Shown here piece after piece: positions 1 to 64,000 of a stretch of 64,000 nucleotides of DNA. This stretch comes from Paeniglutamicibacter psychrophenolicus (GTDB taxonomy: Bacteria > Actinomycetota > Actinomycetes > Actinomycetales > Micrococcaceae), in NCBI RefSeq assembly GCF_030812255.1, contig NZ_JAUSSH010000009.1, positions 1 through 64,000 of the forward strand. Direction: 5' to 3'. Numbering within the stretch: position 1 is the first letter of the stretch; each line of letters opens with the position of its first letter. A program made the translations under genes and the position numbers. The notes beneath the pieces were generated by a model. It made no database searches. It saw only the letters and a list, made by a program, of their open reading frames with translations, and was not told the origin of the DNA.

Positions 1-120
1 CCTACCCCCCCCGCCCATCTCTCCACCATTTGGCACACCGCCCCCACCGCTGGGGGGGCCCAAAAAAAAAAACCCCGGGCCCGGGGGGGGGGGGGGGGGC
101 CCCCCGCCCCCCCCCCGCCT
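1..120. other. Low-complexity homopolymer-rich start of window
   Basis: This stretch consists almost entirely of runs of C, G and A, including a run of G of about 18 bases and a run of A of about 10. No reading frame or regulatory signal is visible. It does not resemble the ordered, codon-biased sequence that follows. I read it as a contig end with low-quality or artefactual bases rather than biological sequence. Confidence 0.7.
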
Positions 121-146
121 TGGCGGAGAATCCTGCGACTGCGTGG

Positions 147-791
147 TTAAAGGGTGATTGAACCCTTTGGCGTTTCAAAGGTCACCGAGAGGATTCCCGG
201 TGTCCCGTTGGGAGCCTGCCAATCGACAACGACCTCGCCGACGGGCAGCTGCTCGGGCTGTCCGAGCCAGTCGGCAACACGTTCGCTGGAACCGGCAATG
301 CTGATCGAGGAGATCTTGCCCACCGGTTCCAGGGCCTTTGACGGATGCAGGTCCTCGGTTCCGTCATCCCAGCGCAAAAGGTAGGGAACCTGCGGATCGG
401 CGATCAAGCCATTGATGCCGATCTGGCGCCAGGTCAGTTCCTGTCCATCGGGGAATTTCCGGTTGCCCGGAACCGAACCCCGGCCCAGGCGCTCTTCCGC
501 CGGTGCCAGGTCGTCAACCGCAACGCACCAGCCCATCCATCCGCCACCAAGTTCGGATCGGGCGCGAACGGCCTGGCCAAACGGCGCCTTGTCCGACGAC
601 GGGTGGTTCAGGACTTCAACAACTTCCAGGTACTGGCCATTCTTCAGCGGGAAGATGACATTGCGCGTACCAAAACGTGGGTGTACACCGCCCTTTACAG
701 ATTCGAGTCCAAGGGCCTCGCCGATCCGAGCGGCAGTAGCCGCGAGGCCGTCGGGTCCACAAGCGTAAGTTACATGGTCCAACCTCATCAT
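147..791 (-). CDS. VOC (glyoxalase-like) family protein
   Basis: The 214-residue protein begins MMRLDHVTYACG, the usual opening strand of a vicinal-oxygen-chelate module, in which the His is a typical metal ligand. A second module-like segment starts near residue 160 (GKISSISIAG). The length and the NGQYLEVVEVL and PYLLRWDD segments resemble the glyoxalase-like-domain proteins that actinobacteria annotate as VOC family. Substrate and reaction cannot be told from sequence. It is transcribed towards the window start and away from the metY riboswitch, and no operon partner is visible. The two ATGs at the start are adjacent, so the exact start is uncertain by one codon. Confidence 0.75.
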   Translation of the reverse strand: MMRLDHVTYACGPDGLAATAARIGEALGLESVKGGVHPRFGTRNVIFPLKNGQYLEVVEVLNHPSSDKAPFGQAVRARSELGGGWMGWCVAVDDLAPAEERLGRGSVPGNRKFPDGQELTWRQIGINGLIADPQVPYLLRWDDGTEDLHPSKALEPVGKISSISIAGSSERVADWLGQPEQLPVGEVVVDWQAPNGTPGILSVTFETPKGSITL

Positions 792-959
792 GTGCCTATC
801 ATGACACTTTGTGATCTGGCTCTCGACTTAGGATCGCCTAACTTGCATCTTGGCTGTCCGTTCGGGGTACGCGCAGGAGCGCTGTGCAGTCCAACCGGTT
901 TGTCACAATTTGAGACGTGGTTGCGGACTTGCGGCGCCGTGGGCCAGACTTATTGCCAA

Positions 960-1038
960 GGTCATGAGTTTCAGCAGAAGGCCCCGGCTTGCTGAACGGC
1001 AACCCTCCACCGCGGTGGGGTGCCCCGGGTGAAGACCA
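960..1038 (+). promoter_or_regulatory. SAM-IV class S-adenosylmethionine riboswitch
   Basis: The segment opens with GGTCATGAG, continues through GCCCCGGCTTGCTGAACGGC and AACCCTCC, then CGCGGTGGGGTGCCCCGGGTGA, and closes with GACC, which pairs with the opening GGTC. This order of conserved blocks matches the actinobacterial SAM-IV aptamer. A second strong hairpin (CCCGCGTC / GACGCGGG, about 1042-1062) follows directly. It may be the 3' stem of the same fold or part of the expression platform. The element ends about 110 bases before metY, consistent with repression of methionine synthesis when SAM is abundant. Class assignment rests on pattern recognition, not on a covariance-model search. Confidence 0.88.
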
Positions 1039-1146
1039 GGCCCCGCGTCAAAAAGACGCGGGACAAGCGCGGGAGTGCCCAGCAAACCAACGACTCCATC
1101 ACGGAGCCGGCCATGGGCATACCCCTGAATCCTTGAAGGGGAAGAA

Positions 1147-2490
1147 ATGTCTAACGACTGGTCCTTTGAAACACGCCAGATCCACGCAGGGCAGGAACCC
1201 GACGCCACGACCGGCGCACGTGCACTGCCGATCTACCAGACCACCGCCTTCGTGTTCCCGAGCGCCGAGACCGCCGCGGCACGTTTCGCCCTGGGCGACC
1301 TGGGGCCCATCTACACGCGCATCGGCAACCCCACCCAGGACGCCGTCGAGCAGCGCATCGCCAGCCTCGAAGGCGGCGTGGGTGCGCTGCTGCTGGCCTC
1401 GGGCCAGGCGGCAACCACCTTCGCGATCCTGAACCTGGCCGAGGCCGGCGACCACATCGTGGCCAGCCCCAGCCTCTACGGCGGAACCCAGAACCTGTTC
1501 AAGCACTCGCTGCGCAAGCTCGGCATCGAGGTCACCTTCGTCTCGGAACCCGATGACCTCGAGGGTTGGAAGGCCGCCGTCAAGCCAAACACCAAGGCCT
1601 TCTTCGGCGAAGTGGTTTCCAACCCCCGCCAGGACGTGCTCGACATCGAAGCGGTCTCCGCAATTGCCCACGAGGCAGGCGTCCCGCTGATCGTCGACAA
1701 CACCCTGTCCACCCCGTACCTGATCCGCCCCATCGAATGGGGAGCGGACATCGTCGTGCACTCGGCGACCAAGTACCTCGGCGGGCACGGCACCGCGATG
1801 GCCGGGGTCATCGTGGACTCGGGCAACTTCGACTTTGCCGCCGACCCGGAGAAATTCCCGGGTTTCAACACCCCCGACGAGTCGTACAACGGCCTGGTGT
1901 ACGCCCGGGACCTGGGCGTCAACGGCGCCCTGGGTGCGAACCTGGCCTACGTGCTCAAGGCCCGCGTACAGCTGCTGCGCGACCTTGGCTCGGCAGTTGC
2001 CCCCTTCAACGCCTTCCTCATCGCCCAGGGGCTCGAGACCCTCTCGCTGCGCATCGAGCGACACGTCTCCAACGCCGTGGAAGTGGCCGAATGGCTCGAA
2101 GCCCAGCCGCAGGTGGAACGCGTCATTTACGCCGGCATTCCCTCCAGCCCGTGGTTCGAGCGCGGACGCAAGTACGGCCCCAAGGGAACCGGCGCCATCG
2201 TCTCCTTCGAGATCTCCGGCGGCCTCGAGGCCGGCCAGGGCTTTGTCGATGCGTTGAAGCTGCACTCCCACGTCGCGAACCTGGGTGATGTGCGGTCGCT
2301 GGTGGTCCACCCGGCCTCCACCACGCACGCCCAGCTCACCGAGGCCGAGCAGGTCGCCGCGGGTGTTTCCCCGGGCCTGGTCCGGTTGAGCGTGGGCATC
2401 GAAAACATTGCAGACATCATCGCCGACCTGCGCGGGGGCTTCGAGGCCGTGGCCTCGCTGGGCGATGTTGAACTGCAGGCCACCCGGTGA
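1147..2490 (+). CDS. metY: O-acetylhomoserine sulfhydrylase (MetY)
   Basis: PLP-dependent enzyme of the Cys/Met metabolism family, 447 residues. It converts O-acetylhomoserine plus sulfide to homocysteine in the cytosol. The PLP lysine lies in HSATKYLGGHG (K209), and the PLP-binding Asp in VDNTLSTPYLI near residue 185. The length fits the OAH sulfhydrylase subgroup better than cystathionine gamma-synthase, which is nearer 390 residues. An AAGGGGAAGA ribosome-binding site precedes the ATG. It lies behind the SAM-IV riboswitch and overlaps metX by 4 bases, so the two are translationally coupled and share SAM control. Confidence 0.93.
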   Translation: MSNDWSFETRQIHAGQEPDATTGARALPIYQTTAFVFPSAETAAARFALGDLGPIYTRIGNPTQDAVEQRIASLEGGVGALLLASGQAATTFAILNLAEAGDHIVASPSLYGGTQNLFKHSLRKLGIEVTFVSEPDDLEGWKAAVKPNTKAFFGEVVSNPRQDVLDIEAVSAIAHEAGVPLIVDNTLSTPYLIRPIEWGADIVVHSATKYLGGHGTAMAGVIVDSGNFDFAADPEKFPGFNTPDESYNGLVYARDLGVNGALGANLAYVLKARVQLLRDLGSAVAPFNAFLIAQGLETLSLRIERHVSNAVEVAEWLEAQPQVERVIYAGIPSSPWFERGRKYGPKGTGAIVSFEISGGLEAGQGFVDALKLHSHVANLGDVRSLVVHPASTTHAQLTEAEQVAAGVSPGLVRLSVGIENIADIIADLRGGFEAVASLGDVELQATR

Positions 2491-3635
2491 GTGTGGAGAC
2501 CAACGTGGTGCTCCATGACGCAGAAACCGCCGCCGCGCTGGACCTTGCGTCCGATGGCATCCTCAGGCATCTGCACACCGGTCCGTACACCTTCGAAACC
2601 GGTGCGACCCTCCCGCAGATCGTGCTCGGGTACGAAACCTGGGGGACGCTGAATGCCGAGGCGACCAACGCCGTCTACATCGCCCATGCGCTGACCGGAG
2701 ACAGCCACGTGGCCCGTGGCGCATCGACCGAGCCCGGCTGGTGGGACGGTTTCGTGGGCCCCGGCAAGACGGTGGACACCAACCGCTACTTCGTGGTGGC
2801 GGCCAACATGGTTGGCGGCTGCTCCGGGTCCACCGGTCCTGCCAGCCTCGACCCGGAGGGCGTGCCCTGGGGATCGCGCTTCCCCTTCACCACGATCAAG
2901 GATTCGGTGCGTCTGGAGGCGCGGCTCGCCGATGCCCTGGGCATCAAGGCCTGGCACACCGTGCTGGGCGGTTCCATGGGCGGGGCGCGGGCCCTGGAGT
3001 GGGCAGTGGAGTTCCCCGAACGGGTGAAGAACTGCGTGGTGGTGGCGGCCGCCGCCGAGTCCTCGGCCGAGCAGATCGCCTTCGCGCAGGCCCAGTCCGC
3101 GGCCATCCGGCTGGATCCGGACTTTGCCGGGGGCGACTACTACGCAAATGAACGCGTTCCTTCCGCAGGACTGGGCATCGCACGGCGCATTGCCCATATC
3201 ACCTACCGCACGGCAGCCGAGCTGGATGTCCGGTTCGGCCGTGCCCCGCAGGGGTCCGAGCAGCCGGTGGCCGGCGCCGGCCTGGATCGGGGCCGATACC
3301 AGGTGGAGAGCTACCTGGACCACCAGGCCGACAAGTTGGTGGGTCGCTTCGACGCCAACAGCTACCTGGTGCTGACCGAGGCCTTGATGAGCCACGACGT
3401 CGGCCGCGGGCACGGATCGCTCCGGGATGCCCTGGGCCGGCTCGAAGAAGTGAATTTCCTGGTGGGTGCCGTCGACTCGGACCGCCTGTACTGGCCCGAG
3501 CAGTCCGAGCTTCTGGCCAGGATGTTGCCGAACCCGTGCGAGGTCAAGTACATCACCTCGCCGATCGGCCACGACGGGTTCCTGACCGACATCGAGCAGC
3601 TCAGCGAACCGCTCAAGCGGGAGATCTTCAGCTGA
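2487..3635 (+). CDS. metX: Homoserine O-acetyltransferase (MetX)
   Basis: Alpha/beta-hydrolase-fold acyltransferase of 382 residues that activates homoserine to O-acetylhomoserine, the substrate of the preceding gene. The nucleophile lies in GGSMGG (S163). The remaining triad members are visible as the Asp in AVDSDRLY and the His in IGHDGFLTD near the C terminus. AHALTGDSHV supplies the oxyanion-hole region. Translation starts with GTG at 2487, overlapping the metY stop as GTGA. A long perfect hairpin follows 34 bases after the stop. Acetyl rather than succinyl specificity is inferred from the pairing with metY. Confidence 0.94.
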   Translation: MSVETNVVLHDAETAAALDLASDGILRHLHTGPYTFETGATLPQIVLGYETWGTLNAEATNAVYIAHALTGDSHVARGASTEPGWWDGFVGPGKTVDTNRYFVVAANMVGGCSGSTGPASLDPEGVPWGSRFPFTTIKDSVRLEARLADALGIKAWHTVLGGSMGGARALEWAVEFPERVKNCVVVAAAAESSAEQIAFAQAQSAAIRLDPDFAGGDYYANERVPSAGLGIARRIAHITYRTAAELDVRFGRAPQGSEQPVAGAGLDRGRYQVESYLDHQADKLVGRFDANSYLVLTEALMSHDVGRGHGSLRDALGRLEEVNFLVGAVDSDRLYWPEQSELLARMLPNPCEVKYITSPIGHDGFLTDIEQLSEPLKREIFS

Positions 3636-3668
3636 CGCAACCTCGCCCGCACATCCGCGGTGGGGGCA

Positions 3669-3718
3669 GGCGGCCCGGGGCCCGAAGAAGTGAAACCTTC
3701 TTCGGGCCCCGGGCCGCC
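3669..3718. terminator. Bidirectional terminator hairpin between metX and SHOCT gene
   Basis: A perfect 22-bp inverted repeat (3669-3690 with 3697-3718) encloses a 6-base loop. It lies between two convergent genes and probably stops transcription from both sides. Confidence 0.85.
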
Positions 3719-3728
3719 ATTCTTGCCT

Positions 3729-4115
3729 TCAGTCCTCGGTCAGGATCTTCATCCGTGCCTGTTGGTGCTCCTCGGGCGTGATCACCCGGCGGGCCAGCAG
3801 GTCCTCGAGCTCGGCCAGGCGCTGTTCGCGGCTTTGCCTGGGTGCCAGCAGCTGCGACTTCGCGGCGCGGACCGCCAGTTCGGTTTGCAAGGTGAAGGGA
3901 TCCAGGCCCGCGTTCTTGCTGGCCTTGTAGTTCCGGACGGCCACGAAGACGATGAATCCGATCACCGCCACAAAGGCGATCACGAAAACCACGCCGAAGA
4001 CACCGAATCCAACCACCAGGTCGTTCATGGGGTTTGAGTCGCCGAAGGGGCCGGGTTGCACCGTGCCAAAGTCGACAAATCCCTGATCGTCCAGGGAATC
4101 CTCGGTGAAGTTCAT
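3729..4115 (-). CDS. SHOCT-domain small membrane protein
   Basis: A single hydrophobic segment (GVFGVVFVIAFVAVIGFIVF, about residues 37-57) is followed by a soluble tail. The tail ends in a short-C-terminal (SHOCT) motif, RLAELEDLLARRVITPEEHQ, and KILTED. SHOCT motifs are oligomerisation helices on many unrelated bacterial proteins, so function is unknown. I chose the ATG at 4115 (MNFTEDSL). The frame extends to a TTG at 4208, and a third ATG at 4025 would begin just before the membrane segment. None has a strong ribosome-binding site. It shares an orientation with the upstream SGNH hydrolase. Confidence 0.7.
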   Translation of the reverse strand: MNFTEDSLDDQGFVDFGTVQPGPFGDSNPMNDLVVGFGVFGVVFVIAFVAVIGFIVFVAVRNYKASKNAGLDPFTLQTELAVRAAKSQLLAPRQSREQRLAELEDLLARRVITPEEHQQARMKILTED

Positions 4116-4282
4116 GCGGCAGCCGCTCTTCTCGGGCCGGCCCGTGGGACCGGCGGACATCCTTGCTTTGCACCAGTAGATCACGGAGAAGCGATCCACG
4201 GCCCTCAAACCGGGAAACGTTTTCCTACCGTGACCTCACCTTTGACGGTTGGATGCCGTTCTGTTGTCGATCTTTCGGGGCC

Positions 4283-5146
4283 CTAGACCGCCGGGCCGTT
4301 TCCCAGCGAGTCGTTGGGCGGCTGCATGGTGAACGTCGTGGCCAGCGGGCGCTTGGCCGAGATTCCATCGCCCGAGGACTGGTGCCGGATGCGGCGCAGG
4401 ACCCAGGGGGCCAGGTGCGTGCGTGCCCAGATGAAGTCGTCGCGCCGGGCTTCGCGCCAGTTCTTGACCTCGACCTCGCCGGGCTCGAGGTGCTGCAGGT
4501 CGTGTGGCACGTTCAGCGCGTCCAGGGCCATGGCCGCAATCGTGTGGTGGCCCAGGGGGGAGAAGTGCAGGCGGTCGTCGGCCCACATCCGCGTTTCGTG
4601 CAATTCGCGCAGGGACCACAAGTCGGCGACCACCGCGTCGTAGCGGGCGGCGATGGTGCGGACGTTTTCGTTGTAGATCGCGACCTTGCCCCGAATGCCC
4701 CCGAGCATCGGGGTGTCACGGATATCCGGTCCGGTGAAGAGCAGGATGGTGGCGTTCGAGGTGGCCAGGATGCGCATCAAGGCATCGAGTTTGTCGGCAA
4801 TGGCATCCGGGTCCCCGCCGGGCCGGATGACGTCGTTGCCGCCGGCGCAGAGGCTGATGAGATCGGGCTTGAGCTCGAGGGCCGGGCCGGCCTGTTCGTC
4901 ATAGATCTGGTTGATGAGACGGCCGCGGATGGCCAGGTTGGCGTAGGCAAAGTCCTCAATGCCGTGGCTGAGCTGTTCGGCCACGCGGTCCGCCCAGCCG
5001 CGGTACCCGCCGGGACTCCGTGGGTCGACATCGCCGATGCCCTCCGTGAAGGAATCGCCCAGGGCCACGTAGCGTCGCCAGGGATGAAGGGCGGAGCCGG
5101 GTGCGGTGGTTTCCGTCGAAGGGGTCTCGCTGATGTTGTTCACCAT
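4283..5146 (-). CDS. SGNH/GDSL-family hydrolase
   Basis: 287 residues. The serine esterase signature GDSFTEG sits near residue 30 (block I), with the conserved Gly/Asn of SLCAGGNDV (block III) and a terminal catalytic pair in DRLHFSPLGHHTI (block V). No signal peptide or membrane segment is seen, so the enzyme is probably cytoplasmic. Family members cleave esters of lipids, sugars or small alcohols, and the substrate here is unknown. AGGAAT precedes the ATG. It is divergent from the alpha/beta hydrolase gene across about 75 bases, and both encode predicted esterases. Confidence 0.85.
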   Translation of the reverse strand: MVNNISETPSTETTAPGSALHPWRRYVALGDSFTEGIGDVDPRSPGGYRGWADRVAEQLSHGIEDFAYANLAIRGRLINQIYDEQAGPALELKPDLISLCAGGNDVIRPGGDPDAIADKLDALMRILATSNATILLFTGPDIRDTPMLGGIRGKVAIYNENVRTIAARYDAVVADLWSLRELHETRMWADDRLHFSPLGHHTIAAMALDALNVPHDLQHLEPGEVEVKNWREARRDDFIWARTHLAPWVLRRIRHQSSGDGISAKRPLATTFTMQPPNDSLGNGPAV

Positions 5147-5221
5147 TTATTCCTACCAAAGAATACGTAAGTTACCAAGGCGTAGCTTTCTTCCGGATTC
5201 CCCGGGAAGGCGGATTTCTGC

Positions 5222-5890
5222 TTGACTGGTCGGGTGAGTGAAACAAGTTGGAACCCCACTGTCATTTGGTCCCGCCCGGAAGCCGAACGTGCCGGCACCC
5301 CGCTTTTGGTGCTTCTGCACGGTTACCTGTCCAATGAAGAAGACCTGATGGGCCTGGCTCCCATGCTGCCCGAGGAGTTCACCGTCGTATCGGTGAGGGC
5401 GCCCCAGGCCTTGGGCCCCGGGTACACCTGGTTCCCGCTGATGCAGGATCTCGACTACTCGTTCGATGCCGTCAAGAAGGCCATCGCCGACCTGTGGGAA
5501 TGGCTCGAACCGGTCTCCAAGCAGCACTCCTCGGTGAGCCTGCTGGGCTTCTCCATGGGCATGGCCGTGGCCACCTCCCTGCTGCGCCACCAGCCCCAGG
5601 CGATTTCCACGGTCATTGGCCTGTCGGGATTCGCCGTGCCGGAGGAGGGTGAAGGCTTCTTCCAGGACGAGGTTCTCAAGGGCATGAAGAAGCCGGTGTT
5701 CTGGGGACGCGACCAGGCCGACCCGGTCATCACCCAGGACAAGATCGAATACACCCACGCCTGGGCAACCACCGACGTGCACGTCACCAAGGTTCTCTAT
5801 GCGAACATGCTCCACTCGGTAAATGCGCAGGAAATGGCGCACGTCCATGAATTCCTGAGCCACGTCGTGCTGAAGGGCGCCTCGATCTAG
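5222..5890 (+). CDS. Alpha/beta hydrolase, phospholipase/carboxylesterase type
   Basis: 222-residue alpha/beta-hydrolase-fold protein of the short carboxylesterase/lysophospholipase group. The oxyanion motif is LLHGYLSNEEDL, the nucleophile elbow is LLGFSMGMA, an Asp lies in FWGRDQADPVI and a His in ANMLHSVN near the C terminus, giving a complete triad. No signal peptide is visible. The start is a choice between TTG at 5222, with GGAAGG about ten bases upstream, and GTG at 5234 (MSETSW). The first was kept because of its ribosome-binding site. A terminator follows. Confidence 0.82.
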   Translation: MTGRVSETSWNPTVIWSRPEAERAGTPLLVLLHGYLSNEEDLMGLAPMLPEEFTVVSVRAPQALGPGYTWFPLMQDLDYSFDAVKKAIADLWEWLEPVSKQHSSVSLLGFSMGMAVATSLLRHQPQAISTVIGLSGFAVPEEGEGFFQDEVLKGMKKPVFWGRDQADPVITQDKIEYTHAWATTDVHVTKVLYANMLHSVNAQEMAHVHEFLSHVVLKGASI

Positions 5891-5924
5891 CGCTTCCGGC
5901 GCCTGTCGGGCTGAAGACGTAAAC

Positions 5925-5972
5925 AAAACCTCCTGCTTGCCGTGAACCATTGGTGCAAGCAGGAGGTTTTTG
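5925..5972 (+). terminator. Rho-independent terminator
   Basis: An inverted repeat of AAAACCTCCTGCTTGC with GCAAGCAGGAGGTTTT, followed by a T-rich run. It lies 35 bases after the alpha/beta hydrolase stop. Confidence 0.85.
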
Positions 5973-5989
5973 TGTTCGGCCCACGCCGT

Positions 5990-6250
5990 GGACAGCGCGC
6001 TCGATTGACCGATTGCCGTGCTGCCCTCATCGGTTTCGCGTCCGGGGCAACTCGCTGGTGCGTCCGCTGGAACGCCCGGGGCCGTTGGGACGCTGCCAGG
6101 GCAGTCAATGAACCCGAGCCCGCCGGACCGCTGTGCGCCGGGCGCACCACCGGAACCCGGGTGAACTCGGGCAAGGGTCTGGTCGCCGCGGCACGGGCGG
6201 CCGGCATGGGCCCGGAAGAAATGCAGGGGCCGGTGGCGGTCAGCCGGTAG
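5990..6250 (+). pseudogene. Remnant of a GntR (YtrA-type) regulator
   Basis: In one frame, residues AVNEPEPAGPLCAG, RTTGTRVNSGKGL and AAARAAGMGPEEMQG align in order with AYRELEAAGLVRTG, RAAGTRVNPGRGL and ARAAKAAGLNLEQAQG of the intact GntR protein encoded at 22754-23188. Upstream, RAALIGFASG matches its LAALIHGGVL. The helix-turn-helix region between them is scrambled, no start codon with a ribosome-binding site is present, and the upstream end runs into the terminator. This is best read as a decayed copy or relative of that regulator. Boundaries are approximate. Confidence 0.6.
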
Positions 6251-6283
6251 GGCCGACGGCCGCCGCCGGTTCGATGCGAGGTG

Positions 6284-6511
6284 TTAGGCCGTCTCGACCG
6301 TGATGGATTCGCCGTTGACGCTCACGGTGTCGCCGTTGCGGATCTGGGCGCCGCGGCGGGTTTCGATTTCGCCGTTGACCTTCACCAGGCCGTCTTCGAT
6401 CATCTGCTTTGCGTGGAATCCGTCTTCGGCGAATGAGGCAAGCTTCAACAGCTGGCCCAGTCGGATCGATTCGTCGCGGATTTGGAGGTGGAATGCTTCG
6501 GATTTTGCCAT
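6284..6511 (-). CDS. S4 RNA-binding domain protein (YbcJ-like)
   Basis: 75-residue protein that is essentially one S4 domain: IRLGQLLKLASFAEDG, then VKVNGEIETRRGAQIRNGDTVSVNG. The fold binds structured RNA. Stand-alone versions resemble E. coli YbcJ and ribosome-associated YlmH/RqcP-type proteins, but the target here is unknown. The start chosen is ATG at 6511 (MAKSEAF). An in-frame ATG six codons upstream would give 81 residues. It stands alone between two remnants. Confidence 0.82.
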   Translation of the reverse strand: MAKSEAFHLQIRDESIRLGQLLKLASFAEDGFHAKQMIEDGLVKVNGEIETRRGAQIRNGDTVSVNGESITVETA

Positions 6512-6661
6512 GTATCCATCATTGCGCATGCACGTCCAGGACCGTGCACCAAGGCGGGGTCAATGGCCCGCATTGTGCTGTGAACGACACAATGCCGGGC
6601 CCGCGGACGGTTAGACAGTAGGTTTCAGTAGTAGGAATTTTCCCCGTCCCCAAGGAGAATC

Positions 6662-7539
6662 GTGGCACGCCCGGAACCCCGCCCGCACTCAGCTCCCTTG
6701 GCGTTGGCAGGTTCGGCGGGCAAATTGATGCCCCTGCAGGCGCAGATCACCTCCAACGCGGCGGGTTTCCTGGGCGGCTACCTCGCCGCGGCGTTGCTCA
6801 GCGCCCTGACCTCCCTGGCCTGCCTGGCGGTGGCCTGCCTTGCGCTTCCCGGGACCCGGGCGGGCCGGCGGAAATTCGGTGCCGTGTGGCGCGAGCGCCC
6901 GATCCCGCGCTGGTTCCTGCTGGCCGGGCTGGTGGGGTCTTGCTGCATGGTGGCCCAGGCCATGAGCGTGGGCAGCATCGGTTTGGCACTCTTCGCCGTT
7001 GCCGTGGTCGGCGCCCGCACACTGACCAGCATCGTCATCGACGTGATCGGATTCAGCCCGGCCGGAAAGCAGCCCGTGACGCGCATCCGGATCCTCGGGG
7101 CGGCGCTGTTGGTGAGCTCCCAGCCATCGATGAACGGCCGCGCCGGACAGGCCCATGGGTCCACGACCACTGCCACGGCCATCAACCACCGGGCATCCAC
7201 CGCCGGGTTGCCCATCGCCATGGCCGTCTTGGCCTCGCTGAAGATCGAGTCGTCCGGGTTCTCCTCCGCGCCGCTGTGGTGGATGTACTTTGCCGGGCCG
7301 CTGGGCATCCTGTTCGTGGTCACCGGGGGCAGCCTGGTGCCGCGGCTTGGCGCCTGGTGCCGGGAATCGGGTTGGTCACCGGACAGCTGGTCGGATCGCT
7401 GGCGATGGATTTGATCCCGGCGCCGGAGAAGGCCGGCGAAAGTGAAATCATTGGAACATTGGCAACCCTGCTGGCGGTCCTGGTGGCTTCCTGGCAACCC
7501 AATGGCCAGCCACGATGGAAAGCACGAAATACACCATGA
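6662..7539 (+). pseudogene. Frameshifted, internally deleted DMT (YdcZ/DUF606) transporter
   Basis: The frame starts at GTG 6662 after AAGGAG. It encodes membrane segments that match the neighbouring intact DUF606 protein, for example LPGTRAG/LPGPRAG, SMNGRAGQAHG/AMNGVQAQAYG and WWMYFAGPLG/WWYYLGGPLG. Two lesions are visible. About 30 residues present in the paralogue between its GAILTIAG and AAMNGV segments are missing here. The frame also shifts near 7345-7360: the C-terminal segment GIGLVTGQLVGSLAMDL continues in another frame to a stop at 7539. That stop overlaps the start of the next gene as ATGA, showing the pair was once translationally coupled. Confidence 0.75.
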
Positions 7540-8522
7540 GCCCAACAACAGCCACCCGGACCAACCAGCGTTCGCTGATGCCCCTGTACCTGGCGACGGC
7601 GGTGTTTGCCGGGCTCGCGATGCCGATCCAGAGCCGCATCAACGGAGCCCTGGGCGCCAAGCTGGGGGACCCGGTCGCCGCCTCGCTGGTCAGCTTCACC
7701 ACCGGGCTCATCCTGTTGGTGATCGCCTCCCTGGTTCTGCCGGGGCCACGGGCCGGGGCACTGGCCATTCCGCGTGCCCTGCGGGAAAAGCGCTTCCCGC
7801 TCTGGTACCTGGCCGCCGGTTGCGTCGGCGCGTTCGTGGTTATTTCCCAGACGCTCACCGTGCCGCTGGTCGGTGTCGCCTTGTTCACGGTCTCCATCGT
7901 CACGGGCCAGACCCTGGGCTCCCTGCTGGTCGACAGCCTGGGCTTCGGACCCGGGGGCCGCCGGCGCATCAGCACCATCCGGGCGCTGGGTGCCATATTG
8001 ACCATTGCCGGGGTCGTCTGGGCGGTCAGCCCGCGGATGGGGTCGGCCGGGGCCATCGCCACGTTGCTGGTGCCCATGGCCGTTCCCCTGGCGGTGGGTT
8101 TCCTCATGGGTTTCCAGGCCGCCATGAACGGCGTGCAGGCGCAGGCCTACGGAACGCCGGTGGCAGCGACACTGGTGAACTTCGTGGTCGGCGGGATCCT
8201 GCTGGCCATCCTGTTGCTGGTGCGCCTGCCGATCACGGGCCCTGCGGCGGCACTGCCCGGGCAGTGGTGGTACTACCTCGGTGGCCCGCTGGGCTGCGTA
8301 TTCATCGGGCTTTCGGCGTTCCTGGTCAAGCACCTCGGGGTTCTCTTGACCGGGCTGGGAATGATCTGCGGGCAGCTTCTCGGTTCCCTGCTGATCGATG
8401 TGTTGGTGCCGGCCTCCGGCACCGTCATCGATGCCGCGACCATCGCCGGGACGCTGCTCACCCTGGCAGCGGTGTCGCTGGCCTCGATCCCCGGCAGCGC
8501 GTTCCGGCGCCTGCGGAAATAG
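7536..8522 (+). CDS. DMT-superfamily transporter, YdcZ/DUF606 type
   Basis: About 328 residues, with roughly ten hydrophobic segments arranged as two similar halves, typical of the DMT fold built from duplicated five-helix units. Each half has an equivalent loop (INGALGAKLGDPVAASLVSF and MNGVQAQAYGTPVAATLVNF). Substrate is unknown. The start chosen is ATG at 7536, which overlaps the end of the broken paralogue upstream. An ATG at 7515 would add seven residues. The adjacent degraded copy shows that only one of a former pair is kept. Confidence 0.85.
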   Translation: MSPTTATRTNQRSLMPLYLATAVFAGLAMPIQSRINGALGAKLGDPVAASLVSFTTGLILLVIASLVLPGPRAGALAIPRALREKRFPLWYLAAGCVGAFVVISQTLTVPLVGVALFTVSIVTGQTLGSLLVDSLGFGPGGRRRISTIRALGAILTIAGVVWAVSPRMGSAGAIATLLVPMAVPLAVGFLMGFQAAMNGVQAQAYGTPVAATLVNFVVGGILLAILLLVRLPITGPAAALPGQWWYYLGGPLGCVFIGLSAFLVKHLGVLLTGLGMICGQLLGSLLIDVLVPASGTVIDAATIAGTLLTLAAVSLASIPGSAFRRLRK

Positions 8523-8665
8523 CGTTGCGGCCGGCTTCCCGGCACGGAGGCAGCCTCCGCGCCCCGGCGGCGAAGATGGGGCATCTTCCCCATGCGCCGC
8601 GGTGTCCGGCTCTTCTACGCTTTGGATGGAACAGGAACATCCGAAGGACCAAGGAGCAGGACGCC

Positions 8666-9259
8666 ATGGGCATTCTCCAGACCACCAGCGAGGCCGAAGC
8701 CGTCGGCGCAACCGCCGCAGCCTACGCCGCGGACCGCGCTGCGCTCGGCTACGTGCCGAGCCACACCAAGGTCCTGGCCCTGAACCCCGAGGCCTTCGAG
8801 GCCTGGAAGGCCCTGCAGTCCTCGATCGCCAAGTCCATGGGCATGCGCCGCTACGAACTGGTGACCCTGGCCGCGGCGCTGGGCATCGGGTCCCGGCATT
8901 GCCGGCTGGCCCACGGGAACAAGGCCCTGAAATACATCGACGAGCAGGAACTGCTCGGGATCGCCAGGGACTACCGTTCCGCCGCCCTCACCGAAGCAGA
9001 GGTCGCGATGATGGATTACGCCGTGAAGCTCAGCGGCGACTCGGCCGCGATGGACGAGTCGGACAGTCGGCGTTTGCGCGACCTGGGATTCCCGGACCGG
9101 GAGATCGTTGACATCACGCTCGCGGCGGCGGCCAGGAACTACCTCAGCCGGATCCTGCAGGCCTTGGCCGTGGACATCGACGTGCCCCCGCAACTCAGCG
9201 ACGACATGCGCGGCGCCCTGCTCGACCCGATCGAGGCCCGGAAGGCAGCGGCCGGCTGA
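8666..9259 (+). CDS. Carboxymuconolactone decarboxylase/peroxidase-related protein
   Basis: 197 residues, start set by AAGGAG ten bases before the ATG. The all-helical CMD/AhpD-like fold is suggested by PSHTKVLALNPEAFEAW, MRRYELVTLAAALGIGSRHC and LTEAEVAMMDYAVKLSGD. AhpD enzymes use a CxxC pair and a His. Here the segment is SRHCRLAHG, so the first Cys is Ser and only the resolving-type Cys and the His remain, as in many peroxidase-related CMD proteins. Catalytic activity of the AhpD kind is therefore doubtful. The gene is convergent with the first LAL regulator. Confidence 0.82.
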   Translation: MGILQTTSEAEAVGATAAAYAADRAALGYVPSHTKVLALNPEAFEAWKALQSSIAKSMGMRRYELVTLAAALGIGSRHCRLAHGNKALKYIDEQELLGIARDYRSAALTEAEVAMMDYAVKLSGDSAAMDESDSRRLRDLGFPDREIVDITLAAAARNYLSRILQALAVDIDVPPQLSDDMRGALLDPIEARKAAAG

Positions 9260-9285
9260 CGGGCCCCCGCGGTGGCGCCGGTTGG

Positions 9286-12219
9286 TCAGTGCGGTCCCTC
9301 CGGGGAGGAATGTTCCGTGCCGTGGCGGGTTGCCAGGCGCGAGAGGTCAAGGCGGTTGGCGGTGCCGGTCTTGCGGAGCATGTTTGAGATGTGCGAGCTG
9401 ACGGTCTTTTCGCTGATGACCAGGGACCGGGCGATTTCCCCGTAGGTGCGCCCGGCCACGACGTAGCCGAGGATCTCCCGTTCGCGCACCGTCAGCCCCG
9501 GCAATTCAACGGCTCCGCCCGATGCCTGCCCGATGCCCGGCTGGTAGGTGGCGATCCTGGCGCGGGCGGCGATCTCCAGCAGCGAATCCTGGATCGGACG
9601 CGCATTCAGTTCCTGGGCCAGGACGAGCCCGCGGCGAAGGAACGTAGCGGCCTGCCCGTGGCCGGAGTGGCCGTGACGCAGCAGCGCCTGCACCGCCCGC
9701 CAGCAGCAATAGGCCTCCTCCCAGCGCAGGGAACCCGATTGGCAGGCATTGGCGGCGGCGATCCACTGCGCCGCGTTTCCGGCCTCCGAGCGGGCCCGCC
9801 CGGTCTCCGCCCGGTAGAGCGACTCGAAGGCTTCCACCTGCGCCGAGTAGTACGGGGTGTCGTTGCCCGATTCCCGCAACACGGAGGGGAATCGTGCCTC
9901 CAGCTCGTCGGTGGACGCCAGCATGCCGGCCGTGTCGGCGCCCTCGTCGCGGGCACCCTGGATCATGTCCGCCAGGGCGCGGGCTGCCAGCGGAACCAGC
10001 CACTCGCACATGGTCGGGGGCTGGCCCTCCTTGCCGGCCCCGGCCATGGCCGCGAGGTAGGCCGCCGCGGGGTTGCCCCCGGCCAGGAGGACCTCCGAGC
10101 GGACCGCGTCGAAGTCGAGGTTGTTGTACCCGGACTTGTGAGCAAACAGTTCCTCGGCCCTGGCCAGGTGCGCCCGGGCTTCGTCCTGGCTGCCCTGCAG
10201 GGCAGCCAGGCGGGCGGCCGTCAGGCGGGCGGCAACATCGCCCAACGGGCCCGGATCCGCACCCAGGGCCACACGCAGTGCCTGCCCGCATTCGCGCCAG
10301 CGTCCGATCGAAAGGTAGCTGCTGGCCTCGTCGGCGGCCATCTTCGACAGGTACACGTGCGGGGCGCCGAGCAGCGCCAGCTGCTGCCTGCCCGAGCGCA
10401 TCAGGTCGGCAAACACCTGGCTGGTCCAGGCCTCGGTCGCGTTGGCCTGCCAGGTCGTGGCGTGGAGCAGGGCCCAGAAATCCCGGGCCCGCGCGGCCGC
10501 CCTGGCCCCCTGGGCGGCCAGCAGGCGTGCCTCGCCGGGACGTTCCCCGAGCAGCGCGGCCATGGAATTGGCCGTCAGGGCGTAGGACAGGGCCTGCGGG
10601 TTTCCCGCCTCCCGGGCCACCTCCAGCGCCTGCGCTGCCTGCCTCGGTGCATCGGGATCGTCCTTCCACAGGCGCATATGGGCGAGCTCGGCCAAGGCAT
10701 AGGCATATTGCCAGCTCTCGGGGGAGACCTGCGCCAACCGGACAGCCTGCAGCAAGGCCTCGGCCGAGAGGAATTCGAGCCCCGAGGAAAAACGAAGCAA
10801 GGCACGGCGCACCATCAACTCGGCGACGTCCAGTGACCGCTTGGCGGGGTCCAGCTCCGCCAACAGGGCCTCCAACGCACCGAGTTCATCCTCCATGGCC
10901 CCGGACGCCTCGGCAGCGGTGCGCAACCGATGCAATAGTTCCTCGCGGCTTTCATCGACCTGCGGCAGCTGTCCGTGCAGGGCCAGCGCCCGATGCAGCA
11001 GGCGAAGGATCTCGTTTGACCCGCCGGCCGAGCCCGCGGCCGCGGCGGCCCGCAGTGTCCAGCGGTATGCCTCGCCGGCGTTCCCGGCATCGTAGTGGTG
11101 TTGGGCCAGGGCCGCCATGAATTCGAAGTCCGGGGTGGTTCCCTGGGCCAGCAGCCGCGCCCCGTAGGCGGCGAACAGCGCGTGCCAGTCCCGGCGCTGC
11201 CCGCTTTCCAGTCCCTGTTCCAGGACCTCGGAGATCAACGGATGGTGGAACCACCAATGCGTCCCGTCCGGCCAGCACTCCGTGATCCCGGCCTCCGTCG
11301 TTTCCCGCAGGATGGCCGCGGCGTCGTGCCGGGTCCCGGCCTGCTGCGACAGGCCGGCCAGGTCCTGGGCGCGGATGGGCCGCCCGCCCACGGCCATGAG
11401 CTGGGTCAGCTGCCGCGCGCCAACGGACATGCCGCGCCAGGACCGCAGCACGGCCGACTTGAGGTCCTCGGGCAGCGTCGGGGGCAGATGGCGTGTCTCG
11501 GGGCGCAGGCCGCTGACCATGAGCCGGTTGAGATAGGCGTTGCCGGCGGTGTGTGAAAAGACCTCCTGCACCAGCGACTGGTGCGGCGCGGAACCCATGG
11601 CCTGGGCAATCTGGGCCCCGGTCGAGGTGCGGTCCAACGGCTCCAATGCCACCCAAGAGATCCGCGGCATGCGCCGGATGTCGGCCAGCCAGCGCTGCAG
11701 CGGGTGCAGTTCCCCCAGCTCGCCGCTGCGCAGCGTGGCGAGGATCGCCAGGCGCCGGTCCGCGGGCCCGGCGATGAGGTACATCAGCGCATCCAGGGTG
11801 CCCTGGTCCGCCCACTGCAGGTCATCGACGACCAAGACCACCGGCCGTACCAGGCAGAGCTCGGTCAACCAGTCATCGATTGCGACAACCACGTCGTTGG
11901 CCGCCCAGCCTCCCGGACCGAGACCGGGGTTCGGGATCCCCTCGAGAACCGGGCCACGCCGGAGGGCCGAGCGCAGCGGCAGGAACGGGACGGTCATCGA
12001 GGCCAGCGGCAGCGCGGCCCCGGCCAGGATCCACATCCCGGAGGAGACCGCCGCGCAGGCGTGCTGCACGAGAGCGGTTTTCCCGACACCGGGATCCCCG
12101 GAAACCACCAGGGTGCAGGCCGCACCGGATATCGCCGCATCCAAGGACGCGCCGATGTCGTCGAGCTCCGTCGCCCTCCCCATGAGTTCCGGGCCCATCA
12201 CCCCAAGCTCCAGTGCCAC
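9286..12219 (-). CDS. LuxR-family LAL (MalT-like) regulator A with AAA ATPase
   Basis: 977-residue signal-transduction ATPase of the STAND/LAL class. An N-terminal NTPase has Walker A GDPGVGKT at residues 41-48 and Walker B VVLVVDDLQWAD. A long helical, TPR-like middle region follows, and the C terminus carries a LuxR helix-turn-helix (LTVREREILGYVVAGRTYGE, SEKTVSSHISNMLRKTG). Such proteins act as ligand-gated transcription activators. The ligand here is unknown. The start is GTG at 12219. It is divergent from a small secreted peptide gene across 147 bases and is paralogous to the regulator at 12733-15663. Confidence 0.9.
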   Translation of the reverse strand: MALELGVMGPELMGRATELDDIGASLDAAISGAACTLVVSGDPGVGKTALVQHACAAVSSGMWILAGAALPLASMTVPFLPLRSALRRGPVLEGIPNPGLGPGGWAANDVVVAIDDWLTELCLVRPVVLVVDDLQWADQGTLDALMYLIAGPADRRLAILATLRSGELGELHPLQRWLADIRRMPRISWVALEPLDRTSTGAQIAQAMGSAPHQSLVQEVFSHTAGNAYLNRLMVSGLRPETRHLPPTLPEDLKSAVLRSWRGMSVGARQLTQLMAVGGRPIRAQDLAGLSQQAGTRHDAAAILRETTEAGITECWPDGTHWWFHHPLISEVLEQGLESGQRRDWHALFAAYGARLLAQGTTPDFEFMAALAQHHYDAGNAGEAYRWTLRAAAAAGSAGGSNEILRLLHRALALHGQLPQVDESREELLHRLRTAAEASGAMEDELGALEALLAELDPAKRSLDVAELMVRRALLRFSSGLEFLSAEALLQAVRLAQVSPESWQYAYALAELAHMRLWKDDPDAPRQAAQALEVAREAGNPQALSYALTANSMAALLGERPGEARLLAAQGARAAARARDFWALLHATTWQANATEAWTSQVFADLMRSGRQQLALLGAPHVYLSKMAADEASSYLSIGRWRECGQALRVALGADPGPLGDVAARLTAARLAALQGSQDEARAHLARAEELFAHKSGYNNLDFDAVRSEVLLAGGNPAAAYLAAMAGAGKEGQPPTMCEWLVPLAARALADMIQGARDEGADTAGMLASTDELEARFPSVLRESGNDTPYYSAQVEAFESLYRAETGRARSEAGNAAQWIAAANACQSGSLRWEEAYCCWRAVQALLRHGHSGHGQAATFLRRGLVLAQELNARPIQDSLLEIAARARIATYQPGIGQASGGAVELPGLTVREREILGYVVAGRTYGEIARSLVISEKTVSSHISNMLRKTGTANRLDLSRLATRHGTEHSSPEGPH

Positions 12220-12257
12220 AAAACCAGTTTCCCACCATCGGGCCCCGAGGGAGCCGT

Positions 12258-12338
12258 AATCTCAGGGTTTTGGCCGGTTTTTTAAGGGGCCGTTCCCGAT
12301 GCCCCCGAGTGGGTCCAGCGAGCAAGGTTGAGGTATCG
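12258..12338. promoter_or_regulatory. Conserved intergenic blocks between regulator A and peptide A
   Basis: Three blocks, AATCTCAGG (12258-12266), TCCCGATGC (12294-12302) and GTTGAGGTATCG (12327-12338), recur in the same order at 15710-15789 between regulator B and peptide B. The gap between the first two is 27 bases in both copies, and between the second and third it is 24 and 23. The last block ends 28 bases before the peptide ATG. The spacing suggests operator plus promoter elements of the peptide gene, possibly bound by the LAL proteins. This role is inferred. Confidence 0.6.
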
Positions 12339-12366
12339 GAATCACTGCAAACGAAAGGCAAGTCCC

Positions 12367-12621
12367 ATGTATTCCGCACGCAAGACAACACGGTTCGCCG
12401 GCCTGGTCTTCGCCTCGCTGGCAGTGGCCCTCGCTGCTTCCTCCCCGGCCTATGCCCGGCTGGATCCCGGAGGACCAATCGTCGATGAACAAACCACGGT
12501 CAGCACCGTCACCACCGACACCTCGGCGTGTTCGCTGACACGGATCGGAACGCAACTGGTCCACTGCGACAGCCTGACCGGGGCCGGCGTCGAGGCCCCG
12601 TCCTGGGTCCCCGAGCGTTAG
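12367..12621 (+). CDS. Small secreted two-cysteine peptide A
   Basis: 84 residues. Positively charged N terminus (RKTTR), hydrophobic core FAGLVFASLAVALAA, and a signal-peptidase-like site SPAYA ending at residue 30. The mature part is about 54 residues with two cysteines, C55 and C67 (C-x11-C). Peptide B at 15817 has FAGL at residues 10-13, cleavage after residue 30, DPG at 33-35 and a C-x11-C pair, all equivalent. I recognise no described family. It is divergent from regulator A and is followed at once by a UUCG-loop terminator, so it forms a single-gene transcript. Confidence 0.75.
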   Translation: MYSARKTTRFAGLVFASLAVALAASSPAYARLDPGGPIVDEQTTVSTVTTDTSACSLTRIGTQLVHCDSLTGAGVEAPSWVPER

Positions 12622-12635
12622 GCATCAACGACACC

Positions 12636-12671
12636 GGCTTGCCGGCCGGGCTTCGGCCCGGCCGGCAAGCC
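12636..12671 (+). terminator. Hairpin terminator after peptide A
   Basis: A 16-bp perfect stem (12636-12651 with 12656-12671) is closed by a TTCG tetraloop, 14 bases after the peptide A stop. No strong T-run follows. The convergent regulator B gene ends about 60 bases further on. Confidence 0.75.
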
Positions 12672-12732
12672 CATGCCTGGTCCCGGACCCGAGGATGGCC
12701 ACCCGGAAGGCGTCGCCTGTGGTCAGGTCAGG

Positions 12733-15663
12733 TCAGGGCTGGCCGGGGCGCGCTGTCGGTTCATCGCGCTGGCGGCTGGCCAATCGGGATAGATCCAGGC
12801 GGTTCGCGGTGGCTGTTTTGCGCAACATGTTTGAGACGTGCGTGCTGACGGTCTTCTCGCTGATGACCAAGTTCCGGGCAATCTCCGCATAAGTCAGGCC
12901 GGAGACGACATGGCCAAGGATCTCCCGTTCGCGCTCGGTGAGACCGGGCAATTCGACCACGCCGGCGGCAGTGGCCCCCGGGGCCGGGCGGAGTATGGCG
13001 ATTCGGGCTTGGGCGGCAATTTGCTTCAGCGATGCCTGGATCGGACGAGCCTGGAGTTCCTCGGCAAGTTCGAGGCCGCGGTGAAGGATCTCGGTGGCCG
13101 GACCGCGTTGTGTGTTGGCGTGCAACAGCAGGGCTTCCACGGCCCGCCAGCAGCAATAGGCCTCTTCCCAGCGGAGGGTTGCATCCCGGCATTCATCCGC
13201 GGCCGCCACCCATTGTCGACCGTTCTCGGAGGAGGAGCGTGCACGGCCGACCTCGGCCCGAAAAAGCCCATTGAGGGCTTGCATCTGCGTTTTGAACAGC
13301 TCGGTGTCGAATTCGTCCTGAAGCACGCGGGGAAAAAGTTCCAACAGATCGTCGATGAGCGCGAGCAGATCTGCGGTGGGGTTTCCCTCGTCGCGTGCGC
13401 GTTGGATGCGATCTGCCAGCGAACGGGCAGCCAGCGGAACGCTTGCTTCAGTCATGTACTCGGCAGGGAGCTCGGCTTTGGCGTAGCGCATGATGGTCGT
13501 GTAGGCAGCCTCGGGGTTTCCGGCAGCCAGATAGACCTCGGCACGGATGTCGTCGAATTTATTATTCATGAACTTGGACGCTTGCGCGGATATTTCCTCG
13601 GCGCGGGCAAGATGTGCCTCGGCCTCACTTTGTTTGCCCTGCCGGACCGCCAGCTGGGCGGCCGTCAATCGAGCCAAGACATCACCCATGGCGCCGGGGT
13701 CCGAACCAAGAGCCACTCGAAGCGCCACGGCGCAATCCTTCCAACGACCGATGGCCAAGTAGGAGCCTGCCTCAAAACCGGCCAGCGTGGCGATATAAAC
13801 ATGCGGCGATCCCATGCTGGCCATGATGCCCCTCCCGGCGCGCATGAAATCGGCGTAGGTTTGGCTGGCAAATGATTCCGTGAGGTTCGCCTGCCACATG
13901 ATGGCACCAAACAGCGCCCAGAAATCTCGCGTCCGTTTCGCTGCTTCGACCCCCAGCGCCGCCGCTTCGCGACCTCGGGTCAAATTTCCGCTATTGAGAG
14001 AGGCCATGGCATTGGCATAACAGGCATAGGTCAAGGCCCGTGGGTTACCCGCACGCCGGGCAGCGCGCAAGGCCTCCGATGCATGGACTTGCCCGTCGGG
14101 CTTCTCTACCCATAGTTCAGCAACCGCGAGTTCGGAAAGCGCCAAGGCGTATTGCCAACTCTGTCTATTCGCACTCGCAAGCTGCACTGCGCGGCGCATC
14201 CGGCTGATTGAAAGAAACTCCCGTCCGGTGCTAAACCTCAGTTGGGCTTCCCGCACCATCAGTTCGGAGGCCTCAAGCGGTCGATCAACGGCGTTGATCT
14301 CCGAAATCAGGGCCTCCACCGCTTCCAATTCATCTTCCATGGCACCGGCATCTGCGGCGGCGGCACGCATCCTGTTGAGCAGCCCTTCACGTTCCTCCGT
14401 CTCATAGCCAAGAATGTCATGCAACTCCAGTGCGCGGCGAAGCAACAGCAACATTTCACCAGTCCCGCTGGCCCCGTTGGTCGCGGTGGCAGCACGCAAC
14501 GTCCATCGGTAGGCCTCGGCGAAGTTTCCGGCAGCATCATGGTGGTGTGCCAGTGCCGCCAATGACTCGAAATGAGCGGTAGCCCCCTCGCCGAGCCGCC
14601 TTTCCTCGTGGGCGGCGAAAACCGCGTGCCAACGGCGCCGTTTCTGCTCATCAAGCCTCTGCTCAAGGACTTCGGCGATGAGCGGATGGTGGAACCACCA
14701 AAGTGCCCCGTCAGCGTCGCATTCAGCGATACCTGCCGCCGCCGCCTCACGCAAGATAGCCAGGGCATCACACCGGAACGCGGATTGCTGCACCAATTCG
14801 TCCAGGGCCGCTGCCCGCAGGGGGCGACCACCAACGGCCATCAGCTCGGTGAGTTCACGCGCCTCCGCAGTTAGGCTGTGCCAAGACCGCAGGACCGCTG
14901 TCCGCAGGTCCGCCGGCAGCCGCGCTGGCAAATGTCGGGTGTCGGCTCGCAGCCCGCTGACGATGAGCCGGTTCAGGTAGGGGTTCCCGGCGGTGTGTGA
15001 AAAAACGTCCCCGATCAGCGACTGGTGCGGCTCCGTGCCCAGCACCTGGGCCAGTTGGGCCCCCGTCGCCCGATAGTCCAGTGGCCCCAGCTCCAGCCAG
15101 AAGACGCGGGGCATGCGCCGGATGTCCGCCAGCCAGCGCTGCAGCGGATGTCCTTCGCCAACTTCGCCGTTGCGTAGGGTGGCGAGGATGCACAAGGGCC
15201 TGTCACCAGGCCCCGCTATGAGATACATCAGGGCGTCGAGGGTGCTCGAGTCGGCCCAGTGCAGGTCATCAATCACGAGCACCACGGGCCTGGCTCGGCT
15301 GATCTCCGTCAGCCAGTTGTCGATGGCCACCATGGAATCATCGGATGCCTGGCCGCTGGTTCCGAACACGGGTTTGGGGATCCCCTCCAACGGGGGAGCA
15401 CCATTGACGGCGGTGCGCAGGGGCAGAAAAGGGAAGCTGACCGAAGCCAAGGGCAGGCACCCGCCGGTGAGGATTAGCGCCGTGGAATCCACGTTCACAC
15501 AGGCCTGATTGACCAGTGCCGTTTTCCCGACACCGGCGTCCCCGGAAACCACCAAAGTGACCGCAGTGTGGATGAGCCCGCTTTGCATGGTGTCGCCAAT
15601 CTGACCTAGCTCCATAGTGCGTCCGACGAGATCCGGGCCGCTCCATTCACGATCGTGGGCCAT
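12733..15663 (-). CDS. LuxR-family LAL (MalT-like) regulator B with AAA ATPase
   Basis: 976 residues from ATG 15663. The frame is open to 15705, but this start puts GP at residues 9-10 and Walker A GDAGVGKT at 41-48, exactly as in regulator A. Walker B is VVLVIDDLHWAD. A long helical sensor region and a C-terminal LuxR helix-turn-helix (LTEREREILGHVVSGLTYAE, SEKTVSTHVSNMLRKTA) follow. Colinear with regulator A over its whole length. Base composition is less GC-rich than in A in the middle of the gene, so the copies may have separate histories. Divergent from the peptide B-lipoprotein operon. Ligand unknown. Confidence 0.88.
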   Translation of the reverse strand: MAHDREWSGPDLVGRTMELGQIGDTMQSGLIHTAVTLVVSGDAGVGKTALVNQACVNVDSTALILTGGCLPLASVSFPFLPLRTAVNGAPPLEGIPKPVFGTSGQASDDSMVAIDNWLTEISRARPVVLVIDDLHWADSSTLDALMYLIAGPGDRPLCILATLRNGEVGEGHPLQRWLADIRRMPRVFWLELGPLDYRATGAQLAQVLGTEPHQSLIGDVFSHTAGNPYLNRLIVSGLRADTRHLPARLPADLRTAVLRSWHSLTAEARELTELMAVGGRPLRAAALDELVQQSAFRCDALAILREAAAAGIAECDADGALWWFHHPLIAEVLEQRLDEQKRRRWHAVFAAHEERRLGEGATAHFESLAALAHHHDAAGNFAEAYRWTLRAATATNGASGTGEMLLLLRRALELHDILGYETEEREGLLNRMRAAAADAGAMEDELEAVEALISEINAVDRPLEASELMVREAQLRFSTGREFLSISRMRRAVQLASANRQSWQYALALSELAVAELWVEKPDGQVHASEALRAARRAGNPRALTYACYANAMASLNSGNLTRGREAAALGVEAAKRTRDFWALFGAIMWQANLTESFASQTYADFMRAGRGIMASMGSPHVYIATLAGFEAGSYLAIGRWKDCAVALRVALGSDPGAMGDVLARLTAAQLAVRQGKQSEAEAHLARAEEISAQASKFMNNKFDDIRAEVYLAAGNPEAAYTTIMRYAKAELPAEYMTEASVPLAARSLADRIQRARDEGNPTADLLALIDDLLELFPRVLQDEFDTELFKTQMQALNGLFRAEVGRARSSSENGRQWVAAADECRDATLRWEEAYCCWRAVEALLLHANTQRGPATEILHRGLELAEELQARPIQASLKQIAAQARIAILRPAPGATAAGVVELPGLTEREREILGHVVSGLTYAEIARNLVISEKTVSTHVSNMLRKTATANRLDLSRLASRQRDEPTARPGQP

Positions 15664-15709
15664 GCAATCCAGTCTCGCACCTTGCTCCTCCATAGGCGAG
15701 AGCACCCGG

Positions 15710-15789
15710 AATCTCAGGTATTTGCGTGGCCTTCTGGGTGGTCACTCCCGATGCAGGGACACGGTGTCGAGAGCAGTGTTGAAGTATCG
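15710..15789. promoter_or_regulatory. Conserved intergenic blocks between regulator B and peptide B
   Basis: AATCTCAGG (15710-15718), TCCCGATGC (15746-15754) and GTTGAAGTATCG (15778-15789) repeat the order and spacing seen at 12258-12338. The last block ends 27 bases before the peptide B ATG. The bases between the blocks are mostly not conserved, which points to selected sites rather than recent duplication. Binding by the LAL regulators is inferred. Confidence 0.6.
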
Positions 15790-15816
15790 AATTCAGGAAA
15801 TATGGAAGGTGGCATC

Positions 15817-16119
15817 ATGTTTTTCCCACACAAGGCGTCGGGGTTCGCCGGCTTGGCCGCCAGCACACTGTTTTTGGCGGGGCTGGGCCCTCTATCCGCG
15901 ATGGCAACGGAAGATCCGGGACCGACAGTGCCGACGATCCAAGAGACAACCAGTTACTTTTGCGTGTTGCCGGGGGTTGAGGGGCAAGTGGTTCGTTGTG
16001 TCTGTCCCGCCGGTGACGGGGCCGGTACTCCGCCGTGGCTGCGTAAGCCTGAACAGGGCCCGGCCCAATTCCCGGTCCTTCCGGGCCAGGGTGGAAAGAC
16101 CCTGGTGTCCCGGATATGA
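15817..16119 (+). CDS. Small secreted cysteine-containing peptide B
   Basis: 100 residues with a signal-peptide-like start: His-Lys near the N terminus, FAGLAASTLFLAGLGPL, and a site SAMA at residues 27-30. The mature segment carries DPG at 33-35 and C49-x11-C61, matching peptide A in position, plus a third cysteine at 63. The tail is Pro/Gly-rich and longer than that of A. The stop overlaps the ATG of the next gene as ATGA, so the peptide is translationally coupled to the downstream lipoprotein. No known family is recognised. Confidence 0.7.
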   Translation: MFFPHKASGFAGLAASTLFLAGLGPLSAMATEDPGPTVPTIQETTSYFCVLPGVEGQVVRCVCPAGDGAGTPPWLRKPEQGPAQFPVLPGQGGKTLVSRI

Positions 16120-16913
16120 CTCGGTCCCTTGGGCGGGAGTCTGCCGGGTGGCGGCGTCCGAGCCCGGTGTACATTGCGTGCGGTTCCGTGGGCACACTGC
16201 TTTGCGGCGAACCGCGTGAACCCCCTGCCACTGTGCCATCCCACACAATTGACTCACCGTTTGTGGACCGGCCCGATCTGCCGCCGACCACGACACGTTT
16301 CTTCCCCTTGGACAAGAAGCACTGGGCGCTTGATCTCATGGTCGCCATCACAGTTGTCTCGAGCATTTCGGGGTGCACCGCGGTGGTCAATGACGTGGAT
16401 GTGGCCACCACCGAGCTGTCGTCCCGCCACGCGCCCCGGCCATCCGTTGCCCTGCTTCCGCCGGCCGTCGCCACCCCCACCATGTCGGCTGCGCCGGACC
16501 CACAACAGGCATCGCGCAGCATCGAGGAGTTGCTGCGCTCCGGCGAACACCCGCTGGCTGGTGCCGTCCCGGGTTCCGAGCAGGTTCTGCTCAGTGTCGA
16601 GCGAAGCCGCGGCTTCTCCTTCGCCCTCCCTGCCCGGGCCAGGGGCGTGTACCTGTGGATCGCTGTGCGCTGCAGGCGTCCGGTTCCGCTGTCGCTGCTG
16701 GCCTTCGACGCCGCCGGCCGCACCACGCTCATGTACACGCCGGACAACTGCCCGGCGACCGACCTGGTGGCCGGGCCGCTGGACACCACGGAAACCAGGG
16801 GCATCCTCACCATCCCGAACGGCTCTCCGATGCATTTCACGCTGGTCTCCGGCCAGCTCGCGAACGCCGATGACCGGGCAGGCACCCGCTGGCCGCGAAA
16901 ATTCCTTCGGTGA
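16116..16913 (+). CDS. Predicted lipoprotein 1 (paralogue of next gene)
   Basis: The 265-codon frame overlaps peptide B by 4 bases. A hydrophobic segment beginning at WALDLMVAITVV ends in a lipobox SISGC near residue 87, so the mature protein is probably membrane-anchored outside the cell. The first ~75 residues are not signal-like, and a downstream start such as the GTG near 16211 is possible. The exported domain shares with the next gene PL-GA-PGSE-VL, an LPA motif, LWI-type strand and C-x25-C. No domain family is recognised. The cysteine pair suggests a disulfide. Confidence 0.65.
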   Translation: MTRSLGRESAGWRRPSPVYIACGSVGTLLCGEPREPPATVPSHTIDSPFVDRPDLPPTTTRFFPLDKKHWALDLMVAITVVSSISGCTAVVNDVDVATTELSSRHAPRPSVALLPPAVATPTMSAAPDPQQASRSIEELLRSGEHPLAGAVPGSEQVLLSVERSRGFSFALPARARGVYLWIAVRCRRPVPLSLLAFDAAGRTTLMYTPDNCPATDLVAGPLDTTETRGILTIPNGSPMHFTLVSGQLANADDRAGTRWPRKFLR

Positions 16914-16922
16914 GGAACGGAC

Positions 16923-17540
16923 ATGAAGGATCACACCCACGAGTCCGGCCCGGCGCGGCGTTCCCGCCCCGGACCGCATCCCTTCCTTGCCCTGGCGGCC
17001 CGGCTGTGCTTGGTGTGCCTGGCCACCGGGTGCACCCCGCTCAACGTAGAGCCCCCGCCCCCTGACGAGCCCGGTCCACCGGTTACCGGGCCGTCCTTCA
17101 TTCCCGAAACCCAGGTCTTCCCCGTGGCCCCTTCCCCGAACGAACCCGGCGTGGGCACCAGGCGCCCGACCCATGCCGAGCTCATTGCCCAAGGCAAGAG
17201 CCCGTTGCCCGGTGCACTGCCCGGCAGCGAAAAGGTCCTGATGCACTTCCACGGCAAGGGCGAAGCCAGGATCGTGCTGCCGGCCCAACGATCCGGCGCG
17301 CTGCTGTGGATCCTGGCCGGCTGCCGGAGCGAGGCGCCGTTGACCATCCGGTCGCTGAACCTCTACGGCGTCGTGGTTGCCCGCTACGATTTGGAGCCTT
17401 GCCGTGCCGCCGAGGGCGGTGGGGGGACCGAGGACGGCACTTCCACACTGGTGGAGATCTGGACCAGTCCAGACGTGGAGTACGACCTGAGTGTCATTTC
17501 CTCGGAGCCACGCACCGGCAGGGGCATGCCCGAGCGATGA
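16923..17540 (+). CDS. Predicted lipoprotein 2 (paralogue of preceding gene)
   Basis: 205 residues with a basic N terminus, hydrophobic stretch FLALAARLCLVCLATGC and lipobox LATGC, so probably a surface lipoprotein. A Pro-rich linker (about residues 42-75) precedes a domain with SPLPGALPGSEKVL, IVLPAQRSGALLWI and C-x25-C. These are the same blocks in the same order as lipoprotein 1. It starts 9 bases after the upstream stop, in one operon with peptide B and lipoprotein 1. Function is unknown. Sensing, binding or display of the secreted peptide is only a hypothesis from context. Confidence 0.7.
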   Translation: MKDHTHESGPARRSRPGPHPFLALAARLCLVCLATGCTPLNVEPPPPDEPGPPVTGPSFIPETQVFPVAPSPNEPGVGTRRPTHAELIAQGKSPLPGALPGSEKVLMHFHGKGEARIVLPAQRSGALLWILAGCRSEAPLTIRSLNLYGVVVARYDLEPCRAAEGGGGTEDGTSTLVEIWTSPDVEYDLSVISSEPRTGRGMPER

Positions 17541-17810
17541 AAGGGCTGCTGGGGATTCCTTGCGGATTGGCCATGCCCGGTGTGTTGCCGGCTGACGGCG
17601 ATCGGCGCCCGGAGGGCATGCTGCGGTGGAACGGTCTGGGCGGTGTTCCCCCGTGGCGGATCAACGGCTGTCGCCGGAATGCCCAGGGAGGAGCCGGGCA
17701 GCATCCGGGCGCGCCTGCAGTGCAGGATGGTGCGCGGAGCGGCATTGCATTTAGCCGGTTTTTCCCGCTCTGAACCACCTGAAAGGTGCAAACAAGCCTA
17801 TGATTTAGGC

Positions 17811-18002
17811 ATGGACATGCTATCCATCGTGATCATCGCAGGGATCGTCCTGATCTGCCTGTTGTCCGCAATATTAGGGCTCACCCGGAGCCTGGACAAG
17901 CGTGCACGTGACCTACAGGGGAAGGACCCCGAAACGGCGCGGGCGCTGCGTGAAACCCGACGCAACATTGATCGGGGACAGAGCTTCGATCCCCGCCTGT
18001 GA
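17811..18002 (+). CDS. Small single-pass membrane protein
   Basis: 63 residues. A strong N-terminal transmembrane segment (MLSIVIIAGIVLICLLSAIL) is followed by a charged cytoplasmic-type tail (RSLDKRARDLQGKDPETARA). The sequence looks like an intact small gene, although a good ribosome-binding site is not evident and a second ATG two codons in could be the start. It lies just before transposase debris. No family is recognised. Confidence 0.55.
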   Translation: MDMLSIVIIAGIVLICLLSAILGLTRSLDKRARDLQGKDPETARALRETRRNIDRGQSFDPRL

Positions 18003-18278
18003 ATGCTCCTGACGTACGCGATTCTCCGCGGGCATGACGGCTGGAGCCACCATGCCCAGCAGCCCGGCCTGATCGACTGGGAGGATTCGGTGGACTCCAC
18101 GGTGCACCGTGCCCGCCGGCAAGGCACCAACTTCCTGCGCCGCACAGGGCGACCTGGCGAATGACAAGTATCTTCGCCAAAGGCCTCCTGACCACCCGGT
18201 AGGCAAGTCCCGCGGCAAGCTGTCCACCAAGATCCACTCCCTGGCCGGTCGGAAACTGCGCCCCTGGTGATGCCGCCA
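18003..18278 (+). mobile_element. Remnant of an IS5-family transposase
   Basis: Two frames carry recognisable pieces of an IS5-family DDE transposase. GLIDWEDSVDSTVHRARRQG (about 18068-18127) corresponds to the conserved segment around the first catalytic Asp (usually DWxVSVDSTxxRAHQH). After a frameshift and stop near 18165, PPDHPVGKSRGKLSTKIHSL (about 18185-18245) corresponds to the conserved GRSRGGLTTKIH block. The N terminus, the remaining catalytic residues and the terminal repeats are not seen, so the element is immobile. It abuts a broken nuclease gene and may have caused its truncation. Confidence 0.7.
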
Positions 18279-19105
18279 TCGTCGAGGACACGGTCCTGCG
18301 GGAGGGGGCCGACACAGTCCCCTCTAACCATTTCTCGCCCGACCTCAGCAGGACACGGCGGTTCGCCCGCTGGGTCGCGTGGAACATCGACGGCGGCAGC
18401 ATCAAGAAGCTCAGCCGCTCGGGCATGAATTTCACCAAGGATCCCCGGCTTCCCGAGGCCGCACAGACGGGCAACGAGCTCTACGCCGGCAACCGCCTGG
18501 ACCGCTGACACATCGCCCGCCGTGCCAATTTGCTCTGGGGCCGGCTGCCCGAGGCGAACCAGGCCAACTGGGACTCGTTCCGCTACACCAACACCACCCC
18601 GCAAATGGACGACTTCAACCAAAGCAGCCGGGACGGGCTCTGTGGACGACTCGAGGTTGCACTCCACGAGGACATCGACGTCAATGGCCTGCGCGTCAGC
18701 GTCTTCGGCGGGCCTGTCTTCCACGGGGATGACCGCATCCACCGCGGCACCGCGCTGCGCCGTGAATACTGGACGCTCGTGGCCTTCACCGATCGCGGCA
18801 CCCCGAAGGCACGCGTCTTCCTGCCCACCCAGGACCTCGTCCAGCTTCGGGAGCTCCCGGACCTGAACGAGTTCCTGGTCTACCAGGCCACCCTGGCCGA
18901 ACTCGAGGCACGCACGCGGAATCACTTCCCCGGCGCCCTGCACACCGCGGGCATCCCGGCCACCCGGGCCCCTGGGGAGAGGAAGCCCCAGGAAACGGCC
19001 GCCGGCTTCCGCTGGCAGGCCCGCCTGGACCACGGCCGTGCCGTCAGCGGCTTCGTGGCAGCATGGGTCGCGGGTCCGGGTATCCAGTCGGAGGTCGGCT
19101 GTTGA
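18242..19105 (+). pseudogene. DNA/RNA non-specific endonuclease (NUC) pseudogene
   Basis: In one frame from about 18242 the translation contains NHFSPDLSRTRRFARWVAWN and IDGG, then LYAGNRLDR, a TGA stop (18506-18508), HIARRANLLWG, and then YTNTTPQMDDFNQSSRDGL and a C-terminal part to 19105. This is the beta-beta-alpha metal nuclease family, whose catalytic signature is DRGH. Here the Gly codon position is TGA, giving DR-stop-H. The N terminus is missing and replaced by transposase debris. The gene is therefore truncated and interrupted at its active site, although the rest of the frame is well preserved. Confidence 0.75.
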
Positions 19106-19522
19106 GGGGCGCTGTGGCTTGCCCCCGACAGTGTCCAAGGCCTCTCGCGCCTGCCGGTCCACCAAACCGGTGAACAGTTGTTGCGAGGCCCCGAAAATCA
19201 CGGCCCACGCCAGGATCTGCGGTGAATTGTCCATCGCGGTCAGGCCGGGGATGAAGCCGCCGCGCAAGAGCATCAGACCCAGAACGGCCGTCAAGGCCCC
19301 GGCGGCAGCTTCATGACCGCCGGGGGCACGGCCAAGCCATGCGGGGTCGATGTGCCCTTGACCCGGCGAAGCGCGGATGCCTCCGGAAACCGTGGCGGCC
19401 ACCAGGCCGATGAATTGGACCAGGATGATGTCACTGGGATTGGCCGCACCGTCGATGACATCATCGATCTCCGAACCCGGCGGCCTCCCCGTCGCCGGTG
19501 ACAATCCAAACGGGCCCGGCAA
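19095..19522 (-). pseudogene. Possible eroded membrane-protein gene
   Basis: On the minus strand one frame encodes IILVQFIGLVAATVSGGI, then ALTAVLGLMLLRGGFIPGL, then ILAWAVIFGASQQLFTGLVD followed by RQAREALDTVGGK. This is a plausible pattern of three hydrophobic segments and a cytoplasmic tail. The linking sequence (ASPGQGHIDPAWLGRAPGGH) is not protein-like. No start with a ribosome-binding site is evident, and the frame runs on antisense through the nuclease pseudogene. I read it as the remains of a membrane protein of unknown family. It could be chance coding. Confidence 0.35.
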
Positions 19523-19718
19523 AGCACAAACCTCCTGCTCGAGGCAGCAATCGGGAGGTTCGGACGCCGCCGGTGCGGCGTGGATGCAGGGTGCCGCGCA
19601 TCATGCCCCGGGGCCGGGGCGGAAACTCGGACTTCACCTGGCAAACGCGTTAGGCTTGGCGAGTATGTTTTCGCCCAACGGACCGCAACCAGCGGCCTCG
19701 TGAACCATTGGAGTTGTT

Positions 19719-21104
19719 ATGGCGCCTCAGTCCAAGCTCGATCAAGTCATCTCCCTCGCCAAACGGCGCGGCTTCGTCTTCCAGGCCGGTGAAATCTACG
19801 GTGGCTCCCGCTCGGCATGGGACTACGGACCCCTGGGCACCGAGCTCAAGGAAAACATCAAGCGCGAATGGTGGCAGACCTTTGTCCGCGGACGCGAGGA
19901 CATGGTGGGACTGGATTCCTCCATCATCCTGCCCAAGGCCGTCTGGGAGGCCTCCGGCCACGTTGAGACATTCACCGACCCGCTGGTCGAGTGCACCTCC
20001 TGCCACAAGCGCCACCGCGCGGACCACCTCCTCGAGGCCTTTGAGGCCAAGAAGAAGCGCAAGCCGGTCGACGGCATGAGCGAAATCGCCTGCCCCGACT
20101 GCGGCACCAAGGGCCAGTTCACCGAACCGCAGATGTTCTCCGGGCTGATGAAGACCTTCCTGGGCCCGGTCGACACGGCCGCCGGCATGGCCTACATGCG
20201 CCCGGAAACCGCCCAGGGCATCTTCGTGAACTTCAACAACGTGCTCACCGCGTCCCGCAAGAAGCCGCCGTTCGGCATCGGCCAGATCGGCAAGGCCTTC
20301 CGCAACGAGATCACGCCGGGCAACTTCATCTTCCGCACCCGCGAGTTCGAGCAGATGGAAATCGAGTTCTTCACCGCACCCGAGGATGCCCCGGCCTTCT
20401 TCGACAAGTGGGTCGAGGACTGCTGGGCCTGGTTCCTGGATCTGGGCATCAACGAGGAAAACCTGCGCCGCTTCGACGTCCCGGACGGCGAGCGTGCCCA
20501 CTACTCCGAGGCCACCATCGACTTCGAGTACCGCTTCGGCTTCCAGGGTTCGGAGTGGGGTGAGCTCATGGGCGTCGCCAACCGCACCGACTACGACCTG
20601 TCCAGCCACTCCAAGGCCTCGGGCACCGAGCTGTCCTACTTCAACCAGGCCACCGGCGAGCGTTTCACCCCGTACGTGATTGAGCCTTCCTTCGGCCTTA
20701 CCCGTTCGATGATGGCCTTCCTGGTCGACGCCTACGTCGAGGACGAGGCCCCGAACGCCAAGGGCGGGGTGGACAAGCGCACCGTGCTCAAGCTCGACCC
20801 GCGACTGGCCCCGGTCAAGGCCGCGGTGCTGCCGCTCTCGCGCAACGAGGACCTGTCCCCGAAGGCCAAGGCACTGGCCGCCGAGCTGCGGAAGTCCTGG
20901 AACATCGACTTCGACGATGCCGGCGCCATCGGCCGCCGCTACCGCCGCCAGGACGAGATCGGCACGCCGTTCTGCATCACCGTGGACTTCGACACCCTCG
21001 AGGACCAGGCCGTGACCATCCGCGACCGCGACACCATGACCCAGGAACGCGTGGCACTGGACAAGGTGCGCACCTACCTGTCCGAGCGCCTCAACGGAGC
21101 CTAG
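19719..21104 (+). CDS. glyS: Glycyl-tRNA synthetase
   Basis: 461-residue single-chain (dimeric type) class II glycyl-tRNA synthetase. Visible: the N-terminal [14 protein letters not shown] and [11 protein letters not shown], class II motif 2 around [19 protein letters not shown], motif 3 near [13 protein letters not shown], and a C-terminal anticodon-binding domain starting about residue 365 ([17 protein letters not shown]). Two CxxC pairs ([12 protein letters not shown] and CPDCGTKG, residues ~92-130) could bind zinc. The enzyme charges tRNA-Gly. It stands 4 bases upstream of a GNAT gene. No T-box-like leader is visible. Confidence 0.95.
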
Positions 21105-21108
21105 GGAC

Positions 21109-22026
21109 ATGTCGACACTCGAGTACCGGCCCTGGGCGGACGGGGACGATTTGGCGTTGCTGGAGATCTTCGGCGACCCGGCCTCCCCGCACGCCCACCA
21201 GGACCGCACGATGTTCCGCAAGGATTCGGATGCGCCCTTCAGCCGCGCGCTGGTGGCCACCGACCAGGGCATCGCCGTGGCGGCCGGCGTGGTGTTCGCC
21301 TCGACGCTGCATCCGCAGCGGCTGTGGCTGTATGTGGAAGTTGCGCGGGAGCACCGCCGCACCGGTGTGGGCACCGAGCTGGTGGCGCGCCTTCGGGCGT
21401 TGGTCCCGGCCGGGCAAAGCACCGAGCTGAAGGCCCGCTACACCGTGACCGCGGGAACCGATGCAGCAGCGGCCGCGGGGTTCTGCGCGTCACTGGGCAT
21501 GAAGCAGATCCAGGTCGCCCGCGACGTGGTTGTCGAGCCCGGCGGCCTGGCGCTGCCGCACTTCGACGACGACGGGCTGACCCTGGAGGACATCGGAACC
21601 GGCAGCGTCGAGCTGACCCGCCTGGTCATCGAGTTCTACAACTCGATCCACGCGTGGGATCCGGCGAACATGACCCTGGGCAGCGCGCAGAAAATGCTGC
21701 TCGATGACGCCACCGGTGCCCAGGGAGTGATCGTGTTCCGCGACAAGCCCAAGGCCCAAGGCGGGAAGATCCTGTCCTTTGCCATCAGCTACACCCCGGC
21801 GCGCGCCGATGCGCCCGCCGATGTGCTGCTGGGCTGGAACCCGGAACTCGGCCAGGACGAATCGGCCGAGCCGATCCGCGGGATGCTGGCCATGCTGGCG
21901 CACCAGTACCCGGTGAAGCTGGAGGTCGACGGCTCGATGGTCGTGCTCTCCTCGCTGATCGACGTGCTGGTCGCGGCCAAGCACGCAACGGTCACCGCCA
22001 CCACGCACATCGTGGCGACCGCGTAG
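21109..22026 (+). CDS. GNAT-family N-acetyltransferase, probable tandem domains
   Basis: 305 residues. The first GNAT domain shows the acetyl-CoA loop EVAREHRRTGVGTELVARLR (residues ~75-95). The second half (about 150-305) has GSVELTRLVIEFYNSIH and an equivalent strand-helix pattern but a weaker CoA signature, as in two-domain actinobacterial GNAT proteins such as mycothiol synthase. Substrate is unknown, and too little is shared to call mycothiol synthase. It starts 4 bases after glyS, so co-transcription is likely, and it ends at a strong hairpin. Confidence 0.8.
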   Translation: MSTLEYRPWADGDDLALLEIFGDPASPHAHQDRTMFRKDSDAPFSRALVATDQGIAVAAGVVFASTLHPQRLWLYVEVAREHRRTGVGTELVARLRALVPAGQSTELKARYTVTAGTDAAAAAGFCASLGMKQIQVARDVVVEPGGLALPHFDDDGLTLEDIGTGSVELTRLVIEFYNSIHAWDPANMTLGSAQKMLLDDATGAQGVIVFRDKPKAQGGKILSFAISYTPARADAPADVLLGWNPELGQDESAEPIRGMLAMLAHQYPVKLEVDGSMVVLSSLIDVLVAAKHATVTATTHIVATA

Positions 22027-22043
22027 GTCCTGCCTGCAACGCC

Positions 22044-22091
22044 GATGGCGTCGGTCCGTTTCCCCGTGCGGGGGAGTGGACCGGCGCCATC
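22044..22091 (+). terminator. Hairpin terminator after GNAT gene
   Basis: GATGGCG-TCGGTCC on the left pairs with GGACCGG-CGCCATC on the right, with a CCCC/GGGG inner stem. The hairpin begins 17 bases after the stop and is followed by GTTGTTT. Confidence 0.75.
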
Positions 22092-22676
22092 GTTGTTTGA
22101 TGGTGGTGCCTGCGAGCACGTGAACGTGGCGTCGGAAAGGTCCGCGTGGTCGGTGGCCCAAGTGCGCCCCCATCCATGTGGCCGGCAGGGTGGAATGCGC
22201 AGCAAGTCCCATTGGTATGGCTGTCGCCCGGCTTTTGATCAAAGGTGATCGGGTACGGGTAGTCATTTCCCCACCCGAAAGTATCACCGCCGCTGCAAGA
22301 AATGGTGCATCAGGATCGGATCCTTTTTCTCGTTTAGATTCTTTAGATTCCATGGCATCTCTCTTCGTGATGCTTGGGAGAACTGTGGCGGCAATTAGCG
22401 GACCGCGGCTGATCTCAGTACGCGCGGCGAATCGAGCAAACACCAGCTGGCCCAGGTTTTCGATCCCGGGCTCACCGACCGGAGACGCCAGATCCGGAAG
22501 CTCATGGGGCTGGACCCAGCCCGATCCATGTCAGGGGAAAGTGGCCCCGCCAATGGCCGGGATATCCGGCCCGGAAATGCGGAAAACGAGGCAAAAGAGT
22601 GTGGCCAAACGGGATACTCCCGGCCCTGTTCCGCCATCGGGGGAGCTGCCAGAGTAGTGCGGCGTCAATCTGCGAT
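22092..22676. other. Gene-poor stretch, no supported feature
   Basis: Open frames here lack codon bias, ribosome-binding sites and recognisable domains. A patch around 22310-22360 is AT-richer than its surroundings, and a short forward segment (VFDPGLTDRRRQIRKLMGL, about 22455-22515) looks protein-like but is too short to assign. I see no repeat, tRNA or insertion-sequence end. It may hold old debris. Confidence 0.5.
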
Positions 22677-22736
22677 CTTGTATCAGACTGTTGACACAAG
22701 ATCTCAATGGTGCTTGTATTGTTGCACTGGTACAAG
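22677..22736 (+). promoter_or_regulatory. Promoter with two GntR operator-like palindromes
   Basis: A promoter-like pair TTGACA (22691-22696), 18-bp spacer and TGTATT (22715-22720) lies 34 bases before the GntR start. Two 24-bp dyads overlap it. CTTGTA-N12-CACAAG at 22677-22700 covers the -35, and CTTGTA-N12-TACAAG at 22713-22736 covers the -10 and start region. They are 36 bp apart centre to centre. The position is ideal for autorepression by the downstream YtrA-type GntR protein. Confidence 0.75.
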
Positions 22737-22753
22737 TTGGGGAAGGGGGAATC

Positions 22754-23188
22754 GTGAACGAATCAACGGCGTCCGGCGGTTCTTCCCGTCCACCAGCACA
22801 CTCGACACCGGAAGCCCTGGGCGCCGGATCGATCATCGTGGACCCGGCGCACCCGTCGGGTCCCGCCGAACAGGTCCGCAGCCAACTCGCCGCACTGATC
22901 CACGGCGGTGTGCTGCAGGCCAACGCCAAGCTGCCCACCGTGCGCCAACTCGCCGGGGACCTGCGCCTGGCCGCAGGCACGGTGGCCAAGGCCTACAGGG
23001 AACTGGAAGCCGCCGGGTTGGTCCGCACCGGCCGGGCCGCCGGAACCCGGGTCAACCCGGGCAGGGGCCTGGCCGAACCGGCACTTATCGAGGCGCAGGA
23101 CTTTGCCCGTGCTGCCAAGGCCGCGGGCCTGAACCTCGAACAGGCCCAGGGATTGCTTGCCGTGGGGTGGGACCGCACGGGCACCTGA
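22754..23188 (+). CDS. GntR-family (YtrA subfamily) transcriptional regulator
   Basis: 144 residues. The N-terminal winged helix is PAEQVRSQLAALIHGGVL, LPTVRQLAGDLRLAAGTVAK, AYRELEAAGLVRTGRAAGTR (residues ~35-105). A short helical C-terminal extension of under 40 residues defines the YtrA group, which lacks a large ligand domain. GTG start at 22754 after GGGGAAGGGGG. The protein probably represses its own operon at the two CTTGTA dyads, and the membrane protein 124 bases downstream is the likely controlled partner. A decayed relative lies at 5990-6250. Confidence 0.88.
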   Translation: MNESTASGGSSRPPAHSTPEALGAGSIIVDPAHPSGPAEQVRSQLAALIHGGVLQANAKLPTVRQLAGDLRLAAGTVAKAYRELEAAGLVRTGRAAGTRVNPGRGLAEPALIEAQDFARAAKAAGLNLEQAQGLLAVGWDRTGT

Positions 23189-23312
23189 GAATCGCGCATC
23201 ATCTCCGCCACCACCTGCCGGCGTCCGCACGCCAGGTGGCGGGGGCATCGACACAGCGTCGAGGTCTGCGGATGTTGGACCCGGCGGGTCCCGGCACAAG
23301 GTGGGATGAACG

Positions 23313-24557
23313 ATGGAACTCTCAACGACGACGGTTCTTTTACTGGTCGCGGTAACAATATTGCTGGTGGCCCTTGTCTGGGTCCTGGTCCGGGCGGTGC
23401 CGCGCACCCGCGGGAAACTGAGGATCGAAACCTCGTTGCTCGATCCGCCTTCCCGGCGTGCCGCGGCAACGCTGCTGGCCGGATGGGGTGCCGCCGCAGG
23501 CTGGTCGCTGGCGGCCGGCGTGGCCGTCTACCTGGTGCTCCGCGTGGCCATGGAAGGGTGGGCCCGTGCGGTGGTCCAGGCGGCGAATGCGCCGTACGAC
23601 GCGGAAGCAGACACGCACTTCCAGGGATTCATGGCCTGCCAGCTGCTGCCGGAGTCGAGCCCGGGGGCCACCCAGGAAGACGTGGACAGGTGCTACCAGG
23701 CCCTGGGGGAGTCGCCCTTGGCACCGCCGCAGGCCAACGACGCGTGGCCGCTCTTGCCGGGACTTCTGGTGCCCTTGGTTGCGGTGGCGGTGGCCCTGGG
23801 TTTGCTGGCCCTGTTGGTTGCCCGGCGGAAAAACCCCGCGGAGTCTGGTGCCGCGGTGCTTTCGGCGCAGCTGAAGCCCAGGGGATTCCTGAGCTTCGGA
23901 CCGCGCTGGGCCCTGGTGATTCCCGCGGTCGCCGCCTTGTTGCTGTGTGGATGGCTGGTGGCCACGGGCCTTGCCTCGAGCAGGGACGCCTACGGCCGCT
24001 TTACCCGGCTTGTCGTCGTGCGCAACACGGCCGCGGATGACCCTGCGGTCGGCTATGCGCTGCCGCTGACCCCCGGAACCCAATCGGTGGATATCCACGG
24101 CTGGTTCTTCGGCGTTCCGATGATCACCGCGGCGCTGCTTGCGCTGGTGCTTGCCGTGCTGTTGCTGCGCTCGCTGGCCCGGGCCCCGCGGCCCGTGGAT
24201 CCGGGCCTGCTCGGGGTCGATGACCTGGCCCGGACGCTGAAAGCAAAGTTCGTGGCGGGTGTTGCCGGTGCGGGCATGCTCGCGGCACTGGCCCCGGTGG
24301 CCATCCACACCGGCGGCGCGATGCTCACCGTCGCCGGCGACGTGCGCGTGGCCGGGGAGAACGCCGAATTCTTCTACCACGACACGATGCTCAGTGGCGT
24401 CTACAGCTATGTCGCCGGGTTGCTGTTCACTGGCCTGGCAATCCTGATGCTGGTGCTGGCCCTTGCCGCTGCCATTGAGTTGGTCGCGGCTCGAAAGCTT
24501 GCCGTGGCGGTCGCCCTGGACGAGGAGCGGCAGGGCTCGGGCCAGGATTTCCGGTAG
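23313..24557 (+). CDS. Multi-pass membrane protein, GntR operon partner
   Basis: 414 residues with about six or seven hydrophobic segments: LLLVAVTILLVALVWVL at the start, segments near residues 50-70, 148-170, 200-220, 270-290, 320-345 and 372-395. A sizeable outward loop (about residues 85-140) contains two cysteines (FMACQLL and DVDRCYQ) that could pair. A second loop (RDAYGRFTRLVVV) follows the fourth segment. No family is recognised. Genes beside YtrA-type regulators often encode membrane or ABC-type stress proteins, which is only context. It ends at a terminator. Confidence 0.75.
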   Translation: MELSTTTVLLLVAVTILLVALVWVLVRAVPRTRGKLRIETSLLDPPSRRAAATLLAGWGAAAGWSLAAGVAVYLVLRVAMEGWARAVVQAANAPYDAEADTHFQGFMACQLLPESSPGATQEDVDRCYQALGESPLAPPQANDAWPLLPGLLVPLVAVAVALGLLALLVARRKNPAESGAAVLSAQLKPRGFLSFGPRWALVIPAVAALLLCGWLVATGLASSRDAYGRFTRLVVVRNTAADDPAVGYALPLTPGTQSVDIHGWFFGVPMITAALLALVLAVLLLRSLARAPRPVDPGLLGVDDLARTLKAKFVAGVAGAGMLAALAPVAIHTGGAMLTVAGDVRVAGENAEFFYHDTMLSGVYSYVAGLLFTGLAILMLVLALAAAIELVAARKLAVAVALDEERQGSGQDFR

Positions 24558-24573
24558 GAGCCCGGGAACAGCA

Positions 24574-24626
24574 ATGCCGTTGGTGTCCCGAGCACCCAAG
24601 AACGGGGGACAGGAGGCCAACGGCAT
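24574..24626. terminator. Terminator between convergent genes
   Basis: ATGCCGTTGG (24574-24583) pairs with CCAACGGCAT (24617-24626), with a TGTCCC/GGGGGACA inner stem. It lies between the membrane-protein gene and the convergent LLM oxidoreductase gene. Confidence 0.75.
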
Positions 24627-24635
24627 GAGGGAAAG

Positions 24636-25655
24636 CTAGTTCTTCCAGCCGATTTTCCGGGCGATGTTCGCGATTTCCGTCATCACGTGCGCGTTGTAGT
24701 CCACGCCGAGCTGGTTCGGCAGGGCGAAGAGCACGTAGTCGGCCTCGCCGATCGCCTCGTCGGCCATGAACTGCGCCGCGACCTCCTCGGGGGAGCCCGA
24801 ATAGGTGGGTCCCGAGAGGGCCACCGAGCCGTCCAGGATCCCCACAGAGTCCCCGCGTTCGCGGCGCCCGAAGTAGATATCATCCTTGTCGGTGGTGATC
24901 GGGAAGGCGCTGCGGGTCACCGCGGTCTTCCCGCCGGTGGTGCGCCCGCTGGCGGCGTATGCAGCCTTGTACCGGCGCAGTTGGTCGGCCTGCAGCACGT
25001 GGAAGGGCCGCCCGTCGTCTTCCAGAAGCAGCGTGGAGGAGAGCAGGTTCATGCCGACTTCGCCGGTCCACAAACCGGAACCGATGGTCGCCGCTCCCCA
25101 CCAGATCCTGTTTTCCAGGCCTGGGGAGATCGGGTTGATCGGCAGCAGCTCGTCTTGCTCGTGGTGGTGGTGTCCGCCGGGTTCCGGGTGGGCGATGCCC
25201 GCCCCGGTGATGGCCTTGCGGAACAGGGCCGTGCGCTCGCGGGTCGCGTTGGCCCAGCTGTTGCCCGGTTCCAGGTGGTAGCCGAACTGGTGCTGCCCGT
25301 CGCGGGCGGGTTCGGGCGAGCCGCGGCTGACGCCCAGCTGCAACCGGCCGTTGCTGATCGCATCCACGGCCCCGGCCATTTCGGCCATGTAGAGCGGGTT
25401 TTCATAGCGCATGTCGATCACCCCGGTGCCGACCTCGAGCGTGGTGGTCTTTGCCGCCATGGCGGCCAGCAACGGGAACGGCGTGGAGAGCGAGTTGCCG
25501 AAGTGGTGCACCCGCATCCAGGCTCCGTCGAACCCGGACTCCTCGGCCGCGACCGCCAGGTCCATCATCTGCCGCACGGCGTCGGATCCGGTGGGCACCG
25601 GTGAATTGCTGGACCCACCCGAGTGGCCGAAAGTCAGGAACCCGATCTTTTTCAC
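24636..25655 (-). CDS. LLM-class (luciferase-like) flavin-dependent oxidoreductase
   Basis: 339-residue TIM-barrel flavoprotein. Typical LLM features: KKIGFLTFGH as strand 1, AEESGFDGAWMRVHHFG, TTLEVGTGVIDMRYENPLYM and the conserved GRLQLGVSRGSPEP. These enzymes use FMNH2 or F420 for mono-oxygenation or hydride transfer. The substrate is unknown. An insert rich in His (PEPGGHHHHEQD) near residue 160 is unusual. It stands alone, with about 190 bases of non-coding sequence before the toxin gene. Confidence 0.88.
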   Translation of the reverse strand: MKKIGFLTFGHSGGSSNSPVPTGSDAVRQMMDLAVAAEESGFDGAWMRVHHFGNSLSTPFPLLAAMAAKTTTLEVGTGVIDMRYENPLYMAEMAGAVDAISNGRLQLGVSRGSPEPARDGQHQFGYHLEPGNSWANATRERTALFRKAITGAGIAHPEPGGHHHHEQDELLPINPISPGLENRIWWGAATIGSGLWTGEVGMNLLSSTLLLEDDGRPFHVLQADQLRRYKAAYAASGRTTGGKTAVTRSAFPITTDKDDIYFGRRERGDSVGILDGSVALSGPTYSGSPEEVAAQFMADEAIGEADYVLFALPNQLGVDYNAHVMTEIANIARKIGWKN

Positions 25656-25841
25656 ACGTCACCTTTTCCTGCAAGCTTATGTACCTTGGGTACAGCCGCG
25701 GCAAAACGTAATTTGTTCCCGGACGCAAGGCAACGGCCGCTCGCGCGCGTTGGGGGCATGGCGGGGGCAACGGATGCGCCCAGCCCAAGCTTTGGCCCGT
25801 CTTGCAAAATGGGCGAGTGGACGGTTCAGTCCGCCACGGCA

Positions 25842-26108
25842 TCAATAGTGATAGCGAGCCTGCACGATCGTCACGTAGTGGTCGTTGACAAGGTAAACCA
25901 AGCGGTTGGCCTCGTCGATTCGCCTGGACCAAACACCGGCCAACGCATGCTTCAGTGGCTCCGGTTTTCCAATTCCGTCGAAAGGATCATCTCGGAAAAT
26001 GTCTTCGATGAGGGTGTTGATCCGCTTGAGGGTTTTGCGATCCTGGGTTTGCCAGTACAGGTAGTCTTCCCAGCCTTCTGGCGCCCAAGCCAGGACGCGG
26101 CCGCTCAA
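25842..26108 (-). CDS. yoeB: YoeB-family mRNA interferase toxin
   Basis: 88 residues. Matches the Txe/YoeB fold: WAPEGWEDYLYWQTQDRKTL, IFRDDPFDGIGKPEPLKHAL, WSRRIDEANRLVYLV and a C-terminal RYHY carrying the catalytic His-Tyr pair. The Glu of KPEPLKH and Arg of SRRI are the other active-site residues, so the toxin looks intact. YoeB toxins cut mRNA in the ribosomal A site. The start is TTG at 26108, overlapping the antitoxin stop (TTGA), which keeps toxin output below antitoxin output. Confidence 0.93.
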   Translation of the reverse strand: MSGRVLAWAPEGWEDYLYWQTQDRKTLKRINTLIEDIFRDDPFDGIGKPEPLKHALAGVWSRRIDEANRLVYLVNDHYVTIVQARYHY

Positions 26109-26353
26109 GGCTCTATGAGCCCATGTTCGACGATGCGCCCTTCACGCGCGGACTCAAGCGCCGAAAGAAGGCGATGCGCGTTCTTGGGGGAGCGCAGCAA
26201 ATAGCTGGTTTCCACGAGGGCGTCATATTCATCCTTGGACATCAGCACCGCAGATCCACGCTTTGATGTGATCTCAATTTCGGTTTGATCGAGGTTGACG
26301 CGCTCGATGAGGCCAAATAGGTCGCGCCGCGCTTCGCTTGTCGTAATTGCCAT
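26105..26353 (-). CDS. yefM: YefM/Phd-family antitoxin
   Basis: 82 residues beginning MAITTSEARRDLFGLIERVN with AGGAGG spaced correctly before the ATG at 26353. The frame extends 30 codons further without support. N-terminal Phd/YefM DNA-binding dimer domain (EITSKRGSAVLMSKDEYDAL) and a C-terminal toxin-wrapping helix (NAHRLLSALESAREG). It neutralises YoeB and, with it, represses the operon. Palindromic sequences lie directly upstream. Confidence 0.93.
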   Translation of the reverse strand: MAITTSEARRDLFGLIERVNLDQTEIEITSKRGSAVLMSKDEYDALVETSYLLRSPKNAHRLLSALESAREGRIVEHGLIEP

Positions 26354-26368
26354 GAAAATCCTCCTACT

Positions 26369-26387
26369 TGTACTGGATATGGTACCA
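26369..26387 (-). promoter_or_regulatory. Operator-like palindromes upstream of yefM-yoeB
   Basis: The 8-bp palindrome TGGTACCA (26380-26387) and a GTAC core at 26369-26372 lie 16-34 bases upstream of the antitoxin ATG. YefM operators in other bacteria use short palindromes with a TGTACA-like core, so autoregulation here is plausible. Confidence 0.5.
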
Positions 26388-26637
26388 CTTTGGGTTTGGG
26401 ACCCTTTGTGGGGAAGCCGTGGTGGAGCCGACGCCAATGACATGGCGATGCAGAACTGACGAGGGTTGACGGCGGAGTGAGGGCCCTATGCACGCTGTAC
26501 ATGTTGCCGCTCATCCACTGCCCGTGAAAATTCCGGATGCCGGGTCCAGGCCGGCCAGGTGGCGCGTTGCCGACGGTGTGATCCACAAGGCTGCCCCGCG
26601 GTGACACGGATTTGCATCTATTTGAGAGAATGGGTTA

Positions 26638-27834
26638 GTGACTGCAATTGCCGATGTAACCGAAAACGCCGCGCCCACCCCGGCGAAGCTTGAGCTGCCC
26701 CCGCTGAAACTGGGCAAGCACACCATTGACACCCCGGTGATCCTTGCCCCCATGGCAGGCATCACCAACAAGGCCTTCCGCCGGCTCTGCCGCGAATACG
26801 GCGGCGGGGTGTATGTCACCGAGATGGTCACCTCCCGGGCATTGGTGGAACGCAACACCGAGTCGATGCGCATCATCTCCCACGATCCGGACGAGGAACT
26901 GCGCTCGGTCCAGCTCTACGGCGTGGATCCCAAGACCGTCGGCGCCGCCGTGCGCCTGATCGTCGAGGAAGACCGCGCCGACCACATCGACCTGAACTTC
27001 GGCTGCCCGGTCCCCAAGGTCACCCGCAAGGGCGGGGGAGCGGCGCTTCCGTGGAAGACCGACCTGTTCACCGCCATCATCAAGGCCGCCACCACCGAGG
27101 CCGCCCGCGGGGAGGTGCCCCTGACCATCAAGATGCGCAAGGGCATCAACGAGGACCACCTCACCTACATCGAATCGGGCAAGATCGCCCGCGACCACGG
27201 CGTCGCGGCCGTCGCGCTGCACGGGCGCACCGCCAGCCAGTACTACTCCGGCAAGGCCGACTGGGATTCGATCGCACGCCTGCGCGAAGCCCTGCCGGAC
27301 ATGCCGGTGCTGGGCAACGGGGACATCTGGAGCGCCGAGGACGCCGTGGCCATGGTCCAGCAGACCGGCGTCGACGGCATCGTCGTGGGGCGCGGCTGCA
27401 TGGGCCGACCCTGGCTTTTCGGGGACCTGCAGGCGGCCTTCGAGGGGACCGACAAGCGCTACACGCCTGGCCTGGCAAAGGTCGCCGAGACCGTCTACCG
27501 CCACGCGGAACTGCTCACCGAGTACTTCGAGGACGAATTCAAGGGCCTGCGTGATATCCGCAAGCACATGGCCTGGTACTTCAAGGGCTATCCGGTCGGC
27601 GGGGACATCCGTTCCGCCCTGGCCCAGGTCCCCACCCTGGAAGTCTTGCGCGACCTGCTGGCGCAGCTCGACCTGGACATGCCGTACCCGGGCAAGGATG
27701 CCGAGGGCCAGCGCGGGCGCGCCGGATCCCCGAAGAAGACGCACCTGCCCGACGGCTGGCTTTCGACCCGTGAAATGAACGAGAGCCACAAGGCCATGAT
27801 CGCCGCGGCCGAACTAGACATTTCCGGCGGCTAA
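26638..27834 (+). CDS. dusB: tRNA-dihydrouridine synthase (DusB type)
   Basis: 398-residue FMN TIM-barrel enzyme that reduces uridines in the tRNA D-loop. Visible are VILAPMAGITNKAFRRLCRE, the catalytic-cysteine segment NFGCPVPKVTRKGGGAAL (Cys near residue 124), the Lys/Arg of TIKMRKGIN, and NGDIWSAEDA plus GVDGIVVGRGCMGRPWLFGD for FMN phosphate binding. GTG start at 26638. It is followed after 8 bases by dgt, and probably co-transcribed with dgt and dnaG. Confidence 0.94.
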   Translation: MTAIADVTENAAPTPAKLELPPLKLGKHTIDTPVILAPMAGITNKAFRRLCREYGGGVYVTEMVTSRALVERNTESMRIISHDPDEELRSVQLYGVDPKTVGAAVRLIVEEDRADHIDLNFGCPVPKVTRKGGGAALPWKTDLFTAIIKAATTEAARGEVPLTIKMRKGINEDHLTYIESGKIARDHGVAAVALHGRTASQYYSGKADWDSIARLREALPDMPVLGNGDIWSAEDAVAMVQQTGVDGIVVGRGCMGRPWLFGDLQAAFEGTDKRYTPGLAKVAETVYRHAELLTEYFEDEFKGLRDIRKHMAWYFKGYPVGGDIRSALAQVPTLEVLRDLLAQLDLDMPYPGKDAEGQRGRAGSPKKTHLPDGWLSTREMNESHKAMIAAAELDISGG

Positions 27835-27842
27835 GGAGCCCC

Positions 27843-29126
27843 ATGTTGCAGATTCCCGGATACACCGAAGCGGATGCCGAACGCTGGGCCCCCGAACCGC
27901 CCAAGAAGGCCTACCGCACCGCGTTCGAACGCGACCGTGCCCGGGTGTTGCACTCCTCGGCGTTGCGCCGCCTGGGCGCCAAGACCCAGGTCGTGGCACC
28001 CTCGTCCGACGACTTCGTGCGCACCCGGCTGACCCACTCCCTGGAGGTCGCCCAGGTGGGCCGCGAGCTGGGTGCCACCCTGGGCTGCGACCCCGATGTG
28101 GTGGACACCGCTTGCCTGTCCCACGACCTGGGCCACCCGCCCTTCGGGCACAACGGCGAGACCGCCCTGAACGAGTTGGCCCGCGACATCGGCGGGTTCG
28201 AGGGCAACGCCCAGACCCTGCGCCTGCTGACCCGCATCGAAACCAAGACCTTCCGGCACAACGGCGCCTCGGCCGGGCTGAACCTCACCCGCGCCTCGCT
28301 GGATGCCGCGTGCAAGTACCCCTGGCTGCGCGCCGACGCCCCGGAAAAGAACGGGAAGAAGACTTCCAAGTTCGGCGTCTACGCCGACGACGCCCCGGTC
28401 TTCGACTGGCTGCGCTTCGGCTCGGGCGCCGAGGCCCGCCAGACCTGCATCGAGGCCCAGGTCATGGACCTGGCCGACGACATCTCCTACTCGGTGCACG
28501 ACGTCGAGGACGCGATCAACGCCGGGCGCTTCCAGCTGCGCTGGATCAAGGACCCGGACCAGCGTGCCCGCGTCATCACCTTCACCCGCCAGTGGTACCT
28601 GCCGCACGTCGAGGACGCCGTGATCGACGCGGCGTTCAAGCGCCTGGAGGCCACCGCGGAATGGGTTCCGCACACCGACGGCTCGCGCCGCTCCATGGCC
28701 GCGCTGAAGGACATGACCAGCCAGTTCATCGGCCGCTTCTGCCAGTCCGCCATCGATGCGACCCGCGAACAGTTCGGCCACGGGGAACTGACCCGCTTCA
28801 ACGCGGCGCTGATCGTCCCCGAATCCACCGAGCACGAGATCGCCGCCATGAAGGGCCTGGCTACCGCGTACGTGATGACCAGCGACGAGCGCAAGCCCAT
28901 CTACGCACGGCAACGCGAGACCCTCATGGAACTGGTGACACTGCTCAACGAGACCGGGGACAGGTACCTGGAACCGCTCTTCGCCGCCGACTGGCGCGAC
29001 GCCGCCGACGACGCCGACCGGTTGCGCACCGTCATCGACCAGGTGGCCTCGCTCACCGACGCCTCTGCCATCGAATGGCACGCCACCCTGGTGCTGGGCA
29101 AGAGCTTTTCCGAGCGGCTCTTCTAG
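27843..29126 (+). CDS. dgt: Deoxyguanosinetriphosphate triphosphohydrolase-like protein
   Basis: 427 residues. HD-domain dNTPase: RTRLTHSLEVAQVGRELG supplies the first metal His, CLSHDLGHPPFGHNGE the HD pair, and a later D is in MDLADDISYSVHDVEDA. These enzymes hydrolyse dNTPs to nucleosides and triphosphate and tune dNTP pools. The size and N-terminal ERDRARVLHSSALRRLGAKT match the short actinobacterial dGTPase-like group, whose exact substrate preference is not set by sequence. It lies between dusB and dnaG, a usual actinobacterial order. Confidence 0.92.
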   Translation: MLQIPGYTEADAERWAPEPPKKAYRTAFERDRARVLHSSALRRLGAKTQVVAPSSDDFVRTRLTHSLEVAQVGRELGATLGCDPDVVDTACLSHDLGHPPFGHNGETALNELARDIGGFEGNAQTLRLLTRIETKTFRHNGASAGLNLTRASLDAACKYPWLRADAPEKNGKKTSKFGVYADDAPVFDWLRFGSGAEARQTCIEAQVMDLADDISYSVHDVEDAINAGRFQLRWIKDPDQRARVITFTRQWYLPHVEDAVIDAAFKRLEATAEWVPHTDGSRRSMAALKDMTSQFIGRFCQSAIDATREQFGHGELTRFNAALIVPESTEHEIAAMKGLATAYVMTSDERKPIYARQRETLMELVTLLNETGDRYLEPLFAADWRDAADDADRLRTVIDQVASLTDASAIEWHATLVLGKSFSERLF

Positions 29127-29200
29127 GTCCGCCCCGCCCGATCCACAGCCCGGGACCCGGCGGCACCTGCCACCGGTGAATGGTCACTAGACTGGAGGGC

Positions 29201-31078
29201 ATGGCAGGCCTGATTAAGCGTGAAGATATCGACGAAGTCCGCAACCGCACGGACATCAAGGAAGTCATCGACGGATACGTGACGCTGAAATCCGCCGGTG
29301 TCGGTTCCTGGAAGGGCCTGTGCCCTTTCCACGACGAGCGTTCCCCGTCCTTCCACGTGCGCCCGCAGGTCGGCTCCTTCCACTGCTTCGGCTGCGGGGA
29401 ATCGGGCGACGTGATCGCCTTCCTGCAGAAGATCAACCACGGCACCTTCTCCGAGACCGTCGAGCAGCTGGCCGCCCGCGTCGGCATCGAGCTGCACTAC
29501 GAGGACGGGGGCACCGGCCCGCGCCGCGAGGAGACCGGCCGCCGCCAGCGCCTGCTCGACGCCCACAAGATCTCCGAGGAGTTCTTCCGCGAACAGCTCA
29601 CCACCCCCGGTGCGGCCGCCGGCCAGAAGTTCCTCTCCGAGCGCGACTTCGATGCAGAGGCCGCAGCGCACTTCGGCGTCGGCTATGCACCCCAGGGCTG
29701 GGACGCATTGCTCAAGCACCTGCGCGGCCGCGGCTTCCAGGACGAGGAACTCAAGCTCACCGGCATCTTCTCCGAGGGCAACCGCGGGATCTACGACAGG
29801 TTCCGCGGCCGGCTCATCTGGCCCATCCGCGACCTCACCGGGGCCACCATCGGCTTCGGGGCGCGCAAGCTCTACGAGGACGACCAGGGCCCCAAGTACC
29901 TGAACACCCCCGAGACCCAGCTCTACAAGAAGTCACAGGTCCTCTACGGGGTCGACCTGGCCAAGCGCGAGATCACCAAGACCCGCCAGCTGGTCGTCGT
30001 CGAGGGCTACACCGACGTCATGGCCTGCCATCTCTCGGGCATCGGCACCGCCGTGGCCACCTGCGGCACCGCCTTCGGCACCGACCACATCAAGATCGCC
30101 CGCCGGCTGCTGCGCGACGACGGATCCGGCGGCGAAGTGGTCTTCACCTTCGACGGCGACGCCGCCGGCCAGAAGGCCGCGCTGCGCGCCTTCGAGGAAG
30201 ACCAGAAGTTCATCGCGCAGACCTACGTCGCGGTCGAGCCGACCGGTGCGGACCCGTGCGACCTGCGCCAGACCCGCGGCCCGGAGGCCGTGCGCGAGCT
30301 CATCGACTCCAAGCGACCGCTGTTCGAGTTCGCCATCAAGGCCGGGTTGAAGAACTTCAACCTCAACACCGTCGAGGGCCGCGTGCAGGCGCTGCGCGTC
30401 AGTGCCCCAATCGTCGCCGGGATCCGCGACTCGGCCATCCGCCCGGCCTACGCCCGCGAACTGGCCGGCTGGCTGGGCATGGACATGGAGGACGTGAACC
30501 GCGCCGTGGGCGCCTCGGTGCGGCGCAACCGGATGCCCAAGAACGCCGAGCCCCTCCACGGGAACGCGGGCCATGCGGCGCAGGAGCAACCCGCCGCGCC
30601 CGTCTACTCCCGCCCGGACCCGCGCGATCCCGTGTCCCGGATGGAACGCGAGGCCCTGGAAGTGGTGCTGCAGCAGCCGGCGCAGCTGACCCCCGAGCAG
30701 TGGCAGGCGTTCTACGACGCCCGGTTCATGGCCCCTGCCCATGCCGCTGTCCACGACGCCGTGCGTGCCGCCGGGCTGGCCGGGGCCACCCCCTCGCAGT
30801 GGGTCGAGGCGATCCGTCAGGAAGTTCCCGAACCGCTGCGCTCGTTCGTCTCCGAGCTGGCCGTCACCCCGTTGCCGGCGAGCACCACCGATGCCCTGCT
30901 GCGCTATTGCAACGACATCATCAACCGCCTCTTCGAGCTGCAGATCACGCACCTGAAGGCGGAGAAGATGGGCGAGCTCCAGCGCATGGATCCGGAAGGC
31001 GATCCGGAGGGATTCCAGCGCATCAACCGCGAGCTTTTGGAGCTGGAATTGCGGCGCCGGGCACTGCGCCAGGAGTAG
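29201..31078 (+). CDS. dnaG: DNA primase
   Basis: 625 residues from ATG 29201 (MAGLIKREDI). An upstream GTG would add seven unlikely residues. N-terminal CHC2 zinc finger (LCPFHDERSPSFHV and HCFGCGESGDV), the RNA-polymerase-like TOPRIM core with VVVEGYTDVMA and FTFDGDAAGQKA, then a C-terminal helicase-binding region (about 450-625). It synthesises replication primers and works with DnaB. It follows dgt by 74 bases and is followed by tRNA-Asn. Confidence 0.96.
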   Translation: MAGLIKREDIDEVRNRTDIKEVIDGYVTLKSAGVGSWKGLCPFHDERSPSFHVRPQVGSFHCFGCGESGDVIAFLQKINHGTFSETVEQLAARVGIELHYEDGGTGPRREETGRRQRLLDAHKISEEFFREQLTTPGAAAGQKFLSERDFDAEAAAHFGVGYAPQGWDALLKHLRGRGFQDEELKLTGIFSEGNRGIYDRFRGRLIWPIRDLTGATIGFGARKLYEDDQGPKYLNTPETQLYKKSQVLYGVDLAKREITKTRQLVVVEGYTDVMACHLSGIGTAVATCGTAFGTDHIKIARRLLRDDGSGGEVVFTFDGDAAGQKAALRAFEEDQKFIAQTYVAVEPTGADPCDLRQTRGPEAVRELIDSKRPLFEFAIKAGLKNFNLNTVEGRVQALRVSAPIVAGIRDSAIRPAYARELAGWLGMDMEDVNRAVGASVRRNRMPKNAEPLHGNAGHAAQEQPAAPVYSRPDPRDPVSRMEREALEVVLQQPAQLTPEQWQAFYDARFMAPAHAAVHDAVRAAGLAGATPSQWVEAIRQEVPEPLRSFVSELAVTPLPASTTDALLRYCNDIINRLFELQITHLKAEKMGELQRMDPEGDPEGFQRINRELLELELRRRALRQE

Positions 31079-31144
31079 TCGCCAACGGGCTCGGGAACGA
31101 TTTTTGTTTTCCTGAAACCTTGTGTAGAGTATTCCTCGTTGCAT

Positions 31145-31220
31145 TCCTCCGTAGCTCAATTGGCAGAGCATCCGACTGTTAATCGGAAGGTTACTGGTTC
31201 AAGTCCATTCGGGGGAGCCA
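31145..31220 (+). tRNA. tRNA-Asn (GTT), CCA encoded
   Basis: Cloverleaf readable by eye: acceptor TCCTCCG with CGGGGGA (one T-G pair), anticodon loop CTGTTAA with GTT, T-arm ACTGG TTCAAGT CCATT. CCA follows the discriminator G and is encoded. It differs from the copy at 34596 at two positions in the body. Confidence 0.95.
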
Positions 31221-31225
31221 GAGAA

Positions 31226-31257
31226 GGAAATCCCGGACCAATTGGTCCGGGATTTCC
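31226..31257 (+). terminator. Terminator after tRNA-Asn copy 1
   Basis: A perfect 14-bp stem (31226-31239 with 31244-31257) with an AATT loop, immediately after the tRNA. Confidence 0.85.
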
Positions 31258-31325
31258 TGGTTTAACACCGTTTTCTGGCCGTTTCAGGCATGGCCGGGAC
31301 CGCCGCGTGAATCTACGCTGGTGCC

Positions 31326-32750
31326 ATGGAATGGCTGGCGGCGTACGACTACGGCATGGCCCGCGAAATCCTGCAACGCGGGGTCGCGCTGATCTACCTC
31401 ATTGCCTTCGTTTCCACGCTGAACCAGTTCCCGGCACTGGCCGGCGAGCACGGATTGCTTCCGGTGCCCAGGCTGCTTGCCGGACCCGGTGCCCGGCGGC
31501 CTACGCTGTTCAGCCGGATCGGTTACTCGGACCGGAAACTGGTGGCCGTGTGCGCCGCCGGGATCGGAATCTCCGCGGTGCTGGTGGCCGGGCTTCCCCA
31601 GGCCGGGCCCCCGTGGCTGCCGCTGGCCGCCTTCCTGGCCCTGTGGGGCCTGTACATGTCGATCGTGAACGTGGGGCAGGTCTTCTACGGATTCGGCTGG
31701 GAAATGCTGCTGCTCGAGGCCGGGTTCACCGTGGGCCTGCTCGGTTCCCGGCAGGTCCCGCCACCGCTGACCATCCTGCTGCTGGTTGCCTGGCTGGTGT
31801 TCCGGCTGGAATTCGGTGCCGGAATGATCAAGTGGCGCCGGGACCCGGCCTGGCGAAACCTCACGGCCATGTACTACCACCACCAGACCCAGCCGATGCC
31901 CGGTCCGTTGAGCCGCCGGGCCCACCTGGCCCCGGAATGGTGGCACCGCATCGAGGCGGCGGGCAACCACGGCGCCCAGCTGCTGGTCCCGTTCCTGCTC
32001 TTTGCGCCCCAGCCGGTTGCCTCCGTCGCCGCCGGGGTCGTCATCGCCACGCAGTTGTGGCTGGTGCTCACCGGCAACTTCGCCTGGCTGAACTGGCTCA
32101 CCATCGTGCTGGCCACCTGCCGGATCAGCGATCCGCTGGTGCGGAGGATTCTTCCGTGGCTGCCGCCGGAAACCGGGGTGCGCGCCGGGGCCCCGATCTG
32201 GTGGACCGTGCTGGTGCTGGCCGGCACGCTGTTGCTGGTGGTGCTCTCCATCCCGGCACTGCGCAACCTCGCCACCCCGGCCCAGCTCATGAATGCCGCG
32301 TTCAACAAGTGGCAGCTGGGCAACGCCTACGGTGCCTTTGGCACGGTCACCCGGGAACGGATCGAGGTCGTGATCGAGGGCACCGAGGACGAAGCGACCA
32401 CCGCGGCGACCTGGCTGGAATACGGGTTCAAGGGCAAGCCCGGCGATCTGGCCAGGCGGCCGCGCCAGTTCGCGCCCTACCACCTGCGCCTTGACTGGAT
32501 GATGTGGTTCCTGCCGCTGGGCTCGATCCACCAGCGCTGGTTCTACACGCTGCTGGCCCGGCTGCTGGAGGCCGATGCCAAGACCCTGGCGCTGCTGCGG
32601 CACGACCCGTTCTCCGGAAGGAAACCGCGCTTCATCCGGGTGCTGACGTACCGCTACCGTTTTGCCACCGCGGCCCAGCACCGGAGCACCGGTGACCTGT
32701 GGGTGCGTGACCGGCGCCGGGTGGCGATCGGTCCGATTGAACGGCAATGA
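31326..32750 (+). CDS. Lipase maturation factor family membrane protein
   Basis: 474 residues. About six or seven hydrophobic segments in the first 310 residues (for example GVALIYLIAFVSTLNQFPAL and ILLLVAWLVFRLEFGAGMIK) are followed by a soluble C-terminal domain ending in a conserved YRYRFATAAQH segment. This is the layout of eukaryotic LMF1-like proteins and their bacterial relatives. Characteristic pieces include FGWEMLLLEAGF and WRDPAW-like RRDPAWRNLTAMYYHHQTQP. The bacterial role is not established. No lipase gene is adjacent. It sits between the two tRNA-Asn genes. Confidence 0.88.
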   Translation: MEWLAAYDYGMAREILQRGVALIYLIAFVSTLNQFPALAGEHGLLPVPRLLAGPGARRPTLFSRIGYSDRKLVAVCAAGIGISAVLVAGLPQAGPPWLPLAAFLALWGLYMSIVNVGQVFYGFGWEMLLLEAGFTVGLLGSRQVPPPLTILLLVAWLVFRLEFGAGMIKWRRDPAWRNLTAMYYHHQTQPMPGPLSRRAHLAPEWWHRIEAAGNHGAQLLVPFLLFAPQPVASVAAGVVIATQLWLVLTGNFAWLNWLTIVLATCRISDPLVRRILPWLPPETGVRAGAPIWWTVLVLAGTLLLVVLSIPALRNLATPAQLMNAAFNKWQLGNAYGAFGTVTRERIEVVIEGTEDEATTAATWLEYGFKGKPGDLARRPRQFAPYHLRLDWMMWFLPLGSIHQRWFYTLLARLLEADAKTLALLRHDPFSGRKPRFIRVLTYRYRFATAAQHRSTGDLWVRDRRRVAIGPIERQ

Positions 32751-32815
32751 CCGGACCTCCGGTAGCTGGCGGATAGCTGCGGGTCCACCGGGCCGGGTGT
32801 CAGTAGGATGGGACG

Positions 32816-34498
32816 GTGGCTCATATCGACGTATCCGACATCCATTATTTCCTTTCCGACGGCACCCAGTTGCTCGGCGGCGTCACCTTCAAGGTGACCA
32901 GCGGCAGCAAGACCGCATTGATCGGCCCCAACGGCGCAGGGAAGACGACGCTGTTCAAGATCATCGCCGGCGACCTGAAATCCGATGAGGGCGTGGTCTC
33001 CCGCTCCGGCGGCATGGGCATCATGCGCCAGTTCGTGGGCCAGGTCCGCGACGAGTCCACGGTGCGCGACCTGCTGGTCTCCACCGCCTCGGCGGACCTT
33101 GCGGCGGCGGCCAAGGCCATCGACGAGACCGAGCTGCTGATGATGGAATCCGATGACGAGAAGGTCCAGATGCGCTACGCGCAGGCCATCATCGACTGGG
33201 GAGATGCCGGCGGCTACGAGCTGGAAACTGCGTGGGACAAGGTCTGCATGGCCGCCCTCGGGGTTCCCTTCGACCGCGCATCCCACCGCCTGGCCTCCAC
33301 GCTCTCGGGCGGCGAGCAAAAGCGCCTCGTGCTCGAAGCGCTCTTCGAGGGCCCCGACGAGCTGTTGCTGCTCGACGAGCCGGACAACTACCTCGATGTC
33401 CCGGGCAAGCGGTGGCTCGAGGCAACACTGAACGAATCGCCCAAGACCGTGCTGTTCATCAGCCACGACCGCGAATTGCTCAACAACGCCGCCAACCGCA
33501 TCGTCACCTTGGAACCGGGCCACTCGGGTGCCACCGCGTGGATCCACGGCGGCGCCTTCGGCTCCTACGTCGATGCGCGCCGGGAACGCAACGAACGCTT
33601 CGAGGAGCTGCGCAAGCGCTGGGACGAGGAACACGCCAAGCTCAAGGAGCTGGTGAACATGTACAAGAACAAGGCGGCGTTCCGCTCCGACATGGCCAAC
33701 CGCTACCACGCGGCCCAAACGCGCCTGGCCAAGTTCCTCGAAGCCGGTCCGCCCCAGGCCATCCCGCTGGAACAAAACGTCAACATGAGGCTCAAGGGCG
33801 GGCGCACCGCCAAGCGGGCCATCGTCGCCGAAAAATTGGAGCTCACCGGGCTGATGAAGCCCTTCAGCAACGAGATCTGGTTCGGGGACCGCGTGGCGAT
33901 CCTGGGCTCGAACGGTTCGGGAAAGTCCCACTTCCTGCGCCTGTTGGCCTCCGGCGGCACGGATCCCGAACGCGAGCACCTGCCGGTGGCCGACTTCGAG
34001 ATCGCCGAGGTCCCGCACAACGGAACCGTGAAGCTCGGCGCACGGATCCGCCCCGGGTTCTTCGCCCAGACCCACAGCCGCCCGGACCTCATGGGCCGGT
34101 CCCTGCTGGACATCCTGCACCGCGGCGACGAACACCGCTCGGGCATGGCCCGGGAAGCGGCCTCGGGCGCGCTGGACGGCTACGGCCTGGCCGGCCAGGC
34201 CGAGCAGAAGTACGATTCGCTCTCCGGCGGCCAGCAGGCGCGTTTCCAGATCCTGCTGCTGCAACTTTCCGGCGCGACGCTGCTGCTGCTCGACGAACCG
34301 ACCGACAACCTCGACCTGCACTCCGGGGAGGCGCTGGAACGGGCCATCGAATCATTCGAGGGAACCGTCCTGGCGGTGACCCACGACCGCTGGTTCGCCA
34401 GGTCGTTCGACCGATTCCTGGTGTTCGGTTCCAACGGGAAGGTCTACGAATCCACGGAGCCCGTTTGGGACGAGACCCGCGTGCAGCGGGACCGGTAG
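32816..34498 (+). CDS. ABC-F family ATP-binding protein
   Basis: 560 residues, two ABC ATPase domains without membrane segments. Domain 1 has GPNGAGKTTLFK and LSGGEQKRLVLEALFEGP with LLLLDEPDNYLD. Domain 2 has GSNGSGKSHFLRLL and LSGGQQARFQI with LLLLDEPTDNLDL. A charged linker (about residues 255-310) is the ABC-F hallmark. Such proteins bind the ribosomal E site and act in translation or in antibiotic protection. Nothing here distinguishes a resistance factor from a housekeeping one. Start GTG 32816. Confidence 0.92.
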   Translation: MAHIDVSDIHYFLSDGTQLLGGVTFKVTSGSKTALIGPNGAGKTTLFKIIAGDLKSDEGVVSRSGGMGIMRQFVGQVRDESTVRDLLVSTASADLAAAAKAIDETELLMMESDDEKVQMRYAQAIIDWGDAGGYELETAWDKVCMAALGVPFDRASHRLASTLSGGEQKRLVLEALFEGPDELLLLDEPDNYLDVPGKRWLEATLNESPKTVLFISHDRELLNNAANRIVTLEPGHSGATAWIHGGAFGSYVDARRERNERFEELRKRWDEEHAKLKELVNMYKNKAAFRSDMANRYHAAQTRLAKFLEAGPPQAIPLEQNVNMRLKGGRTAKRAIVAEKLELTGLMKPFSNEIWFGDRVAILGSNGSGKSHFLRLLASGGTDPEREHLPVADFEIAEVPHNGTVKLGARIRPGFFAQTHSRPDLMGRSLLDILHRGDEHRSGMAREAASGALDGYGLAGQAEQKYDSLSGGQQARFQILLLQLSGATLLLLDEPTDNLDLHSGEALERAIESFEGTVLAVTHDRWFARSFDRFLVFGSNGKVYESTEPVWDETRVQRDR

Positions 34499-34595
34499 GA
34501 GCCGCTTTCCCGGCTGTGGCCAAGGACACGGCCGGAAAATCCGGACCCGGATTTGGGTTCCATTTGGGGCTCTGGTAACGTATAACTCGCTTCAT

Positions 34596-34668
34596 TCCCC
34601 CGTAGCTCAATTGGCAGAGCGTCCGACTGTTAATCGGAAGGTTACTGGTTCAAGTCCATTCGGGGGAG
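34596..34668 (+). tRNA. tRNA-Asn (GTT), second copy
   Basis: Acceptor TCCCCCG with CGGGGGA, anticodon GTT in CTGTTAA, same D- and T-arms as the copy at 31145. Two body positions differ (position 4 of the acceptor and the D-stem/anticodon junction). CCA is not encoded here. A terminator follows. Confidence 0.95.
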
Positions 34669-34678
34669 CGCAATGTGG

Positions 34679-34713
34679 AATCCCCGCTCTCCTTGGGAGG
34701 GCGGGGATTTCTT
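34679..34713 (+). terminator. Terminator after tRNA-Asn copy 2
   Basis: AATCCCCGC (34679-34687) pairs with GCGGGGATT (34701-34709) around an inner CTCC/GGAG, followed by T residues. Confidence 0.8.
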
Positions 34714-34830
34714 GTGTCCGGGCAATCTCATACCCTGGGAGTACCCCTTCGGGTTGAGTCGTTTAAGCACGTCCGGGTGGTAGTTTTGGGTTGAGCGGAC
34801 CGGGCCGGGGCCGCATGAAATGGAGACAGC

Positions 34831-35706
34831 ATGTCTGGATCGGAATCGACTGGAAGCCAGTACCAGTCAGCGCCAACAACTTTAAAGGGACAAGTGAGCG
34901 GACTGAGCCGCCTGATCCCGAACCAACTGGCCGACGAAGCCCGCATCGCCGCCAACGTCCTGAAGTCAAAGGGCATCAACGTCGGCATTGCCGCAGGCGC
35001 CGGAATCCTGGCCCTCGCCTTGCTCGGGCTCATGGCGATCGCACTGGTCGTCGCGCTGGTCATGGGCATCGGCACCGTCATCTCGCCGTGGCTTGCCGCG
35101 CTGCTGGTGGCCGCCGGATTCCTGGTCCTCGCCGTTGTCCTGGGCTTGTTCGCATTCCTGAAGGTCAAGAAGGCCATGCCGTTGCTGCCGGACGAAGCAA
35201 TCCGCGGATTCCGGCATGATCTGGGCGTGGTGAAGGAAGGCAGCGCCTTCGACGTCTCGACGCTTGACGAGCCACGGCCTTCGAAGAAGAAGGACGAGCA
35301 TGATGCCGAGCAGGCCGGGGAAAACGAGCCCAAGGCCCCGAAGCCGACCCACAACGAATTGATCATCCGCACCCGCGAGCGCCGCGAGGAAATTGCCTTG
35401 CACCGCGACGGGCTGGGGCAGAAACTGGAAGTGCCCCTGCACCTGGGCGAGAAGATCTCCGACGCCGGACAAGCTGCCGGGGATGCCGTGAGCAAGGCCG
35501 CCGGCCGGGCCCGCCACCTCGCGGACACCGCATCGGAAAAGGTCACCGAAGGCATGGAGCGGGCCACGGAAAAGCTCGCTTCGCTCAGCGGCCTCGAAGG
35601 TGAGAACGCCAAGGAAGCCCTGCGTGAACGCTGGCGCCCGTTGGCCATCATGGCCGGCTCGTTGGCGATGTTCGCCGTCTTCCTGCGCAAGCTGCTGCGC
35701 AAGTAG
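34831..35706 (+). CDS. Actinobacterial Holin-X/DUF1469-like membrane protein
   Basis: 291 residues. An N-terminal helix (LIPNQLADEARIAANVLKSK) is followed by two hydrophobic segments (about residues 50-78 and 88-112), a long charged region with coiled-coil-like helices, and a final hydrophobic helix (AIMAGSLAMFAVFLRKLLRK). The arrangement matches the phage-holin-like superfamily III (Holin-X) proteins common on actinobacterial chromosomes. Despite the name, no phage genes are near. The role is probably envelope-related but unknown. Confidence 0.8.
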   Translation: MSGSESTGSQYQSAPTTLKGQVSGLSRLIPNQLADEARIAANVLKSKGINVGIAAGAGILALALLGLMAIALVVALVMGIGTVISPWLAALLVAAGFLVLAVVLGLFAFLKVKKAMPLLPDEAIRGFRHDLGVVKEGSAFDVSTLDEPRPSKKKDEHDAEQAGENEPKAPKPTHNELIIRTRERREEIALHRDGLGQKLEVPLHLGEKISDAGQAAGDAVSKAAGRARHLADTASEKVTEGMERATEKLASLSGLEGENAKEALRERWRPLAIMAGSLAMFAVFLRKLLRK

Positions 35707-35829
35707 CCAACGCCCCGCCCACCGCTTCCGCTTCACCCCCACCCCGGTGGACAGGAGCAGGAGGGCCGGGGCACCCCAACAACCGGAAAACCTGTCCAAG
35801 GATCACGCAGACCCACGAAGGAGGCGAGC

Positions 35830-36450
35830 ATGCGCATCATTGGAGCGGGGACACGCGATAATTTCGAATATCGCTTGCTCACCACCTTCTGGACGGTCCC
35901 GAACCTGATCACCGTTGTCAGGTTCCTGCTGGTTCCGCTGTTTGTCTGGCAGACCCTGGACATGCACTACGGCTGGGCGACGCTCACCCTGGTGATCCTG
36001 GGTTCCTCGGACTGGATCGACGGCTTTGCGGCCCGCCGCCTGGACCAGATATCAACCGTTGGCAAGTGGCTGGATCCGGTCGCCGACAGGCTGGCCTTGA
36101 TCGTCATCGCCACGACCTTCGTCGCCACCGGCATCGCCCCGGCCTGGCTGGTGTTCTCGATCGTGATTCCCGATATCGTCCTGATCGTCAACACATGGGT
36201 GCTCTTCCGCGGCAGCCCCAACCTCCCGGTGAGCAACCTGGGAAAGATCCGTACCGCATTGTTGTTGGTCGGGACCCCGTTGCTGCTCATGGGAAACACC
36301 GATTGGGGCAAGGGGACCATCCTGGGGGACATTGCAACGTGGAGCCTGGCCCTGGCCTGCGTCCTGCATGTCATCGCGGCGGTCCACTACTTCATACTGG
36401 CCCACCGCAAAGCCAAGGCACTGAACTCGGGAACTGAATGGTCTGGCTAG
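35830..36450 (+). CDS. CDP-alcohol phosphatidyltransferase family protein
   Basis: 206 residues with five or six membrane segments. The family active-site motif D-x2-DG-x2-AR-x8-G-x3-D-x3-D is complete in SDWIDGFAARRL followed by GKWLDPVADRL (residues ~54-84), which binds CDP-activated lipid and Mg. It transfers a phosphatidyl group to an alcohol such as glycerol phosphate or inositol phosphate. The acceptor cannot be fixed from sequence, and PgsA-like annotation is possible. GAAGGAGG precedes the ATG. It overlaps the next gene by 13 bases. Confidence 0.9.
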   Translation: MRIIGAGTRDNFEYRLLTTFWTVPNLITVVRFLLVPLFVWQTLDMHYGWATLTLVILGSSDWIDGFAARRLDQISTVGKWLDPVADRLALIVIATTFVATGIAPAWLVFSIVIPDIVLIVNTWVLFRGSPNLPVSNLGKIRTALLLVGTPLLLMGNTDWGKGTILGDIATWSLALACVLHVIAAVHYFILAHRKAKALNSGTEWSG

Positions 36451-37349
36451 CGGTCACCGCCGCGATCGCCGGGGCGTTCTTTCTGGCCTTCGGCACCCAA
36501 CGGCAATCCAGCGCGGTGCGTGCGAGCGCCGGCGGGTTGAACGTCACGGGTTTGGGACTGCTGCGGCTTTTCCGGACGCCCCGCTGGGTGTTCGGGTTGA
36601 TCCTGCTGGGGCTGGGCATGAGCCTGAACGTGTATGCCCTGGCCAGTGCACCCCTGACGGTGGTCCAACCCATTGGCGCCATTGCGTTGGTGATCACCAC
36701 GGTGGTCAACGCCAGGGAACACCACATCAAGATGAACCGACCCACGATCCTGGCGATCACCGCCTGCATGGTGGGCAGCGCGGCATTTGTGTTCCTGGCC
36801 ATTGAGGTCAGCGCCAAGGAACACCAGATCACCAGCGGCCAGGAGCTGCTGACAATCATGATCCTGGCCATTGCCGTGGCAATCTTCGGCGGTGCCGTGC
36901 TGCTGTTCCCGCACCGGCTCAGCGCGTTCTTCTACATCCTCGGGGCCGGGGTCCTCTTTGGATTCGTGGCGGTCCTGGTCAGGACCATTTCGGTGGCTCT
37001 GCTAGATCCCAACGGCCGCTTCATCGCGAATGTTTCCTGGTACTCGATCCTGGCCGTGATCGTCGCGGGACTGCTGGGCTCCTATTTCGTGCAGAACGCG
37101 TATTCCAAGGGACCGCCCGACCTGGTGATTGCCGGTTTGACCGTGATCGATCCGATCGTGGGCATCTCCATCGGGATTGCGATCTTTGGTGAACTCGATC
37201 CCAATGTCCAACCCGCCGTGGCGTTGAGCATGGTCGGCGCCGGATGCATTGCTATCGTGGGGGTGATCGCCTTGTCCCGGCACCATCCTGACGTGCTTGA
37301 ACGCAAGGCAGAAGCCAAGCGACGAACCAGGATCACCGATGGCAAGTAG
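36438..37349 (+). CDS. DMT-superfamily (NIPA-like) membrane protein
   Basis: 303 residues with nine or ten hydrophobic segments: WLAVTAAIAGAFFLAFGT at the start, FGLILLGLGMSLNVYALASA, PLTVVQPIGAIALVITTVVN, and a repeat-like second half ending in VGAGCIAIVGVIALSRHH. The motif around APLTVVQP resembles NIPA/DMT magnesium-transporter-like proteins. Substrate is not predictable. It overlaps the phosphatidyltransferase gene by 13 bases, so the two are co-expressed, and a GT4 gene follows 92 bases later. Confidence 0.8.
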   Translation: MVWLAVTAAIAGAFFLAFGTQRQSSAVRASAGGLNVTGLGLLRLFRTPRWVFGLILLGLGMSLNVYALASAPLTVVQPIGAIALVITTVVNAREHHIKMNRPTILAITACMVGSAAFVFLAIEVSAKEHQITSGQELLTIMILAIAVAIFGGAVLLFPHRLSAFFYILGAGVLFGFVAVLVRTISVALLDPNGRFIANVSWYSILAVIVAGLLGSYFVQNAYSKGPPDLVIAGLTVIDPIVGISIGIAIFGELDPNVQPAVALSMVGAGCIAIVGVIALSRHHPDVLERKAEAKRRTRITDGK

Positions 37350-37441
37350 CCGGCATCGAATTCCTGCGACAGCCCAACCAAGACAATGAAACGACAACCG
37401 TGGCCTCGAGTAGTGGTCATGTCAAGGAGTGAACACACCCC

Positions 37442-38629
37442 GTGACGGGCGAGAAACCATTGAAGATCCTGATTGCGGCCGATACCTACCATCCGGACGT
37501 GAACGGCGCCGCGGTCTTTTGCTATCGCCTGGCCACGGCGATGACCGAGCGTGGGCACGAGGTGCACGTCATGGCCACCCGCCCGGACAAGGGGCCGACG
37601 GTCACCGAGGTCCTGCCCGAGGCGACCGTCCACCGGCTGCGCTCGCATGGTGTGCCGACGCACGAGTACTTCCGCATTTGCTTCCCCTGGGAGGTCAACC
37701 CGGAGATCAAGGCGCTGATCAACGAGATCAAGCCGGACGTCGTCCACGCCCAATGCCACTACATGATCGGCCAGGGAGCCTTGGCCTACGCGGGCAAGCA
37801 GGGCATCCGGACCGTCGCCACCAACCACTTCATGCCGGAAAACCTGGACCCGTTCCTGCCGTTCCCCAAGTGGTTCAAGCGGATCGTCGCACGCAACTCC
37901 TGGCGCGACATGGGCAAGATCATGGGGAAGGCACATGTCGTCACCACGCCGACCCCGCTGGCCGCCCGGGCCATGACCCAGTACGCACGCCTGGGCAAGG
38001 TCCTCCCGCTGTCCAATGGCATCGAATCCAGCAATTACGAGCTCGGATCCGCCGAAGCGATCGACCTCAACCCGTATCCCACGATCCTGTTCGTGGGCCG
38101 GCTGGCGGTGGAGAAGAACGTCAACGAACTCATTGACGCCCTGACCCTGATGAAGCACGTCCCGGACGCGCACCTGGAGGTCATTGGCGGCGGCGAGCAG
38201 CGGGGCCCGCTGGAAAAGCTGGCACGCGAAAAAGGCGTGGCCAACCGCGTGCACTTCCTGGGGCACGTCGATGACGAGGAACTGCGCAGCGCCTACCTGC
38301 GCTGCGACGTGTTCTGCCAGCCGGGCACCGCGGAACTGCAATCGCTGGTGACGTTGGAGGCGCTCTCCGCTTCCAAGCCCGTGGTGTTGGCCAACGCGAT
38401 GGCCCTGCCCCACCTGGTCGATGACGGCGTCAACGGCTACCTGTTCGAACCGGGGGACCGCGCAGACTTGGCCAGCAAGCTGGATGCGATCCTGGCCATG
38501 GCCCCCGAGGGCCTGGCCGTGATGGGCAAGGCGGGCCATGCCAAGGCCGCCCTGCACAGCCACAGCAAGACCATGGACACCTTCGAGGCGATCTATCGGG
38601 GCGCGAGCGCCGAGGACTTCCTGCCCTGA
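37442..38629 (+). CDS. GT4-family glycosyltransferase 1
   Basis: 395 residues, GT-B fold. The N-terminal ILIAADTYHPDVNGAAVFCY opens the acceptor domain. The C-terminal donor domain has FVGRLAVEKNVNELIDAL and the E-x7-E retaining motif in GTAELQSLVTLEALSASKP (residues ~300-320). Close in pattern to GDP-mannose- or UDP-sugar-dependent phosphatidylinositol/diacylglycerol glycosyltransferases of actinobacteria, which fits the upstream lipid-head-group enzyme. Donor and acceptor remain unproven. GTG start after AAGGAG. Confidence 0.87.
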   Translation: MTGEKPLKILIAADTYHPDVNGAAVFCYRLATAMTERGHEVHVMATRPDKGPTVTEVLPEATVHRLRSHGVPTHEYFRICFPWEVNPEIKALINEIKPDVVHAQCHYMIGQGALAYAGKQGIRTVATNHFMPENLDPFLPFPKWFKRIVARNSWRDMGKIMGKAHVVTTPTPLAARAMTQYARLGKVLPLSNGIESSNYELGSAEAIDLNPYPTILFVGRLAVEKNVNELIDALTLMKHVPDAHLEVIGGGEQRGPLEKLAREKGVANRVHFLGHVDDEELRSAYLRCDVFCQPGTAELQSLVTLEALSASKPVVLANAMALPHLVDDGVNGYLFEPGDRADLASKLDAILAMAPEGLAVMGKAGHAKAALHSHSKTMDTFEAIYRGASAEDFLP

Positions 38630-38755
38630 TCTTCGCGCTGGCCAAGGGTTTTTGGATGAGGAAGATGAAAACCCCCGACGGAATCCATTAGGATGGCTGG
38701 GGATGTTTCAGTGATCGCCGTCCTTGGCGGAATGATTGCTGGTCCACCCGGTATT

Positions 38756-38829
38756 GGGGCGGTAGCTCAGTTGGTCAGAGCAGAGGACTCATAATCCTTT
38801 TGTCGTGGGTTCAAGCCCCACCCGCCCTA
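38756..38829 (+). tRNA. tRNA with anticodon CAT (probable elongator Met)
   Basis: Acceptor GGGGCGG pairs with CCGCCCT (one terminal G-T), anticodon loop CTCATAA gives CAT, T-arm GTGGG TTCAAGC CCCAC. Length 74, and CCA is not encoded. The D-arm and lack of initiator features argue against fMet. A CAT anticodon could instead be tRNA-Ile2 after lysidine modification, but the body looks more like elongator Met. Confidence 0.85.
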
Positions 38830-38836
38830 CACATGG

Positions 38837-38885
38837 ACGGCCTAGTCAGACCCTGCAGACAGGGATTCCGGCTAGGCCGTTTTTC
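38837..38885 (+). terminator. Terminator after tRNA (CAT)
   Basis: ACGGCCTAG (38837-38845) pairs with CTAGGCCGT (38872-38880), with an inner CCCTG/CAGGG stem and a run of five T. Confidence 0.85.
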
Positions 38886-39102
38886 GTACTTTTGGGTCAT
38901 TTGGCGGGATTCCCGCTGAAACCAACCACCACGGGCAATCGGGCGGGCCGGGGCGCACCCTGCGGCCTTCCGCGGCGGCGGCTGCGGACTCCGTTAGGCT
39001 CGAAAGGCCTGGGGGAATCGATCCCGAGGCAGCGATTTCGCCCAGGCCGCGCCCGCAACACGTTAGTTCCAAGCATCACCGCCGAAAGGACGAGACCGGT
39101 CC

Positions 39103-40305
39103 ATGCATTGCGTCATGTTCGTCGACCAACACCCCGACACCCTCGGGGGCATGCAAACCTCCGTGAGGCTGCAGCGACGCTTCCTTGAACTGGCCGGACA
39201 CCGGGTCACCATCGTCTCCCCGCGGTATCGCGGCAAGCACCCATCCGACCCGGCGGTCATCGAGTTGCCCTCGATTCCTTTGGGTCCGGGGGAGTACTCG
39301 CTGTGCATCCCCGGGAAACGCAGCGACAAGGCCCTGGCACGGGCGATCTCCGGCCGCGGCCCGGTGGACGTGGTCCACATCCAGGCCGATTTCTGGCAGG
39401 CCATCATCGGCTACCGCTTCGCCAAGGAACAGAACCTGCCGGTGGTCCACACCATGCACAACCGCCTCGACGTCGGGATCGCGGCCACCATGCCGTTCCC
39501 GGGGCTCGTCCAACGCGGCTTCGGCCTGGCCCAGAAGGCCTTCCTGCGCACCGGCCGGGGCGTGGCGGCCACGGCGTGGACATATCTGGCACGCTTCACC
39601 GACCACGCACGGCGCGTGACGGCTCCCTCGGGCCACTTCGCCCGGCTGCTGGAACACGAGGGCGTCTTTGGCGCCGTGGACGTGGTGCCAAACGGCATGG
39701 ACGATGGGATCGCCGCCGAACTCCTGGCCCAGCCCGCGGCGGCCCGCAATCCGCGCCCGCGCCTGGTGTGGGTGGGCCGGTTCAGCGCCGAAAAACGCCT
39801 GCTTCCCTTCCTGGACGCGGTGGCCCTGGCCAATCTCGACGCCGAGGTCCACGTCTTCGGGGACGGCGCGGACCGGGCCAAGGCCGAAGCCAAGGCCAAT
39901 GCCATGGACAAGCCAACCGTGCTGATCCGCGGAAAGGTTCCCTACAGGCAAATGCTCGCCGAACTGCGCCGGGCCGATGTCCTGGTGCAGACCTCCCAGG
40001 GATTCGAGACCCAGGGCATGACGGTCTACGAGGCTGCCGCGCTGGGCACCCCGTCGCTGCTCAGCGACCGGGCCATCGCCGAGGACCTGCCCCCAGGCGT
40101 CTACTGGCTCACGGAAGACGACTCGATCGAGGCACTGGCCAGGGCCCTGGGCCAATGCGTTTCCCAGGTGCGGGACGGCAGCGGACCGCAGACGGGATCC
40201 TTCGACCCGGAGTCCTTCCTGCAAAGCCGGCAAACCCGGCTCATGGCCACGGTCTACGAAGAGGCCATCGCGGGCTTTGCCGCCGAGTCCCGCCCGGGCG
40301 CCTAG
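39103..40305 (+). CDS. GT4-family glycosyltransferase 2
   Basis: 400 residues, GT-B fold. Starts with FVDQHPDTLGGMQTSVRLQR. The donor domain has LVWVGRFSAEKRLLPFLDAV, and the E-x7-E motif is GFETQGMTVYEAAALGTPS (residues ~305-323). Related to but distinct from the GT encoded at 37442. Probably adds sugar to a lipid or cell-envelope acceptor, and specificity cannot be read. The gene has its own upstream region after the tRNA terminator and is convergent with the M23-like gene. Confidence 0.85.
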   Translation: MHCVMFVDQHPDTLGGMQTSVRLQRRFLELAGHRVTIVSPRYRGKHPSDPAVIELPSIPLGPGEYSLCIPGKRSDKALARAISGRGPVDVVHIQADFWQAIIGYRFAKEQNLPVVHTMHNRLDVGIAATMPFPGLVQRGFGLAQKAFLRTGRGVAATAWTYLARFTDHARRVTAPSGHFARLLEHEGVFGAVDVVPNGMDDGIAAELLAQPAAARNPRPRLVWVGRFSAEKRLLPFLDAVALANLDAEVHVFGDGADRAKAEAKANAMDKPTVLIRGKVPYRQMLAELRRADVLVQTSQGFETQGMTVYEAAALGTPSLLSDRAIAEDLPPGVYWLTEDDSIEALARALGQCVSQVRDGSGPQTGSFDPESFLQSRQTRLMATVYEEAIAGFAAESRPGA

Positions 40306-40318
40306 CCCGCCGAAGCAC

Positions 40319-40852
40319 CTACCCCAGCGGCAGCAGGATCGAGGGACGGGTGTCACGGATCGTGAGCAGCGGGTCGATGTACTGCCCGTCCAGCCGCAGG
40401 CCCCAGTGCAGGCAGCGGGCATCGCAGTGGGCGCCGGTGGCGATCATCCCGATCTCGTCGCCGATCCCGACGATCGCACCGACCCCCAGGGTGCTGCGCA
40501 CCGGTTCGAAGCTGGTGAGCAGGCCCGCGCCGTGGTCGATGACGATGACCGGCCGGTCCACGATGCGCCCCACGAAGGAAACGATTCCCGCGGCCGGGGC
40601 ACTGACGGTGTCCCCGGGGGACCCGGCGAGGTCGACCCCGCGGTGTCCGCCGAGCCAGCGCTCGGCCGGCGGGTCGAAGGGCCGGAGCACCTCGGGCACC
40701 GGCGGCAGCGGCCAGTTCCAGGAACCGGCCGCTGCCGGCGCCGGGTTTGCACGGACGGGGGACAGCGGGGAGGCCCCGGCCGGGGCCAGCAGCACGGCCG
40801 CGCCAACCACGAGGCCGGCGAAGGCGGAAACGGTTTTCATGTCCACGAGCAT
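40319..40852 (-). CDS. Secreted M23-like peptidase, degenerate active site
   Basis: About 177 residues with a signal peptide (KTVSAFAGLVVGAAVLLAPAGA). The LytM/M23 fold is visible as WNWPLPP, GHRGVDLAGSPGDTVSAPAA and CLHWGLRLDGQYIDPL. The HxxxD zinc pair and the last zinc His are present. The catalytic HxH is CLH here, and the other usual His (YAHL region) is replaced in SFEPV. Peptidoglycan cleavage is therefore doubtful. It may bind wall or regulate another hydrolase. The frame extends to 40921, and the starts at 40852 and 40840 both suit the signal peptide. Confidence 0.8.
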   Translation of the reverse strand: MLVDMKTVSAFAGLVVGAAVLLAPAGASPLSPVRANPAPAAAGSWNWPLPPVPEVLRPFDPPAERWLGGHRGVDLAGSPGDTVSAPAAGIVSFVGRIVDRPVIVIDHGAGLLTSFEPVRSTLGVGAIVGIGDEIGMIATGAHCDARCLHWGLRLDGQYIDPLLTIRDTRPSILLPLG

Positions 40853-41276
40853 GGGCCCGAACACGGCGCTTCGCAGCGGGTTGCCGCCGGGCTGTGGAGC
40901 GACTGCGGGGATGTGATGCACGTCCCGCTCTTCTGTGCGGATGGGTCAATTTCGCGGTCCTTGGCCTGTAGTACACTGGAACACGCGGTTCTCTGTGCCT
41001 TCTTCTCGCCTGCGCGAAAAGCGGAACACATGAAACCGACTTCGCGCATGAATGATCCATGCAGCCAAATTCCAACACATGTGTGGCGGATGGCAGCGTG
41101 CGATGGCCAGGCCCACGGTCCGATTCACTTCGGTTGAGGTTTGGCATGACGGTTCTTCCGTTGCCTTCATGCCAGGGGTTGCCTCCAATTCCGGATGCGC
41201 ACCATCAACCGATAACAATGGCAGTTACCGCGGCCCAGCAATGGGCCGGCCAGCTACTGCCGGAAGGAGTTGCGAC
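40853..41276 (+). other. Non-coding region and rpsB leader
   Basis: About 420 bases between the divergent M23-like gene and rpsB. A TACACT hexamer at 40971-40976 could be a -10 element for rpsB. No known ribosomal-protein leader fold was recognised, although the long leader leaves room for S2 autoregulation. GGAAGGAG at the end is the rpsB ribosome-binding site. Confidence 0.45.
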
Positions 41277-42194
41277 ATGCCAGTCGTAACCATGCGCCAG
41301 CTGCTCGACAGCGGCGTTCACTTTGGACACCAGACCCGTCGTTGGAACCCGAAGATGAAGCGTTTCATCTTCACGGAGCGCAACGGCATCTACATCATTG
41401 ACTTGCAGCAGTCGCTGTCGTACATCGACCGCGCCTACGAGTTCGTCAAGCAGACCGTTGCCCACGGCGGCTCGGTTCTGTTCGTCGGCACCAAGAAGCA
41501 GGCTCAGGAAGCAATTTCGGAGCAGGCAACCCGCGTTGGCCAGCCGTACGTCAACCAGCGCTGGCTCGGTGGCATGCTCACCAACTTCCAGACCGTTTCC
41601 AAGCGCATCTCGCGCATGAAGGAACTGGAAGAGATCAACTTCGAGGATGTTGCCGGTTCGGGCCACACCAAGAAGGAGCTGCTGCTGCTCAAGCGCGAGC
41701 TCACCAAGCTGCAAACCAACCTTGGCGGCATCCGCAACCTGACCAAGACCCCTTCGGTCATCTGGGTTGTTGACACCAAGAAGGAGCACTTGGCCATCGA
41801 CGAGGCACACAAGCTGGGCATCCCGGTTGTTGCCATCCTCGACACCAACTGCGACCCGGACGAAGTCCAGTACCCGATCCCGGGCAACGACGACGCCATC
41901 CGCTCCGTCAACCTGCTCACCCGCGTTGTTGCAGACGCCGTTGCCGCTGGCCTGATCGCCCGCAACAACAAGGCTGCAGGCAACACCGAAGCCCCGGCCG
42001 AGCCGCTGGCCGAGTGGGAGCGCGAACTGCTCGAGGCCTCCAAGGCCGAGGCACCTGCCGCCGAGGCTGCTGTTGAAGCTGCCCCGGCAGCCGAAGAAGC
42101 ACCTGTCGCAGAAGCTGCCCCGGCAGCCGAAGAGGCACCTGCCGCTGAAGCAGCCCCGGCTGCAGACGAGGCACCGGCCGCTTCGGCCGAGTAG
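41277..42194 (+). CDS. rpsB: 30S ribosomal protein S2
   Basis: 305 residues starting [20 protein letters not shown], with GGAAGGAG well placed. The frame is open to 41052 without support. Diagnostic pieces include [37 protein letters not shown] and [20 protein letters not shown]. The last ~60 residues are an Ala/Glu/Pro repeat tail (units like [12 protein letters not shown]), common in Micrococcaceae S2. First gene of the rpsB-tsf-pyrH-frr-cdsA block. Confidence 0.97.
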
Positions 42195-42212
42195 TCACAA
42201 AACCAAGATTCC

Positions 42213-42289
42213 GGATGCCGGTGTTTCCCCGCACGGGGGAACGCCGGCATCGGGGACAAACCGCGGGACGGGCCACATTCGGCCCGTCC
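42213..42289 (+). terminator. Two hairpins between rpsB and tsf (attenuator-like)
   Basis: GATGCCGG...CCGGCATC (42213-42251) with a CCCC/GGGG core is followed by GGACGGGCC (42266-42274) with GGCCCGTCC (42281-42289). No T-run follows, so partial termination or RNA processing between the two genes is likelier than a full stop. Confidence 0.55.
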
Positions 42290-42331
42290 TTCGGCGAAAA
42301 AGCTCAAAACCACTTATGAATGGGGTTGCAC

Positions 42332-43171
42332 GTGGCAAACTACACCGCTGCTGACATTAAGGCACTGCGCGAGCGCACCGGCGCTGGCATGATGGACGTC
42401 AAGAAGGCTCTCGACGAGGCCAACGGCGACGCCGAGAAGGCCATGGAGCTCATCCGCATCAAGGGCCTCAAGGGCGCCACCAAGCGCGAAGGCCGTTCGA
42501 CCTCGGAAGGCCTCGTTGCCGCCAAGGTCATCGACGGCACCGTCGGCGTCATGATCGAGCTTTCCTGCGAGACCGACTTCGTTGCCAAGAACGACAAGTT
42601 CATCGCACTGGCCGCCCAGGTCCTGGACGTTGCAGTCTCCTCCGGCGCAGCCGACCTGGAAACCCTGTTGGCCGTCGACGTCAACGGCAAGGCTCTTGGC
42701 GACGTCGTCACCGAAGAGGGCGCAGTGCTGGGCGAGAAGGTCATCGTCCGCCGCCTGTCCCGTGTCGAGGGTGCAACTGTTGATGCATACCTGCACAAGA
42801 CCTCCAAGGACCTCCCGGCCCAGGTTGGCGTCCTCGTGGCCGTCGACGGCGCCGGCGACGGCGCCTTCACCGTTGCACACGACGTGGCAGTGCACACCGC
42901 CGCTATGGCACCGACCGTGCTGTCCCGCGAAGAGATCGACCCGGAGGTCGTCGAGTCCGAGCGCCGCATCGCCATGGAGACCGCCGTGGCCGAGGGCAAG
43001 CCCGAAGCCGCACTGACCAAGATCGTTGAAGGACGCCTGACCGGCTTCTTCAAGGAGCAGGTGCTGGTTGACCAGGCATTCGCCAAGGATGCCAAGAAGA
43101 CCGTGGGCAAGGTGCTGGAAGAAGCCGGCGTCAACGCCACTGCCTTCGCACGTTTCCGCGTTGGTGCATAG
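42332..43171 (+). CDS. tsf: Elongation factor Ts
   Basis: 279 residues. GTG start gives MANYTAADIKALRERTGAGM, the canonical EF-Ts N-terminal domain, followed by KKALDEANGDAEKAMELI. The core contacting EF-Tu includes the TDFVAKN segment (SCETDFVAKNDKF, residues ~78-90). It catalyses GDP release from EF-Tu. An ATG four codons upstream is possible but does not fit the family start. Confidence 0.97.
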   Translation: MANYTAADIKALRERTGAGMMDVKKALDEANGDAEKAMELIRIKGLKGATKREGRSTSEGLVAAKVIDGTVGVMIELSCETDFVAKNDKFIALAAQVLDVAVSSGAADLETLLAVDVNGKALGDVVTEEGAVLGEKVIVRRLSRVEGATVDAYLHKTSKDLPAQVGVLVAVDGAGDGAFTVAHDVAVHTAAMAPTVLSREEIDPEVVESERRIAMETAVAEGKPEAALTKIVEGRLTGFFKEQVLVDQAFAKDAKKTVGKVLEEAGVNATAFARFRVGA

Positions 43172-43240
43172 GTAGCTCCAACAGCAGGTAAATTGGTTCC
43201 CGGGCCATAGGCTCCGATAACCGATTGCTTCACACCAAGG

Positions 43241-43279
43241 TAAAGGGGGTGGCCACTTCACGGTGGCCGCCCCTTTTTC
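43241..43279 (+). terminator. Terminator between tsf and pyrH
   Basis: AAAGGGGGTGGCCAC (43242-43256) pairs with GTGGCCGCCCCTTTT (43263-43277), ending in a T-run. It separates the rpsB-tsf pair from pyrH, although read-through is possible. Confidence 0.85.
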
Positions 43280-43376
43280 CTGCCAGCACCCAGGCCCCGC
43301 GCACGCGCGGCGGCCGCCCCCCAACAGCAACGACGTGGGCCGGCACCGACCCGCACGCAGGAGGAATCACACCCCC

Positions 43377-44120
43377 ATGGACGCAACCCCTGAACCGATT
43401 GAACACACCCACGCCCCGCGTCGCCGCCGGGTCCTGCTGAAGCTTTCCGGAGAGGTCTTCGGCGGCGGCAAGCTGGGCGTCGACCCCATCACGGTGCGCG
43501 GAGTGGCCGAGCAGATCGCTGCCACCGTGGGCAAGGTCGAGGTCGCCATCGTCGTTGGCGGCGGCAACTTCTTCCGCGGCGCCGAGCTTTCGGCCTCCGG
43601 CATGGACCGCTCCCGCGCGGACTACATGGGCATGCTCGGCACCGTGATGAACTGCCTGGCCCTGCAGGACTTCCTGGAACAGGCCGGGGTCGACACCCGC
43701 GTGCAGTCCGCGATCTCCATGGCCCAGGTCGCCGAGACCTACATCCCGCGCCGCGCCATTCGCCACATGGAAAAGGACCGCGTGGTCATCTTCGGCGCCG
43801 GCGCCGGCCTGCCGTACTTCTCCACCGACACCGTGGCCGCCCAGCGCGCCCTCGAGGTCGACGCGGATGTGGTGCTGATGGCCAAGAGCGGGGTCGACGG
43901 CGTCTACACCGCGGACCCGAAGAAGGACCCCACGGCCACCAAGCTCGAGCACCTCACCTACGACGAGGCCCTCATCAAGGACATCCGCGTGATGGACCAG
44001 ACCGCGATGACCATGTGCAAGGACAACAAGCTGGAGATGATGGTCTTCGGCATGGAGGGCGACGGAAACGTCACCCGCGCCATCCTTGGCGAAAAGATCG
44101 GCACCCGCGTCACCATCTAG
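43377..44120 (+). CDS. pyrH: UMP kinase (uridylate kinase)
   Basis: 247 residues from ATG 43377 with CAGGAGGA upstream. Amino-acid-kinase fold: [60 protein letters not shown] and the C-terminal nucleotide loop [12 protein letters not shown]. It phosphorylates UMP to UDP and is usually hexameric with GTP/UTP control. An N-terminal extension of about 17 residues precedes the kinase core, typical of actinobacterial copies. Confidence 0.96.
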
Positions 44121-44219
44121 GTGCCCCGTGCCACGGCCCTGCGTGGCATAGGATTGTTCACAAGCCCAGAAACTACCGGTCACAGTACGCATACCTGGCC
44201 GAACCCAAAGGAGTAGAAC

Positions 44220-44777
44220 GTGATTGAGGAAATCCTCGTCGAGGCAGCCGAGAAGATGGACAGCACCATCGAGAACGCGAAGGAAGACTTCTCCGCAATC
44301 CGCACCGGCCGCGCCCACCCGGGAATGTACGCCAAGGTGATGGTCGACTACTACGGCACCCCGACCCCGCTGCAGCAGCTGGCATCGTTCGCGATCCCGG
44401 ACGCACGGACCATCTTGATCAGCCCCTACGACGTCTCCGCCCTGCGCGAGATCGAAAAGGCCCTGGGCGACTCCGAGGTCGGGGCCAACCCGTCCAACGA
44501 CGGCAAGACCATCCGCGTGATCATGCCGGTGCTGACCCAGGAACGCCGCAAGGAATACGTCAAGGTCGTGCGCGGCAAGGGCGAGGACGCCAAGGTCGCG
44601 CTGCGCAACGTGCGCCGCCGCGCCAAGGACGGCATCGACAAGCTGGTCAAGGACGGCGAGGTCGGCGAGGACGACGGCGCACGCGCCGAGAAGGAACTCG
44701 ACGCCCTGACCAAGTCCCACACCGACGGCATCGATGATTTGCTCAAGCGCAAGGAAACCGAGCTGCTGGAAGTCTAA
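44220..44777 (+). CDS. frr: Ribosome recycling factor
   Basis: 185 residues, GTG start after AAAGGAG. The RRF signature is clear in FSAIRTGRAHPGMYAKVMVD, PLQQLASFAIPDARTILISP and VRRRAKDGIDKLVKDGEVGE. It splits post-termination ribosomes together with EF-G. The stop overlaps the cdsA ATG by one base (TAATG), so the two are translationally linked. Confidence 0.97.
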   Translation: MIEEILVEAAEKMDSTIENAKEDFSAIRTGRAHPGMYAKVMVDYYGTPTPLQQLASFAIPDARTILISPYDVSALREIEKALGDSEVGANPSNDGKTIRVIMPVLTQERRKEYVKVVRGKGEDAKVALRNVRRRAKDGIDKLVKDGEVGEDDGARAEKELDALTKSHTDGIDDLLKRKETELLEV

Positions 44778-45709
44778 TGTCCAACCCCACCGAGCCGAGC
44801 GAGGGAGCCGCAGGGTCCCTTCCGGAGCCGTCGCCGGATTCCGGCGGGCTTGAACCAAGGACGCGGCGAAGCAGCAAGGCCACCGCCAAGAAGGCCTCGC
44901 GGGCCGGCCGGGACCTCCCGGCGGCCATCGTCGTGGGCCTGTTGCTGCTGGCCGTGGTGCTCACCGGGCTGTTCTGGCTGCCGCTGGCATTCGTCGCCAC
45001 GGTGGCGGCCTTCGGCGTCGTGGGCTGCTGGGAGGTTTCCCGTGCGCTGAACGGCACCGGTATCGACACCCCGCTGGTGCCGCTGGCCGTCGGCGGGATC
45101 GCCATGCCGTTCTCCGCATACTACGGGGGGCTCGAGGCCCTGGGCATGGCGTTCACTGCCAGTGCGCTGTTGGTGTTCCTCTGGCGGATCATCGAGGGCC
45201 CGGCCAAGTCCGTGGCCTCGATCACCGGCAGCCTGTTCGTGCTCTCCTGGGTTCCGCTGATGCTTTCATTCGCGGTGTTGCTGCTCAACGAACCGCGCGG
45301 GCACCTGCTGGTGACCACGATGCTGCTGCTGGTGGTCTCCAACGACACCTTCGGCTACCTCGTGGGCGTGCTCTTCGGCAAGCACCCGATGGCGCCGAAG
45401 ATCAGCCCGAAGAAGTCCTGGGAGGGCTTCGCCGGCTCGGTCGCCGGTGCCACGATCGTGGGCGTTGCCGCAGCGGTGTTCCTGCTGGACCTTCCCTGGT
45501 GGGTCGGGATCCCGCTGGCCGTGGCCACGGTTGCCGCGGCCACGGCGGGGGACCTGGCCGAATCCATGGTCAAGCGCGAACTGGGCATCAAGGACATGAG
45601 CAACATCCTGCCCGGGCACGGCGGGGTCATGGACCGGCTCGATTCGGTGGTCTTCGCGATCCCCGTGACGTATATCCTCACCATTTTGCTGATCCCCGGC
45701 GCGCTTTAG
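44777..45709 (+). CDS. cdsA: Phosphatidate cytidylyltransferase
   Basis: 310 residues. An N-terminal charged cytoplasmic region (~50 residues, KATAKKASRAGRD) precedes about eight membrane segments. The CDS signature S-x2-K/R-x4-K-D-x-(4-7)-PGHGG-x2-DR is readable in SMVKRELGIKDMSNILPGHG followed by GVMDRLDS near the C terminus. It makes CDP-diacylglycerol from phosphatidate and CTP, the precursor used by enzymes such as the CDP-alcohol phosphatidyltransferase at 35830. Confidence 0.96.
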   Translation: MSNPTEPSEGAAGSLPEPSPDSGGLEPRTRRSSKATAKKASRAGRDLPAAIVVGLLLLAVVLTGLFWLPLAFVATVAAFGVVGCWEVSRALNGTGIDTPLVPLAVGGIAMPFSAYYGGLEALGMAFTASALLVFLWRIIEGPAKSVASITGSLFVLSWVPLMLSFAVLLLNEPRGHLLVTTMLLLVVSNDTFGYLVGVLFGKHPMAPKISPKKSWEGFAGSVAGATIVGVAAAVFLLDLPWWVGIPLAVATVAAATAGDLAESMVKRELGIKDMSNILPGHGGVMDRLDSVVFAIPVTYILTILLIPGAL

Positions 45710-45838
45710 TCCCGTGGCCGCCCGCGCCTCCCTAAGATGGATGTGCAGGCAGGTGCAGCCCCGTCCGGGGCCGCGCGTCACCCGCAGCACCACAGTGCCG
45801 GTTCACCGGTACGCATTACCGAGATCAAGGAAAGAATT

Positions 45839-46423
45839 GTGAGTCAGGAAAAGGCACAGCCGGTCCCCGCCCCTTTTGAGCGCGTGGGGGAGAAGGAATT
45901 CGGTTACAACACCAAACAGGTGGATGTGTTCCTCGCCCGCGCCCGCGCCACGTTCAACGGCGACGGGGACGACGATTCGATTGTCACCAGCCACATGGTG
46001 CGCCGCACCGTCTTCCCGGCCCAGCGCGGCGGCTACAGCGCCCGCGAGGTCGACGGCGCCCTGGACCGCCTGGAGGACGTCTTCGCCCAGCGCGAACGCG
46101 ACGCCCTGATCCAGAGCAACGGAGAGGAAGCCTGGCTGCAGCAGGTCGGGCGGCTCTCGGCGATCCTGCGCGGGCGGCTGCACCGTTCCCCGGGCGAGCG
46201 TTTCCGCCGCCCCTCGCGAGCCAACGCGTCGAGCTACAACGTCCAGGACGTCGACAAGCTCTGCAGCCAGCTCATCGACTACTTCGAAAAAGACGTCCCG
46301 ATGAGCGTGGATGCGGTGCGCCGGGCGGAGTTCCGCCGGGCCGAGGGCGAGCACGGCTACGAGGAGTCGCAGGTCGATGCGTTCCTGGACCGCGTCGTGG
46401 AGCTCATGGCTTCGATCGACTAG
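45839..46423 (+). CDS. Protein with four DivIVA-like N-terminal motifs
   Basis: 194 residues from GTG 45839 after AAGGAAAG. Four copies of a short motif are visible: GYNTKQVDVFLARAR, GYSAREVDGALDRLEDVF, SYNVQDVDKLCSQLIDYF and GYEESQVDAFLDRVVELM. Each resembles the membrane-curvature-sensing N-terminal segment of DivIVA/Wag31, but no long coiled coil follows. The layout is typical of small DivIVA-domain proteins next to cdsA in Arthrobacter relatives. A role in polar or septal organisation is inferred. Confidence 0.82.
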   Translation: MSQEKAQPVPAPFERVGEKEFGYNTKQVDVFLARARATFNGDGDDDSIVTSHMVRRTVFPAQRGGYSAREVDGALDRLEDVFAQRERDALIQSNGEEAWLQQVGRLSAILRGRLHRSPGERFRRPSRANASSYNVQDVDKLCSQLIDYFEKDVPMSVDAVRRAEFRRAEGEHGYEESQVDAFLDRVVELMASID

Positions 46424-46446
46424 CCTCGGCGGACGCCGAAGGATTC

Positions 46447-46492
46447 AATGCGGTTGGCTTGGTGTCGAACACCGGGCCAGCCGCATTTTTTG
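46447..46492 (+). terminator. Terminator after DivIVA-motif gene
   Basis: AATGCGG-TTGGC pairs with GCCAG-CCGCATT, with a GGTGT/ACACC inner stem, followed by six T. Confidence 0.85.
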
Positions 46493-46556
46493 TGCCCAGG
46501 GGAGCGCCGCACCGACTGGAACGGCATGCTGCGGTGGCAGCTGGTCTCCTGGGCGG

Positions 46557-46775
46557 CTTGCCGGCGCGCCCGTGGCGGGACTGGTGTCCGGCTTCGTGCT
46601 GCCCGGCGTTGCCTTCGCCACCAACGTCGCCGTCGTCCTGTGCTTCCCGGCGGCGGCATATGCGCATATCAGGTCACGGTTCCCCAAGCGGGAATTCTGG
46701 CTGGACTGCCTCGGAATGCTCGCGTTGTCGCGTGCCGCCTTGCTGCTTTCGCACGCCTGGCGGGCCCAACGGGCC
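46557..46775 (+). pseudogene. Fragment of a small membrane protein
   Basis: One forward frame encodes VAGLVSGFVLPGVAFATNVA, VVLCFPAAAYAHIRSRF, then EFWLDCLGMLALSRAALLLS. This is a protein-like pattern of two hydrophobic segments and a basic loop, reminiscent of DoxX-like C termini. No start codon with ribosome-binding site precedes it, and the sequence after the last helix is not protein-like and runs antisense into the symporter gene. Probably an eroded gene. Family assignment is weak. Confidence 0.4.
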
Positions 46776-46831
46776 CGGTTTCCAGGTTCGTGGCGCGGGC
46801 ATGGAGCTGCGCCCGGGAGAACCGGATGCGT

Positions 46832-48316
46832 TCAGGGAAGCGGTTCCCCCAGCGCCTCGGGAACATGCAGCCGGGCCATGACCGCATTGATGCGCCCGGG
46901 CGCGCGGTGCCGGGTGAACAGGGACACCGTGATCATCACCAGGAAGGCCAGGGGCACGCACCAGGCGGCCGGCTGGGAGACCAGGGCGTGGAAGGAATCC
47001 GGTTCGTTGGGCAGCGCGGCCGCCAGCATCAGGGCCGACCCGCAGCCCAGGGCCCCGGCCACCATCCCGGAGATTGCCCCGGCCACGGTGAGGCCGCGCC
47101 ACCAGATGCCCAGCAGCAGCAGCGGGCAGATGGTCGAGGCGGTGAACGCGAAGACCGACCCGATGGCCCCGGCCAGCGCGAAGCTGGAAGTGCCCAGGGC
47201 CAACAGCAGCGGGACCGCGGTGGCGATCAGCGTGGAGATCCTGAAACCCCGCACCGTGCCGCGGAACAGGTCCTGGGAGATGGTCCCGGCCAGCGAGACC
47301 ACCAGCCCCGAGGAGGTGGAGAGGAACGCGGCGAACGCCCCGCCGATGATGATCGCGGTCAGTGCGTCCCCGGCCACCCCGCCCAGGATCCGACCGGGCA
47401 GCAGCAGCACCGTGGCGTCGGCGTTCCCGCTGGTGGCCAGCTCCGGGGTGTAGGCCCGGCCCAGGATGCCCAGCACCGTGGGGAAGAGGTAGAACATCGC
47501 CAGCAGGCCCAGCACGATCGCGGTGGTCTTGCGGGCCGAGGGCCCGTCGGGGTTGGTATAGAAGCGCACCAGCACGTGCGGCAGGCCCAGGGTGCCAAAG
47601 AGCAGGGCCACCAGCAACGAGATGTTGTAGTACAGCCCCCGGTTGGAGGAAGGGCCGGTGGCCGTATCGAAGACCGCCCCGTTGAGTGTGGCCGATTCCC
47701 CGTTCAGCCCCAGGTGCAGCAGCAGGAACACCGCCGGGATCGCCAGGGCGGCGAGCTTGAGCCAGTACTGGAAGGCCTGGACGAAGGTGATCGAGCGCAT
47801 CCCGCCGGCCAGCACCGTGAGGCACACGATCCCCATGACCAGCAACGAGCCCAGCCAGCCCGGCAGCCCGGTGCTGATGCCCAGGGTCAGCGAGGCGCCG
47901 TGCAGCTGCGGGACGATGTAGAGCCAGCAAATGACCACCACCAGGAAGCTGGTGAGCCGGCGCAGCTTCATCGAGCCGAAGCGGATCTGCGCGAAATCGG
48001 GGATCGTGTAGGCGCGCGAGCGGCGCAGCGGGGCGGCCACGAAGAGCAGCAGCATCAGGTACCCGGCGGTGTACCCGATGGGGAACCAGAGCCCGTCCTG
48101 CCCGGAGACCACGATCAGCCCGGCAATGCCCAAAAACGATGCGGCCGAGAGGTATTCCCCGCCGATGGCGCTGGCGTTCCACCAGGGCTTGACTGTGCGC
48201 GAGGCCACGTAGAAGTCCCCGGTGGTCCGGGAGAGCCGCAGCCCGTTGACGGCGATGAGCACGGTGGCCAGTGACACGAGCAGCACCGAGAGCAGGGCGA
48301 CGGCGGGATTGATCAT
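46832..48316 (-). CDS. Sodium:solute symporter (SSS family)
   Basis: 494 residues from ATG 48316, overlapping the preceding gene as ATGA. About 13 hydrophobic segments. SSS features: GDFYVASRTVKPWWNASAIG, GEYLSAASFLGIAGLIV, GLPHVLVRFYTNPDGPSARK and FAAFLSTSSGLVVSLAGTIS. It is close in pattern to the ActP-type acetate/monocarboxylate symporter at 51289 but shorter, and its substrate is probably a small carboxylate. Last gene of the histidine kinase-response regulator-small membrane protein-symporter operon. Confidence 0.88.
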   Translation of the reverse strand: MINPAVALLSVLLVSLATVLIAVNGLRLSRTTGDFYVASRTVKPWWNASAIGGEYLSAASFLGIAGLIVVSGQDGLWFPIGYTAGYLMLLLFVAAPLRRSRAYTIPDFAQIRFGSMKLRRLTSFLVVVICWLYIVPQLHGASLTLGISTGLPGWLGSLLVMGIVCLTVLAGGMRSITFVQAFQYWLKLAALAIPAVFLLLHLGLNGESATLNGAVFDTATGPSSNRGLYYNISLLVALLFGTLGLPHVLVRFYTNPDGPSARKTTAIVLGLLAMFYLFPTVLGILGRAYTPELATSGNADATVLLLPGRILGGVAGDALTAIIIGGAFAAFLSTSSGLVVSLAGTISQDLFRGTVRGFRISTLIATAVPLLLALGTSSFALAGAIGSVFAFTASTICPLLLLGIWWRGLTVAGAISGMVAGALGCGSALMLAAALPNEPDSFHALVSQPAAWCVPLAFLVMITVSLFTRHRAPGRINAVMARLHVPEALGEPLP

Positions 48317-48738
48317 GGCTTGGCGATGCTCCGGTACTTGGCCTCGTTGCGTGCGGCGGCCTTGTTGTAGAGGAACGCCGAGATCAGGATCAGCGGGTAG
48401 ACGCCCACGCCCAGGATCCACCAGGGCAGCGGGATGGTGGCCAGCCGGATGTTGTTGATTTCGGGCCAGGTGAACACCATCACGGCCAGGCCCACGAGCA
48501 GCAGCAGGAAGCCCAGGGCCACGGAGACCGCCAGGCGCAATTGCGAGCGGATCAGCGAATGGACGTAGAAGGTGTCGGCCGCATCGGGCGCCGAGCGGCG
48601 GGCGATGTTCAGCATGGTTCCGGCCGGGGCGCTGACCCGCACGCGGGTCCCGGTGGGCGGGGGCAGCATCCCGTCCGTCGGCGCCGGGACCGGCCCGCCG
48701 GCGGGCGGGGGAGGGGCGCCGGGGCCCGGCGAGGTCAC
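48313..48738 (-). CDS. Small two-segment membrane protein, symporter partner
   Basis: 141 residues from GTG 48738, overlapping the response-regulator stop as GTGA, and its own stop overlaps the symporter start as ATGA. A Pro/Gly-rich N terminus (~40 residues) precedes two hydrophobic helices (VALGFLLLLVGLAVMVFTW and WILGVGVYPLILISAFLY) and a basic tail. This is the layout of DUF485-type subunits that accompany SSS symporters, though the sequence is not a clear DUF485 match. Tight coupling suggests a stoichiometric partner. Confidence 0.78.
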   Translation of the reverse strand: MTSPGPGAPPPPAGGPVPAPTDGMLPPPTGTRVRVSAPAGTMLNIARRSAPDAADTFYVHSLIRSQLRLAVSVALGFLLLLVGLAVMVFTWPEINNIRLATIPLPWWILGVGVYPLILISAFLYNKAAARNEAKYRSIAKP

Positions 48739-49460
48739 AGCGGCCGGACGCGGTTCGCGGCCAGGCGCTCGCGCAGGTAGGGCAGGGCGCGGCGGGAGAC
48801 CGGAAGCTCGATCCCGCCGATGAGCACCGCGGCCTTGCCGGTGGCCAGCTTCACGGTGTCGATCTTGTCCATGGACACCAGATAGGAGCGGTGGATGCGG
48901 ACGTACCCGGCCGAGGCCCATTGCTGTTCGAGGTCGTTGAGCGGGACCCGGATCAGGTAGCTGGCGTCCTTGGTGTGCAGCCGGGCGTAGTCGCCCTGGG
49001 CCTGCACATAGCGGATTTCGTCGCGGCGGATCATCTTGGTGATCCCGCCCTGGTCCACGGTGACCACCTCGGGCTTGGCGGTGTCCTCCTCGACCAGCTC
49101 GCAGATGCGGCGGATCGATTCGGCCAAGCGCTCGGGGCGCACGGGCTTGAGCACGTAGTCCAGGGCGGCCAGCTCGAACGCCTCCAGGGCCTGGTCCTCG
49201 TCGGCTGTGACGAAGACGACCGCCGGGGGACGGGTGAAGCGGGAGATGACCCGGGCGATGTCCAGGCCGGACAGGGCGGGCATGTGGATGTCCAGGAAGA
49301 GCGCGTCGACCTCGAACTCCTCCAGGGCCTTCAGTGCCTCGGCACCGGAGCTGGCGCGGTGGATGGTGCCCACCCTCGAGTCGAGCGACAGCAGATACGC
49401 CAGCTCCGCAACGGCAGGCAATTCGTCGTCGGCCACGACCACATTAATCATGGATGACAT
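48735..49460 (-). CDS. LytTR-type DNA-binding response regulator
   Basis: 241 residues. Receiver domain with acidic pair in VVVADDELP, phospho-acceptor in LFLDIHMPALSG (D57 from this start) and the conserved Lys in YVLKPVRPERL. The LytTR DNA-binding domain (about 140-240) includes EIRYVQAQGDYARLHTKD and GYVRIHRSYLV. Two ATGs three codons apart compete as start (49460 and 49451). Pairs with the LytS-type kinase gene 38 bases upstream, and probably activates the adjacent symporter genes, as BtsR/YpdB-type regulators do in enterobacteria (inference). Confidence 0.9.
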   Translation of the reverse strand: MSSMINVVVADDELPAVAELAYLLSLDSRVGTIHRASSGAEALKALEEFEVDALFLDIHMPALSGLDIARVISRFTRPPAVVFVTADEDQALEAFELAALDYVLKPVRPERLAESIRRICELVEEDTAKPEVVTVDQGGITKMIRRDEIRYVQAQGDYARLHTKDASYLIRVPLNDLEQQWASAGYVRIHRSYLVSMDKIDTVKLATGKAAVLIGGIELPVSRRALPYLRERLAANRVRPL

Positions 49461-49498
49461 TTTACCCGGCCACGTGGACAAAGTGCTCTGGTGGCGCG

Positions 49499-50698
49499 CT
49501 AATGCGGGCTGAGGGCCGGGGCGCTGGGCTCCACGCCGGGACGGAACTTGGGGATGCGCATGGTGATCAACGTGCCGGCGCCCGGGGCGGTGTCGATGAC
49601 CAGCCCGTGGGCGTCCCCGTAGACCTGGCGCAGCCGCACGTCCACGTTGCGCAGCCCCACGTGGATGGATTCGGTGGTCCCGGCCAGCACGGAGGCGAGC
49701 GCCTCGGGGTCGATGCCGACCCCGTCGTCCTCCACGGTGATCAGCGCGTACTCCCCGGAATCGGAGGCGCTGATGGTGATGCGCCCGCCGCCGGGCTTGG
49801 ATTCCAGCCCGTGGCGCACCGCGTTTTCCACCAGCGGCTGCAGGGACAGGAACGGGATGGCGGTGGAAAGCACCTCCGGGGCAATGGCCAGGGAGACCTT
49901 GATGCGTTCGCCGAAGCGCGCCTTTTCCAGCAGCAGGTACCTGTCGATGGCGGTCAGTTCCTCGGCCAGCGTGGTGAAGTCCCCGTGCCGGCGGAAGGAG
50001 TAGCGGGTGAAGTCGGCGAACTCCACCACCAGCTCCCGGGCCCGGGCCGGATCGGTGATGATGAACGAGGCGATGGCGTTCAGCGAGTTGTAGATGAAGT
50101 GCGGGGAGATCTGGGCGCGCAGCGCGCGGACCTCGGCCTCCATGAGCAGCGCGCGGGAGGCATCCAGCTCGGCCAGGCCCACCTGGGCCGCGACCCAGGC
50201 GGCGACCTCGGCGACCGCGCGCACGAACCCGGCCCCGGCCCGCGGGATGTACGCGCACACCGTGCCCACCGGGGTTTCCCCGACCATGATCGGGGCGCAG
50301 ACCATGTCGAAGCCCTCGCAGCGCTTGACCTGGGTGCGGGTGGCGGACAATGCCGCGGCGGCAAGTTCCAGTGCCGCGGCGCTGCCGCGCTCCTCGGTGT
50401 CCGGAAGCGTGCCGTCCAGCGCGAGCACCGCGGAGGTGTCGGTGATGACCAGCGCCCGGGCGGCCAGCAGCGCGCGCAGGTGCCTGGAAGCGGTGGCCGC
50501 GCCCTCCGGGGTCAAGCCCTGCGCCAGGTGCGGGGCGGCGACCGAGACCCGGTGCAGCGTCTCGAAGGTGGCTTTTTCCGCATCCGTGCCCAGGTCGCGG
50601 GTGGAGCGGGCGATCTTGAATCCCAGGTAGCCCACCAGGGCGGCGCCGACCACGACGGTGGCGACAATCAGGGTCATCTGCAGTGCGGTGGAGAGCAT
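49499..50698 (-). CDS. LytS-type sensor histidine kinase
   Basis: 399 residues from ATG 50698. A single N-terminal membrane segment (LIVATVVVGAALVGYLGFKI) is followed by a GAF-like sensory domain (about 60-180), then the His_kinase motif QISPHFIYNSLNAIASF with the phospho-accepting His at residue 200, and a C-terminal ATPase (ENAVRHGLESKPGGGRI, VEDDGVGI). With one N-terminal helix and a GAF domain, the signal is probably intracellular or membrane-proximal, not the multi-pass 5TM-LYT type. First gene of a four-gene operon ending in a symporter. Confidence 0.9.
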   Translation of the reverse strand: MLSTALQMTLIVATVVVGAALVGYLGFKIARSTRDLGTDAEKATFETLHRVSVAAPHLAQGLTPEGAATASRHLRALLAARALVITDTSAVLALDGTLPDTEERGSAAALELAAAALSATRTQVKRCEGFDMVCAPIMVGETPVGTVCAYIPRAGAGFVRAVAEVAAWVAAQVGLAELDASRALLMEAEVRALRAQISPHFIYNSLNAIASFIITDPARARELVVEFADFTRYSFRRHGDFTTLAEELTAIDRYLLLEKARFGERIKVSLAIAPEVLSTAIPFLSLQPLVENAVRHGLESKPGGGRITISASDSGEYALITVEDDGVGIDPEALASVLAGTTESIHVGLRNVDVRLRQVYGDAHGLVIDTAPGAGTLITMRIPKFRPGVEPSAPALSPH

Positions 50699-50830
50699 GG
50701 GCACAAGCCTACGCGGGCAGGAAACGGGCATGCCGCTCGTCGCTGCGCGGCACCGCTTGGCGCATCCGGATGACCGCTTGGCGGTAGTTCCAGCCAACCC
50801 CCTTCCCGCGCGGTGTCCGCATGGCACACA

Positions 50831-50857
50831 GTGATCTCAGTCACCATGCCAGGTGAC
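50831..50857 (+). promoter_or_regulatory. CRP/GlxR-like site and palindrome upstream of DUF485-actP
   Basis: GTGA-N6-TCAC at 50831-50844 fits the half-site spacing of CRP/GlxR-type cAMP-receptor sites. It overlaps a second dyad, GTCACC-N6-GGTGAC, at 50840-50857. Both lie about 85-110 bases upstream of the DUF485 gene, in the region divergent from the histidine kinase. Carbon-source control of carboxylate uptake by a CRP-family regulator is plausible. Binding is inferred from the motif alone. Confidence 0.55.
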
Positions 50858-50940
50858 GCGCCTCTCAGGCCGGGATGAGCCGGTCCACCAAGCAGAAGGT
50901 TCCGCGCCTGGCGTCTGGATCCCTTTGAGAAGGAGGAATC

Positions 50941-51285
50941 ATGAGCACCACCGAAGAGTCTGATCTTGGAACCGGCATCGATTTCATGGCGGAACAGGAC
51001 TCGCAAGAGTTCAGGGAGCTGCGCAAGACCCATCGCAGCTTTGTTTTCCCGATGGCCGTTGTCTTCCTGTTGTGGTACTTCGCCTACGTGCTGTTGGCGG
51101 ACTACGCACACGAATTCATGTCCATCAAGGTGTGGGGCAACGTCAACGTCGGCATCCTGCTGGGCCTGCTGCAGTTCGTCTCCACCTTTGGCATCACCGC
51201 CGCCTACGTGTCCTACAGCAACAGGAAGCTCGACCCGAAGGCCACGGCGATCCGCCAGCGCCTCGAAGAACAGGAAGGGGAGTAG
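50941..51285 (+). CDS. DUF485 family membrane protein
   Basis: 114 residues. A charged N terminus (SQEFRELRKTHRSFVFP) leads into two membrane helices (MAVVFLLWYFAYVLLADYAH and VGILLGLLQFVSTFGITAAY) and a short charged tail, the standard DUF485 (YjcH-like) pattern. Such proteins are encoded directly upstream of ActP acetate symporters and probably assist them. GAAGGAGG sets the ATG start, and the actP gene follows after 3 bases. Confidence 0.93.
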   Translation: MSTTEESDLGTGIDFMAEQDSQEFRELRKTHRSFVFPMAVVFLLWYFAYVLLADYAHEFMSIKVWGNVNVGILLGLLQFVSTFGITAAYVSYSNRKLDPKATAIRQRLEEQEGE

Positions 51286-51288
51286 GCC

Positions 51289-52917
51289 ATGAACATCCTT
51301 TCCTCAACGCTCCTCGCCGCTGCCGGCGAATCGACCAAGGTCGGCAACCCGTGGGTCAACATCGGGATCTTCGGCCTCTTCGTGGGCATTACCCTGGTGG
51401 TGGTGCTCAAGGCCTCGAGCAACAACAAGACCGCCGCGGACTACTACGCCGGCGGCAGGTCCTTCACCGGCACCCAGAACGGCACCGCGATCGCCGGTGA
51501 CTACCTCTCGGCCGCATCGTTCCTGGGCATTGTCGGGGCCATCGCCATCAACGGATACGACGGCTTCCTCTACTCCATCGGCTTCCTGGTCGCCTGGCTG
51601 GTGGCCCTGCTGCTGGTCGCCGAGCTGCTGCGCAACACCGGCAAGTTCACCATGGCCGACGTGCTCTCCTTCCGCCTGAAGCAGCGCCCGGTGCGCATCG
51701 CCGCGGCGATCTCCACCCTCGCGGTCTGCGTCTTCTACCTGCTCGCGCAGATGGCCGGCGCCGGTGCACTGGTTTCCCTGCTCCTGGGCATCGACGGCAA
51801 GCTGGGGCAGTCCCTGGTCATCGTCGTGGTCGGCGCGCTGATGATCGTCTACGTGCTGATCGGCGGCATGAAGGGCACCACCTGGGTGCAGATCATCAAG
51901 GCCTGCCTGCTGATCGCCGGCGCCTTCATCATGACCATCATGGTGCTGGCCGCCTATGGCTTCAACTTCTCCACCCTGCTCGGTGCGGCGGTCGAGTCGG
52001 CCGGAACCCCTGACATCCTGAACCCGGGCCTGCAGTACGGCAAGTCCGAAACCTCGAAGATCGACTTCATCTCCCTGGCCCTGGCCCTGGTGCTCGGCAC
52101 CGCCGGCCTGCCGCACGTGTTGATGCGCTTCTACACCGTTCCCACCGCCAAGGAGGCCCGCCGCTCGGTGGTCTGGGCGATCTGGCTCATCGGCGGCTTC
52201 TACCTCTTCACCCTGGTGCTGGGCTACGGCGCAGGTGCCATGATCGGTGCCGAGAAGATCAAGGCCGCCCCGGGCGGCGTGAACTCCGCGGCCCCGCTGC
52301 TGGCCTTCGAACTCGGTGGCCCGCTGCTGCTGGGGTTGATCTCCGCGGTCGCCTTCGCCACGATCCTTGCGGTGGTGGCCGGGTTGACCATCACCGCCGC
52401 GGCATCCTTCGCCCACGACGTGTACTCCTCGGTCATCGCCAAGGGCAAGAGCACCCCGGCGAAGGAAATGAAGGTGGCCCGCCGCACGGTGGTTGTCATC
52501 GGCATCTTCGCGATCGTCGGCGGCATCGGCGCCCAGGGGCAGAACGTCGCCTTCCTGGTGGCGCTGGCCTTCGCGGTCGCCGCCTCGGCCAACCTGCCCA
52601 CCATCCTGTACTCGCTGTTCTGGAAGAAGTTCACCACCCAGGGCGCTGTCTGGTCCATGGTCGGCGGACTGGCCTCGGCCATCGTGCTGATCGTCTTCTC
52701 CCCGGTCATGTCGGGCCAGCCGACCTCCATGATCCCGGGTGCGGACTTCGCGCTCTTCCCGCTGGCCAACCCGGGCATCGTATCGATCCCGCTGGCCTTC
52801 GCACTGGGCTGGCTCGGCTCGGTCCTGGACAAGAACACCGAGGACCCGATCAAGTCCGCGGAAATGGAAGTACGCTCGCTCACCGGTGTCGGCGCCGAAA
52901 AGGCCGTCGACCACTAG
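51289..52917 (+). CDS. actP: Cation/acetate (monocarboxylate) symporter, ActP type
   Basis: 542 residues, about 13 membrane segments. SSS family: DYYAGGRSFTGTQNGTAIAG, DYLSAASFLGIVGAIAINGY, GTAGLPHVLMRFYTVPTAKE and FATILAVVAGLTITAAASFA. In the cation acetate symporter group, with MctC of corynebacteria (acetate, propionate, pyruvate) as the nearest characterised type by pattern. Substrate range is not fixed by sequence. Co-transcribed with DUF485 and located beside a LytS/LytTR pair that likely controls it. Confidence 0.9.
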   Translation: MNILSSTLLAAAGESTKVGNPWVNIGIFGLFVGITLVVVLKASSNNKTAADYYAGGRSFTGTQNGTAIAGDYLSAASFLGIVGAIAINGYDGFLYSIGFLVAWLVALLLVAELLRNTGKFTMADVLSFRLKQRPVRIAAAISTLAVCVFYLLAQMAGAGALVSLLLGIDGKLGQSLVIVVVGALMIVYVLIGGMKGTTWVQIIKACLLIAGAFIMTIMVLAAYGFNFSTLLGAAVESAGTPDILNPGLQYGKSETSKIDFISLALALVLGTAGLPHVLMRFYTVPTAKEARRSVVWAIWLIGGFYLFTLVLGYGAGAMIGAEKIKAAPGGVNSAAPLLAFELGGPLLLGLISAVAFATILAVVAGLTITAAASFAHDVYSSVIAKGKSTPAKEMKVARRTVVVIGIFAIVGGIGAQGQNVAFLVALAFAVAASANLPTILYSLFWKKFTTQGAVWSMVGGLASAIVLIVFSPVMSGQPTSMIPGADFALFPLANPGIVSIPLAFALGWLGSVLDKNTEDPIKSAEMEVRSLTGVGAEKAVDH

Positions 52918-52936
52918 CAGGCAGGCATTCCCCCGG

Positions 52937-53020
52937 GCGGGGGCGGGCAGCGGCCCGCCCCCGCCGAACCGCACAGGCGGTGTCGTTTCCTTCCACCATG
53001 GGGAACCGGCACCGCCTGTG
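52937..53020. terminator. Convergent terminators between actP and Lrp gene
   Basis: A GC stem (GGCGGGGGCGGG with CCCGCCCCCGCC, about 52937-52965) lies 20 bases after actP. A second dyad, CACAGGCGGTG (52972-52982) with CACCGCCTGTG (53010-53020), lies nearer the end of the minus-strand regulator gene. Together they serve the two convergent transcripts. Confidence 0.65.
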
Positions 53021-53075
53021 TCGTGCCCGGGGACTGTGCCGGGGAAACCTGCCCGAAGGTCCTTGGCGGAAAGGT

Positions 53076-53603
53076 TCAGCCGGCCGCGGGGGATCCGGAG
53101 GCGGGGCCGGTGGCCCTGGAACCGTTGCCTGGGCCACTGGCCAGGCGCAGGTCCATCAGCGAGGTGGTGCGGTGCGGGATGAGCTCGGCCATCGACAGCG
53201 AGGTGTCCGCACGCTCGACCCCCTCGATGGCCAGGATCTGCCCGTTGACCCGGAAGAGTTCCTCGGCGCCGCCGGCGACCACGCGGGCGAGGATGTCCGC
53301 GGAGCCGGTCACCCCGTGCGCCTCGATGATCTCCGGGATCGCCTTGAGCTGCTCGACGATCTGACCCAGCAGCCGCTGCTGGAGGTGGATGTGCACGAAG
53401 CTGACCAGCCCGAAGCCGAGGGCGGCCGGGTTCACCCGTTGTTCGAAGGGCAGCAGGGCACCGTTGGATTCCAGGCGGACCAGGCGCGCCTGGACCGTGT
53501 TGCGGCTCAGCCCCAGGTCGGTGGCCAGCGCCACGGCGCTGGCCTTGGGGCGTTGGCACAGTGCGGAGAGGATCCGCAAGTCTGTCGCGTCAAGTTGTTG
53601 CAT
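53076..53603 (-). CDS. Lrp/AsnC-family transcriptional regulator
   Basis: 175 residues from ATG 53603 (MQQLDATDLRIL). The frame is open far upstream without support. N-terminal helix-turn-helix SAVALATDLGLSRNTVQARL, C-terminal RAM/ligand domain with FVHIHLQQRLLGQIVEQLKA and TGSADILARVVAGGAEELFR. Lrp-type regulators sense amino acids. Its position divergent from a 2-oxoacid dehydrogenase operon matches BkdR-like control of branched-chain oxoacid breakdown. The last ~25 residues are a Gly/Ser/Ala-rich tail. Confidence 0.88.
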   Translation of the reverse strand: MQQLDATDLRILSALCQRPKASAVALATDLGLSRNTVQARLVRLESNGALLPFEQRVNPAALGFGLVSFVHIHLQQRLLGQIVEQLKAIPEIIEAHGVTGSADILARVVAGGAEELFRVNGQILAIEGVERADTSLSMAELIPHRTTSLMDLRLASGPGNGSRATGPASGSPAAG

Positions 53604-53796
53604 AATGCGCAAGATTAGCACCCTCTCCCCGCTCCGGATAGTGCAAGTTGCCCAGTTTTTAGACCAAGGATTGTGCGCACTGCATTGAGTGAGTAGCATC
53701 ACATATAGGTGGGGCGATGAGGCCGCACCCGCAGGCACGGCACGTCCCACCGGAATGCCGGACCTGAATCCGCAATCGACGCAAAGGATGCTGACC
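53604..53796. promoter_or_regulatory. Divergent regulatory region, Lrp gene/E1alpha operon
   Basis: Several related short elements recur: TGCGCAA near 53607, GTGCAAG at 53641, the palindrome GTGCGCAC at 53673-53680 and TGCATTG just after. Such irregularly repeated half-sites are usual for Lrp-family operators. A CATATA hexamer near 53700 could be the -10 of the dehydrogenase operon. Functions are inferred. Confidence 0.45.
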
Positions 53797-54918
53797 GTGT
53801 CCATCACGTTTGACTCTTCGACCCCCGAGGGCGCCGAGGACTACCTCCAGATCCTGGCACCCGACGGCACCCGCCACCCCTGCCCCGAGCTTGACCATTG
53901 GGTGGAGGAGATCGATATCCCGGCCCTGGAAAACCTCTACATCGACATGGCCTGCATCCGCCGCCTCGACACGGAGGGCACCGCCCTGCAGCGCCAGGGC
54001 GAACTGGGACTCTGGGCACCGCTGCTCGGGCAGGAAGCCGCACAGATCGGCTCCGGCCGGGCGCTGGAACACGACGACTTCATCTTCCCCTCCTACCGCG
54101 AACACGGCGTGGCCTATTGCCGCGGCATCGACCCGCACGATTTGCTGCGCATGTGGCGCGGCGCGGCACCCAGTGGCTGGAACCCCTACGAGGTCAACAT
54201 GGCCAACCAGCAGATCGTCATCGGGGCCCAGACCCTGCATGCCGCCGGCTACGCCATGGGACTGAAATTCGACGGCTCGGCCGCCGCTGCCATCACCTAC
54301 TTCGGCGACGGGGCCACCAGCCAGGGGGATGTCAGCGAGGCGATGGTCTTCGCCGCCAGCTACCAGGCGCCGGTGGTGTTCTTCTGCCAGAACAACCACT
54401 GGGCCATCTCCGAACCGGTGACACGGCAAACCGCCGGCTACATCGCCGACCGGGCCAAGGGCTTCGGCCTGGCCACCTGGCGGGTGGACGGCAACGACGT
54501 CGTCGCCGTGCTGGCCGCCACCCGTGCGGCCCTGGCCCACGTGCGCACCGGCAGCGGCCCGGCATTCATCGAGGCCGTCACCTACCGGATGGGCGCACAC
54601 ACCACGGCGGACGACCCCACGCGCTACCGCGACGCCCTCGAACTCGAGGAATGGGCCGCGAAGGACCCGCTGGACCGGGTTGCCGCGCACCTGGACACCC
54701 TGGGTGCCGACCTGGCAGCACTAAGGGAACGGGCCAAGCAGGCCACCGACGACATGGCCGCCGGGCTGCGCGAGGCCATCACCACGATGCCCGACCCCGA
54801 GGTCGATGACCTCTTCGCCCACGTGTACAGCCATCCGCATCCCTGGCTTGAGGAACAACGCGAGAACTACGCCAACTACCTAGCCGGCTTTGCCGAGAAT
54901 GTGCAGGCCTCCAAATGA
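53797..54918 (+). CDS. 2-oxoacid dehydrogenase E1 alpha (branched-chain/pyruvate)
   Basis: 373 residues. ThDP-binding motif GDGATSQGDVSEAMVFAASY ending at NNHWAIS (about residues 170-205), with FPSYREHGVAYCRGIDPHDL before it. Decarboxylates a 2-oxoacid on thiamine diphosphate together with E1 beta. The Lrp neighbour and separate alpha/beta chains favour branched-chain oxoacids, although many databases call this type PdhA. Start chosen at GTG 53797, with AAAGGA eight bases upstream. ATG 53788 would add three residues. Overlaps E1 beta by 4 bases. Confidence 0.9.
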   Translation: MSITFDSSTPEGAEDYLQILAPDGTRHPCPELDHWVEEIDIPALENLYIDMACIRRLDTEGTALQRQGELGLWAPLLGQEAAQIGSGRALEHDDFIFPSYREHGVAYCRGIDPHDLLRMWRGAAPSGWNPYEVNMANQQIVIGAQTLHAAGYAMGLKFDGSAAAAITYFGDGATSQGDVSEAMVFAASYQAPVVFFCQNNHWAISEPVTRQTAGYIADRAKGFGLATWRVDGNDVVAVLAATRAALAHVRTGSGPAFIEAVTYRMGAHTTADDPTRYRDALELEEWAAKDPLDRVAAHLDTLGADLAALRERAKQATDDMAAGLREAITTMPDPEVDDLFAHVYSHPHPWLEEQRENYANYLAGFAENVQASK

Positions 54919-55922
54919 AAACCCTCACCTTCTCCCAGGCCCTGAACACCTCGCTGCGCGATTCCATGGAACACGATGCGAAGGTCGTGCTCATGGGCGA
55001 GGACATCGGCAAGCTCGGCGGCGTCTTCCGCATCACCGACGGGCTGCAAAAGGACTTCGGCGAGCACCGGGTCATCGACACCCCGCTGGCGGAGTCCGGC
55101 ATCGTGGGAGCAGCGATCGGGCTGGCCTTCCGCGGGTACCGCCCGGTGGTCGAGATCCAGTTCGACGGATTCGTCTACCCGGCCTTTGACCAGATCGTCT
55201 CGCAGTTGGCCAAGATGCACTTTCGCTCCCGCGGCAACGTCAAGCTCCCGGTGACCATCCGCATCCCCTTCGGCGGGGGCATCGGCTCCCCGGAGCACCA
55301 CTCCGAATCGCCCGAGGCCTACTTCGCCCACACCGCCGGCTTGCGCGTGGTCTCCCCGTCGAACCCGCAGGACGCCTACACGATGTTGCAGCAAGCCATC
55401 GCGGACGACGACCCGGTGATCTTCCTGGAGCCCAAGCGTCGCTACCACGTGCGCGGGGAGGTGGACACGGACCTGGTTCCGGAGCCCGGGTCCCTCTACC
55501 GGGCCAAGGTGGCGCGCGAGGGTGCCGACCTTACCCTGATCGCCTACGGACCGCTGGTGAAGACCGCCCTGGATGCGGCCGACGCCGCCGCGGACGAGGG
55601 CATCGACATTGAGGTCATCGACCTGCGCAGCATCGAACCGGTGGACTTCGCCACGCTGAGCACCTCGGTGCGCAAGACCGGGCGGGTGGTCATCACCCAC
55701 GAGGCCGGGAAATTCGCCGGCATCGGGGCCGAGCTTGCCGCAAGCCTCACCGAGCGCTGCTTCGACCACCTGGACCACGCCCCGGTGCGGGTCACGGGAT
55801 TCGACATCCCCTACCCGCCGGCGAAGCTGGAGAACCACCACCTGCCCGATCTTGACCGGATCCTTGACGGGGTCGACCGGGCCATGAGGCGCAATGCGCC
55901 CCTGCTGGGAGAGGACGGATGA
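54915..55922 (+). CDS. 2-oxoacid dehydrogenase E1 beta
   Basis: 335 residues, ATGA overlap with E1 alpha. Transketolase pyrimidine domain: VVLMGEDIGKLGGVFRITDG, DTPLAESGIVGAAIGLAFRG and RPVVEIQFDGFVYPAFDQI. C-terminal transketolase domain with DIEVIDLRSIEPVDFATL. It completes the heterotetrameric E1 with the previous product. The stop overlaps the E2 start as ATGA. Confidence 0.93.
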   Translation: MKTLTFSQALNTSLRDSMEHDAKVVLMGEDIGKLGGVFRITDGLQKDFGEHRVIDTPLAESGIVGAAIGLAFRGYRPVVEIQFDGFVYPAFDQIVSQLAKMHFRSRGNVKLPVTIRIPFGGGIGSPEHHSESPEAYFAHTAGLRVVSPSNPQDAYTMLQQAIADDDPVIFLEPKRRYHVRGEVDTDLVPEPGSLYRAKVAREGADLTLIAYGPLVKTALDAADAAADEGIDIEVIDLRSIEPVDFATLSTSVRKTGRVVITHEAGKFAGIGAELAASLTERCFDHLDHAPVRVTGFDIPYPPAKLENHHLPDLDRILDGVDRAMRRNAPLLGEDG

Positions 55923-57358
55923 GCAACACCATGGAGAAACTATTCAACCTGCCGGACCTCGGCGAGGGCCTGACCGAATCCGAGATCCTGTCCTGGCACG
56001 TGGCCGAGGGCGACACCGTTGCGCTGAACCAGGTGATTGCCGAGGTGGAGACGGCCAAGGCCGTCGTGGAACTTCCTTCCCCGTTTTCGGGCGTGGTGAA
56101 AAAGCTCTACGAGCCGGTGGGTGCCGTGGTGAATGTCGGCAGCCCACTGATTTCCTTTGACGTGCCGGATCACTCCGGTGCCACCGCCGGTGACCCCAAG
56201 GAACCTGCGGGGGGCGCGGCCCGGGAACCATCCGGAGGCGCGGCCCAGCGCCAGCCGACCCTGGTCGGCTATGGAGCTGCGGCGGAACCCGGAGGACGTC
56301 CGGCCCGCCGGGCACGCGTGGGCGCCACGGCGCCCGTAGCGCCGGCGCCCGTGGCCGCGGCGGCACCCGATCCGGTGCCGGCCGGCCGGGATTCACAGGC
56401 GGGTGCCCCGGTTTCCGCTGATTCCGGCCCGGGCCTGCGCCTGGTCGAGCCGCACGACCCGGCCTCGCAAGGCATTGGCTACCTGCGGGCCACCCCTCCG
56501 GTGCGCAAGCTCGCCCGGGACCACAACATCGATCTGCGTTCGCTGCGTGGCACCGGCACCAATGGCTTGATCACCCGCCAGGATGTGGTGCAAGCACTCG
56601 AGGCAACGGCGCTCACGGAGGCATTGCCGCAGGGACCCGTCCCGCCTGCAGCGGCCGCAGGGGAGACGCGCACCCCGATCAGGGGCGTGCGCAAGGCCAC
56701 CGCCGCGGCCATGGTCGCAAGCGCCTTCACCGCCCCGCACGTCACCGAGTTCCTGAGCGTGGACGTCACCGAGACCATGGCGCTGCTCGAGCGGCTGCGT
56801 GCCTCGAGGCGTTTTGCCGACGTGAAGATCACCGTGACCACCCTGGTGGCCAAGGTGGTCACCCTCGCCCTGGCCAAGCACCGCATGCTGAACTCCCATT
56901 GGGATGAGGAGCATGGCGAAATCGTCGAGTTCGGGCACGTGAACCTCGGCATCGCAGCGGCCACCGGGCGCGGGTTGATGGTCCCGGTCATCCACAACGC
57001 CCAGGACCTTGATCTGGCCCAGCTTGCCGCTGCCTCCGGGGAGTTGACCCGGGCGGCCCGCGAGGGGACGATCACCCCGGCCCAACTGGGCGGCGGGACC
57101 TTCACCATCAGCAACGTGGGTGTCTTTGGCATCGATGGCGGAACCCCGATCCTGTCGCCGGGCCAGGCCGGAATCCTGGCCGTGGGCCAGGTGCGGAAGA
57201 TGCCGTGGGAACACCTTGACGAGATCGCGCTGCGGCAAGTCATGGTGCTTTCACTGTCCTTTGACCATCGGTTGGTTGACGGCGAACAGGGCGCCAGGTT
57301 CCTCTCGGAAGTCGGAGCGATCCTTGAGGATCCGGCCCTGGTCATGGGTTTGATTTAA
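55919..57358 (+). CDS. Dihydrolipoamide acyltransferase E2
   Basis: 479 residues. One lipoyl domain at the N terminus with the lipoylated Lys in AEVETAKAVVELPSP (about residue 46), an Ala/Pro-rich linker (~80-180), a peripheral-subunit-binding domain (ATPPVRKLARDHNIDLRSLR), and a catalytic core ending in the HxxxDG motif SFDHRLVDGEQGARFL. It transfers acyl groups from E1 to CoA. No E3 gene is adjacent, so lipoamide dehydrogenase must be encoded elsewhere. A perfect hairpin follows the stop. Confidence 0.93.
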   Translation: MSNTMEKLFNLPDLGEGLTESEILSWHVAEGDTVALNQVIAEVETAKAVVELPSPFSGVVKKLYEPVGAVVNVGSPLISFDVPDHSGATAGDPKEPAGGAAREPSGGAAQRQPTLVGYGAAAEPGGRPARRARVGATAPVAPAPVAAAAPDPVPAGRDSQAGAPVSADSGPGLRLVEPHDPASQGIGYLRATPPVRKLARDHNIDLRSLRGTGTNGLITRQDVVQALEATALTEALPQGPVPPAAAAGETRTPIRGVRKATAAAMVASAFTAPHVTEFLSVDVTETMALLERLRASRRFADVKITVTTLVAKVVTLALAKHRMLNSHWDEEHGEIVEFGHVNLGIAAATGRGLMVPVIHNAQDLDLAQLAAASGELTRAAREGTITPAQLGGGTFTISNVGVFGIDGGTPILSPGQAGILAVGQVRKMPWEHLDEIALRQVMVLSLSFDHRLVDGEQGARFLSEVGAILEDPALVMGLI

Positions 57359-57361
57359 GTG

Positions 57362-57390
57362 ATGCGGACCGGGAGTCTCCCGGTCCGCAT
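57362..57390 (+). terminator. Terminator after E2 gene
   Basis: A perfect 13-bp stem (57362-57374 with 57378-57390) with a 3-base loop, directly after the stop codon. Confidence 0.8.
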
Positions 57391-57397
57391 GTGCTTG

Positions 57398-57525
57398 TTG
57401 ACAATGCACGATGTGGAATGTTGTCTGGTCATAAGTTGCAGGTTCATAAAGATTCTGCATCCGGGTAGTCGTTCATTAGTTGTTTCAGAGATTTATGAGT
57501 AGTCTCACCTATGAGTGATGAGACT
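57398..57525 (+). promoter_or_regulatory. Upstream region of peptide ABC operon with dyad
   Basis: A TTGACA hexamer (from 57398), 17-bp spacer and weak TTGTCT could be a promoter. Downstream lies the dyad AGTCTCA-N11-TGAGACT (57501-57507 with 57519-57525), about 65 bases before the binding-protein ATG, in a locally AT-richer stretch. It may be an operator. No regulator gene is adjacent. Confidence 0.45.
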
Positions 57526-57590
57526 CACCATGGTCCGGCGAGGTTGCAAAACCCGTTCCCGCCGGCCAACAAACTCGTTGAGGAGAAAGA

Positions 57591-59231
57591 ATGCGTTACA
57601 ACCGCACCTCGAAGGCACTTGTGCTTTCCGCAGCTCTGGCCCTGACACTGACTGCCTGTGGCGGCGGCGGCGGAGAAAACCCCAGCGCAAGCTCCGGTGG
57701 AGACGCGTCGAAAGTCATCACCGCGAACTCGACCGAACCGCAGAACGGACTGCTGCCGGCAAACACCAACGAAGTTGGTGGCGGACGCGTGATGGACCTG
57801 ATCTTCACCGGTTTGGTCAGCTATGACGCCACCGGCAAGCCGGTCAACGAGCTGGCCGAGTCGATCGAGACCACCGACGCCAAGAACTACACCATCAAGA
57901 TCAAGTCCGGCCAGAAGTTCACCAACGGCGAGCCCGTCACGGCCAAGTCCTTTGTGGATGCCTGGAACTTCGGTGCCGCGGCCAAGAACGCGCAGCTGAA
58001 CTCGTACTTCTTCGAATCCATCAAGGGCTACGACAAGGTCAGCGCGGAGAAATCCACCCTGGACACCATGGAAGGCCTGAAGGTCGTCGACGACACCACC
58101 TTCACCGTCGAACTCAGCCGACCGGAGTCCGACTTCCCGCTGCGCCTGGGCTACACCGCCTTCTACCCGCTGCCGGAAGCCGCCTTCAAGGATCCGAAGT
58201 CATTCGGCGAGAACCCCGCAGGCAACGGCCCGTACAAGCTGGCCGAGAACGGCTGGAAGCACAACGTCGAGCTCGACCTCGTGCCGAACGCCGACTACTC
58301 CGGCCCACGCAAGCCGGCCAACGGTGGCGTGACGTTCAAGATCTACAACTCTTTCGATGCCGCCTACACCGACCTGCTGGCCAACAACCTGGACGTGCTG
58401 GACCAGGTTCCGCCAAGCGCCCTGCAGAACTACAAGACCGACCTGGGTGACCGCTGGGTCAACCAGGCCTATGCGGGCAACGCCACCATGACGATCCCGA
58501 GCTACCTGCCGGAGTTCAAGGGCGAGGCCGGCCAGCTGCGCCGCCAGGCGATCTCCATGGCGATCGACCGCCAGCAGATCATCGACAACATCTTCTTCGG
58601 TGCCAAGCAGGTTGCCAAGGACTTCACCTCTCCGGTCCTGGACGGCTACTCGGATTCCCTTCCGGGCAACGAGGTCCTGACCTTCAACGCCGACAAGGCC
58701 AAGGAACTCTGGGCCCAGGCCGACAAGATCGATCCATGGCCGGCCGACAAGGTCTTCACCATCACCTCGAACATCGATGGCGCGGGCAACAAGGAATACA
58801 TCACGGCCATGGCCAACCAGATTTCCAACACCCTGGGAATCAAGGCCGAGCTGAACCCGATTCCGACGTTCAAGGAAATGCGTACGCTGGTCGGCGAGAA
58901 GAAGCTCACCGGCGCCTCGCGTGCCGGCTGGCAGGCCGACTACCCGTCGCTGTACAACTTCCTTGGCCCGCTGTACGGAACCGGTGCCGGATCCAACGAC
59001 GGCGACTATTCGAACCCCGCGTTCGACCAGAAGCTGGCAGACGGTCTTGCCGCCACCTCCGTCGAGGAAGGCAACAAGATCTTCAACGAGTCCCAGGAAA
59101 TCCTCCTCAAGGACCTGCCGGTCGTGCCCCTGTGGTACCAGGCAGTCCAGGGTGGTTGGAGCGAAAATGTCACCGACGTGAAGTTCGGTTGGAACGGTGT
59201 TCCGATCTACAACGCCATCACCGGCAAGTAG
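57591..59231 (+). CDS. Peptide ABC transporter substrate-binding lipoprotein
   Basis: 546 residues. Signal peptide with lipobox LTACGGGGG, so lipid-anchored outside the membrane. SBP family 5 (OppA/DppA) features: ANSTEPQNGLLPANTNEVGG, YTIKIKSGQKFTNGEPVTAK, FGENPAGNGPYKLAENGW and LRRQAISMAIDRQQIIDN. It binds oligopeptides or related solutes. GAGGAGA precedes the ATG. First gene of an operon with two permeases and a double ATPase. A hairpin after it probably lets this gene be expressed more than the rest. Confidence 0.93.
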   Translation: MRYNRTSKALVLSAALALTLTACGGGGGENPSASSGGDASKVITANSTEPQNGLLPANTNEVGGGRVMDLIFTGLVSYDATGKPVNELAESIETTDAKNYTIKIKSGQKFTNGEPVTAKSFVDAWNFGAAAKNAQLNSYFFESIKGYDKVSAEKSTLDTMEGLKVVDDTTFTVELSRPESDFPLRLGYTAFYPLPEAAFKDPKSFGENPAGNGPYKLAENGWKHNVELDLVPNADYSGPRKPANGGVTFKIYNSFDAAYTDLLANNLDVLDQVPPSALQNYKTDLGDRWVNQAYAGNATMTIPSYLPEFKGEAGQLRRQAISMAIDRQQIIDNIFFGAKQVAKDFTSPVLDGYSDSLPGNEVLTFNADKAKELWAQADKIDPWPADKVFTITSNIDGAGNKEYITAMANQISNTLGIKAELNPIPTFKEMRTLVGEKKLTGASRAGWQADYPSLYNFLGPLYGTGAGSNDGDYSNPAFDQKLADGLAATSVEEGNKIFNESQEILLKDLPVVPLWYQAVQGGWSENVTDVKFGWNGVPIYNAITGK

Positions 59232-59262
59232 CCCAGACCACCGCTTGAACTGACACGTGAGA

Positions 59263-59289
59263 AAGGGGGGCCCGACCCGGGTCCCCCTT
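59263..59289 (+). terminator. Attenuating hairpin between binding protein and permease
   Basis: AAGGGGGGCCC (59263-59273) pairs with GGGTCCCCCTT (59279-59289), one G-T pair. There is no long T-run, consistent with partial termination inside the operon. Confidence 0.7.
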
Positions 59290-59356
59290 ACTTGCGTGGA
59301 ACCGCAAGCCAACGTTCCCCATCTCCCACAAAAACTTCCTTACAAGGAGTAGTTCC

Positions 59357-59404
59357 TTGATCGACTCGATCACAACCACAACACCCACGGTGGCAGCTCC
59401 ATGA
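59357..59404 (+). CDS. Possible 15-residue leader ORF coupled to permease
   Basis: AAGGAG at 59344-59349 is spaced 7 bases from a TTG codon that opens a 15-codon frame (MIDSITTTTPTVAAP). It stops at TGA 59402-59404, overlapping the permease start as ATGA. The permease itself lacks a good ribosome-binding site. The small frame could therefore serve translational coupling, with no function for the peptide itself. Not a conserved protein that I know. Confidence 0.4.
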   Translation: MIDSITTTTPTVAAP

Positions 59405-60327
59405 TCACGTTCACCCTCAAACGGATCCTGCAGCTGATCCCGGTGTTCTTCGGGGCCACCCTGCTCGTCTATTTCCTCGTGTTTGCCACGCCGGGCGACC
59501 CCATCGCGGCATTGTCCGGCGGCAAGCCGATGAGCCCGGCCGTCGAGGCCGCCCTGCGTGCCCAGTACAACTTGGACCAACCCTTCTGGGTGCAGTACTT
59601 CCTGTACCTGAAGAACCTGGTCTCATTCGACCTCGGCCAGACCTTCTCCGGCCAGCCAGTATCCGATGTCATTGCCCGGGCCATGCCGGTGACCGCGCGC
59701 CTGGCCGTGATGGCCCTGGCAATTGAAGCCGTCTTCGGTGTCATCTTCGGCGTCTTCGCAGGGCTGAAGAAGGGCAAGATCTTCGATTCGACCGTGCTGG
59801 TCGCCTCGCTGCTGGTCATCGCCGTTCCCACCTTCGTGCTGGGCTTCGTGCTCCAGTTCGTCGTGGGCGTGAAGCTTTCCTGGGCCAAGCCAACGGTCAG
59901 TTCCGGCGCCCCCTGGGGGGATTTGATATTGCCGGCCGTGGTGCTGGGGCTTGTGTCCCTGGCCTACGTGCTGAGACTGACCCGCACCTCGATCATCGAG
60001 AACAAGAGTGCCGACTACGTGCGCACGGCAACGGCCAAGGGCCTGAGCCGCCGTCGCGTCGTGGTGGTCCACATCCTGCGCAACTCACTGATCCCCGTGG
60101 TCACCTTCCTGGGCGCCGACCTGGGTTCCTTGATGGGCGGCGCGATCGTCACCGAGGGCATCTTCAACGTCCCCGGCATCGGCAACCTGTTGTACCAAGC
60201 CATCCTGAAGGGCGAGAGCGCCACCGTGGTGGCCGTCGTCAGCGTGCTTGTGCTTGTATTTGTTATCGCCAACCTCGTCGTTGATTTGCTCTACGCGTGG
60301 CTCGACCCAAGGATCCGCCTTGTCTGA
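59401..60327 (+). CDS. Peptide ABC transporter permease (DppB/OppB type)
   Basis: 308 residues, six membrane segments. N-terminal FTLKRILQLIPVFFGATLLV is typical of OppB/DppB. The EAA loop that docks the ATPase is SADYVRTATAKGLSRRRVVV. It forms the channel with the next gene product. It overlaps that gene by 8 bases. Confidence 0.93.
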   Translation: MITFTLKRILQLIPVFFGATLLVYFLVFATPGDPIAALSGGKPMSPAVEAALRAQYNLDQPFWVQYFLYLKNLVSFDLGQTFSGQPVSDVIARAMPVTARLAVMALAIEAVFGVIFGVFAGLKKGKIFDSTVLVASLLVIAVPTFVLGFVLQFVVGVKLSWAKPTVSSGAPWGDLILPAVVLGLVSLAYVLRLTRTSIIENKSADYVRTATAKGLSRRRVVVVHILRNSLIPVVTFLGADLGSLMGGAIVTEGIFNVPGIGNLLYQAILKGESATVVAVVSVLVLVFVIANLVVDLLYAWLDPRIRLV

Positions 60328-61333
60328 GAACCCAACACCCGAAATCATTGAACCGGTCGCACCCGCACCGAAGGTACGCGCCGGAAAGATCTCCAGCCGC
60401 CACATCGAGCACTACGTGGCCCCGCTGGCGGAAACCCCGCTGCAGTCCGTGGACAAGGTCGACGAGACAGCCGAACCGCTGAGCATGTGGGCACAGGCCT
60501 GGCGTTCCCTGCGGACCCAGCCGCTGTTCATCATTTCCACGCTGCTCATCATCCTGGTGGTCCTTGTGGCGGTCTTCCCCGGGTTGTTCTCGCGGACCAG
60601 CCCGACAGTGTGTGACTTGGCCTTTGCACGCCAGGGTCCTGCGCCGGGTCACCCACTGGGATTCACCTTCCAGGGCTGCGATATCTACTCGCGCATCATC
60701 CACGGCGCACAAGCCTCGGTGCTGGTCGGCCTGTTGACGACGATCGCGGTGCTCATTATCGGCGGCACCTTCGGTGCGCTGGCCGGCTACTACGGCGGCT
60801 GGCTTGACGCCATCCTGGCTCGCCTCACCGACATCTTCTTTGCCCTGCCGCTGATCCTTGGTGCGATCATCATCATGCAGCTGCCGGCATTCAGGGATTC
60901 AAAGACCATCTGGACGGTCGTCATCACCCTGGCGATATTCGGCTGGCCGCAGATGGCCCGCATCACCCGCGGTGCGGTCATCGAAGCCAAGAACTCGGAC
61001 TACGTCATGGCATCGCGCTCACTGGGCCTGTCCAAGTTCAAGACGCTGGTCAAGCACGTGGTGCCCAACTCGCTGGCTCCGATCATCGTGATCGCCACGA
61101 TTTCGCTGGGCATCTACATCGTCGCCGAGGCGACGCTCTCGTTCCTGGGCCTGGGCCTGCCGCAAGGGGTCATGAGCTGGGGCCGCGATATCTCGGACGC
61201 GCAGATCTCCGTGCGCAACAATCCGGCAATCCTGATGTGGCCGGCACTCGCGCTGTCCATCACGGTGTTGAGCTTCATCATGCTCGGCGATGCGGTCCGC
61301 GATGCGCTCGACCCGAAATCACGCAAGGGATAG
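60320..61333 (+). CDS. Peptide ABC transporter permease (DppC/OppC type)
   Basis: 337 residues if started at TTG 60320 (MSENPTPEI). The frame is open further but lies inside the upstream permease. A ~75-residue cytoplasmic N-terminal extension precedes six membrane segments. The EAA loop is SDYVMASRSLGLSKFKTLVK. A cysteine pair in the first periplasmic-side loop (TVCDLAF and FQGCDIYS) is typical of actinobacterial OppC. Confidence 0.9.
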   Translation: MSENPTPEIIEPVAPAPKVRAGKISSRHIEHYVAPLAETPLQSVDKVDETAEPLSMWAQAWRSLRTQPLFIISTLLIILVVLVAVFPGLFSRTSPTVCDLAFARQGPAPGHPLGFTFQGCDIYSRIIHGAQASVLVGLLTTIAVLIIGGTFGALAGYYGGWLDAILARLTDIFFALPLILGAIIIMQLPAFRDSKTIWTVVITLAIFGWPQMARITRGAVIEAKNSDYVMASRSLGLSKFKTLVKHVVPNSLAPIIVIATISLGIYIVAEATLSFLGLGLPQGVMSWGRDISDAQISVRNNPAILMWPALALSITVLSFIMLGDAVRDALDPKSRKG

Positions 61334-61337
61334 CACC

Positions 61338-63038
61338 ATGAGCCAACTATTGAAGGGACCATCCGTGAATCGGTCATCCGACGAAGACCGTCCACTGCTT
61401 GAAATCAGGGACCTGGCCATCACCTTCTCGACCCCCGAGGGGCCCGTCCATGCAGTGCGCAACGGCCGGCTGACCGTCATGCCCGGGGAAACCGTGGCGA
61501 TCGTGGGGGAGTCGGGTTCCGGCAAATCCACCACGGCGCTTGCCGCCATCGGGCTGCTGCCGGGCAACGGCAAGGTCACCGGCGGGCAGATCATCTTTGA
61601 CGGCGAAGACATCACCCATCCCACCGAGGCAAGGATCGTCGCGCTGCGCGGCAGCTCCATCGGCATGGTTCCGCAGGACCCCATGTCCAACCTCAACCCG
61701 GTGTGGAAGATCGGGTTCCAGGTCAAGGAGACGCTGAAGGCCAACGGCCTGGCGGGAAACAACTCCAAGGAACGTGTCGCCCAGGTCCTGGCCGAGGCGG
61801 GGCTTCCGGATGCCGCAACGCGTGCCGGGCAGTACCCGCACGAGTTCTCCGGCGGCATGCGCCAGCGTGCGCTCATCGCCATCGGACTGGCCTGCCGGCC
61901 GCGCCTGCTTATCGCCGACGAACCGACCAGCGCCCTGGACGTGACGGTGCAGCAGCAGATCCTGGACCACCTGGACACCATGACCAGCGAACTGGGCACC
62001 GCGGTGGTGCTGATCACCCACGACCTTGGTCTTGCGGCCGAGCGCGCCGAGAAGATCGTGGTGATGTACAAGGGGCAGGTGGTGGAATCCGGCCCGGCAC
62101 TGGAGATCCTGCGCAACCCGGTCCACCCCTACACCCAGCGGCTCGTCGCCGCGGCGCCTTCGCTGGCCTCGAAGCGCCTGCAATCCCAGCCGACCGAGGT
62201 CGCCGAGGAAATCAACGCCGTGGTGAAGGTCGAGCATGAGATCGCCGACGAGGACATCTTGCAGATCAAGGACCTGACCAAGGTCTTCAAGATCCGTAGG
62301 GGCCTGGGCCGAAGCGACGACTTCACCGCGGTGGACAACGTGTCCTTCTCGGTCAAGCGCGGCACCACCACGGCCATCGTGGGGGAGTCCGGTTCGGGCA
62401 AATCCACCGTCGCACAGATGGTCTTGAGCCTGCTCAAGCCGACCAGTGGGACCATCACCTTCGACGGACAGGTAATGACCGACCGCACCGAGAACCAGTT
62501 GTTCAAGTTCCGCCGCCGCGTGCAGCCGATCTTCCAGGACCCCTACGGGTCGCTGGACCCGATGTACAGCATCTACCGCACCATCGAGGAGCCGCTGCGG
62601 ATCCACGGCATCGGGGATGCCAAGTCCCGGCAGAACCGGGTCAAGGAGCTGCTCGAGCACGTTTCGATGCCATCCTCCACGATGCACCGGTTCCCCAACG
62701 AGCTCTCCGGCGGGCAGCGCCAGCGCATTGCGATAGCCAGGGCGTTGGCGCTCAAGCCCGAGGTGATCATTTGTGACGAGGCGGTATCCGCGCTGGATGT
62801 GTTGGTGCAGGCACAGATCCTTAACCTGCTCAACAAGTTGCAGGAAGAGCTCAACCTGACGTACCTGTTCATCACTCACGACCTTGCGGTGGTGCGCCAG
62901 ATTGCAGACGATGTTTGCGTGATGGAGCATGGGCGGATCGTGGAGCATTCCACGACCGACGAGGTCTTCAACAACCCCCAGAGCGAGTACACCAAGAACC
63001 TGCTTCGGGCGATTCCCGGAGCCACGTTGATGCTTTAG
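61338..63038 (+). CDS. Fused double ATPase of peptide ABC transporter (DppD-DppF)
   Basis: 566 residues from ATG 61338. Two complete ATPase domains in one chain. Domain 1: GESGSGKSTTALAAIG, FSGGMRQRALIAIGLA, LLIADEPTSALD. Domain 2, from about residue 310: GESGSGKSTVAQMVLS, LSGGQRQRIAIARALA, VIICDEAVSALD. Each has the C-terminal oligopeptide extension (NPVHPYTQRLVAAAPSL; NPQSEYTKNLLRAIPGA). It replaces the separate OppD and OppF subunits and energises the two permeases. Confidence 0.93.
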   Translation: MSQLLKGPSVNRSSDEDRPLLEIRDLAITFSTPEGPVHAVRNGRLTVMPGETVAIVGESGSGKSTTALAAIGLLPGNGKVTGGQIIFDGEDITHPTEARIVALRGSSIGMVPQDPMSNLNPVWKIGFQVKETLKANGLAGNNSKERVAQVLAEAGLPDAATRAGQYPHEFSGGMRQRALIAIGLACRPRLLIADEPTSALDVTVQQQILDHLDTMTSELGTAVVLITHDLGLAAERAEKIVVMYKGQVVESGPALEILRNPVHPYTQRLVAAAPSLASKRLQSQPTEVAEEINAVVKVEHEIADEDILQIKDLTKVFKIRRGLGRSDDFTAVDNVSFSVKRGTTTAIVGESGSGKSTVAQMVLSLLKPTSGTITFDGQVMTDRTENQLFKFRRRVQPIFQDPYGSLDPMYSIYRTIEEPLRIHGIGDAKSRQNRVKELLEHVSMPSSTMHRFPNELSGGQRQRIAIARALALKPEVIICDEAVSALDVLVQAQILNLLNKLQEELNLTYLFITHDLAVVRQIADDVCVMEHGRIVEHSTTDEVFNNPQSEYTKNLLRAIPGATLML

Positions 63039-63080
63039 GAAAGATCCGATCTCAATGACAATTGCGAATTGAGATGAAGT

Positions 63081-63118
63081 AAGTGGAGGGGGATGGCAAA
63101 AGGCTTGCCCCTCCACTT
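63081..63118 (+). terminator. Terminator after ABC ATPase gene
   Basis: AAGTGGAGGGG (63081-63091) pairs with CCCCTCCACTT (63108-63118). A separate dyad, TCTCAAT-N11-ATTGAGA (63050-63056 with 63068-63074), lies just before it. Confidence 0.75.
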
Positions 63119-63488
63119 GCTTATCACAAATGATTTATTGGAAGGCAATCAGTGCCGGGTCGAACGTCATGTTGGGCGATGTTTCCAAACTGTTATAAAT
63201 CCAGCCACGTCAGCCGAGCCTACTTGCGAGTAGTAATTGGCGAAGTTCAATGTGAAGCAGATCCTTGAGTTTTCGCGGCTGTAGCGTCCATCACGTTTGC
63301 GGGCGCCCCCGGGGTGGCGTCGGTCACCACGCCGTCACCCGAATGACACGCCAAATATGAAGCGGTGTTTTTATATCCAACCGGAGGAATCGCGGCTATG
63401 GTTCTAGATTGTGGGGCATCGCACACTGCATGGACCGCATTCGAGCGAAAGCTCGGTTACATGAAGCTCAAGCTAATTAGGAGGAGAA
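63119..63488 (+). other. Upstream region of second binding-protein gene
   Basis: About 370 bases, AT-richer than the genes, probably holding the promoter of the next gene. No clear -35/-10 pair, dyad or small gene was singled out. It ends with AGGAGGAGA, the ribosome-binding site of the following ATG. Confidence 0.4.
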
Positions 63489-64000
63489 ATGCGTGTTCAG
63501 CGTATTTCCAAGGCTGTTGCAGTTGGTGCTGCGCTCGCACTGGCACTGACTGCGTGCGCGCCGGGTGGCGGAAACGCCCCCAGCGAATCGGCAACGACGT
63601 CGGCATCCGGCAGCGGAACCAACACCGTCGAACCGGCGAACTCGGGTCGCGCCGATCTTGGCGAGGTCACGACCAAGGACGATGAAATCAAGGTCACTGT
63701 AGGTGCCCCCGAATTCATCGGCTACAACTCTTACACCCCACAGACCTACTCCACCTACAACTCGGCCATCACCGAGCGCGTGCTCTCAGGGTTCTCCTAC
63801 TTCGGCACCGACGGCAAGATCTACGCGAACGACGACATGGTCACCTACGAGAAGGTCAGCGACGATCCGCTGACCATCAAGTACACGATCAACCCGGATG
63901 CCAAGTGGTCCGACGGAACCCAGATCACCACGGCCGACGCCGTCCTGGCCTGGTCCTTCCAGAACGCCAACCTGAAGAACGCCAAGGGCAAGCAGCTCTT
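63489..64000 (+). CDS. ABC transporter substrate-binding lipoprotein, partial
   Basis: The first 170 codons are present and the gene runs off the window. Signal peptide MRVQRISKAVAVGAALALAL with lipobox LTACAPGGG, a Ser/Thr/Gly-rich linker, then the family-5 fold (ITERVLSGFSYFGTDGKIYA, YTINPDAKWSDGTQITTADA). It is a second binding protein, behind its own upstream region after the transporter operon. It may feed the same permease or begin a second operon. Confidence 0.9.
   Translation, partial: MRVQRISKAVAVGAALALALTACAPGGGNAPSESATTSASGSGTNTVEPANSGRADLGEVTTKDDEIKVTVGAPEFIGYNSYTPQTYSTYNSAITERVLSGFSYFGTDGKIYANDDMVTYEKVSDDPLTIKYTINPDAKWSDGTQITTADAVLAWSFQNANLKNAKGKQL

What the first reader, a model, noticed from the sequence alone, without database searches (positions are those of the whole stretch)
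9286..17540. Duplicated LAL regulator / secreted cysteine-peptide module with a lipoprotein pair: possible new extracellular signalling or stress system
Seen: two giant LuxR-type ATPase regulators of equal length and identical domain register lie in tandem on the minus strand. Each is divergent from a small secreted peptide. The peptides share FAGL at residues 10-13, predicted cleavage after residue 30, DPG at 33-35 and C-x11-C. The second peptide is translationally coupled to two lipoproteins that are themselves paralogues. Known: LAL/MalT proteins are ligand-gated activators. Inferred: each regulator controls its divergent peptide, and the lipoproteins bind or display the peptide or its target. 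I know of no described system with this composition.
Basis: partly seen in the sequence, partly recalled or inferred. Interest (0 to 1): 0.8.

Follow-up and report, generated by a model that had tools for sequence, protein, structure and literature searches.

The report
Regulator switching one small exported protein
Two neighbouring giant regulator genes in this soil bacterium each sit back to back with a gene for a tiny exported protein, and the pair with its built-in DNA switch recurs across related bacteria, so it looks like an undescribed one-regulator, one-exported-protein system whose trigger and job are still unknown.

Summary
The core of the finding is real and general. Two LAL regulators (977 aa, and 976-990 aa; 59% identical) each lie about 100-150 bp from a divergent small exported protein (84 and 100 aa; C-x11-C). 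In 395 Micrococcaceae genomes, 24 carry this LAL subfamily: 21 genomes hold 27 intact regulator-peptide pairs, two have pairs decayed or truncated, one has a diverged peptide. The pair occurs in at least six genomic neighbourhoods and in other Micrococcales families. The peptide core (C-PLxRIGxQLVRCDxLTGxGxxAPxWIPE) is under purifying selection.

I found the probable switch: tandem TCTSAGGG repeats, 21-22 bp apart, followed by CCSGATG, about 105 nt before the peptide start. It marks nearly all LAL-linked peptides, none of eight orphan peptides, and in distant LALs (31-50% identity; Knoellia, Kribbella, Nocardioides) it stands before other, unrelated small exported proteins.

The lipoproteins are not part of the system: a separate cassette with its own conserved upstream DNA, present at the LAL locus in 3 of 21 genomes and also beside desferrioxamine genes. 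"Translational coupling" is probably an ORF artefact.

Best reading: a MalT-like, ligand-gated local activator of one small exported effector. Ligand and effector function are unknown. Quorum sensing is possible but not favoured.

The parts
9286..12219 (-). LAL1: STAND-type ATPase (Walker A GDPGVGKT, Walker B VLVVDDLQWAD), helical TPR-like sensor, C-terminal LuxR/GerE HTH
   Evidence: Pfam AAA_16 5.2e-18, GerE 1.6e-15; AlphaFold pLDDT 86.6; MalT chain 8bob_C Z 22.6 over residues 2-422 and MalT domain III 1hz4 Z 21.3 over 537-894
12260..12301 (+). Operator 1: TCTCAGGG (12260) and TTTAAGGG (12281), 21 bp apart, then CCGATG (12296)
   Evidence: Phylogenetic footprint; only strict match in the own genome
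12367..12621 (+). pep1: 84-aa exported peptide, cleavage expected after A-Y-A (residue 30), core CSLTRIGTQLVHCDSLTGAGVEAPSWVPER
   Evidence: Conserved family and purifying selection on the core; no Pfam or NCBIfam match
12733..15705 (-). LAL2: paralogue of LAL1 (59%); likely true start 15663
   Evidence: exists as two divergent alleles in close relatives
15712..15753 (+). Operator 2: TCTCAGGT (15712) and the degenerate TCTGGGTG (15733), then CCGATG (15748)
15817..16119 (+). pep2: 100-aa exported peptide, C-x11-C plus an extra Cys, C-terminal extension
16308..16913 (+). lip1: lipoprotein (ISGC lipobox), likely TTG start at 16308; judged NOT part of the LAL-peptide module
   Evidence: shared block with the desferrioxamine locus begins about 16190
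16923..17540 (+). lip2: lipoprotein paralogue of lip1; judged NOT part of the module

Best explanation
Each half is a self-contained, one-target regulatory module. The LAL is a MalT-like STAND switch: with ATP and an unknown inducer bound to its helical sensor it is expected to oligomerise, bind the tandem TCTSAGGG repeats (21-22 bp, two helical turns) plus CCSGATG in the shared intergenic region, and activate transcription of the adjacent small gene. The product goes out through Sec; signal peptidase leaves about 50 residues, in which one disulfide closes a short hairpin and a fixed C-terminal tail follows. I think this is an exported effector acting on the cell envelope or on neighbouring cells, not mainly a signal for the LAL. 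In the window the module is duplicated. Shown by sequence: the pair, the linkage, the operator motif, selection on the peptide, co-decay, the predicted MalT-like fold. Inferred: ligand gating, activation rather than repression, DNA binding at this operator, disulfide formation, effector role.
For: Linkage: of 24 genomes (395 sampled) with this LAL subfamily, 21 have an intact divergent peptide (27 pairs); G068 and G270 have decayed or truncated pairs; G267 keeps the operator before a diverged exported ORF. The pair sits in at least six different neighbourhoods with no other constant partner. Operator: strict tandem repeat in 24 of 27 linked peptides (the other three have weaker copies at the same spacing, by eye), 0 of 8 orphans, 34 of 5664 control windows, 32 of 5400 shuffles. 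The composite motif hit 24 distinct places in 2.0 Mb, all LAL loci, including LALs at 31-50% identity, and 0 of 138 genomes drawn across the class. In Knoellia, Kribbella and Nocardioides it precedes other small exported proteins. Local regulon: the strict motif occurs once in the own genome, at pep1; in 27 LAL-bearing genomes 8 of 9 exact hits are at the LAL locus. Peptide: core dN/dS 0.09-0.26 in most pairs. Co-decay in G253 and G068. MalT-like fold over NTPase and sensor. MalT and the LAL TpdR also use direct repeats (PMC6099782). Effector reading: orphan peptides with intact cores persist without LAL, and the Kribbella/Nocardioides products end in a hydrophobic stretch plus a basic tail.
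Against: No binding, expression or secretion data. Ligand unknown. Operator sites come from related loci and are not independent. The Actinoplanes LAL L099 has an operator-like site before a 215-aa gene without an obvious signal peptide, so the target need not be exported. Several LALs of 30-44% identity show no such site. The peptide model is poor (pLDDT 48.8). Signal peptides were judged by eye, without SignalP. Orphans lacking the LAL could respond to another receptor.
Confidence: 0.62

Rival explanations
1. Autoinducing peptide system: the secreted peptide, or a C-terminal fragment of it, re-enters and is sensed by the LAL's TPR-like superhelix, as in RRNPP quorum sensing with Rap/Rgg-type receptors.
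For: Adjacent regulator and small exported peptide, single local target, TPR-like sensor; Rap-pheromone chains appear among structural matches (Z 15-16); conserved C-terminal tail W-[IV]-P-E; paired duplication; co-decay.
Against: Orphan peptides kept under selection without the LAL; pep2 lacks the conserved tail and LAL2 alleles are swapped while pep2 hardly changes; related LALs drive unrelated exported proteins predicted to be membrane-anchored; Z near 16 is little above what helical repeats give by chance; peptide distances track the HTH as well as the sensor.
Confidence: 0.18
2. Antagonism or defence module: the peptide is a bacteriocin-like or inhibitory protein and the LAL senses competitors or envelope damage.
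For: Patchy distribution, multiple copies, variable products behind one switch, a fast-changing regulator allele. A specific form of the best explanation.
Against: No dedicated immunity gene next to the peptide in most loci; no match in Pfam, NCBIfam or PDB by sequence.
Confidence: 0.3
3. One reading: LAL, peptide and lipoprotein pair work together, lipoproteins binding or displaying the peptide.
For: Adjacency in the window, G003 and G007.
Against: Absent from the LAL locus in the other 18 genomes with an intact pair; lipoprotein family present without LAL or peptide in several genomes; cassette shared with the desferrioxamine locus.
Confidence: 0.04

Closest known systems
MalT and LAL regulators (Escherichia coli MalT; Rhodococcus jostii TpdR; Streptomyces SCO0877/SCO7173)
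   Same: N-terminal STAND ATPase, helical sensor, C-terminal LuxR HTH, fold match to MalT, direct-repeat operator (PMC6099782)
   Different: Known LALs switch catabolic operons or antibiotic clusters; this one appears dedicated to one adjacent small exported protein; it scores far below the MalT equivalog cut-off (27.6 against 537 bits); operator sequence differs from TpdR's
RRNPP quorum-sensing systems (Rap/Phr, Rgg/SHP, PlcR/PapR)
   Same: Regulator gene next to a small Sec-exported peptide gene; TPR-like sensor
   Different: Regulator about 977 aa with STAND ATPase and LuxR HTH, not 250-500 aa; mature product about 50 residues with a likely disulfide; other phylum; no evidence of peptide import or binding
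STAND proteins with TPR sensors (PDB 6mfv, Apaf-1)
   Same: NTPase plus winged-helix plus helical sensor
   Different: Carries a DNA-binding HTH and a cognate operator

Membership tests
[quoted passage not shown]
   977 aa; GDPGVGKT; AAA_16 5.2e-18; definition from PMC3282765
[quoted passage not shown]
   GerE 1.6e-15 at residues 909-963
MalT orthologue | Above the NCBIfam PRK04841 (MalT) curated cut-off | tested here: not met
   23.1 and 27.6 bits against 537, HTH only
STAND/MalT-type fold | MalT-like NTPase-winged-helix and helical domain III | tested here: met
   8bob_C Z 22.6, rmsd 5.3, 375 aligned; 1hz4 Z 21.3, rmsd 4.3, 328 aligned
STAND/MalT-type mechanism | Inducer- and ATP-dependent oligomerisation and promoter activation | not testable with these tools
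   Needs biochemistry
RRNPP quorum sensing (criteria of PMC10075063) | Propeptide 10-100 aa | tested here: met
   84 and 100 aa
RRNPP quorum sensing (criteria of PMC10075063) | Propeptide exported by Sec | tested here: inconclusive
   Basic start, hydrophobic core and A-x-A site judged by eye; no SignalP available
RRNPP quorum sensing (criteria of PMC10075063) | Receptor 250-500 aa | tested here: not met
   977 and 976-990 aa
RRNPP quorum sensing (criteria of PMC10075063) | Receptor with peptide-binding TPRs | tested here: inconclusive
   TPR-like superhelix in the model; no Pfam TPR hit; peptide binding untested
RRNPP quorum sensing (criteria of PMC10075063) | Receptor and propeptide genes adjacent | tested here: met
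   27 divergent pairs

The most novel reading that the evidence does not exclude
A widespread actinobacterial system in which a MalT-like STAND receptor, through one conserved tandem operator, switches a single small exported protein of interchangeable sequence, and in which that protein is sensed by its own receptor: a peptide communication or self/non-self system in Actinomycetota built on LuxR-type LALs.
Probability: 0.15. Interest if true: 0.88.

Novelty: new variant of a known kind. Interest (0 to 1): 0.62.

Why it matters
LALs are numerous in actinobacteria and very few have a known target or ligand. Here a whole subfamily gets a predicted target, a predicted operator and a one-gene regulon that can be tested with one reporter. 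The operator also gives a handle to find unannotated small exported proteins, as it did in Knoellia, Kribbella and Nocardioides. The peptide family had no match in Pfam, NCBIfam or PDB.

Tried and rejected
Lipoproteins as partners: rejected on distribution and cassette structure. Phage or plasmid origin: no peptide match in either collection. Peptide fold: AlphaFold pLDDT 48.8 with only a weak hairpin hint, not searched further. PDB by peptide profile: only chance-level hits. Peptide-sensor coevolution: correlation no better than with the HTH, uninformative. A shared neighbour of orphan peptides: only an 821-aa/228-aa pair in 3 of 9 loci. Operator in the lipoprotein locus L052: none. Class-wide scan with the strict composite pattern: 0 of 138 sampled genomes; useful as a specificity control, but it added no new loci. 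Literature searches found no described system of this composition in the held open-access library; subscription papers are not covered.

Full report
What is there. Two LAL genes lie in tandem on the minus strand, 9286-12219 and 12733-15705. They are 59% identical over the full length, with AAA_16 and GerE domains in the same register. LAL2 is called at 990 aa, but relatives suggest the Met at 15663 as its start (an in-frame stop lies just upstream in G007), which gives 976 aa. The DNA between regulator and peptide is also recognisably duplicated.

Conservation of the pair. A profile of twelve peptides finds the family in 35 of 395 Micrococcaceae genomes; four of those hits are weak and probably spurious. 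A profile of the LAL finds its subfamily in 24 of the same 395. In 21 of the 24 the peptide is divergent and close, 27 pairs in all. G270 keeps only a LAL fragment. In G068 the LAL is frameshifted and the peptide core deleted. In G267 the LAL and operator are intact but the exported ORF has diverged. G253 has both partners broken: LAL pieces, and a stop right after the signal peptide. The pair sits in at least six unrelated neighbourhoods with no other constant neighbour. It also occurs in two other families of the order, with LALs of 31-50% identity. Named examples include Arthrobacter sp. C2, Arthrobacter sp. AQ5-05, A. wenxiniae and A. terrae.

The peptide. The shared core is C-[PS]-L-x-R-I-G-x-Q-L-V-R-C-D-x-L-T-G-x-G-x-x-A-P-x-W-[IV]-P-E, ending within a few residues in most members. 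Core dN/dS is 0.09-0.26 in most pairs and lower than in the leader and linker. One closely related pair (L181/L191) has too few changes to judge. Both cysteines are lost together in G201, as expected if they pair. pep2 and its orthologues keep C-x11-C but add a cysteine and a tail. Pfam and NCBIfam give nothing and PDB only chance-level hits. The structure model is not reliable.

The switch. Aligning the intergenic regions shows two direct repeats TCTSAGGG, 21 bp apart (20-22), followed by CCSGATG, with the first repeat about 105 nt before the peptide start codon. With a fixed rule the repeat pair is found in 24 of 27 linked peptides; the other three have weaker copies at the same spacing, seen by eye. 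It is absent from 8 of 8 orphan peptides, and found in 34 of 5664 control windows and 32 of 5400 shuffles. The composite motif was found at 24 distinct places in 2.0 Mb of fetched sequence, all beside LAL genes. A strict form was found in none of 138 genomes drawn across the class. In the own genome the tandem motif with at most one mismatch occurs at pep1 (exact) and at one other place at chance level. In 27 LAL-bearing genomes eight of nine exact hits are at the LAL locus. These sites share ancestry, so the counts are not independent; the persistence across LALs of 31-95% identity is the stronger argument.

The switch finds other small exported proteins. In Kribbella steppae, K. antiqua and Nocardioides donggukensis (LAL 32-35%) the motif stands downstream of the LAL gene, and 105-115 nt after it begins a gene of 85-124 codons with a signal peptide, a C-terminal hydrophobic stretch and a basic tail, unrelated in sequence to pep1. 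K. rubisoli and Knoellia aerolata show the same arrangement by eye with a weaker first repeat; the Knoellia product has no C-terminal hydrophobic stretch. The exception is an Actinoplanes LAL (39%) with an operator-like site before a 215-aa gene without an obvious signal peptide. So the constant part is regulator plus operator; the product varies but is nearly always a small exported protein.

The regulator's fold. The LAL1 model (pLDDT 86.6) matches the MalT NTPase module (8bob_C, Z 22.6, rmsd 5.3, 375 aligned) and MalT domain III (1hz4, Z 21.3, rmsd 4.3, 328 aligned), and STAND proteins generally. That supports MalT-like gating by analogy. It does not identify a ligand. Rap-pheromone structures appear at Z 15-16, little above what helical repeats can give by chance.

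Lipoproteins. lip1 and lip2 are paralogues with lipoboxes, but the family is scattered: several genomes have members without LAL or peptide, G004 has the LAL-peptide modules but its lipoprotein pair elsewhere, and the own genome has a second cluster beside what read as desferrioxamine-type biosynthesis genes (gene names there are from my reading of the sequences). The two loci share a block starting about 120 nt before the likely lip1 start (16308), inside the stretch that the long ORF from 16116 treats as coding. I therefore reject translational coupling to pep2 and membership in the module.

Mechanism and rivals. I favour a ligand-gated local activator of one exported effector (0.62 for the whole statement; about 0.85 for the regulator-operator-peptide relation alone). 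The effector reading rests on orphan peptides kept without the LAL and on the predicted membrane-anchored products in Kribbella and Nocardioides. An autoinducing peptide system is the main rival (0.18). It fails the receptor-length criterion of the RRNPP definition (PMC10075063), but it could still work in a similar way. An antagonism role is a specific form of the effector reading and cannot be separated here.

Novelty. LALs are a known kind, and MalT and TpdR also use direct repeats (PMC6099782). I found no description of a LAL dedicated to one small exported protein, of this operator, or of this peptide family in the papers available. I rate it a new variant of a known kind.

Noticed in passing
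12900-15800: LAL2 exists as two allele classes among four close relatives (window and G004 against G003 and G007, about 70% DNA identity) while LAL1 and pep2 are about 85-95% identical: the regulator alone appears to have been replaced.
   Followed up: partly
L052 (G000:C15:64000-83500): A cluster of at least six related lipoproteins flanks genes that read as a desferrioxamine-type siderophore pathway; the lip1-lip2 pair of the window is related to part of it.
   Followed up: partly
L051 / L093 (Arthrobacter sp. H14-L1): Next to the decayed LAL-peptide pair lies an M4 metallopeptidase C-terminal part followed by an emfourin (PF20242), a protease-inhibitor pair.
   Followed up: no
L185, L186, L187: Three orphan peptide loci lie near an 821-aa membrane protein, with a 228-aa partner in full or in part; no Pfam match to the stretch tested from L185.
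   Followed up: no
L099 near 4935 (Actinoplanes sp. M2I2): Operator-like tandem repeat plus CCCGATGTGC before a 215-aa gene without an obvious signal peptide, divergent from a 39% LAL.
   Followed up: partly
L209 (G037:C1 about 295.2 kb): A second locus with a peptide-like signal sequence but no core, next to a weak LAL-like ATPase match.
   Followed up: no
6662-8522: Two adjacent DMT_YdcZ transporter genes, possibly a tandem duplication.
   Followed up: no
18530-19105: A DNA/RNA non-specific endonuclease domain (PF01223) ORF beginning at a TTG, possibly a fragment, upstream of a glycyl-tRNA synthetase-like ORF at 19719 (synthetase by reading).
   Followed up: no
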